In this document: piece by piece, positions 1 through 34,118 of the stretch
How the letters are laid out: every line of letters starts with the position of its first letter
How positions within the stretch are numbered: the stretch's first letter is position 1
Assembly: GCA_001830835.1 (NCBI GenBank)
Contig: MICJ01000030.1
Span: 1-34,118 of the forward strand
Length of the DNA: 34,118 nt
DNA from: Syntrophobacterales bacterium GWC2_56_13
GTDB lineage: Bacteria; Desulfobacterota; Syntrophia; Syntrophales; UBA5619
Reading direction: 5' to 3'
The notes under the pieces: generated by a model
What the model was told of the DNA's origin: nothing
Seen by the model: only the letters and a program-made list of their open reading frames with translations
The model's database searches: none
Made by a program: the position numbers and the translations under genes

Positions 1-1
1 G

Positions 2-160
2 GCTACAGTGCCTGAGATCCGAAGACTCCTGGAGGTAGTTCTCCCGAGAATTACCTGGAACCCACAAGACGTAATCGCCTGGTTTATGAAACAGCGGTGT
101 ACCAAAGAAAGATCCAGAAACTCTCATAAGAAAAAATGGCTGAAGGATCACCCGTCATGA
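2..160 (+). pseudogene. C-terminal part of a transposase-like protein, truncated by the window edge
   Basis: Frame 2 is open from the window edge: ATVPEIRRLLEVVLPRITWNPQDVIAWFMKQRCTKERSRNSHKKKWLKDHPS*. It resembles the tail of DDE (IS701/IS4-like) transposases (VxEVRRLL...W..WRR...HY/HKKR). Only the tail is visible, so it may be an intact gene outside the window. Confidence 0.5.
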
Positions 161-2541
161 ATCAGACTTACCGGCGTTGTAGTGTTAAGGATTTGCTTCT
201 TTTCATTGCCGTATTTATCGATGAAAATGGCCATCATATTGTCCGCCGCCTTTTCTTCCGGCAGCCGGATATCCAGATAGTCACATTCCTTTAATCTTTC
301 CGCAAACTTCGCTGAGGACGTGATTTCTTTTCTTTTCAACTCTGCATTGACCAGGTCTTCAGCCCAGTAGACGGCATCCATGTCGAAGACCTTGCCATTG
401 AACTCAAAATCGACCAGAACCATCGACAGGGTTTCAAAATTCTCAAAATCCTCCGGGCTGGACGCCAGCGTATCGGAGCAGAACTCCTTTAGGCGGATCA
501 CGTAGTCACGGCGGTCCTTTGTCAAAAGATCAGGCTTTTCCGGCGGCAGTCTCAGATATTGGGCCTTGACCACAGGCGGCGAGATAAAATCGAAGCCCAC
601 CGCATCGATAACCTCGTTCACATCAGCCTCGGCGCAAGGCTGCGGGAAAGCCCCCAGAGACTTCTTTTCAATCAGGCGGGCTAGAACGGAGATGGGCACC
701 TTCAGAAACACGTAGGTCGTATCACCCAGGCGGATCTCGTCCATCAAGAAGGAAAAGCTGACAACGGGGGCGATCAGATAAAAACGCTCCCCCGCCTTGC
801 CGCCCATAACTCGGTGGAGGGATTCCACGTACCCTTCGTCGAGGGTTTGAGTCTTGCAGTTTGGATAGTCCCAGATATAGGCGCTGTCCACGCCGATATA
901 GCCGTCTACGGAAAAACCGTTGATGCTGTGCCTTTCTTCCCGAACCTCGAAGAGCTTCAGGACGAATCCCCGGTAGGCCTGCCAGTCGAGATTGAGGATC
1001 GCCTCGTTATCGTAAATCCCGGCATTAAAGAGGGCGAAGGCCCTGGCAGTCAGCGGTTTTTCCTTTTCGGGTTTATCCTTGGGTTCACCGAAGGAGACGA
1101 CATACGTGATGTGATCCTTTTTGATGATTTTCCTGCCTTCTTCATCTTCGTCAAAGGATTGGATTCGGAATTTTTCTTCGGGACAAATGAGGGAAAACTC
1201 GCCCTTTTTCTGGGTTGCGGACACCACAGCGTGAAGGGCTTCCAGGAAGGCATCGTCAATCAAGAGTTCGCCTTTGTTTGCCTTTTCAGTGACGAGGAAG
1301 AGCGACTTGGAAGTCTTCAGGTGATTGTCGAAATCCTCGACGCGCTCAGGCAGTTTGCGCTCATCTTTTTTACCAGAACCGACCTGAGTGGTGAGATTGA
1401 GGATTCGTTTTTGAATGGTATATATGGCCAACTTGCCACAATCCATACCGATCCATCGTTGGCCGAGTTTCTCTGCTACGGCTAAGGTTGTGCCGGATCC
1501 AGCGAATGCATCGAGGATGATGTCCCCCGTGTTTGAGGAAGCTTTTATGATACGCTCTATTAGTTGTTCGGGTTTTTGGGTAGGATAATTTGTGTCCTCT
1601 TCTGCTTGCGAATTAACTGGGGGTATATCTATCCAAATGTTATCAATAATAACTCCTTTTCCTTCGTGAAGATAATTCTTTATTCTTGGTTTTGCGCCCG
1701 TTTCTGAATATTTTACACGCCCTTGCCCTTCAAGTAATGCTAATCTTTCTTTTGAATAGCTTCCGATGTTATCCCAAAAATATCTTCCATTTTCGTCTAT
1801 TTCAGTAAAGCGAGACATATACTTCTTTGAATAACCCAAGTACTGGGGTTCGAAGAGATGATCTTGTTTTTCATACATTAGAAGCGTATCGTCTACACTA
1901 TGCCACTTGGTTGCTTTTGCCTTTCTTCCACTTTGCATTCTTTTCCAAACAACTTGGCAAAGAAATGAGTTTTCCTGAAATACCTCATCGCATATTGCTT
2001 TTATATAATGCGACTTCTTTGCATCACAATGAACGTATATACTGCCATCATCCGCCAAAACTTCTCTCAGTAAGATCAGCCGTTTCCTTAGAAACTCGAT
2101 GAACTGGGCGCCGATGATCTTGTCCCGGTAGGCCTTTTCCCGGTCCTTCATGAAGTCCTGTTTCGTGGCAAATGGTGGATCGATATAGATGAGTCTGATC
2201 TTGTTTTTCGTGCCATACTTGTCTGGTCCCCGTTGGTCCTCATAGAGAGATTTCAGGGCCATGAGGTTGTCGCCGAAGATGAGCATGTTCCGCCACCCGT
2301 CGGGGAAGGGGTTTTCCGCATTGAAGGCGCGTACCTCCTGGAGCGGCGCTTCCAGGGTTTCGGCAATTATATCCTCCTTGCGTTTCTTCCCCGGATAAAC
2401 AAGCTGGTAAACCTTTGTCAGCTCGATATATTCCTTGTCATCGGAGGGAAATAACGCTGATTTGTACATTTCAGGAAGCGGCTTACCTTCCCGAAGCAGC
2501 CGGATGATGTTCTCTCGATCTTTTTCACTGAGAATGGGCAT
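148..2541 (-). CDS. Site-specific DNA methyltransferase (N6-adenine/N4-cytosine, type III Mod-like)
   Basis: 797 aa with LIYIDPPF (motif IV) followed later by DAFAGSGTTLAVAEKLGQRWIGMD (motif I): beta-class order typical of type III Mod proteins. Confidence 0.9.
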   Translation of the reverse strand: MPILSEKDRENIIRLLREGKPLPEMYKSALFPSDDKEYIELTKVYQLVYPGKKRKEDIIAETLEAPLQEVRAFNAENPFPDGWRNMLIFGDNLMALKSLYEDQRGPDKYGTKNKIRLIYIDPPFATKQDFMKDREKAYRDKIIGAQFIEFLRKRLILLREVLADDGSIYVHCDAKKSHYIKAICDEVFQENSFLCQVVWKRMQSGRKAKATKWHSVDDTLLMYEKQDHLFEPQYLGYSKKYMSRFTEIDENGRYFWDNIGSYSKERLALLEGQGRVKYSETGAKPRIKNYLHEGKGVIIDNIWIDIPPVNSQAEEDTNYPTQKPEQLIERIIKASSNTGDIILDAFAGSGTTLAVAEKLGQRWIGMDCGKLAIYTIQKRILNLTTQVGSGKKDERKLPERVEDFDNHLKTSKSLFLVTEKANKGELLIDDAFLEALHAVVSATQKKGEFSLICPEEKFRIQSFDEDEEGRKIIKKDHITYVVSFGEPKDKPEKEKPLTARAFALFNAGIYDNEAILNLDWQAYRGFVLKLFEVREERHSINGFSVDGYIGVDSAYIWDYPNCKTQTLDEGYVESLHRVMGGKAGERFYLIAPVVSFSFLMDEIRLGDTTYVFLKVPISVLARLIEKKSLGAFPQPCAEADVNEVIDAVGFDFISPPVVKAQYLRLPPEKPDLLTKDRRDYVIRLKEFCSDTLASSPEDFENFETLSMVLVDFEFNGKVFDMDAVYWAEDLVNAELKRKEITSSAKFAERLKECDYLDIRLPEEKAADNMMAIFIDKYGNEKKQILNTTTPVSLIHDG

Positions 2542-2795
2542 TTATGTCTTAGTCCTTCTGGAGATCTTCCGATTTCAAATCTTTTGTGAAGCTATTAACC
2601 TCTTCGGCAATGGTCTATCCCTTGGAAGCTGATAAAGAAAGTGTTCTGCTTTACAAGGATTTATGCTGAAGATGGCCAGTTCCATTGTACAGCATCACAT
2701 TTAGCCTTATAGCGCATCTTCCATCCATTGACCAGAGTTTCATTAATCTTACGAAAAAGCAAGTCTTTGAACTTACACATGTTTATCAACGTGAG

Positions 2796-3539
2796 TCATA
2801 AAACACGCGCCAGCTTTTGTGCTTTACCTTTTGCACCTAGGACATTCATCACCATCATGGCATCACAGGCCTTGTTCACGGCCATTCCGAAGTTCCATCC
2901 ATTGATTAGGACGCCTTGATACAAAAGTAGCTCGAAGATCATAGCTTCCGAGTCGTAGACCACTCTCGTAAAGCCAGCGACATCCGCAAGATTGGCTCCG
3001 GACTTGAAAGTCTCAAGTTGCATTTGATACTTTCCGAGAAGGCAAGCAGCGAAAAAGATTGGCAATCCCGAGAAAGCATCGCTGAATACTCGCTGTGTCT
3101 CCGGATCGTCGAGGTATATTAGGTCTTTCTTTGTTGGCTTTGGAGCAAATACAATGTAGGGGCGGCGATGTTCGTCATAATCTCCGTGGCAAGCGATATG
3201 TACAAATGGCGGTCGGTTTTTCGCCAATCCTCTTGCAAGAATGGAGATGTCCGAAAGAGCATGAACATTTTTGTAGGCTACAGGGACGCCCTCTGCTTCA
3301 AGCCAAGTGCGAAGTAAATTCTCCTCTGATCGCTGAGACGCAAGATCGTTGTCAAGAGATCCTTCAAGTATCATTGCACGTGGAGGTGAGGTCTTCCTCA
3401 GGATTTTGGTTGAACAGGTTTGTGCCTTCTTTCTCCCCAACCAGCAAACCATAGTAAGGTTCGCCTTGTGCCCTCGGACTATTCCGCGAAGGGTCTGTGA
3501 CTTTGGACTGACCCAAGTACCGACAGGAAACTTGCTCAT
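2796..3539 (-). CDS. CHAT-domain (caspase-like) protease
   Basis: FVHIACHGDYDEHRRPYIVF (HG catalytic His motif) and GLPIFFAACLLGK (catalytic Cys motif) match the CHAT pattern. The track ORF begins at 3587, but an ATG at 3539 has a strong RBS (ggaagggag-ttgcca-ATG). Confidence 0.75.
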   Translation of the reverse strand: MSKFPVGTWVSPKSQTLRGIVRGHKANLTMVCWLGRKKAQTCSTKILRKTSPPRAMILEGSLDNDLASQRSEENLLRTWLEAEGVPVAYKNVHALSDISILARGLAKNRPPFVHIACHGDYDEHRRPYIVFAPKPTKKDLIYLDDPETQRVFSDAFSGLPIFFAACLLGKYQMQLETFKSGANLADVAGFTRVVYDSEAMIFELLLYQGVLINGWNFGMAVNKACDAMMVMNVLGAKGKAQKLARVL

Positions 3540-3612
3540 TGGCAACTCCCTTCCATATTGAGAAACTAAGACCCAGCCCATGCCCAAACGGGATAGTCCA
3601 GGTTAGGCAATA

Positions 3613-4566
3613 TTATTCCTGTAGTGACCTTATAAACAGACTCCAGTAATATTCGGCTGCCCCTTGCTGGGACAATGGATTCTCACGTCGATCATCAAAT
3701 ATTTGCAAGCCTAAAGGTTTGAGTTGTAAAGTATATCCATTGTCCACAACACTAAGTGATTCATTGAAACCATTTCTCTGGACATCGCTAGAATGAGAAT
3801 AAGCTATCCCAGGAGAGCCAAAAGAACCCTCCCCATAATAAACAGAGCATTCAGCAACTCTTTCACCACTGTCATAGATGAACGCCGCGAAACTTGTTTC
3901 ACTCAATCGCTTGAACCGTGTCTTGATCTGTGGGTTTCGGTTGGAGAGTTCCTGCAGTGATCCTTCAAAATAACGTGCTATGTACTCGTAGCTATCTTCT
4001 AAGAATTCGTCTCGTTCGTGGTCATCAAATTTTCGTTTAATCCTTAGATTGCTCGAACGATCTGCTTGGGGCATATCCGTTTTGGGCCTCAAATTAAGCT
4101 TATCACATGTTGAGGTCGCAGCCGATGCGTGGATTGCTTCAGCTGCTTCGCGAACATCTTTGGCAACAATTGCGAAGGCCTCGTGCTGATTGGCAAACAG
4201 CGAAACCGGTTTACCATCTGTAGGTGTGGCTCTTAAATGACCGAATGGAGCAGAGTTCCAATCACAGGGATGCAAAATCACGGGAATAACAATTGCACTT
4301 CCGTCTTTATTCTTTTCTATTGCGCGTGTCATCTCTTTTTCATAACAATAGTCCGATGCAAGGAAATGGGCACTGACAAGAAGCAGGATAATCTGAGCAG
4401 ACTCAAGCTCGGAGCTAATTGTTTTGTCAAAGTCACTGCCGGCAGTGATACGTCGATCATGCCAGGAAGAGATAACCCCTTGACGTTTCAATAGCGCCAA
4501 GTGGGTTTCTAATTCGTTTCGTAGTTCTTCGTCTTTATGCGAATAGGAAAAGAATAGATTTGCCAT
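3613..4566 (-). CDS. TIR-domain protein with an additional C-terminal domain
   Basis: MANLFFSYSHKDEELRNELETHLALLKRQGVISSWHDRRITAGSDF...ASDYCYEKEMTRAI is a canonical prokaryotic TIR, including the Glu of the SxYCxxE region. About 140 further aa follow (KRKFDDHERDEFLEDSYEYIARYFEGSLQEL...GAAEYYWSLFIRSLQE). Confidence 0.9.
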   Translation of the reverse strand: MANLFFSYSHKDEELRNELETHLALLKRQGVISSWHDRRITAGSDFDKTISSELESAQIILLLVSAHFLASDYCYEKEMTRAIEKNKDGSAIVIPVILHPCDWNSAPFGHLRATPTDGKPVSLFANQHEAFAIVAKDVREAAEAIHASAATSTCDKLNLRPKTDMPQADRSSNLRIKRKFDDHERDEFLEDSYEYIARYFEGSLQELSNRNPQIKTRFKRLSETSFAAFIYDSGERVAECSVYYGEGSFGSPGIAYSHSSDVQRNGFNESLSVVDNGYTLQLKPLGLQIFDDRRENPLSQQGAAEYYWSLFIRSLQE

Positions 4567-4586
4567 AATTTCATTGCCTTGTCTGT

Positions 4587-4895
4587 CTACATAATATGTC
4601 TCAGTTGCTTAAGAAAAGCGATTAAGTTGCCTCCAGTAAAGTCAGGCTCGCTTAACCCGCGTTGATTCCAAAGATTGAACACAGTCTTTTCGCTAGACCG
4701 AGGAGGCCTACTTCCACCTTCGCTGGGTCCGCATGCTGGAGTCGACAGAATCATGTCCAAGTCGCCTTCCTTAACAATCACCCTCACGCAAACTGATAGA
4801 CCATCCGCTTGGCGTCGGTTAATCTGCTGATTGATCCAATTCTCGTCTGCACTACCGAGCTCTCTTTCAACGTCCCCGATTCTGATTCTAATCAT
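4587..4895 (-). CDS. Small conserved-looking protein, first gene of the TIR-CHAT operon
   Basis: 102 aa, MIRIRIGDVERELGSADENWINQQINRRQADGLSVCVRV...VFNLWNQRGLSEPDFTGGNLIAFLKQLRHIM. The ATG at 4895 is preceded by AAGGAG with 7-nt spacing. 20 bp upstream of the TIR gene, same strand. Confidence 0.7.
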   Translation of the reverse strand: MIRIRIGDVERELGSADENWINQQINRRQADGLSVCVRVIVKEGDLDMILSTPACGPSEGGSRPPRSSEKTVFNLWNQRGLSEPDFTGGNLIAFLKQLRHIM

Positions 4896-5116
4896 GTACA
4901 CACTCCTTATGCCCAACGCTCGGCGTTCGTTAACCGCGCGCCGTCGCGCGAAGCACAACAAGAACCAAGTAGCGAAGCTATTTGGCACTTCTACATTACA
5001 TCATATTCACGAGGTAAAAGTATCTTTGGTTCTGGCAGCTTTTAAGGTATTAACTGTCCATCTAAAAACCCTCATGCTTAATTGCTTTGGCTCCATGCTT
5101 CGTAAATAATCTCCCT

Positions 5117-5310
5117 CTAATTCTTTTCTAATTGAACAACTTCTGCCAGTCCCATAAATATACCTTGCAATATTAACCGCAAAGCACCGTCCCTGTCGGT
5201 GCAAGCAACCCGGTAAGGATAACCGGGAGGGCCACTGGAAAAATCATCAGTCATACCATTCTGATCGATGGAGATTGTATATATAGATTTCGGTTGGATA
5301 TTTAATCTTA
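5117..5310 (-). pseudogene. Possible 3' remnant of a gene next to the IS200 left end
   Basis: Track ORF 5117..5392 reads through the IS left-end hairpin. The non-IS part gives LRLNIQPKSIYTISIDQNGMTDDFSSGPPGYPYRVACTDRDGALRLILQGIFMGLAEVVQLEKN. No recognised family. Confidence 0.3.
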
Positions 5311-5930
5311 ACAAATCCCCTGACGTAGTCAGGGGTGGGGCGTGGGGGCGGAGGCCCCACACCTTTAGCGAATCAACACAGTTGATGAGCACAGGGACTT
5401 TGTTGTAACCTACATTGCAGGAGGTATTTGATATGGAGGGTTACAACAACTCGTCCCATGCAAAATATCGTTGTGAGTATCACTTTGTTTGGGTTCCGAA
5501 ATATCGTTACCATGTTTTGGTGAAGGATATCAAACCACGGCTGCGAGAGATTCTGATGGAGTTATGCGAGTGGCAGGACATCAAGGTAATAGAGGGTGCG
5601 ATATGTTCGGATCATGTGCATATGTATTTATCGGTACCGCCGAAGCATTCTCCGTCTTTCGTGATGAAGATACTCAAGGGGAAAAGTGCAGAGCGTTTGC
5701 GTAAAGAGTTTCCAGAATTAGGCAAGAAATACTGGGGAATGCATATCTGGGCACGAGGTTATTTTGTCAGTACCGTGGGTATCAACAGCACCGTGATACA
5801 GAATTATGTAAAAGAGCAGGCAGAGGAACAAATTCGAGAAGAACAGCTTAGGCTATGGAAGGACGACAGCGAATGACATTGTCAGGAGTTGTCGTCCTTC
5901 AAGGCCACCGACAAGGTCGGTGGTAGTTTA
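5311..5930 (+). mobile_element. IS200/IS605-family element carrying only tnpA
   Basis: Y1 HUH transposase flanked by subterminal hairpins: CCCCTGAC-GTA-GTCAGGGG (5317-5335) on the left and CCACCGAC-AAG-GTCGGTGG (5905-5923) on the right. Boundaries approximate. Confidence 0.8.
5433..5876 (+). CDS. tnpA: IS200/IS605 TnpA (Y1 HUH transposase)
   Basis: MEGYNNSSHAKYRCEYHFVWVPKYRYHVL...GAICSDHVHMYLSVPPKHSPS (HUH-type)...GINSTVIQNYVKEQ (catalytic Tyr). The ATG at 5433 has AGGAGG 8 nt upstream. Confidence 0.95.
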   Translation: MEGYNNSSHAKYRCEYHFVWVPKYRYHVLVKDIKPRLREILMELCEWQDIKVIEGAICSDHVHMYLSVPPKHSPSFVMKILKGKSAERLRKEFPELGKKYWGMHIWARGYFVSTVGINSTVIQNYVKEQAEEQIREEQLRLWKDDSE

Positions 5931-6765
5931 CTTCGGTCGGAAAAATTTCACAGCAAGAAAGTTTTGTAGCAGCACCTTCTTTAACGTTCCAGTATAATTG
6001 GAAATCAAATCTGAAACTTCTGCCAGCATAGCAAATGGACTCGATGAGCATGGCCCGGTCCTCCTCCGAGAAGGAGGGAAAGTCGATGTCGTCGATCTTG
6101 CTCGCCGCGTTGCCGATCCCTTCGGCGAGGGCCTCCGCCTTGGTCCGCTTCCGCGCCGCCGGGGCGCCGGTTTCCTGCTCCTTGGCGGCGGCCTTGGCCT
6201 GCTTGTCCCGGTACTGGTTGTACTTGGTCAGCATGCTCCGTTCCTGCTTCTTCCGGGCGATCTCCACCAGGACGTTCTTCGGGACCGTGGGGTCCTGGCG
6301 GCAGGCGTCACGGATCGTCTGAGGGAGCCTGTTGAGCGAAAGGGATTCCGAGATGGTGGCCTTGGATTTGCCGATGATCTCGGCCAACTGGTCCTGCTGG
6401 CAGGCGCGGGCGTCCATCAGCGGCTGTAGTGCCTCGGCCTCCTCAACGGGGTTCAGGTCCTGGCGGAGGAGGTTCTCCCCCAAGGCGATCTCGGGGTAGT
6501 TTGCGCCGTCGATGGAGACGGCCGGAACGGTGGGGAGGCCGGCCTTCCGCGCCGCGGCGCAGCGCCGCTCGCCGGCCACGACGTAACAGAGCCCCGTCGC
6601 TCCATCCTGCCGGCAGACGACGGGCTGGATGATCCCGACCTGGCCGACGGAGGCCGTCATCTCCTCAAGGGCCGCGGGGTCCATGTACTTGCGGGGCTGC
6701 GCCGGGTCGGGCTGGAGCTCGGCCAAGGGCACCTGGTAGAGCTGGTTGGGAACGTAAGTCGCCAT
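5899..6765 (-). CDS. ParB/Spo0J-like protein, 3' end altered by IS200
   Basis: VPLAELQPDPAQPRKYMDPAALEEMTASVGQVGIIQPVV...VVAGERRCAAARKAGL...ALGENLLRQDLNPVEEA is a clear ParB N-domain. Final residues VNYHRPCRWP are encoded by the IS200 right end. Confidence 0.9.
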   Translation of the reverse strand: MATYVPNQLYQVPLAELQPDPAQPRKYMDPAALEEMTASVGQVGIIQPVVCRQDGATGLCYVVAGERRCAAARKAGLPTVPAVSIDGANYPEIALGENLLRQDLNPVEEAEALQPLMDARACQQDQLAEIIGKSKATISESLSLNRLPQTIRDACRQDPTVPKNVLVEIARKKQERSMLTKYNQYRDKQAKAAAKEQETGAPAARKRTKAEALAEGIGNAASKIDDIDFPSFSEEDRAMLIESICYAGRSFRFDFQLYWNVKEGAATKLSCCEIFPTEVNYHRPCRWP

Positions 6766-7091
6766 CGGAAGATCCTCCTTTCTCGTCGAAAACGGGTTTC
6801 TGTCGGAAACAGGGACCGTCGGCGGGGCAAGCGAGGCGCCCGCGGCCTTTCAGGTTTCACGTATCGACGACGGCCCAGCCGAGCCGGGAACTGCTAAGAA
6901 AGCGAGGAGCGATGACCAGCCAAACTGCGGAAAAGCGGAAAGCGCAAGCGCGTGTGACGGCAAACGCTACACGCAATACGGGGGAATATCAAGAAAAAAA
7001 TGGGACCAATTTTCAAAAGTCGCCCACCGTACTCGGCCTCGTCACGCCGAATTCCGCCTCACATAGTCGGCCGATTTGGGGAACACATAGC

Positions 7092-7652
7092 TTACCGCAC
7101 GTCCCTTATCTTTTCCCTGCGTGAATACTGGGCGCGTGGTTCCTTAACGTGGAATCCGATTCTTTTCCGCGGCGTTTTCGCCGGCTCCATAAGTTGCTTT
7201 ATCGCATCGAACACCACGGCAAATTGCTGGTCGTACTTCTTCTCAAGGTCGTTCAATTTTCTTGATAGATCCGTGTGATCGGCCAGTAACCGACGCAGGC
7301 GGATGAAGGCCCGTATGATCGCGATGTTAACCTGGATGGCCCGCGTGCTGTTCAGAACACTGGATAACATTGCCACGCCGTGTTCGGTAAACGCCATGGG
7401 TGCATAACGAAGCCCCTTCCTATCTGCCGTGGAGGTCACAAACTGTGACCTCCAAATCTGAAACTCCTTCGCGTCGAGGACAAACATAAAGTCGTCCGGG
7501 AATCGTTCTCTGTTGCGGCGCACGGCCTGTTTCAGAGCCTTCGTTGGAATACCATACAAAGAGGCCAGATCGCGATCTATCATGACTTTTTGATCGCGGA
7601 TCAGATATATCGATTGCTGAATTCGCTCAGGGGGGATCAAATCAGCGGTCAT
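7092..7652 (-). CDS. ORF6N/KilA-N-type DNA-binding protein
   Basis: IYLIRDQKVMIDRDLASLYGIPTKALKQAVRRNRERFPDDFMFVL...FTEHGVAMLSSVLNS is typical of ORF6N proteins. Confidence 0.9.
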   Translation of the reverse strand: MTADLIPPERIQQSIYLIRDQKVMIDRDLASLYGIPTKALKQAVRRNRERFPDDFMFVLDAKEFQIWRSQFVTSTADRKGLRYAPMAFTEHGVAMLSSVLNSTRAIQVNIAIIRAFIRLRRLLADHTDLSRKLNDLEKKYDQQFAVVFDAIKQLMEPAKTPRKRIGFHVKEPRAQYSRREKIRDVR

Positions 7653-7779
7653 AGAGATACTTCACACGATGATGATTCCGGTCTAACGGGGAGCGAATCT
7701 CCTTGCCTTGCATCAGTCGTACAGGCGCTCATCCTCAATCTCCTTTTGGACCGTACTGAAGAAGATGAACATTTGTTCT

Positions 7780-8151
7780 CTATGCTGCGTTGTTAAATTG
7801 TTGATATCTAATATTTAGCAAGTCTCTGTCTGGCCACTCCATTTTGTGTTTAGGCAAAACTATATTTGTCTTATGAAGATCTTTCAGTCCGTGCTGCAAC
7901 ATCGGTCCATCCTTTTCCAGAAGTACATCACGCCTAATCAAGACAGTAAAATCGGGGCTAATTGCCAGAATCAGAGAATCATACGCAGCATGATGAAACT
8001 TGCAGAGGGAAATACCATTGCTGATTTTGGCAGCACCTTCTGGGTGGGAATCCGGTATAATATGTGCTGCATCAAGAAGTTCTGGATGACGTAGCCTGCA
8101 TAAAGCACACCAATCAAAAGCAGCCAGCCGAATAACTGAATCTCTATCCAT
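7780..8151 (-). pseudogene. HNH endonuclease C-terminal remnant
   Basis: WCALCRLRHPELLDAAHIIPDSHPEGAAKISNGISLCKFHHAAYD is an HNH motif. Homologous proteins normally have a long N-terminal part; here an in-frame TAG lies a few codons upstream (*SISRARSRRDN-MDRDSVIRLAAFDWCALC). Confidence 0.7.
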
Positions 8152-8286
8152 ATTATCTCGACGAGAGCGTGCCCTACTTATGGACTATTAGCCTGTGAGC
8201 GTTATCACTTTTTCCTTCACTTCCCCATCACATTCTCAAACGACTATTGGACAAATCTCATATTCAGTTCAGTGCACTGAACTTAC

Positions 8287-8718
8287 TTATCTATTCGATA
8301 TCATTAAAGCTGGGCGATCTTCCACCCGCAGCAAAAGCCGGTAGTGGGTCCAACTCAATTCGTGACGCAGTGCGTCACAATTCGGAAATGCCTGATAGAA
8401 TAGGCGCATATAGCGGAGATTGGAGGCATCAAATCCGTTCCCAAATTCCATGGTCAGCCGTTCGGCAAGACGCGGCAGCAGCCTGGCGCCGTATTCTGCC
8501 CGGTCCGCACCGCCCTGTTCAAACTCGACAATGTGCCTCCCCATTTCCCAACAGGTGCGCGCCTGAACCACATCCACCGCCCGAAGCGCCTGCTGCCGGG
8601 CCTGCAAGATGAGCGCACGCAACTGGGCCAGCAAGCCGTCCAGATTATAAGCTGTACAAGACGCGCCAGCCTTCCATTTATAGTCCTTCTCCTTGAAAAG
8701 CCTCGGACAGACATCCAC
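8287..8718 (-). pseudogene. DUF1016/YhcG N-terminal fragment (PDDEXK-nuclease family)
   Basis: LILQARQQALRAVDVVQARTCWEMGRHIVEFEQGG...LRYMRLFYQAFP...LSWTHYRLLLRVEDRP matches the DUF1016 N-terminal domain. It stops soon after WTHYRLLLRVE; the nuclease domain is absent. Confidence 0.8.
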
Positions 8719-8728
8719 GACATCGGGA

Positions 8729-10222
8729 TCATGGTGGATACCCCTGGACTATACCAGATAGGGAGCAGGTCAAGAGATCCTCAGTCTGGGAGCGTAGATC
8801 ACCTTTTTCGATTATCCGATAGAGATGAGAAACGACCTCCCCGTCGATTTTCCCTTTGGCGACAAGGGAATCGAAATTCTTTCTCACCAAGACGGAATCC
8901 ATCGTTTTTCTGTAAGGGCGATCCGTGGTCATGGCGTCATATCTGTCTGCAATGGACAAAATGCGGGTGGTGAGGTTCAATTCATCGCTACGGAGGCCGT
9001 CGGGATAGCCGCTTCCATCGAGGTTTTCGTGATGATGCCGGATGGGGTCCAGAAGAAGTTTGAATGTCTTTAACGGCATGAGAATGGTTTCCCCGATGAT
9101 CGGATGCCTGTTGATGAGGTCTCTCTCATCGGTGCTGAGCGTCCCCGCTTTAACCAGAACGGAATCCATAATCCCGATCTTGCCTATGTCATGCAAACGG
9201 GAAGCGTCGCGGAGGATTTTGATGCTTTCCTCGGGGAGTCCCATCTCGGACCCAATTTTCTGCGCATATTCGCCCACGCGATCGGAATGACCGCGCGAGT
9301 AAGGATCACGCGCCTCTACCGCCATTGCCAACGCCGCCATGGTTTCAAAATAGGTCTGCTCCGCATCGGCGTTCAACTTTGCGTTTTCAAAAGAAACGGC
9401 CATTTGATTGCTCAAATTGGAAACGATGCCCAAATCGTCCTCTGAAAAATTGTCGCCGTGCTTTTTACCGCTCAACAGCAAGGCGCCCCAGATTGTTCCA
9501 CGATACGTGAGCGAATGGCAGATCAACGGGGGGTCGAACAAACCGGCGGGCTGTTCGGTCTTTCCCATCGCGGGAAGAACGAAGACCCTGTTTTCTTTTG
9601 CAATCAGATCCAGATATGATTTCACGGACGATATCGCCCGGTCGTCGGTGACATCATCCCCTATGCCCACCCTTGACATTAGGGTGTAATGGTCGTTATC
9701 AAAAGAAAACAAGGCGCCCTGTTTCACTCCCAGGGCATCGACCGCCGTCTCCAGAACGAGATGCACCAAACTATCGAAGTTCTCCGCTGAGGAAAGCACA
9801 CTGCTGACCTTTTTCGTCAGCTCCTGAAGCGTCGTCTTTGTTTCCTCCAGTTCCTGAATGTTGTCGTCGAGCCGATTGATGATCTGAGCGAACGATTTGG
9901 CGAGCTCGCCGATTTCTCCTTCCTCATCGACCAGTTTCAGCATGACTTTGGAATCGATCTTTTCAAGGACGGACTTTTTGACCGTTTCCGAAAAAGTAAT
10001 AAAGCGCGCAAGAGCGGCGCGCAGGCTGAGATATCCTACCAACGCGGTCACACCGACCAGGAGCGCAAACAGGCTGAATCGGTCGCGAGAAAATTCGATG
10101 ATCGCATTTTGGTCGTTGTACAGAGTGAAGAGATAAAAAATAAACAGCAGGGGAAGAAGAGCAAAACCCACATACAAAACGGAAAAACGCCTCAATAAAG
10201 TATCCGATTTTTTTGTCTTCAT
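8729..10222 (-). CDS. Membrane HAMP-GAF-HD-GYP phosphodiesterase-like protein
   Basis: Two N-terminal TM stretches, HAMP-like linker, GAF-like middle, and HD-GYP signature DASRLHDIGKIGI...NRHPIIGETIL...HHHENLDGSGYPDGL...ILSIADRYDAMTTDRPYRK. Confidence 0.93.
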   Translation of the reverse strand: MKTKKSDTLLRRFSVLYVGFALLPLLFIFYLFTLYNDQNAIIEFSRDRFSLFALLVGVTALVGYLSLRAALARFITFSETVKKSVLEKIDSKVMLKLVDEEGEIGELAKSFAQIINRLDDNIQELEETKTTLQELTKKVSSVLSSAENFDSLVHLVLETAVDALGVKQGALFSFDNDHYTLMSRVGIGDDVTDDRAISSVKSYLDLIAKENRVFVLPAMGKTEQPAGLFDPPLICHSLTYRGTIWGALLLSGKKHGDNFSEDDLGIVSNLSNQMAVSFENAKLNADAEQTYFETMAALAMAVEARDPYSRGHSDRVGEYAQKIGSEMGLPEESIKILRDASRLHDIGKIGIMDSVLVKAGTLSTDERDLINRHPIIGETILMPLKTFKLLLDPIRHHHENLDGSGYPDGLRSDELNLTTRILSIADRYDAMTTDRPYRKTMDSVLVRKNFDSLVAKGKIDGEVVSHLYRIIEKGDLRSQTEDLLTCSLSGIVQGYPP

Positions 10223-10338
10223 TTTTTATGGTAAATGATACAAAACGAGCATCGCAGCATCTCGCCTGTTTAATCTCTCCGGGTCAAATCCCCAGTCGCT
10301 CGCAACGAAGAAGAGAGTGCTTCTGGTTCATCAAGATA

Positions 10339-10358
10339 CCCCGCTGCTTGAGGCGGGG
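10339..10358. repeat. GC-rich hairpin CCCCGC-tgcttgag-GCGGGG, resembling an IS200/IS605 end or terminator
   Basis: Read directly from the sequence: gataCCCCGCTGCTTGAGGCGGGGagattcatttt. Confidence 0.5.
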
Positions 10359-10483
10359 AGATTCATTTTCTGTTTTTTACACATGCATGGCCTTATTCCT
10401 TGTCATGGCGAGCCAAAGTGAGCGACCCTGCTTTATCTGCGACAGACAGATTCATCTTTCAACCTACAGCGGATCAATGGTTA

Positions 10484-10726
10484 TTAATGGTGGTGCGAAG
10501 TTGTCGTTTCCCCCGACGTAGAGGCGGCAATGGCAGCGACCGCGACAGCGGCTACGACAACCCCGGCAGCAATCGTTCCCGCACCGATCCCTGCAGCAGC
10601 GCCTGCTCCGGCGGTGCCTCCCGCACCTGCAGCGCCTTCCGCCTGGGCAAACGCCTGAAGGGGAATTGCCAGCGAGAAAATGCACAACACTCCGATACCG
10701 AATGCATACTTTCTGAATTTTCGCAT
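10484..10726 (-). CDS. Small secreted Gly/Ala-rich protein with His-rich C terminus
   Basis: 80 aa: signal peptide MRKFRKYAFGIGVLCIFSLAIPLQAFAQA, then (G/A)-rich segment ending STSGETTTSHHH. RBS-like AAGAGG upstream. Confidence 0.7.
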   Translation of the reverse strand: MRKFRKYAFGIGVLCIFSLAIPLQAFAQAEGAAGAGGTAGAGAAAGIGAGTIAAGVVVAAVAVAAIAASTSGETTTSHHH

Positions 10727-10743
10727 AGGAATAACCTCTTTAG

Positions 10744-10815
10744 TCAGTTGAAATCGAGACCTTGAATTTTGCCTCCTGTAATTGACAGCACCGAAAACCC
10801 TTCACAGGAATGCAT
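10744..10815 (-). CDS. Candidate 23-aa leader peptide upstream of the Gly/Ala-rich protein
   Basis: MHSCEGFSVLSITGGKIQGLDFN*. Perfect AGGAGG 7 nt upstream of the ATG (gcAGGAGGggatactATG). Confidence 0.4.
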   Translation of the reverse strand: MHSCEGFSVLSITGGKIQGLDFN

Positions 10816-11309
10816 AGTATCCCCTCCTGCATCATACATGCCAGCAATCAGCGCAACGGTAGCCAGTTATAACATGCTGAACTCACGACTCCTGTTTCGC
10901 AAAAAGAGGAGAGTGTTTTGCTATTCGCTGCTGTTTATGGAGGGGCGGCTATGGAAGCAATTCCAGTAATTAATGGAACCTATTCCCGTGATGAAGGGAA
11001 GCCTTTTTCTGCCGACGGTCGCTTTAATGATTTACGACTGAAATGTGGTATAGATAGGCAAATTCAGAAAAACAACACTACAAGAAGAAAGGTGTCCGGT
11101 AACTTAATGGGGAAATGGCAGGCATGGCACTCCACCTTTGCGGCCGCCTCTTCGCGCAAAGGCGCCCCTCTTCTCCCTTCCCGCGGGCATCCGTTGCAAT
11201 GCTTATTTCCAGCAGGAGAAGTCCGCGCGATCATGATGTGTGAGTGTACGAAGGGTGAAGGGAAGGGTCGAGGACGGGGCTCGTTGCGCTGATTTCCCAT
11301 AACGCTCGG

Positions 11310-11800
11310 TCAGTCGGGCTTGGACATCTCCCGATAGATCTGGGTGTCGATGGCGTCGAAAAACCGTTCGTATTGCTCTTTTCCAAGTAGCCGCCTCATT
11401 TCCCATCCCGTTGACGTCTTCTTCTCGGTGATGATGGAGAGCGTCACTTCTCTTTCCTTCCGGTTGACCTCACGGATGCGGGCCAGGCTCCGAATTCTCC
11501 ATTCACCTTGGACGATGTAGTCCGATGTTACTTCATGCGTGTCTTCGTTGATGGTCGCGTTCCCAGGGCTTTGTCCTTGAAGATCTGATAGATGGCCCGC
11601 ATAATGTACTTTTCGTTGGCCTGGTAAACGTGGGTGAATTCATCTGGCTTGTCGATGGGTTCACCATCTTCCCCGCAGGAGCAAAGAACCATGTTGCAGA
11701 CCGCGATAAGTGTCAGGATGACGAGTAGAAACGATCGAGGGCGTTTCTTTGTTTCGGCATGATCGGGGCGAAGCACTCTGCGAAGGAATTGCATTTTCAT
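11310..11800 (-). pseudogene. Lipoprotein gene with an internal frameshift
   Basis: 5' part (track ORF 11528..11800) has signal/lipobox LIAVCNMVLCSCGEDG. A second frame continues NATINEDTHEVTSDYIVQGEWRIRSLARIREVNRKEREVTLSIITEKKTSTGWEMRRLLGKEQYERFFDAIDTQIYREMSKPD* to 11310. Frame switch near 11560-11570. Confidence 0.65.
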
Positions 11801-11807
11801 TTTAAAA

Positions 11808-12146
11808 TCATAATTTCATCATCTGAGCCAACATCTGCTCCAGTGCCGTCTGGTTGGGAGCAAGAAAAGGGGTCGAGGTAGGGACCGTCGCAAGCAACTC
11901 CAGGAACTGTTCGGTCTTTCCTCTCGCCGGTGGTAAGTGTGCCGAGAAGATCATTTTCGGGTCAATTTGACGAATTCCATCTAGCGCCTGGCTGAATTTG
12001 CTCGGTTCAATCTTATGAACCCACAGGCTGTCCGCGCTGGCCCAACCGATCATACCTTGAGCAGCCATGGAAAGATTGGCTGATTGACGAACTGAAGGGC
12101 TCTGCTCTTCGGAGATGAAGTCAGGCATGCACTTTGGCCTCTTCAA
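11808..12146 (-). pseudogene. C-terminal fragment of an MBL-fold metallohydrolase
   Basis: SADSLWVHKIEPSKFSQALDGIRQIDPKMIFSAHLPPARGKTEQFLELLATVP resembles the C-terminal third of MBL-fold proteins. No N-terminal HxHxDH region. Confidence 0.5.
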
Positions 12147-13008
12147 TTTTCAGTTTGTCGTCCGTGATCGTCGAAAAAAATTCTGCAGACCAGAGGTGAA
12201 CGGCCTCGGGATTTTTTATAAACGGCAGCACATCTTTTTTAGCCTGATCAAAATCAACCGATGTAAATCGTTTGCTTAAACGGCTCTTCAGATCCTTCTC
12301 GGTCAATACCGCATCGGTGGGAAGGTGTCCGGTCTGCTTCATCCGCTCCGCCAGATGCACGATATTCACAGGTATCGATTGGGACAAAAACCAGACATAA
12401 TCGTAAAAATCGCGTCCCTTGACCCTCGTTTTCCATGTCCGGCAGAGCAGCGCGTGCACTTTCCCGGCGAAGAGCGACGGGAGCGAATAGAGGCGCACCG
12501 AATAAGGCACCGGGCGCAGTTGATATTTCATTTCAAAGGTCGCCCCGCGCGGCGGTTGGGTATCCACTTCCAACTTCACCCGGATTTGCTCCTGGGGGTT
12601 GATGCCGGCCACCGGCGGCTGAACCGACGCGATCTTGAGCAGATGAATTTGCGTGCCGCCCTTGATGAAGGCCGATTTGACCGGGGACTCGCTGCGCTTG
12701 ATTTTTTTCTTGACCGTCATCTCCAGACCGTAGGCGCCCAGTTCGTCCTGCACTACCTGCGTGAAGGAGGAAAGATCAAAGGCGAGGTCACTTTTCAGCA
12801 GCGAAAAATCCAGGTCTTCGGAAAAACGGTCCAGCCCGTAAAAAATATGTAAGGCCGTTCCTCCGTAGAAGGCCGCCTTGGCGAAAAAACCGCCGCGGTG
12901 AAGCCCCAGGAGCGCAATCTCCTGGACGATTTTGTTGAGCGCGTGACGGCAGTCGTCCGCCATGCGGCAGTCATACGCTTTGAGCATGTCCTGTATGGCG
13001 CTATGCAT
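12121..13008 (-). CDS. abiEii: AbiEii-type nucleotidyltransferase toxin
   Basis: FYGGTALHIFYGLDRFSEDLDFSL (nucleotidyltransferase GG..L...RFSEDLDF), LPSLFAGKVHALLCRTWKTRVKGRDFYDYVWFL: DUF1814/AbiEii. Confidence 0.93.
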   Translation of the reverse strand: MHSAIQDMLKAYDCRMADDCRHALNKIVQEIALLGLHRGGFFAKAAFYGGTALHIFYGLDRFSEDLDFSLLKSDLAFDLSSFTQVVQDELGAYGLEMTVKKKIKRSESPVKSAFIKGGTQIHLLKIASVQPPVAGINPQEQIRVKLEVDTQPPRGATFEMKYQLRPVPYSVRLYSLPSLFAGKVHALLCRTWKTRVKGRDFYDYVWFLSQSIPVNIVHLAERMKQTGHLPTDAVLTEKDLKSRLSKRFTSVDFDQAKKDVLPFIKNPEAVHLWSAEFFSTITDDKLKIEEAKVHA

Positions 13009-13600
13009 CGTTTGCCTCGCCTTCCAGCCATTTCAGAAGCAGCCGGAGAATTTGTTTTCTGTACAGCGGCGCCAGAAACATAATGCTTGCCCGGTCAAGA
13101 GAAAGGACAGCCTCGGGTTCCATCCGCCAGTCCTCAAACAGCAATGCCTTGAGGGCCTTGACGCTGCCGATGCCCCGCGTCTTGTAGAGCGTATCGCAAA
13201 GCGCCTTTTCCGCCGTGGCCATCAGATAGCTCTGACCGTTTTCCTCTCCCAGTAAAACGCCGTAAGGAAAGACCGCGGCTGGAAGATAGTAGTAGTAAAA
13301 ATCTCCCAAGGGCGTGTGAAAGCGACGATTCTTATTTTTGTTGTAAACCGCCGACGTAACGGATTGCACCCGTTCCGGAATCAGCCCGTAATGGGCCAGG
13401 GCGTATTCAAAAGAGATGTAGGACGGACCGTAAATGACGGAAGCGAGACTTTTGAGGGAATGGCCGGTTTCCCGCGCTTCCAGAAAGAGCCCCCGGCGCA
13501 CCTGAATCACGTCGCCTGACTTGATCATCCGGGTCAGGCGGGCCTTCGGCGAGGCGTAGTCCCGAAGCTCGTGCATCAGGGTCAAATGATCCTTTGGCAT
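13001..13600 (-). CDS. abiEi: AbiEi-type antitoxin / transcriptional regulator
   Basis: ARLTRMIKSGDVIQVRRGLFLEA...PSYISFEYALAHYGLIPERVQSVTSAVYNKNK...ATAEKALCDTLY. Overlaps abiEii by 8 bp. Start at 13600 preferred over the track start 13621 (GGAG upstream). Confidence 0.9.
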   Translation of the reverse strand: MPKDHLTLMHELRDYASPKARLTRMIKSGDVIQVRRGLFLEARETGHSLKSLASVIYGPSYISFEYALAHYGLIPERVQSVTSAVYNKNKNRRFHTPLGDFYYYYLPAAVFPYGVLLGEENGQSYLMATAEKALCDTLYKTRGIGSVKALKALLFEDWRMEPEAVLSLDRASIMFLAPLYRKQILRLLLKWLEGEANDA

Positions 13601-13605
13601 AATCT

Positions 13606-13648
13606 CTCCAGTAAGTATCAATTTATTGTACTACTTGGAGAAAGTCAA
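13606..13648 (-). promoter_or_regulatory. Promoter and operator-like inverted repeat upstream of the AbiE pair
   Basis: Minus strand TTGACT-N17-TAAATT (-35 at 13643-13648, -10 at 13620-13625). Arms CTCCAGTAAGTA (13606-13617) and TACTACTTGGAG (13629-13640) form an imperfect inverted repeat, 9 of 12 positions. Confidence 0.6.
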
Positions 13649-13723
13649 CGCTATTTTGGAGGTTGCGCTGCGACTTTCTTTCGGTAATGTGTGAGCAAGA
13701 TCTGTAACGCTACAGAATACCTC

Positions 13724-13773
13724 TTGACAGATGCACATTGATTATGCATATTCATACATACAATATTGCATAT
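13724..13773 (+). promoter_or_regulatory. Promoter/operator region of the vapBC-like pair
   Basis: TTGACA (13724-13729), 17 bp, CATATT (13747-13752), overlapping an imperfect inverted repeat TATGCATATT (13743-13752) / AATATTGCATA (13762-13772). Confidence 0.5.
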
Positions 13774-13793
13774 CAGGAAGGGGGGGTGAAATT

Positions 13794-13991
13794 GTGAGGA
13801 CGACGCTGAACATAGACGGCAATCTTTTGGATCAGGCGGTGCAGTTGACCGGCATTGCGGAAAAAACCCAACTGGTCAGACTGGGACTTGAATCACTGAT
13901 CGCAAGGGAAAGCGCCAAGCGGCTGGCTCTATTGGGAGGAACAGAGAAAGGGCTGGAGGAGATACCCCGCAGGAAAGGCGTAGAGGCATAA
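13794..13991 (+). CDS. VapB-type (MetJ/Arc/RHH) antitoxin
   Basis: VRTTLNIDGNLLDQAVQLTGIAEKTQLVRLGLESLIARESAKRLALLGG: VapB-like. GTG start with a G-rich RBS. Confidence 0.88.
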   Translation: MRTTLNIDGNLLDQAVQLTGIAEKTQLVRLGLESLIARESAKRLALLGGTEKGLEEIPRRKGVEA

Positions 13992-13992
13992 C

Positions 13993-14364
13993 ATGGTTTT
14001 GGTCGATACCTCCGTATGGGTAGCGCATTTGCGCGACGGCAGTAAGAGACTTGAAGCACTGCTCCATGAAGGACATGTCCTCTGTCATCCATTGATCATC
14101 GGGGAATTGGCGTGCGGAAATCTGAAGAATAGAGAGCCAATCCTTCGTTTTCTTCGGCAACTGCCGATGGCCGTCGTGGCGGGACATGAAGAAGTGCTGA
14201 TCTTCATCGAGCGCCATGCTTTGATGGGAAAAGGGTTGGGGTGGATCGATACCCACCTGCTTGCTTCCGCCTTTTTGAGCAATGTTCCGCTGTGGACGCT
14301 CGATAAGCCGCTGGATCGGATCTCGTCTTCACTGGGGCTGTCTTATCCAGGTGCGTTGGGATAA
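13993..14364 (+). CDS. VapC-type PIN-domain toxin
   Basis: MVLVDTSVWVAHLRDG...CHPLIIGELACGN...GLGWIDTHLLASAFLSNVPLWTLDKPL: conserved PIN acidic residues. 1 bp after VapB. Confidence 0.93.
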   Translation: MVLVDTSVWVAHLRDGSKRLEALLHEGHVLCHPLIIGELACGNLKNREPILRFLRQLPMAVVAGHEEVLIFIERHALMGKGLGWIDTHLLASAFLSNVPLWTLDKPLDRISSSLGLSYPGALG

Positions 14365-14463
14365 CGTGAATGTGCATGATCAGAATCAACTTTTCAGGCA
14401 GTCAAAAAGTACGCTTGAAGAATCAAAACCGGGTATACGGAAACCCGTATCGGGGGTAAAGTC

Positions 14464-15759
14464 ATGAATGGTGTGCTCATGGTCATCGTCATAGCCATTT
14501 TGGTTGTGATCGCCATTATCCAAATTTTCCTCCTTCTTCGCAAAGTTCCTGTGGATCTGAACCCTGTCCAACAGGCCATTCAATCTGTGGAGCAATCCTA
14601 TGAGCGCACGGAGCGATCCGTAAGGGAGGAAATCGCCAAGAACCGGGAGGAGACAACCAGGGCGCTTCAGCAATCCCGTGAGGAGCTTAGCGGTGCGCTT
14701 AAAGGGGTCGGGGACACGCTGTTCCAGCAGTTCGGCGTACTCACGCAGACCACCGATAGGAAACTCGACATGCTGAAGGAGGCCGTGGAACAGCGTCTTC
14801 ATGCGATTCAGGCGGATAACGCCAGGCAACTGGATCAGATGCGGGCGACCGTGGATGAGAAGCTCCAGGGTACGCTGGAGAAGCGTCTGGGCGAGTCATT
14901 CAAACAGGTTAGCGAAAGGCTGGAGCAGGTCTATAAAGGATTGGGCGAGATGCAATCCCTGGCGACCGGCGTGGGCGATCTGAAGAAGGTGCTGACGAAC
15001 GTGAAAACCCGCGGTACATGGGGCGAGGTGCAACTTGGAGCCATGTTGGAACAGGTGCTCACGCCGGATCAATATGCGGCTAATGTGGCAACGAAAGACG
15101 GCGGTGAGCGGGTAGAATTCGCCATAAAGCTCCCGGGCCGGAGCGAGGATGACAAAGAGATCGTGTGGCTTCCCGTCGATGCCAAGTTCCCCGTGGAAGA
15201 CTATCAGCGCCTCATGGATGCTCAGGAGAAGGCCGATGCCGAATCTGCGGAGAGCGCCGCAAAACAGCTTGAGACACGCATCAGGCAATGCGCGGGAGAT
15301 ATCTGCAACAAGTACCTGAACCCGCCGAAGACGACCGACTTCGGCATCCTGTTCCTGCCCACGGAGGGCTTGTTTGCCGAAGTCATCCGCCGCACCGGCC
15401 TTGTCGAATTCGTCCAACGGGAATGCCGGGTGATGATCGCCGGACCGACTACGCTTTGGGCGCTCCTCAACAGCCTGCAAATGGGTTTCAGGACGCTGAC
15501 GATTCAGAAACGATCCAGCGAAGTCTGGAACCTGCTGTCGGCGGTCAAGACGGAGTGGACGAAATACGGAGATGTTTTGACCAAGGTGCAGAAAAAGATC
15601 CACGAGGCATCGGACACCATCGAACAGGCCCAGACGCGAACGCGGGCAATCGGGCGTAAATTGAAGGATGTACAGGAATTACCCGCTGCAGAAACCAAAG
15701 CGGTGCTGATGATGGAAAATAGCAGCGGAACATCTGACAATGAGACAGACGAGGCGTGA
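14464..15759 (+). CDS. rmuC: DNA recombination protein RmuC
   Basis: N-terminal TM, coiled coil, then LKKVLTNVKTRGTWGEVQLGAMLEQVLTPDQYAANV...VDAKFPVEDYQRLMDA...DFGILFLPTEGLFAEVIRRTGLVE. Confidence 0.95.
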   Translation: MNGVLMVIVIAILVVIAIIQIFLLLRKVPVDLNPVQQAIQSVEQSYERTERSVREEIAKNREETTRALQQSREELSGALKGVGDTLFQQFGVLTQTTDRKLDMLKEAVEQRLHAIQADNARQLDQMRATVDEKLQGTLEKRLGESFKQVSERLEQVYKGLGEMQSLATGVGDLKKVLTNVKTRGTWGEVQLGAMLEQVLTPDQYAANVATKDGGERVEFAIKLPGRSEDDKEIVWLPVDAKFPVEDYQRLMDAQEKADAESAESAAKQLETRIRQCAGDICNKYLNPPKTTDFGILFLPTEGLFAEVIRRTGLVEFVQRECRVMIAGPTTLWALLNSLQMGFRTLTIQKRSSEVWNLLSAVKTEWTKYGDVLTKVQKKIHEASDTIEQAQTRTRAIGRKLKDVQELPAAETKAVLMMENSSGTSDNETDEA

Positions 15760-16084
15760 TGACAATTCGACCTCATCCAACAGCACTGCGGGCTCAAGGA
15801 CGTTTGAGTTTCCACGCAGACCAAAGCACACCGATCCGCTGTTCATCATCGCCTCCGCGTATGGGGCGAAGAGGAGGATGGTGCAGCATGCCGGCTCCCC
15901 CCCCCTCGACACCCAACGCCAGATCGTGATGGAAATCGAGGCGGAGCGGGCGTTGGTGGAGGCGAACCGGAAGCTTGTCGAAATTTTTGAGAAGAAAATT
16001 CAGACGAAGCTATCGGGGATTGGGGCGAAAATGTTTGATCATTTCGGATTTTGGTGTGACAATGATAAGCGTTCGGATCGATAA
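15740..16084 (+). pseudogene. C-terminal remnant of a type I R-M HsdM subunit
   Basis: PLDTQRQIVMEIEAERALVEANRKLVEIFEKKIQTKLSGIG matches the conserved HsdM tail (QRxIVxEIExEqxLVxANRxLIxxFExKIQ). No methylase domain upstream. Confidence 0.6.
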
Positions 16085-16100
16085 CAAAGGAGGTGCTGTT

Positions 16101-16322
16101 ATGGCAACGACGACGGAGAAGCTGGCATTGGAGATTCAATCGCTGACGGATATGGAAAAACTGCACCTGGTGGATACGATTCTCGCCGACCTTGACAGGC
16201 CGGACCCTGAACTGGATCGCATCTGGGCTGAAGAATCCCGCAAACGGTGGACCGCTTATAAAGAAGGCCGTATTCCGTCCGTATCGTATCAGGATGTCAT
16301 GGACAAATATCGCCGCGTATGA
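16101..16322 (+). CDS. Addiction module antitoxin (TIGR02574-like)
   Basis: MATTTEKLALEIQSLTDMEKLHLVDTILADLDRPDPELDRIWAEESRKRWTAYKEGRIPSVSYQDVM. RBS aaAGGAGGtgctgttATG. Confidence 0.88.
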   Translation: MATTTEKLALEIQSLTDMEKLHLVDTILADLDRPDPELDRIWAEESRKRWTAYKEGRIPSVSYQDVMDKYRRV

Positions 16323-16618
16323 AGGTGCGTTTTCTCACATTAGCTCAGCGGGAACTCGATGATGCCGTCGCTTGGTATAACGAACAAGCTTCCGGCCTGG
16401 GATATGACTTTCTCGATGAAGTGGACCGCGCGGTTCGACGGACGGTTGCTTTCCCTATGTCCTGTCCGGAAATTGAACCGGGTCTGCGACGATGCCTGCT
16501 GGCCAGATTCCCTTATGGATTGATCTACGGGATGGAAGATGATTCGATCGTCGTTGTAGCAGTTACTCACTTACACCGCTTGCCACGCTACTGGACGGAT
16601 CGCGTCGGATCATGCTGA
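16319..16618 (+). CDS. RelE/ParE-family toxin
   Basis: MKVRFLTLAQRELDDAVAWYNEQASGLGYDFLDEVDRAVRR...CLLARFPYGLIYGMEDDSIVVVAVTHLHRLPRYW. 4-bp overlap with the antitoxin. Confidence 0.92.
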   Translation: MKVRFLTLAQRELDDAVAWYNEQASGLGYDFLDEVDRAVRRTVAFPMSCPEIEPGLRRCLLARFPYGLIYGMEDDSIVVVAVTHLHRLPRYWTDRVGSC

Positions 16619-16635
16619 ACGTCCTATATCGGCCT

Positions 16636-17769
16636 TCACTCCATGTCCCCGTATTTCCGGCTCTTCAACAGGTCGATGATCTTGTGATCGGCGGCCGGCA
16701 GGGCGAATCCGTCGAGTTCCCGGGGGAGAATCCATCGATAGTCGTCGGCTCCGATGAGCCGGATACGGCCCCCCCGATACCGGCAGTCGAAGGCATGGAG
16801 GGTAATCCTGAAGTGGGTGTACGCATGTTCCACCGAGGTGAGGCAAGCTCCTACCTCGATATTGATTCCGAGCTCCTCCCGGATCTCTCTTTTCAGGCAA
16901 CCCTCCAGGTCCTCGCCCTGTTCGAGCTTCCCCCCGGGAAACTCCCAGAGTCCTCCCAGCAACCCTTTCGGCGGCCGGCGCGTGATCAGGAGCCGGTCGC
17001 CCCGCCAGATGATCCCGGCCGTGACCTGATAGTGGGGAACGGGCTTCCGCGGGGATTTGACGGGCAGCTCGCTCTGGATGGAGAGCCGGTTGGCCTCACA
17101 TATCCGGGATACCGGGCAGTCTGAACAGGCGGGATTCCGGGCCCGGCATATCAGCGCGCCCAATTCCATCAAGGCCTGGTTGTGATCCCGAATGCAGCGT
17201 TTCGGCAGGAGGCTTTCCGAAAGCGACCAGAGCACCTTCTGAGTAGAGGCCTTCCGGACGTCGTCCGTGACGTGGAAGATCCTCGAGAGTACGCGGATGA
17301 CGTTTCCGTCGAGGACGGTCTCGGGTTTTCCGAAGGCGATGCTCAAAATCGCACCGGCGGTGTAACGGCCGACGCCGGGGAGGGAGATCAAATCCTCAAA
17401 GGAATCGGGGACGCGGCCGTCGAACAGATCGACGACGTCACGCGCGGCCCGATGGAGATGACGCGCCCGGCCGTAATAACCCAAACCTTCCCAGTACTTC
17501 ATCACCTCGTCCGGAGCGGCCCGCGCCAGATCCTCCACCGACGGGAATCGGCTGATGAAGCGTCCGTAGTACGCCTCCACGGTCTTCACCTGGGTCTGCT
17601 GGAGCATCACCTCTGAGACCCAGATCTTGTAGGGGTCCCTCGTTTCCCGCCACGGCAGGGGTCTGCTCCGCTGATTGTACCAGGAAAGCAGCTTTTTCTG
17701 AAACTGGCGTTTAAGTGGAATGTTGACTCTCATTGATCCAAAACCCCGGTGATGCGATTCAAGGCTCAC
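16636..17769 (-). CDS. mutY: A/G-specific adenine glycosylase MutY
   Basis: LPWRETRDPYKIWVSEVMLQQTQVKTV (HhH-GPD), GVGRYTAGAILSIAFG, CX6CX2CX5C FeS cluster region (CRARNPACSDCPVSRIC), C-terminal NUDIX-like domain. Start may be at 17733 (MRVNIPLK). Confidence 0.95.
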   Translation of the reverse strand: MSLESHHRGFGSMRVNIPLKRQFQKKLLSWYNQRSRPLPWRETRDPYKIWVSEVMLQQTQVKTVEAYYGRFISRFPSVEDLARAAPDEVMKYWEGLGYYGRARHLHRAARDVVDLFDGRVPDSFEDLISLPGVGRYTAGAILSIAFGKPETVLDGNVIRVLSRIFHVTDDVRKASTQKVLWSLSESLLPKRCIRDHNQALMELGALICRARNPACSDCPVSRICEANRLSIQSELPVKSPRKPVPHYQVTAGIIWRGDRLLITRRPPKGLLGGLWEFPGGKLEQGEDLEGCLKREIREELGINIEVGACLTSVEHAYTHFRITLHAFDCRYRGGRIRLIGADDYRWILPRELDGFALPAADHKIIDLLKSRKYGDME

Positions 17770-17894
17770 ACCATAATGAAAAGGGAGCCCGAAATCAAGG
17801 AGTGCATGGCCGGCGGGAAACCGAAAAAGAATGCAATAATATTTTCATCTCCGGTGGACTGTGTGATAAATGGGGCTGCAGGATGAATTGAATT

Positions 17895-18245
17895 ATGCAT
17901 GAGCTTGCCGTCACAGAGAGTCTTCTCCAGGTGGTCCTCCGCCACGCCCGCGCCGGCGGAGCGTCGAAGGTCGTCAGCGTCGGCCTGAGGATCGGCGAAG
18001 TGAGCGATCTCGTCGACGAATGGGTGCAGCGTTACTTCGACCATCTCAGCCGGGGCACGATCGCGGAGGGGGCCGTCATCCGAATCGAACGGTCGCCGGC
18101 GATGTTCAGATGCGGCGCCTGTGGTCACAGCTTTCCGGCCGATCCCCGGACGAGGGAGGAGATCCGCTGCGCCCTTTGCGCCTCCGAAGAGACGGCCCTC
18201 GTCTCCGGACGCGAGTATCTGGTACAGCAGATCGAGGTCATCTAA
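17895..18245 (+). CDS. hypA: Hydrogenase nickel incorporation protein HypA
   Basis: MHELAVTESLLQVVLRHA...FRCGACGHSF...IRCALCASEE: His2 nickel site and CxxC...CxxC zinc site. Confidence 0.95.
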   Translation: MHELAVTESLLQVVLRHARAGGASKVVSVGLRIGEVSDLVDEWVQRYFDHLSRGTIAEGAVIRIERSPAMFRCGACGHSFPADPRTREEIRCALCASEETALVSGREYLVQQIEVI

Positions 18246-18346
18246 AAAAGGGGACAGATCTATTTTCCCCTTGGCATAAAAAAGGGGACAGATCTATTTT
18301 CCCCTTGGCAGGTAATTAGAAAAATAGATCTGTCCCCTTTTTTTCG
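18244..18346. repeat. Two direct copies plus one inverted copy of AAAAGGGGACAGATCTATTTTCCCCTTGGCA
   Basis: aaaaaaggggacagatctattttccccttggca (18244-18276), taaaaaaggggacagatctattttccccttggca (18277-18310), then inverted aaaaatagatctgtccccttttttt (from 18320). Confidence 0.9.
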
Positions 18347-18354
18347 GTGATGCG

Positions 18355-19053
18355 ATGGTGGAAATAAGGTTGATAGAAGTTCGGGAGGAGATACTGGCCG
18401 AAAACCAGCAGGAGGCCGGCGATATCCGCGCAGAGCTGCGGCGGCGCGGCGTCTACATGCTGAACTTGATGTCCTCCCCCGGATCGGGCAAGACGAGCCT
18501 TATCCTCCGGACCCTCCGGGAGCTGAAAAATACATTCAGATTCGCCGTGATCGAGGGGGACATCGACGCCGTGGTGGACGCGGAGAAGGTTGTCGGGGAG
18601 GGGATCCCGGCGGTCCAGATCCGGACAGGCGGCGCCTGCCACCTGGACGCGCCCATGATCGCCGCCGCCCTTAAGGAGCTGGATCTCGCAGCCCTGGATT
18701 GCATTATCATCGAAAACGTCGGCAACCTCGTCTGCCCCGCCGAATTCGACACCGGCGCCGAGCGGAAGGCCGTCATCCTGAGCGTCCCCGAAGGGGACGA
18801 CAAGCCGCTCAAATATCCGTTGATTTTCTCCGTCTGCGATCTATTGGTGGTCAACAAGATCGATTACCTGGAAGGCTCGGATTTCAACCCGGAGGCCCTG
18901 AAGGAGAGGGTGCTCCGACTCAACCCGGGGATGCGCATCCTTGCCCTCTCCTGTCGGACCGGGGAGGGCGTTTCCGACTGGATCCGCTGGCTGACCGACG
19001 AAATCTCGGCCTTCCGCAAGGGCATGGCCGGCGGCCCTGTCAAGGATCGATAA
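18355..19053 (+). CDS. hypB: Hydrogenase nickel incorporation GTPase HypB
   Basis: LMSSPGSGKTSLILRTL (P-loop), VIEGDIDAVVDAEKV, QIRTGGACHLDAPMI, LLVVNKIDYL. Confidence 0.96.
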   Translation: MVEIRLIEVREEILAENQQEAGDIRAELRRRGVYMLNLMSSPGSGKTSLILRTLRELKNTFRFAVIEGDIDAVVDAEKVVGEGIPAVQIRTGGACHLDAPMIAAALKELDLAALDCIIIENVGNLVCPAEFDTGAERKAVILSVPEGDDKPLKYPLIFSVCDLLVVNKIDYLEGSDFNPEALKERVLRLNPGMRILALSCRTGEGVSDWIRWLTDEISAFRKGMAGGPVKDR

Positions 19054-19063
19054 TTCCCTTCGT

Positions 19064-20260
19064 TCAGCCGCCTGCCAGCTCCTCCTTCTTCCAGGGCGGT
19101 AGAAGCTTTATTAAAATCGCAAGGACGACAAAAGGAATGATCAATAGAGCCAGGGAAACGAGCAAACCTTCAATGCCGGTCAATTCCATTTTGTAGGTCG
19201 TCAAACCCCGGAAGCTCTTCGAAAACAGTTGCCCGCCGATCACCACATTCCATCTGGTGCTGAAGATCCCCATCTGGATGAGCACGACGCAGACGAAATA
19301 TAAAAGCTTCCTCAATTCTTCCTGAAGACGGAATACCCTGATGACCACCATAATGCCCAGGGGCAGCAGCATGCCCAACAGGATCTGGAGCACCACCAGA
19401 CTCATAAAAAGCTTTGTGCTCACCAACTGGGACAGGATCTTAATCGATTCTTCGCTTTCGTAGAGGCGATGGATAAAATCAAGGACTTCAATAGAAAAGT
19501 CAACGATGACGGCATAGAACAGAAAGGAAGCCACCTTGTCGAGACATTTCATATCTATTTTTCCGCCTTGAATGGGGATGATGATCATGTAGAGGAACAT
19601 GACGATAGCGATCCCCGAGACGATGGCCGAAAAGAGAAACACGACCGGCATCATCACGCTGCTCCACCAGGGATTTGCCTTGATGGAACCGAAGATAAAA
19701 CCCACATAACCGTGGAGCAGAAAAGCCGAGGGGATGCCGATGATCGTGATGATTTTTACAGTCTTCTTATCGAAGGCGACGGCCTTTTCACTGATATCGG
19801 TGGAAAAAAGAGAAAGGACCTTGAGCACCCACTTTTTGAGACCCGTCGATTCGGAGGACCAAACGATCATATCCCGGCGGTATTCAAACCATATTTCCAG
19901 CAAAAGCACCACCATCAGATACCAGAGATAAACAAAACCAAACATGGCCATTGCCGAAGCCAGATTAGGGGTCAGAAAAATCTCATAGGAACGCCACGGT
20001 TGGCCGAGATGGAGCTGCAGAGGCAGGGGCGCAATCAGGAGAAAGGCCAGCGCCGTCAGCAGGGCCAACCGGTACGTGGGCTGCAATTCCTTGACGTTGA
20101 AGACCTTGACCAGGGAGGCGAGGATAAAGGCCCCGGCGACGAGTCCGGTGATGTATGGATACACCACGATCAGGATCGACCAGTGGATTTCGATTTCGTT
20201 CGGGTATATGAACCCCACTACCTGTTTGGCCAGTTCCGCAAAATTCTGGGCTGTTTCCAT
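19064..20260 (-). CDS. NrfD-family membrane subunit (module 2)
   Basis: About 9-10 hydrophobic segments with NrfD/PsrC character (IHWSILIVVYPYITGLVAGAFILASL). Adjacent to an FeS subunit. Confidence 0.85.
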   Translation of the reverse strand: METAQNFAELAKQVVGFIYPNEIEIHWSILIVVYPYITGLVAGAFILASLVKVFNVKELQPTYRLALLTALAFLLIAPLPLQLHLGQPWRSYEIFLTPNLASAMAMFGFVYLWYLMVVLLLEIWFEYRRDMIVWSSESTGLKKWVLKVLSLFSTDISEKAVAFDKKTVKIITIIGIPSAFLLHGYVGFIFGSIKANPWWSSVMMPVVFLFSAIVSGIAIVMFLYMIIIPIQGGKIDMKCLDKVASFLFYAVIVDFSIEVLDFIHRLYESEESIKILSQLVSTKLFMSLVVLQILLGMLLPLGIMVVIRVFRLQEELRKLLYFVCVVLIQMGIFSTRWNVVIGGQLFSKSFRGLTTYKMELTGIEGLLVSLALLIIPFVVLAILIKLLPPWKKEELAGG

Positions 20261-20261
20261 A

Positions 20262-21008
20262 TCAGTTCACCTCACCATCAAGATTTGCGTATAAAACTTT
20301 GGGATCCGTATTCAAAGACGGCTTGAGAACATGCAGTTTATTCATCCTGATGAACCGTCCCAGCGGACTGGCAATGCTCTTCATGTCGCCGAAGACCCGG
20401 GCCTGTTTCGGACAGACTTCCACGCAGGCGGGCAGCAGGCCTCTCACCAGGCGATGATAGCAGAAGGTGCATTTATCGGCGACCCTGGTTTCCGGATGGA
20501 GGTAACGCGCCCCGTAGGGACATGCCTGAATGCAATACCGGCAGCCGATACAGCGTTTGCCGTCCACCAGGATCACGCCATCATCGGTTTTGAAGGTGGC
20601 GCCCACCGGGCAAACCTGCACGCAGGGGGGGTGATCACATTGATTGCAGAGTTTCGGGACAAAAAAACTGCGCAGCACATCCTTTTCCATAATGACATCT
20701 CTCGATTCATCAAGGCCCATATTGATGGTGTTGACAGTCACGCTCTTGTCCACCTTGATGACATATCTTTCCACCCAGGTGCGGAAGTAAAAGGGATCGC
20801 CGGGCACATCGTTTTCCGTTTTGCAGGCCTGCATGCATCTGGCGCAGCCGATACACTTATCGATGTCGACGCCCATGCCGTAGTAATGTTTGGCGGGATC
20901 ATAGTCTTTATGAATCATTTTTGCCCAGGCGGCCGGAGATAGTCCTCCGACGACGGCGCCGGAAGAAATCAGTAAACAAACATGTTTCAAGAAGTCTCGT
21001 CGATCCAT
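20262..21008 (-). CDS. Tat-exported 4x[4Fe-4S] ferredoxin-type subunit (module 2)
   Basis: MDRRDFLKHVCLLISSGAVVGGL (Tat RRxFL), CIGCARCMQAC, CNQCDHPPCVQVCPVGA, CIGCRYCIQACPYGARY, CTFCYHRL...PACVEVCP. Start 21008 rather than the track start. Confidence 0.92.
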   Translation of the reverse strand: MDRRDFLKHVCLLISSGAVVGGLSPAAWAKMIHKDYDPAKHYYGMGVDIDKCIGCARCMQACKTENDVPGDPFYFRTWVERYVIKVDKSVTVNTINMGLDESRDVIMEKDVLRSFFVPKLCNQCDHPPCVQVCPVGATFKTDDGVILVDGKRCIGCRYCIQACPYGARYLHPETRVADKCTFCYHRLVRGLLPACVEVCPKQARVFGDMKSIASPLGRFIRMNKLHVLKPSLNTDPKVLYANLDGEVN

Positions 21009-21754
21009 TAGATACCTCCTAACATATGTGGATAATGGCACTGCCAGCAAACATATTTTTCTCCGTGGGTGGCCATATCAACAGTCGGCATTCCCTTGCC
21101 GCCGGAACCCTTCGCATGGCACTTTCCGCAAAATTCCCGTTTATCCGGTTTCGTCGGCGTCACGGTCCTCGGTGAAGTCTTATGCTTTTCCGGCGTGCTG
21201 TGGCAGACGGTACACTCGATCAGGGCGTGGTAGGAGGTCGCCTTGGTTCTTTCAATCTCCGCATGACAGGCTGCGCAGGAACGAGGCGTCTTGGGCGGTT
21301 TGGGGTTATGCGGATTGTGGCAAGTGATGCAGGGCTTCCGCGGGTTATGCGTATCCGGGTTGATCTGAGGGAAGCCGGTCGGTCTTGAGGAATTGTAGTT
21401 ATGGCAGTAGGAACAGTAATCGCGCTTTTTCGGTGAAGTAGGCTTTACATCCGTTGGGTTGTCCACGTGTTTTTGCGCGGCGCCATGGCAGGACTCACAG
21501 GACAGATCCCGGTGGTAGCCACTTTTCTTCATTTCCGGTTCCTTCTCGTGACATTGCCCGCAACTCTGCGCGCCGGCATACTTGACTTCCTTGGCCGCTT
21601 CCCTCTCCATGGCAGAATTTTTCTGCAAAGCCGGGTCTTTCAGTTCCAGAGGGAGGATGAATTGCCTCACCACTAACAATACCAAAGCTAAGACCGCAAA
21701 TAGAACAATAATTCTAACTGCCTGTTCAGGAATCTTTTTAAAAAAATCTTTCAT
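21008..21754 (-). CDS. Membrane-anchored octaheme c-type cytochrome (module 2)
   Basis: Eight CxxCH motifs (CGQCH, CESCH, CSYCH, CITCH, CAACH, CTVCH, CGKCH, CWQCH) and an N-terminal TM anchor. TAATG overlap with the next gene. Confidence 0.92.
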   Translation of the reverse strand: MKDFFKKIPEQAVRIIVLFAVLALVLLVVRQFILPLELKDPALQKNSAMEREAAKEVKYAGAQSCGQCHEKEPEMKKSGYHRDLSCESCHGAAQKHVDNPTDVKPTSPKKRDYCSYCHNYNSSRPTGFPQINPDTHNPRKPCITCHNPHNPKPPKTPRSCAACHAEIERTKATSYHALIECTVCHSTPEKHKTSPRTVTPTKPDKREFCGKCHAKGSGGKGMPTVDMATHGEKYVCWQCHYPHMLGGI

Positions 21755-21977
21755 GCAATCCCTCCCCCTCAATTAATCCTTAACCTTCCGTAAACAAAGG
21801 TATTTCTATGGTTAGCCGCAAGAGTGACCGCTATACTCTTTTTTGCTTGAGTCGAGCAGGCCGGTTCCTCCCGAACTCTGTTCTGACGGTCGGCCAACTT
21901 TGTCAGGCTGGCTTCACAACCAACTGGATTTATCCGGCTTTTCCCGACGCACTCAGAGGTTTCTTTTTGGTGGCGCG

Positions 21978-22006
21978 AGTATATGAAGGTGGCCTTTGTG
22001 TGTCAA
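21978..22006 (-). promoter_or_regulatory. Sigma70-like promoter of cytochrome module 2
   Basis: Minus strand TTGACA-N17-TATACT (TTGACACACAAAGGCCACCTTCATATACT). Confidence 0.65.
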
Positions 22007-22049
22007 GATAATTTATCGGGCACGCTTATAACGGTTTGCGAGGGTAAAA

Positions 22050-23300
22050 TTACGGCTTTATCCGCTCGTATTGGGGCCGAGCGGTTGCCTTGGCATATTT
22101 CGAGCGGATGAAATCGCCGCGCTGGATGGGAATGGCAATCCTCATAAAGAAGGTAAAGATCAGAAGCCCAAAGGCCCAGATGCCCAAAGAAACAAATATT
22201 TCCGTTATATTCGGCATATATTCATAGATTTCCCCGAGCGGATCGGGAATGAAACCGGGGACGATAAGACCGAGCCCCTTTTCAATCCACACCCCCACTA
22301 TGATGAAAAGAGAACCGATGTTGAGCGTAATCAGATTTTCTCTGGTTTTAGGGATCAGAAATATGACAAATGCCGTAATATTCATGAACATTGCCGACCA
22401 GATCCAGGGAACCAGTGAGTTATGTCCATGCAACCCCTGATAGAGATATTCCAGGGGCGCCAGATGAATGGTGCCGGTGTAGTACTCCTTGAATAATTCG
22501 GCGCCCAGCAGAAATAGATTGATAAACATCGAGTAGGCAATCAACTCGGAGATTTTGAAAAGGGCCTCGTTTTTAATTTTCATCCCGGCCGTTTTTCTCA
22601 GGATCTGGAAAATGATAATGGCCATTGCCGGCCCTGAGCAAAAGGCGCTGGCGAGAAAGCGGGGCGCCAAAATGGAGGCGTTCCAGAAGGGTCTGGCGGC
22701 CAGTCCGTTATAGAGGAAGGCGGTAACCGTATGGATGCCCACGGCCCAGGGAATGGAGAGCAAAACCAGAGGGATGACAAAATTCTTGTTAGGTTCTTTG
22801 CCAAAATAAGATTTTACCAGGATATAGATCGGGACAAGGGTGTTCAGGACGAAATAGCCGTTGAGTACGATAACATCCCAGGCCAGCAGAGATTTAGGGA
22901 AGGATAGCGTTCCGATAAAGGGGATCATGTGCCAGAACCTGTCCGGTCTTCCCAGATCGGCAAAGACAAACATCAGGGCCATGATGATTGCTGAAGCCGC
23001 AAGAAGCTCACCCAACACAACGATTTCCTTGATGGGATCGAAGTGATAAATGTATGCCGGGATAACGAGGAGTACGGCCGCGGCGGCTACACCGACCAGG
23101 TAGGTAAAGTTGCCTATATAAAGGCCCCACGACACCTGATCCCGCATATTGGTAACGATCAGCCCCGCATCCAGTTGGTCAATATAGAAGGTAAGGGCCA
23201 CGCCGATTATTGTCAGCAGAAAGGCGCACCACAGATAGTAGCCTCTCGTGCCGAAGAGAACCATATTAACCGATTTTTTAAATAATCTCCAGGCTTCCAT
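22050..23300 (-). CDS. NrfD-family membrane subunit (module 1)
   Basis: 416 aa polytopic protein: WGLYIGNFTYLVGVAAAAVLLVIPAYIY...FADLGRPDRFWHMI...SFPKSLLAWDVIVLNGYFVLN, typical NrfD/HmcC-like. Confidence 0.92.
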   Translation of the reverse strand: MEAWRLFKKSVNMVLFGTRGYYLWCAFLLTIIGVALTFYIDQLDAGLIVTNMRDQVSWGLYIGNFTYLVGVAAAAVLLVIPAYIYHFDPIKEIVVLGELLAASAIIMALMFVFADLGRPDRFWHMIPFIGTLSFPKSLLAWDVIVLNGYFVLNTLVPIYILVKSYFGKEPNKNFVIPLVLLSIPWAVGIHTVTAFLYNGLAARPFWNASILAPRFLASAFCSGPAMAIIIFQILRKTAGMKIKNEALFKISELIAYSMFINLFLLGAELFKEYYTGTIHLAPLEYLYQGLHGHNSLVPWIWSAMFMNITAFVIFLIPKTRENLITLNIGSLFIIVGVWIEKGLGLIVPGFIPDPLGEIYEYMPNITEIFVSLGIWAFGLLIFTFFMRIAIPIQRGDFIRSKYAKATARPQYERIKP

Positions 23301-23315
23301 GCAACCCTCTTGACG

Positions 23316-24221
23316 CTATGCGGAAAAGAAGTAATAAAATTTAGGTTCGGTGTTGAAGTCTTCCTTCAATCTGAAGACCCTTTTATTTTCTATTAGGTAC
23401 CGTATCTCGCTGTTCGGATCCAGCAGGTTTCCGAACTTCCTTGTCCCTGTCGGACAAATCTCCACGCAGGCCGGGTAGCGTCCCTGCCTTACCCTCTGGA
23501 TGCAGAAGGTGCATTTTTCCACAACATTTTTCATCCGGGGTCTGTTTCCCAGATAGTGCACCCCTGTATTCAATTCTGCAGAGGGGATGTTCGGCTCCGC
23601 CCAGTTAAAGACCCTGCCCTTATAGGGGCAAGCGGCAACACAATACCGGCAGCCTATGCACCAGTCGTAATCCACCACCACGATGCCATCCCGTTCCGTC
23701 CATGTAGCCTTTACAGGACAGACGCGCACGCAGGGGGGGTTTTCGCATTGTTGGCATTGAACGGGCATGTACATGAACCCCGGTTCGGGAACTGTTTCGG
23801 GATTATAGTAATGTTCTGCGTTTTCAAGGTTGATCAGGCTTCCCTTTTTCAGTCTTATGACCCTTATCCACTGCAGCTGGGGGTTTATGCGGGACTGGTT
23901 ATTTTCTTTCACGCAGGCGTAAACACACCTTCTGCAGCCGATACAGCGCGACAGATCGAGGCCGTAGCCCCAAAGGACCCCGGTGTCGGCCGGTTGTGTG
24001 CTGATATGAAACTCTTTCCCGTATTTTTTTAAATACTTCGCTTCCAGACGGCGGATGACCTGTTTCTTTTCCTCTTCCGTCATCTCGCGGAAGTGCTTCT
24101 GGAGAAACTCTTCCACAGCATCCCGAGTGCAAGAGATACTCCCCATGGACAACCCGGCCATGGCCCCCATGGACAGCATTTTTATGAAATCTCTTCTGGT
24201 ATGTGATTTACTATCTTGCAT
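23316..24221 (-). CDS. Tat-exported 4x[4Fe-4S] ferredoxin-type subunit (module 1)
   Basis: RRDFIKMLSMGAMAGLSMGSISC (Tat, possible lipobox), CIGCRRCVYAC, CQQCENPPCVRVCPVKA, CIGCRYCVAACPY, CTFCIQRVRQGRYPACVEICP. Confidence 0.92.
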   Translation of the reverse strand: MQDSKSHTRRDFIKMLSMGAMAGLSMGSISCTRDAVEEFLQKHFREMTEEEKKQVIRRLEAKYLKKYGKEFHISTQPADTGVLWGYGLDLSRCIGCRRCVYACVKENNQSRINPQLQWIRVIRLKKGSLINLENAEHYYNPETVPEPGFMYMPVQCQQCENPPCVRVCPVKATWTERDGIVVVDYDWCIGCRYCVAACPYKGRVFNWAEPNIPSAELNTGVHYLGNRPRMKNVVEKCTFCIQRVRQGRYPACVEICPTGTRKFGNLLDPNSEIRYLIENKRVFRLKEDFNTEPKFYYFFSA

Positions 24222-24711
24222 GCGTTGCTTCCGGTCTTATCGGTGGCGATTCTGGTTTTATGGGTTTGAATTTGGGATCATGAGGGTTGTGACAATTTAC
24301 GCAAAGGAAATAGGTCCGTTTCCCTCCCTTGAAATAGCCAATTCTTTTCCCATGAATTCCTGCCTTCCAGTCGTTGTAAATATTCCCATGGCACTGCCCG
24401 CAAAGCCGGTAGGATTCGGTAAAATTGATGTTTTCGCCATCGGCAAGCTTCAGCTTGTCACGGTCACCGGCATTATGGCAATCGAGGCACCACCTTTCCT
24501 GCTCCGCATGGCGCAATTTGATGGAGGTATGCTCGTCCTTTAATTCCCTTTTCCTGGTGTTTACTTCAAGCCCGGCGTGACAATTGCTGCAGGGAAAGAT
24601 TCCCTCGGAGAGGGGAGGCGAGGAAACGGGATAGTCATCATGCTGAGCCGCCGAAGCCGGGAGACCGAATCCGATTGTGATGAGCGATAGTAAAAGCAAT
24701 ATAATTTTCAT
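24211..24711 (-). CDS. Tetraheme c-type cytochrome (module 1)
   Basis: Signal peptide MKIILLLLSLITIGFGLPASA and four CxxCH motifs (CSNCH, CLDCH, CGQCH, CVNCH). Overlaps the FeS gene start by 11 bp. Confidence 0.9.
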   Translation of the reverse strand: MKIILLLLSLITIGFGLPASAAQHDDYPVSSPPLSEGIFPCSNCHAGLEVNTRKRELKDEHTSIKLRHAEQERWCLDCHNAGDRDKLKLADGENINFTESYRLCGQCHGNIYNDWKAGIHGKRIGYFKGGKRTYFLCVNCHNPHDPKFKPIKPESPPIRPEATHAR

Positions 24712-24743
24712 AGCATTAGTTTTACTTATTTCTTAACCGGGGG

Positions 24744-24772
24744 TTAATACAAAGATCGGCCTTGTCTGTCAA
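24744..24772 (-). promoter_or_regulatory. Sigma70-like promoter of cytochrome module 1
   Basis: Minus strand TTGACA-N17-TATTAA (TTGACAGACAAGGCCGATCTTTGTATTAA). Confidence 0.65.
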
Positions 24773-24819
24773 TAAGTTTCTACAAAAATATGTGGCGTTG
24801 CAACACAGGCATGGGATTT

Positions 24820-26133
24820 TTAGGGCGGGAAGTCCGCCTGGAAGAGGGGCAGCCCCAGGTGCTTGCGGCGGGTTTCGCCATAGAGCTGCGTCTGTTCGCG
24901 GACGGTGGGCGCCCCCCGGCGGCCACGGCCGAAGACCTCGAGGGGGTGGGAGCCGCCCAGGTGGAGAGTATGCTTGCCGTACTTGCCGGAGAGGGCGTCG
25001 ACGGCCTCGTAGAGCTCCCGGATCTTCTCTGCCTTCAGGGGGTCCTCGAAGAGGGAGTACTGGATCCGGGTGTCCTGGACGAGGTCCAAAAGGACGACGC
25101 CGGTCGCGCGGTAGATCTCGCAGCGCCGGTACATCTCGTTGAACAGGCCGCGGAGGAGGCCGGACAGCTCCAGGGGATGGACCGAGGAGCGGCTGAGCTT
25201 TGCCTCCCGGCCCGCCGTGTCGAAGTTCTGCTTCTTCAGAAAGACGGCGATCCTCCGGGGGGCGAGGCCGTAGCGCCTGGCCTTGATGCAGGCCGATTCC
25301 AGGTTCCGCATCAGATGGGCGAAGAGATAGTCCCGGTCGGCCGTCGGCGGGGCGAAGGTCTTCGTTTTGCTGATCGAGACGTAGGAGCTCTTCTCCTCCG
25401 GGGCGACGGGGTAGACTGGCTCTCCCCGGAGCTCCCGCCATGTCTCGATGCCGGGCTTCGTGAACCTCTCCCGGATCGTCTTCTCGGGGAGGCGGGCGAA
25501 CTCCAGAGCGGTTTTTACACCCATTTTATTCAGGTAGTTCGTCGTGGCGGGACCGATCCCCCAGACCTTCTCCACGGGCAGCCCCTCCAGGAAGGAGGCG
25601 ATCGCCCGCCCGGGGATGACGGTGAAACCGGCGGGCTTCCGGTGTTTGGAGGCGACCTTGGCCAGGACCTTTGTGATGCTGAGCCCCGCGGAGACGGTGA
25701 TCCCCAGCTCCCGGGCGATCTCCGCCTGGATCTTCAGGGCGGTGGCCTCGTAGGAAGCTCGGAGGGCCCTCCTCATTCCGGTGAGGTCGGCGAAGGCCTC
25801 GTCGATGGAGTACTCCTCCACCTGAGGGGTGAAGCGGCGCATGATGTTGAACATCCGCCGGGAGAAGAGGCTGTAGGCCTCGTAGTCGGAAGGGAGGACG
25901 GCGAGCGCCGGGCAGATCCGCTTCGCCTCGTGGAGGGGGACCCCCCGCTTGATCCCCAGCCGCTTGGCCGCATAGTTCGCGCAGGCGACGATCCCCCGCT
26001 CGCCCCCCGTGATGATCGGCTTCCCCTTGAGTTCCGGATGGAGCGCCTCCTCGCAGGAGGTGAAGAAGGCGTCCCCGTCGACGTGGAGAATCGCCCGCGG
26101 CCAGCTGTGGAGGCTGAAAATAACGTCGTTCAT
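24820..26133 (-). CDS. dinB: DNA polymerase IV (Y-family)
   Basis: ILHVDGDAFFTSCEEALHPELKGKPIITGGERGIVACANYAAKRLGIKRGVPL...EEYSIDEAFADLTG...GLSITKVLAKVASKHRKP...VWGIGPATTNYL. Confidence 0.95.
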   Translation of the reverse strand: MNDVIFSLHSWPRAILHVDGDAFFTSCEEALHPELKGKPIITGGERGIVACANYAAKRLGIKRGVPLHEAKRICPALAVLPSDYEAYSLFSRRMFNIMRRFTPQVEEYSIDEAFADLTGMRRALRASYEATALKIQAEIARELGITVSAGLSITKVLAKVASKHRKPAGFTVIPGRAIASFLEGLPVEKVWGIGPATTNYLNKMGVKTALEFARLPEKTIRERFTKPGIETWRELRGEPVYPVAPEEKSSYVSISKTKTFAPPTADRDYLFAHLMRNLESACIKARRYGLAPRRIAVFLKKQNFDTAGREAKLSRSSVHPLELSGLLRGLFNEMYRRCEIYRATGVVLLDLVQDTRIQYSLFEDPLKAEKIRELYEAVDALSGKYGKHTLHLGGSHPLEVFGRGRRGAPTVREQTQLYGETRRKHLGLPLFQADFPP

Positions 26134-26202
26134 GGTCGAAGCCTTTGCTCATCTCATGAAAACTGAATCTGAAAAAAACGCTTGCCTTTTCCCGGTTTCA
26201 AG

Positions 26203-26230
26203 TATAATAGAACTATCGTTCTATTGTCAA
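26203..26230 (-). promoter_or_regulatory. dinB promoter with embedded GAAC-N4-GTTC (LexA/SOS-type) operator
   Basis: Minus strand TTGACA-N17-TTATAC (N18 gives TATACT). The spacer is the 20-bp palindrome AATAGAAC-TATC-GTTCTATT (26206-26225). Confidence 0.75.
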
Positions 26231-26354
26231 GGGTTTTTTCAAAACAGCCGAGCTTGGCATGGTCGGCAACTCATCATTGACAGGGTGGGGGAAAGAGGGT
26301 AATTTACCGCCGGCATAGGATTTCCCGCTCGAATCCGATGGAAAGAGGCGTCCC

Positions 26355-26813
26355 CTGAACGAAAGGTTCATCAAGATTGCGGCCACCGGCTTCGGGAGCG
26401 GGTATGCGCCCCTGGCGCCGGGGACGGCGGGAACGCTAGTCGGCATCCCCCTGTATCTGGTCTTTTCGGCCATGTCCTGGCCGCTCTGGCTGATCACGGT
26501 TGCGGCCTTCACCTGCCTCGCCTGGTATGTCTCCCGGGAGGCCGAAAAGCTGTTCGGGCAGAAGGATGCGCAGTGCATCGTGATCGACGAGATCACGGGT
26601 TTTCAGTGGACCCTCTTTCTGATCGCGCCGACGGCGCTCCGCGTGGCGCTGGGTTTCATCCTTTTCCGCCTCTTCGATATCGTGAAGCCCTTTCCGGCGC
26701 GGCTCTTTCAGGAGCGGCTCCCGGGCGGATACGGAGTGGTGGGGGATGACCTGGCGGCGGCTGTCTACGCCAATCTGGCCCTCCAGCTCCTGGTGCGGTT
26801 CTGGGGGATATGA
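26355..26813 (+). CDS. pgpA: Phosphatidylglycerophosphatase A
   Basis: In-frame extension upstream of the track ATG gives (L/M)NERFIKIAATGFGSGYAPLAPGTAGTLVGIPLYLVFSAMSW..., the conserved PgpA N terminus, followed by DEITGFQWTL, RLFDIVKPFPARLF, GGYGVVGDDLAAA. Confidence 0.85.
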   Translation: MNERFIKIAATGFGSGYAPLAPGTAGTLVGIPLYLVFSAMSWPLWLITVAAFTCLAWYVSREAEKLFGQKDAQCIVIDEITGFQWTLFLIAPTALRVALGFILFRLFDIVKPFPARLFQERLPGGYGVVGDDLAAAVYANLALQLLVRFWGI

Positions 26814-26946
26814 AAAAACGGCGGCGACAGCAGGATGTGCCCGGCGCTTTGATTGAACATTAAATGTCGTGGCCTTAACCCCTGAGCTTGCCGGGAGGTG
26901 GAGCTCCTGCGCTTGGTGACGCTCCGGATGGGCATAGGATTTTATC

Positions 26947-28200
26947 ATGATAATGGGTATATTGACGATCGGAAATGAATTGACGAGCGGCCGGATACAG
27001 GATACGAACTCCTCCCTGATTGCCCGCGCCATGCAGGTGCAGGGCTGGCCTGTTGCGGGGATGATGTCCGTGGGCGATGACGCCGGCGCGATCCGCGCTG
27101 CACTCGACTATCTGCTCATGCGGGCCGAGGCGGTGATCGTGACCGGCGGCCTTGGTCCCACGGCCGACGACATCACAACGGAGGCCGTCGCCCGGGCCTT
27201 CGGCCTGGCTCTGCACACGGATGAAGCCATTCTTGCGCATATCCGGGGAATGTTCGAGAAACGACGCCTCGCCTGGACGGAGAACAACGCCAAGCAGGCT
27301 CTCTTCCCGGAAGGGGCGGAGATCATCGCGAATCCCGCGGGGACAGCGGCCGGCTTTGCCCTGAGACGGGAGGGACGGGTCGTCGCGGTCATTCCGGGCG
27401 TTCCCGCCGAGGCCCGCAGAATGCTGGAGGAAGGGGTGATTCCCCTTCTCAGGGGGGAGTTTCAGGAAGCGGCGCTCCATGTGGAGACGGCCACCTTCAA
27501 GCTCTTCGGGCTCCCCGAGGCGGCGGTGGATGCGGCGATGGCCGGCGCGAATCTCGCGGATCTGGGGGTCGCAATCGGTTTCTACCCGAACTTTCCGGAA
27601 AATCACCTCGTTCTCACGGCGCGGACCGCGTCTGCGGAGGAGGCCGGGGAGAAGCTCCGGGAGGCGGGGGCAAGGGTGGAGGCGAGGCTCGGGAAATACA
27701 TCTTTGCAAGGGGTCAGGAGACGCTCGCAGGGAACATAGCCGGGCTGATGACGGAAAGGCGTCTCACTCTCGCCGTGGCGGAGTCCTGCACGGGCGGCCT
27801 GATAACGGACCGTCTCACGGACATTCCGGGGAGTTCGGTGTTTCTCGAACGGGGGGTCGTGACCTACAGCAATGCGGCCAAAACCGCCCTCCTCGGCGTT
27901 CCGGAACCGGTGATCCGGGAGCACGGCGCGGTGAGCGCCGAGACGGCGCATCTCATGGCGGAGGGGGTCCGGAACATGGCCGCGACCGATCTGGGGCTTG
28001 CCGTGACAGGGATTTCGGGTCCTTCCGGCGGCACGGAGTCGAAGCCGGTGGGGACGGTCTATATAGCCCTCGCCGACGGGGGGACGGTCGCCTGCCGTCA
28101 CCATGCCTTCCGCTGGGAGCGGCGGCGGAACAAGATCGTCGCCTCCCAGGCCGCCCTCATGATGCTCTGGCGGTATCTGAGAGGGGAGGCGAGCTTTTGA
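26947..28200 (+). CDS. cinA: CinA family protein (competence/damage-inducible, NMN amidase-type C-domain)
   Basis: MGILTIGNELTSGRIQDTNSSLIARAMQVQGW...VTGGLGPTADDITTEAVA...LAVAESCTGGLITDRLTDIPGSS...AVTGISGPSGG. Confidence 0.95.
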   Translation: MIMGILTIGNELTSGRIQDTNSSLIARAMQVQGWPVAGMMSVGDDAGAIRAALDYLLMRAEAVIVTGGLGPTADDITTEAVARAFGLALHTDEAILAHIRGMFEKRRLAWTENNAKQALFPEGAEIIANPAGTAAGFALRREGRVVAVIPGVPAEARRMLEEGVIPLLRGEFQEAALHVETATFKLFGLPEAAVDAAMAGANLADLGVAIGFYPNFPENHLVLTARTASAEEAGEKLREAGARVEARLGKYIFARGQETLAGNIAGLMTERRLTLAVAESCTGGLITDRLTDIPGSSVFLERGVVTYSNAAKTALLGVPEPVIREHGAVSAETAHLMAEGVRNMAATDLGLAVTGISGPSGGTESKPVGTVYIALADGGTVACRHHAFRWERRRNKIVASQAALMMLWRYLRGEASF

Positions 28201-28790
28201 CGGATGAAAAGACGATCCGGTCTTTTCTGGCACTGGATACGCCGGAGAAGATCCGGGAGGGAATCGGGGCGGTGCAGAGCCGCCTCAAGAAGATCATCCA
28301 CGGAGATATCCGCTGGGCCAGGCCGGAGGGGATCCATCTGACCCTGAAATTTTTCGGCAACATCTCCGAGGACGACGTGGTGAATATCTCGGCCGTCGTG
28401 GAGAAGATAGCGGCGGGAAGCCTGCCGCTGGTCCTCACGATCGGCGGGACGGGCGCCTTCCCCGATCCGCACCGGCCACGGGTCGTCTATCTGGGGATGA
28501 ACGGCGATGTGGAGAGGCTCATCGCTTTTCAGAAAGAGCTGGAGCGGGCGCTCGAGACGATCGGCTTTCCCCGGGAGGAGCGGCCTTTCCTGCCGCATCT
28601 GACCCTGGGACGGATCAAGTCCCCCGGGGGGCTGATCGGTCTGGCGGGGGTTGTGGAAAAAGGGGAATCTTATACGGCGGGAGAGTTTTCCGCTTCCGGC
28701 CTTGGCCTGTTTAAAAGCGATCTGACGCCCCGGGGCGCCGTCTACACAAGGCTCGCGTGGTATCCCTTTGCGGGGCAGGGCAGCGCATGA
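28197..28790 (+). CDS. thpR: RNA 2',3'-cyclic phosphodiesterase (LigT/2H family)
   Basis: [24 protein letters not shown]...[17 protein letters not shown] (HLTLKF) ... [13 protein letters not shown] (second HxT). TTG start overlapping the cinA stop. Confidence 0.92.
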
Positions 28791-28852
28791 GACCGGCGGA
28801 GGGGAGAGGATCGACACGGACGAAACCACGGACGATGGTAAGGGAGGTGCAT

Positions 28853-29878
28853 ATGGGAACGGATGCGGACAGAGAAAAGGCGGTCGAATTGGCGATTACC
28901 CAGATCGAGAAGCAGTTTGGAAAAGGGGCTATCATGCGGCTGGGCGGCGGGGAGATGATCTCCGACATCCCGGCCATCTCGACGGGATCGATCAGCCTCG
29001 ATATGGCGCTCGGGACCGGCGGGGTTCCCCGGGGGAGGGTCGTCGAGATCTTCGGACCGGAATCGGGCGGGAAGACCACCCTTGCCCTCCATATCGTGGC
29101 CGAGGCTCAGAAGCAGAACGGGCTGGCGGCCTTCATCGATGCGGAGCACGCCCTCGACGTCACTTACGCGCGGAAAATCGGTGTCAACACGGATGACCTC
29201 CTCATCTCCCAGCCCGACACGGGGGAGCAGGCGCTCGAGATCGCCGAGACCCTCGTCCGGAGCGGGGCGCTGGACGTCCTCGTCGTCGATTCTGTGGCCG
29301 CCCTCGTTCCCAAGGCCGAGCTCGAGGGGGAGATGGGAGACGCCCAGATGGGGCTCCAGGCGCGCCTCATGTCTCAGGCCCTCCGGAAACTGACGGGGAG
29401 CATCAGCAAATCGAAGACGACTGTGATCTTCATCAATCAGCTCCGGATGAAGATCGGCGTTTTCTTCGGCAATCCCGAGACGACCACGGGCGGGAACGCC
29501 CTGAAGTTCTACTCGACGATGCGCTTGGATATCCGGAAGGTCAGCGCGCTCAAGCTGGGACAGGATGTAATCGGTTTCAGGACCCGGGTGAAGGTCGTCA
29601 AGAACAAGGTGGCGCCCCCTTTCCGGGAGACGGAATTCGACATCATCTTCGGCGAGGGTATCTCGAAGGAGGGCGATGTCCTGGATCTCGCGGCCGATCA
29701 TGGCATCATAGAGAAGAGCGGCGCCTGGTACTCCTACAAGGGGGAGCGCCTCGGCCAGGGGCGGGACAACACCCGGACCTTCCTCAAGGAAAACGGGGAT
29801 GTCATGGCGCAGGTCGAGGCGGAGGTCCGCGAGAAGCTCGGGATAAAGCCGAAGGCGGCAAAGGAAGAGCAGAAGTAG
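28853..29878 (+). CDS. recA: Recombinase RecA
   Basis: [13 protein letters not shown]...[36 protein letters not shown]...[38 protein letters not shown] at 28853 with GGGAGG RBS. Confidence 0.98.
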
Positions 29879-30379
29879 ATGGCGGAAGACCTTCTCCTTG
29901 CAAAGGCCGAAAAGAAGGCCTATCGGCTCCTTGCCCTCCGTGCGCACAGCGAGAAGGAATTGCGTGTAAAACTCAGGCAGGGCGGTTTTGCAGAGTCGGT
30001 GATCGCCCGGGTCGTCGAGAGGTGCCGGGGACTCGGCTATCTGAACGACGGGAATTATGCCCGGCAGCGGGTGCGGGTGCTCGCCGTCAACCGCCTTGCG
30101 GGAAATCGCCGGATCGCCTTCGACCTGCAGGAGCGCGGGATACCCGAAGAGCTCTCCCGGGAGGCGATCGGGGAGATCCGCGGGGAGATCAGCGAGGAGG
30201 AGGCGATCGGCCGGCTGATCAGGAAAAAGGTAAAGGGAATGGCGGTCGCCGCGATGGACGACCGCCAAAAGACAAGATTGGCAAGGAGTCTGACGGGGAA
30301 GGGGTTTCCCGCGGGCCTCATTTTTAAGAAATTGAAAGGATCGGAAGGGGAAGAGGTTCATGACGATGACGGGGAGTGA
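29879..30379 (+). CDS. recX: Regulatory protein RecX
   Basis: AYRLLALRAHSEKELRVKLRQGGFAESVIARVVERCRGLGYLNDGNYARQRV. Abuts recA. Confidence 0.94.
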   Translation: MAEDLLLAKAEKKAYRLLALRAHSEKELRVKLRQGGFAESVIARVVERCRGLGYLNDGNYARQRVRVLAVNRLAGNRRIAFDLQERGIPEELSREAIGEIRGEISEEEAIGRLIRKKVKGMAVAAMDDRQKTRLARSLTGKGFPAGLIFKKLKGSEGEEVHDDDGE

Positions 30380-32999
30380 GATCAGGGAGAATTTCTTGAG
30401 GTTTTTCGCGGGAAAGGGTCATGTGCGGGTGGAAAGTTCCTCCCTGGTCCCAAAGGACGACCCGACACTCCTTTTTACCAATGCCGGGATGGTGCAGTTC
30501 AAAAACAGTTTCCTGGGACTGGAAGACCGGGGATACCACCGGGCGGCGACCTCGCAGAAGTGCCTTCGGGCGGGCGGGAAGCACAACGATCTGGAGAACG
30601 TGGGGGTCACGGCGCGCCACCATACGTTCTTCGAAATGCTGGGAAACTTCTCCTTCGGGGATTACTTCAAGAAGGAGACGATCGCCTGGGCGTGGGAATA
30701 CCTCACCGGCGTTATGGGCCTGCCGAAGGAAAAGTTCTGGATCACGATCTATCAGGACGACGACGAGGCCTTCCGGATCTGGCACGACGGGATGGGGATC
30801 CCCGCGGAGAGGATCGTCCGCATGGGGGAGAAGAGCAACTTCTGGATGATGGGGGAGACCGGTCCCTGCGGTCCCTGCTCCGAGATCCTCTACGACCAGG
30901 GGGAGGGAACCGGCTGTGGGAAACCTGCCTGCAGCGTGGAGTGCGAATGCGACCGCCACCTCGAAATCTGGAACCTCGTCTTCACCCAGTTCGACCGGGA
31001 CGCCTCCGGGAAGCTGACCCCCCTGCCGAAACCGAACATCGATACGGGAATGGGGCTGGAGCGCCTAACTGCCGTTATTCAGGGGGTGACGAGCAACTAC
31101 GACTCCGACCTCTTCACCGGCATCATCCGCTTCATCGAGAAGATCAGCAGCCGGACCTACAAACAAGACGAGGAGGATGACATCTCCATCCGTGTCATCG
31201 CCGATCACAGCCGGGCGGTGACCTTTCTCATCGGCGACGGCGTTCTCCCCGGCAACGAGGGACGCGGCTATGTCCTCCGGAGAATCCTCCGCCGGGCGGC
31301 GCGCCACGGGAAGCTGCTCGGCCTGAACCGGCCCTTTCTCCACGAGGTGGCCGCGGTCGTCATCGACCAGATGAAGGGCGCCTACCCGGATCTCGTCGAG
31401 AGGGCTTCCTTTATCCGGAAGGTTGTGGAGAGCGAGGAGGAGCGTTTCATCGAGACCCTCGACGCCGGGCTTAAGATCCTCCAGGAGGAAGTGGCGGCCC
31501 TGAAGGAGGCGGGCCGGCATATCATCCCCGGCGATATCGTCTTCAAGCTCTACGATACCTTTGGTTTCCCCACCGACCTGACGGCCGACATCGTCCGGAA
31601 GGACAGCCTTTCCCTCGACATGGATGGCTTTGAGAAGGCGATGTCCGCCCAGCGGGAGAAAGCGAGGGAATCCTGGAAGGGGAGCGGTCAGGAGGCCGTC
31701 TCCGAGGTCTATCACCGCCTCTCCATCGAGGGGATCGCCACGGAGTTTGTCGGATACGAGGGGGTAAAAGAGGGGACCTCAAAGGTGACGGTCCTCCTGA
31801 CAAAGGGGCGGGCCGTGGAGGAGATTGGCGAAGGCGACGAGGCCGAGATCATCGTCGAGCGGACCTCCTTCTACGGGGAGACCGGGGGCCAGGTCGGCGA
31901 TACCGGCGTGATCGCAGGCGATGAAGGCGCCCTCTTCGAGGTGGCGGATACTAGGCGGCCCCTGGAGAATCTCATCACGCATATAGGCAAACTCAAAAGC
32001 GGGAGACTCCGGAAGGGAGACCTGGTCAGCCTGGCAGTGGACGATGAAACCCGGCGGGCGACGGAGGCCAACCACTCGGGCACTCACATCCTCCAGGCCG
32101 CCCTGAAGGCGGTCCTCGGAGAGCATGTCAAGCAGTCCGGCTCCCTGGTGAACGCCGAGCGTCTCCGTTTCGATTTCACCCATTTTTCAAAGATCGAAGA
32201 GGAGGAGCTGGCGCGGGTTGAAAGCGAGGCCAATCGGATGATCCGGGCGAACGTCTCCGTTTCGACCGTCGTGCTCCCCCTAGCGGAGGCGGTAAAGACG
32301 GGGGCGACGGCGGTCTTCGACGAAAAGTACGGGGAGACGGTCCGCGTCGTCGGGATGGGCGAGTTCAGCAGGGAGCTCTGCGGAGGAACGCATGTGCAAA
32401 GGACGGGTGCGATCGGCTTTTTAAAGATCGTCCATGAGTCGTCCGTGGCCGCCGGCGTCCGCCGGATCGAGGCGCTGACGGGGAGGGGGGCCGTCGCCCA
32501 TGTCCGGCGGCTGGAGGACGAGCTCCGCAATGCCGCCTCGCTGCTGAAGGCCGGTCTCTTAGAAACGGCAGAAAGGACGGGAAAGGTTCTCCGTTGCCAG
32601 CACGAGTTGGAGAGGGAGATCGATGCCCTCAAGGGAAAGCTGGCGGCTCGGGATTCCTCCGATCTGATGAGCCGCGTCCGGCAGATCAACGGGATCAATG
32701 TCCTGGCGACCGTGGTGGAGGCCTCCGATGTGAAAACCCTCCGCGATTTCGGCGACAAGCTCCGGGACCGCCTCCGTTCCGGCGTCATCCTCCTGGGGAG
32801 CCGGGCGGACGGCAAGGCGATGCTCCTGTGTCTGGTCACGAAGGACCTCACGGATCGGTATCACGCAGGTAAGATCATCCAGTCGATCGCCCCTCTCGTC
32901 GGGGGGAGCGGCGGCGGTAGGCCCGACATGGCTCAGGCCGGCGGTCAGAGGCCGGAGCATCTGGAGGAGGCCATCGAGAGGCTCCGGGATCTCCTCTAA
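30360..32999 (+). CDS. alaS: Alanyl-tRNA synthetase
   Basis: GSEIRENFLRFFAGKGHVRVESSSLVPKDDPTLLFTNAGMVQFKNSFLG...HNDLENVGVTARHHTFFEMLGNFSFGDYFK...ELCGGTHVQRTGAIG. Confidence 0.98.
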   Translation: MTMTGSEIRENFLRFFAGKGHVRVESSSLVPKDDPTLLFTNAGMVQFKNSFLGLEDRGYHRAATSQKCLRAGGKHNDLENVGVTARHHTFFEMLGNFSFGDYFKKETIAWAWEYLTGVMGLPKEKFWITIYQDDDEAFRIWHDGMGIPAERIVRMGEKSNFWMMGETGPCGPCSEILYDQGEGTGCGKPACSVECECDRHLEIWNLVFTQFDRDASGKLTPLPKPNIDTGMGLERLTAVIQGVTSNYDSDLFTGIIRFIEKISSRTYKQDEEDDISIRVIADHSRAVTFLIGDGVLPGNEGRGYVLRRILRRAARHGKLLGLNRPFLHEVAAVVIDQMKGAYPDLVERASFIRKVVESEEERFIETLDAGLKILQEEVAALKEAGRHIIPGDIVFKLYDTFGFPTDLTADIVRKDSLSLDMDGFEKAMSAQREKARESWKGSGQEAVSEVYHRLSIEGIATEFVGYEGVKEGTSKVTVLLTKGRAVEEIGEGDEAEIIVERTSFYGETGGQVGDTGVIAGDEGALFEVADTRRPLENLITHIGKLKSGRLRKGDLVSLAVDDETRRATEANHSGTHILQAALKAVLGEHVKQSGSLVNAERLRFDFTHFSKIEEEELARVESEANRMIRANVSVSTVVLPLAEAVKTGATAVFDEKYGETVRVVGMGEFSRELCGGTHVQRTGAIGFLKIVHESSVAAGVRRIEALTGRGAVAHVRRLEDELRNAASLLKAGLLETAERTGKVLRCQHELEREIDALKGKLAARDSSDLMSRVRQINGINVLATVVEASDVKTLRDFGDKLRDRLRSGVILLGSRADGKAMLLCLVTKDLTDRYHAGKIIQSIAPLVGGSGGGRPDMAQAGGQRPEHLEEAIERLRDLL

Positions 33000-33000
33000 C

Positions 33001-33143
33001 CAGGCTGTTGAAAAACGCTCATCTGCTGCGTTGCGCTGCATTTTTCGTCACTGCGGCGTACGGAAAAGTACGCCTCATAATGGGGACGGATTTCAAATCC
33101 GTCCCCGCGCGCGCCTTGCACCTGAGCATTTTTGAACAGCCTG
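33001..33143. repeat. MITE-like/REP-like palindromic element after alaS
   Basis: Terminal inverted repeats CAGGCTGTTGAAAAACGCTCA (33001-33021) and TGAGCATTTTTGAACAGCCTG (33123-33143). Internal hairpins GGCGTAC-GGAAAA-GTACGCC (33055-33074) and GGGGACGGATTT-C-AAATCCGTCCCC (33082-33106). Confidence 0.8.
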
Positions 33144-33171
33144 CCCTTACGGGGTGTTTTTCAGCAGCCGG

Positions 33172-33666
33172 TTAGCGACAGATTTTTGCGAGGATGCCCC
33201 GTGCAAATTCCTTCCCGTCGGCAAGGTCGGCATCGTTGGGATGGTCACAGGCTCCCTGCGCCTCTTCGGCCCAAGCCCGGTGTTCCACCATATTCATCAA
33301 TCTGTCGATGACCTTGGGATTGACCTGCCCCCGCACCCCGAAGGTACCCAGTACCTTCGCCCGGGAGGAGAGGCCGATCGCGTGTTCCAGCGCCTGCTTG
33401 GGCAGATGACCGCCTCTGAGCGAACCATGGGTGCAGAAGAGGGCGATTTTCTGTCCGTCGGGCAGGCTCTTGAAGAAGGGAAGGAGCTTGGCGGGAACGC
33501 TGTGAGCCTGGACGGGAAAACCCACGAAGATGATGTCGTATCCCTCTACGCTCTTGAGTTCCTCGATGGGGAGGAGTTTTTTCTCGACGTGAATCGCTTT
33601 ATAGATGGCGCGAGCGAGCTTCTCGGTGTTGCCGGTCTGAGAGTAGTAGGTGACCAAAGCCTTCAT
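33172..33666 (-). CDS. Flavodoxin family protein
   Basis: MKALVTYYSQTGNTEKLARAIYKAI (FMN phosphate loop), YDIIFVGFPVQAHSVPAKLLPFFKSL, IALFCTHGS. Confidence 0.9.
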   Translation of the reverse strand: MKALVTYYSQTGNTEKLARAIYKAIHVEKKLLPIEELKSVEGYDIIFVGFPVQAHSVPAKLLPFFKSLPDGQKIALFCTHGSLRGGHLPKQALEHAIGLSSRAKVLGTFGVRGQVNPKVIDRLMNMVEHRAWAEEAQGACDHPNDADLADGKEFARGILAKICR

Positions 33667-34003
33667 AGCGTCCTGCCTCCTCGGAGAGATTCGACGAAAC
33701 CCTTACCGGATTTCCAGGGGATTTGCAAGGGACAAACACCCTGAGGTCTCTGACACCTACGTCGCTCAGTTATCCTTTTCCTCAATTTCCAGCTTTTCGT
33801 AGGTTTCAAGATCGGGTGTGTCGATCCTCACGGTTCCATTTTCTTCCATATGGAGGAAGGTCCGGGCCGAAAGGATTGAATACCAGACGCCGATCGCTTG
33901 CCCCTTTTCATTGCATTGTCATCCTGTCACTCCTTTTTTTCAGGGGAGACACCGGAGGGAATGCCACGCCTCTCTCCTTAAGCCCATGGAAATACGAATT
34001 CCC

Positions 34004-34032
34004 TTGACATCTATAAAGAGAACAAAGATAAT
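34004..34032 (+). promoter_or_regulatory. Sigma70-like promoter
   Basis: TTGACA (34004-34009), exactly 17 bp, GATAAT (34027-34032), upstream of the ORF starting at 34084. Confidence 0.6.
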
Positions 34033-34083
34033 TCTTCCGCGATTATGAAAACCGGGTAGCGATTTGACTGCCGGAGGTACACC

Positions 34084-34118
34084 ATGGATCTTTTTACGTC
34101 CGAGTTTTTTACATCCAC
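34084..34118 (+). CDS. Start of a CDS truncated by the window edge
   Basis: gccGGAGGtacaccATGGATCTTTTTACGTCCGAG (MDLFTSEFFTS...). RBS with good spacing and a promoter upstream. Product unknown. Confidence 0.45.
   Translation, partial: MDLFTSEFFTS

Follow-up and report, generated by a model that had tools for sequence, protein, structure and literature searches.

Gene organisation of the locus

We describe a compact set of three minus-strand genes in a window of 34,118 nucleotides, the start of which coincides with the end of its contig (MICJ01000030.1 of Syntrophobacterales bacterium GWC2_56_13). In reading direction they encode a 102-aa protein of no known family that recurs as a TIR partner (4587..4895), a 317-aa TIR protein of the ThsB family with a conserved C-terminal domain (3613..4566), and a putative stand-alone CHAT (caspase-like) protease of 247 aa, the gene for which is not conserved with the other two (2796..3539). 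All three open reading frames were found where the initial annotation had placed them, and the calls and spacing bear out its description of genes packed closely on one strand. The small protein and TIR genes are 20 bp apart and the TIR and CHAT genes 73 bp, the latter figure assuming that the CHAT gene starts at the ATG at 3539. That annotation had given the CHAT gene as 3587-2796, with a TTG start. We prefer the ATG at 3539, which stands behind the ribosome-binding site GGAAGGGAG (3546..3554, minus strand) and is the most likely start, the predicted product then having 247 aa. The small protein gene is preceded by an AAGGAG ribosome-binding site (4903..4908, minus strand). Promoter and terminator scans gave results no richer than those for shuffled sequences, and no Rfam family, retron RNA included, was detected between positions 2500 and 6000 of the window.

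The neighbours of the small protein and TIR genes in the window are the CHAT, methyltransferase, IS200 and ParB-like genes. The adjoining methyltransferase gene had been considered disrupted by an insertion sequence; it is one uninterrupted frame of 797 aa (2541-148) with a complete N6_N4_Mtase domain. The IS200 transposase gene (5415-5876) was confirmed by a match to Y1_Tnp.

The TIR protein and its small partner

The TIR assignment is solid, with a Pfam TIR_2 match (E=1e-14) covering residues 5-109 (4240..4554, minus strand). Moreover, the protein matches the PADLOC ThsB profile PDLC00420 over residues 1-316 (E=3.8e-119), that is, end to end, which makes it a member of an antiphage defence family; the same profile is matched by all 12 of the aligned TIR relatives. 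These relatives, with 40-79% identity, share a C-terminal domain (about residues 170-317; 3616..4059, minus strand) that falls within the PADLOC ThsB profile and is matched by no Pfam domain. The glutamate of the YCYE motif had been singled out as the key TIR residue, and this choice has to be revised: E76 varies among the relatives, while the glutamate that is invariant in the 12 aligned sequences is E78 (YCYEK-E-M; codon 4333..4335, minus strand), which is thus our candidate for the catalytic residue.

For the small protein no match was obtained in Pfam, PADLOC, NCBIfam or PHROGs, in agreement with the earlier remark that it belongs to no nameable family, and a Foldseek search of the PDB and BFVD gave no credible structural match. 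AlphaFold predicts a beta-beta-alpha-beta-beta-alpha-alpha fold (mean pLDDT 86, pTM 0.77), and among five sequences the conserved positions are Trp20, Cys36, Cys55, Trp76, Gly88, Gly89 and Ala-Phe-Leu 93-95.

Five further genomes (of Desulfobacterota, and one Mariprofundaceae MAG) carry the small protein and TIR genes together, always on the same strand with the small gene first; each homologue of the small protein (39-77% identity) is encoded immediately before a TIR gene. In genome G273 (locus L014) a homologue with 77% identity precedes a TIR that is 79% identical to that of the window, and in a Geobacter MAG (L016/L024) a 39% homologue precedes the TIR. The remaining three loci were reached by searching with the small protein alone: L023 in the Mariprofundaceae MAG, L025 in another deltaproteobacterial MAG and L027 in a genome belonging to the window's order. 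In 3/3 a TIR gene follows directly downstream. Over the six genomes, including that of the window, the spacings are 20, 23, 22, -1, -1 and 28 bp, the two genes sharing 1 bp in both L024 and L025. The latter two loci are 95-99% identical, so the pair is represented by about five distinct loci, and TIR identity among the three closest is 76-79%. No homologue of the small protein was seen without a TIR in this small sample of loci. Taken together, the conserved order and adjacency support the small protein as a genuine partner of the TIR protein.

The surroundings of the pair are unrelated between genomes and often rich in defence genes: a KAP NTPase gene lies upstream in L023, a Fic gene upstream and type I hsdM/hsdS genes downstream in L025 (4754-10966), and a type I hsdR gene upstream in L027 (3-2791). 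The methyltransferase and IS200 genes that flank the pair in the window are unlike the flanks at these other loci. The pair was not found in any of the six other searched genomes of the window's genus, which fits, and is consistent with, horizontal gain of the two genes.

Among the TIR loci fetched, many members of the same family stand without the small partner, and the small protein is therefore not needed by every member. The family is found on plasmids and prophage-like contigs, and on the plasmids its neighbours change from one to another; on a Desulfosarcina plasmid, for example, the TIR gene adjoins a PLD-helicase defence gene. On plasmid A of Nitrosococcus oceani (L004, 3746-4963) a same-family TIR gene is directly preceded by the gene for a DUF2188 protein matching the PADLOC candidate PDC-S16, another small partner in the position of the small gene of the window. 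On the Celeribacter indicus plasmid pP73B (L008, 2789-4966) a same-family TIR gene (47% identity) lies 19 bp behind the HTH and reverse transcriptase genes of a type VI retron, an arrangement which suggests that this retron employs a ThsB-like TIR. There the TIR sits in a defence operon, its partners being the retron HTH protein and reverse transcriptase, whereas in the window the partner is the small protein.

Despite the full-length ThsB match, the locus differs from Thoeris in that it has no adjacent ThsA gene and has a dedicated small partner instead; the neighbouring thsA (SIR2-SLOG) gene by which Thoeris type I is recognised is missing beside the pair. A search for SIR2_2 in the genome of the window, which is 91% complete, gave no match while the controls were positive, and in the other pair genomes there was none in 4/5, the exception being L105 in G535. 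In the literature within our reach, most subscription papers lying outside it, no description of the small-protein family or of its constant association with a TIR of the ThsB type was found. Both appear new to us, the TIR and CHAT families being already known.

The CHAT protein and its relation to the pair

CHAT proteases are effectors in type III-E CRISPR (PMC10952713). The assignment of the third gene to this family had to be made through distant relatives, as the Pfam CHAT match (E=0.0013, 18.7 bits) is below the curated cut-off of 24, and with a profile built from 23 ordinary CHAT domains the score of the protein did not exceed that of the top-scoring sequence among 500 shuffles. Among 289 genomes of another phylum we obtained four weak matches, one of which (L094) is an unrelated PALP enzyme and was discarded. 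The other three (L091, L092 and L093) have strong CHAT domains with an AAA_16/STAND-type NTPase region behind. Their alignment covers residues 97-246 of the window protein, the shared features being a CHG...AC dyad region followed by a VYD..A..F stretch, and His118 (HIACHG; codon 3186..3188, minus strand) and Cys166 (FFAAC; codon 3042..3044, minus strand) align with the catalytic dyad of the CHAT-STAND proteins and are the candidate catalytic residues. A profile of the three gave E=1.7e-5 against the window protein and an hhalign probability of 94.7%. The earlier CHAT call therefore stands by way of the CHAT-STAND relatives, with His and Cys in place, and not by Pfam alone; the protein can credibly be assigned to CHAT, near the CHAT-STAND subgroup and lacking its NTPase.

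The CHAT-STAND proteins carry the NTPase behind the CHAT domain, whereas the window protein stands alone: at 247 aa it has no NTPase domain according to Pfam, and the roughly 50-95 residues that are not part of the CHAT domain contain no recognisable ligand-binding domain. It matched none of the NCBIfam defence models, and an AlphaFold model from the single sequence (pLDDT 36) was set aside. Elsewhere in the same genome, contig C71 (11215-12216) encodes an unrelated CHAT protein with a strong match, its frame spanning about 1074 aa.

The initial annotation had treated the three genes as one system, and here the synteny check went the other way: the small protein and TIR genes recur, and the CHAT gene was beside none of the loci examined. 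Downstream of the pair it is absent at 4/4 other loci with readable sequence (L016/L024, L023, L025 and L027), and none was detected in the flanks of all the other TIR loci fetched. The contig that carries L014 stops about 120 bases past the TIR gene, and a CHAT gene there may have gone unread. Searches of the genomes of L023, L025, L027 and L014 (G534, G535, G415 and G273) found no CHAT at the sensitivity used. Likewise, close CHAT relatives were absent from the plasmid, phage and viral-contig collections and from 297 genomes of the phylum, and a peptide-pattern search of the genome collection gave none; the collection scans used exact peptide patterns, which detect close relatives only. The sole weak match in the phylum (L003) is full of stops and was rejected. 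That the CHAT gene does not recur with the pair argues against an obligatory role for its product. Judged from gene neighbourhoods, the locus is a recurring two-gene module with a local CHAT neighbour and not a conserved three-gene system.

Possible function and surroundings of the module

TIR NADases act through NAD+ depletion or signal production, and how bacterial TIR enzymes are silenced and triggered is, to our knowledge, still poorly understood. The reading that we favour, to which we give about an even chance, takes the small protein and TIR as the functional unit, a mobile module for abortive infection of the Thoeris-like type; the small protein would gate the TIR and the CHAT would be a local addition. 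The small protein would bind the TIR, probably via its conserved C-terminal domain, and hold the NAD-cleaving enzyme silent until infection leads to its release or triggering, upon which the TIR would use up NAD+ or produce an ADP-ribose-type signal. The small protein may accordingly be an inhibitor, an activator or a phage sensor of the TIR. Its co-occurrence with a ThsB-family TIR and its compact predicted fold make it a concrete candidate for a TIR regulator or sensor, and the size of only two genes makes the pair easy to test. In the same scheme, the CHAT would be either a protease effector recruited to answer the TIR, in the manner of type IV Thoeris, or an unrelated neighbour.

A separate TIR and caspase-like protease had not been recognised as a standard layout, and this has to be corrected: in type IV Thoeris the two are encoded together in a single operon, and N7-cADPR activates the protease of that operon (PMC12847820, citing Rousset et al. 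2025). The locus resembles that system in having genes for a TIR and a caspase-fold protease close together on one strand, and differs from it by the extra small gene before the TIR and by a protease that is a distant CHAT member, is not conserved with the pair and has no visible signal-binding domain. A three-gene system of this kind, in which the small protein would license the TIR to make a cyclic ADP-ribose-type signal and a CHAT effector would then degrade proteins, has in our estimate a low though appreciable probability. The chain put forward initially, in which a small sensor comes first, the TIR signals and the CHAT executes, may also hold. The close spacing on one strand, the retention of both predicted catalytic residues in the CHAT and the operon layout reported for type IV Thoeris (PMC12847820) are in its favour. 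Against it weigh the pair loci without CHAT (0/4 of the other readable ones have it), its absence at the sensitivity used from the four genomes searched, the short CHAT protein of 247 aa without a recognisable ligand-binding domain, and the lack of an NCBIfam defence match. Should the link hold, the CHAT gene would be a putative further example, after type IV Thoeris, of a TIR that signals to a caspase-like protease.

An arrangement resembling toxin-antitoxin systems, with the small protein as a plain inhibitor of a TIR NADase toxin, no phage sensing and an unrelated CHAT, seems unlikely to us. An antitoxin gene before the toxin gene is the usual order, and the small gene does come first and is translationally coupled, with the 1-bp overlap in L024 and L025; the occurrence of the TIR on plasmids and prophage-like contigs would also suit such a system. 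The many homologous TIRs without any such partner speak against it, as they have no need for an inhibitor of the small-protein kind. We hold as rather improbable a minimal death pathway made up of a new small protein that licenses the TIR, a signal-making ThsB-type TIR and a free CHAT executioner without a STAND ATPase. A chance grouping of genes within a decayed defence island, with the three as leftovers beside IS200 and the CHAT as a CHAT-STAND remnant, would agree with the fusion of the nearest CHAT relatives to STAND NTPases, with the nearby IS200 and with a CHAT seen at the window locus only, but is very improbable given three intact frames with plausible ribosome-binding sites and the recurrence of the small protein and TIR genes elsewhere, again with intact frames.

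With respect to the surroundings of the module, a GTTGGGC box (4917-4911) lies just before the small gene in the window and is also present in L014. The whole segment GTTGGGCATAAGGAG (4917-4903) is common to the two loci, their sequences differing further upstream, and this shared boundary resembles that of an integron cassette. An integron cassette was rejected: the genome has no integron integrase above the cut-off, a complete attC could not be drawn, and the GTTGGGC box is missing from L023 and L027. Beside IS200, the window carries ParB-like, ORF6N, HNH and truncated-looking DUF1016 genes (8718-5899), a content that would fit a mobile region or an island. Finally, a gene for an AbiEii nucleotidyltransferase toxin (Pfam E=6e-30) lies in the segment 13621-12121; the partner gene upstream overlaps it and gave no Pfam match, and the two are probably an AbiE-type pair.
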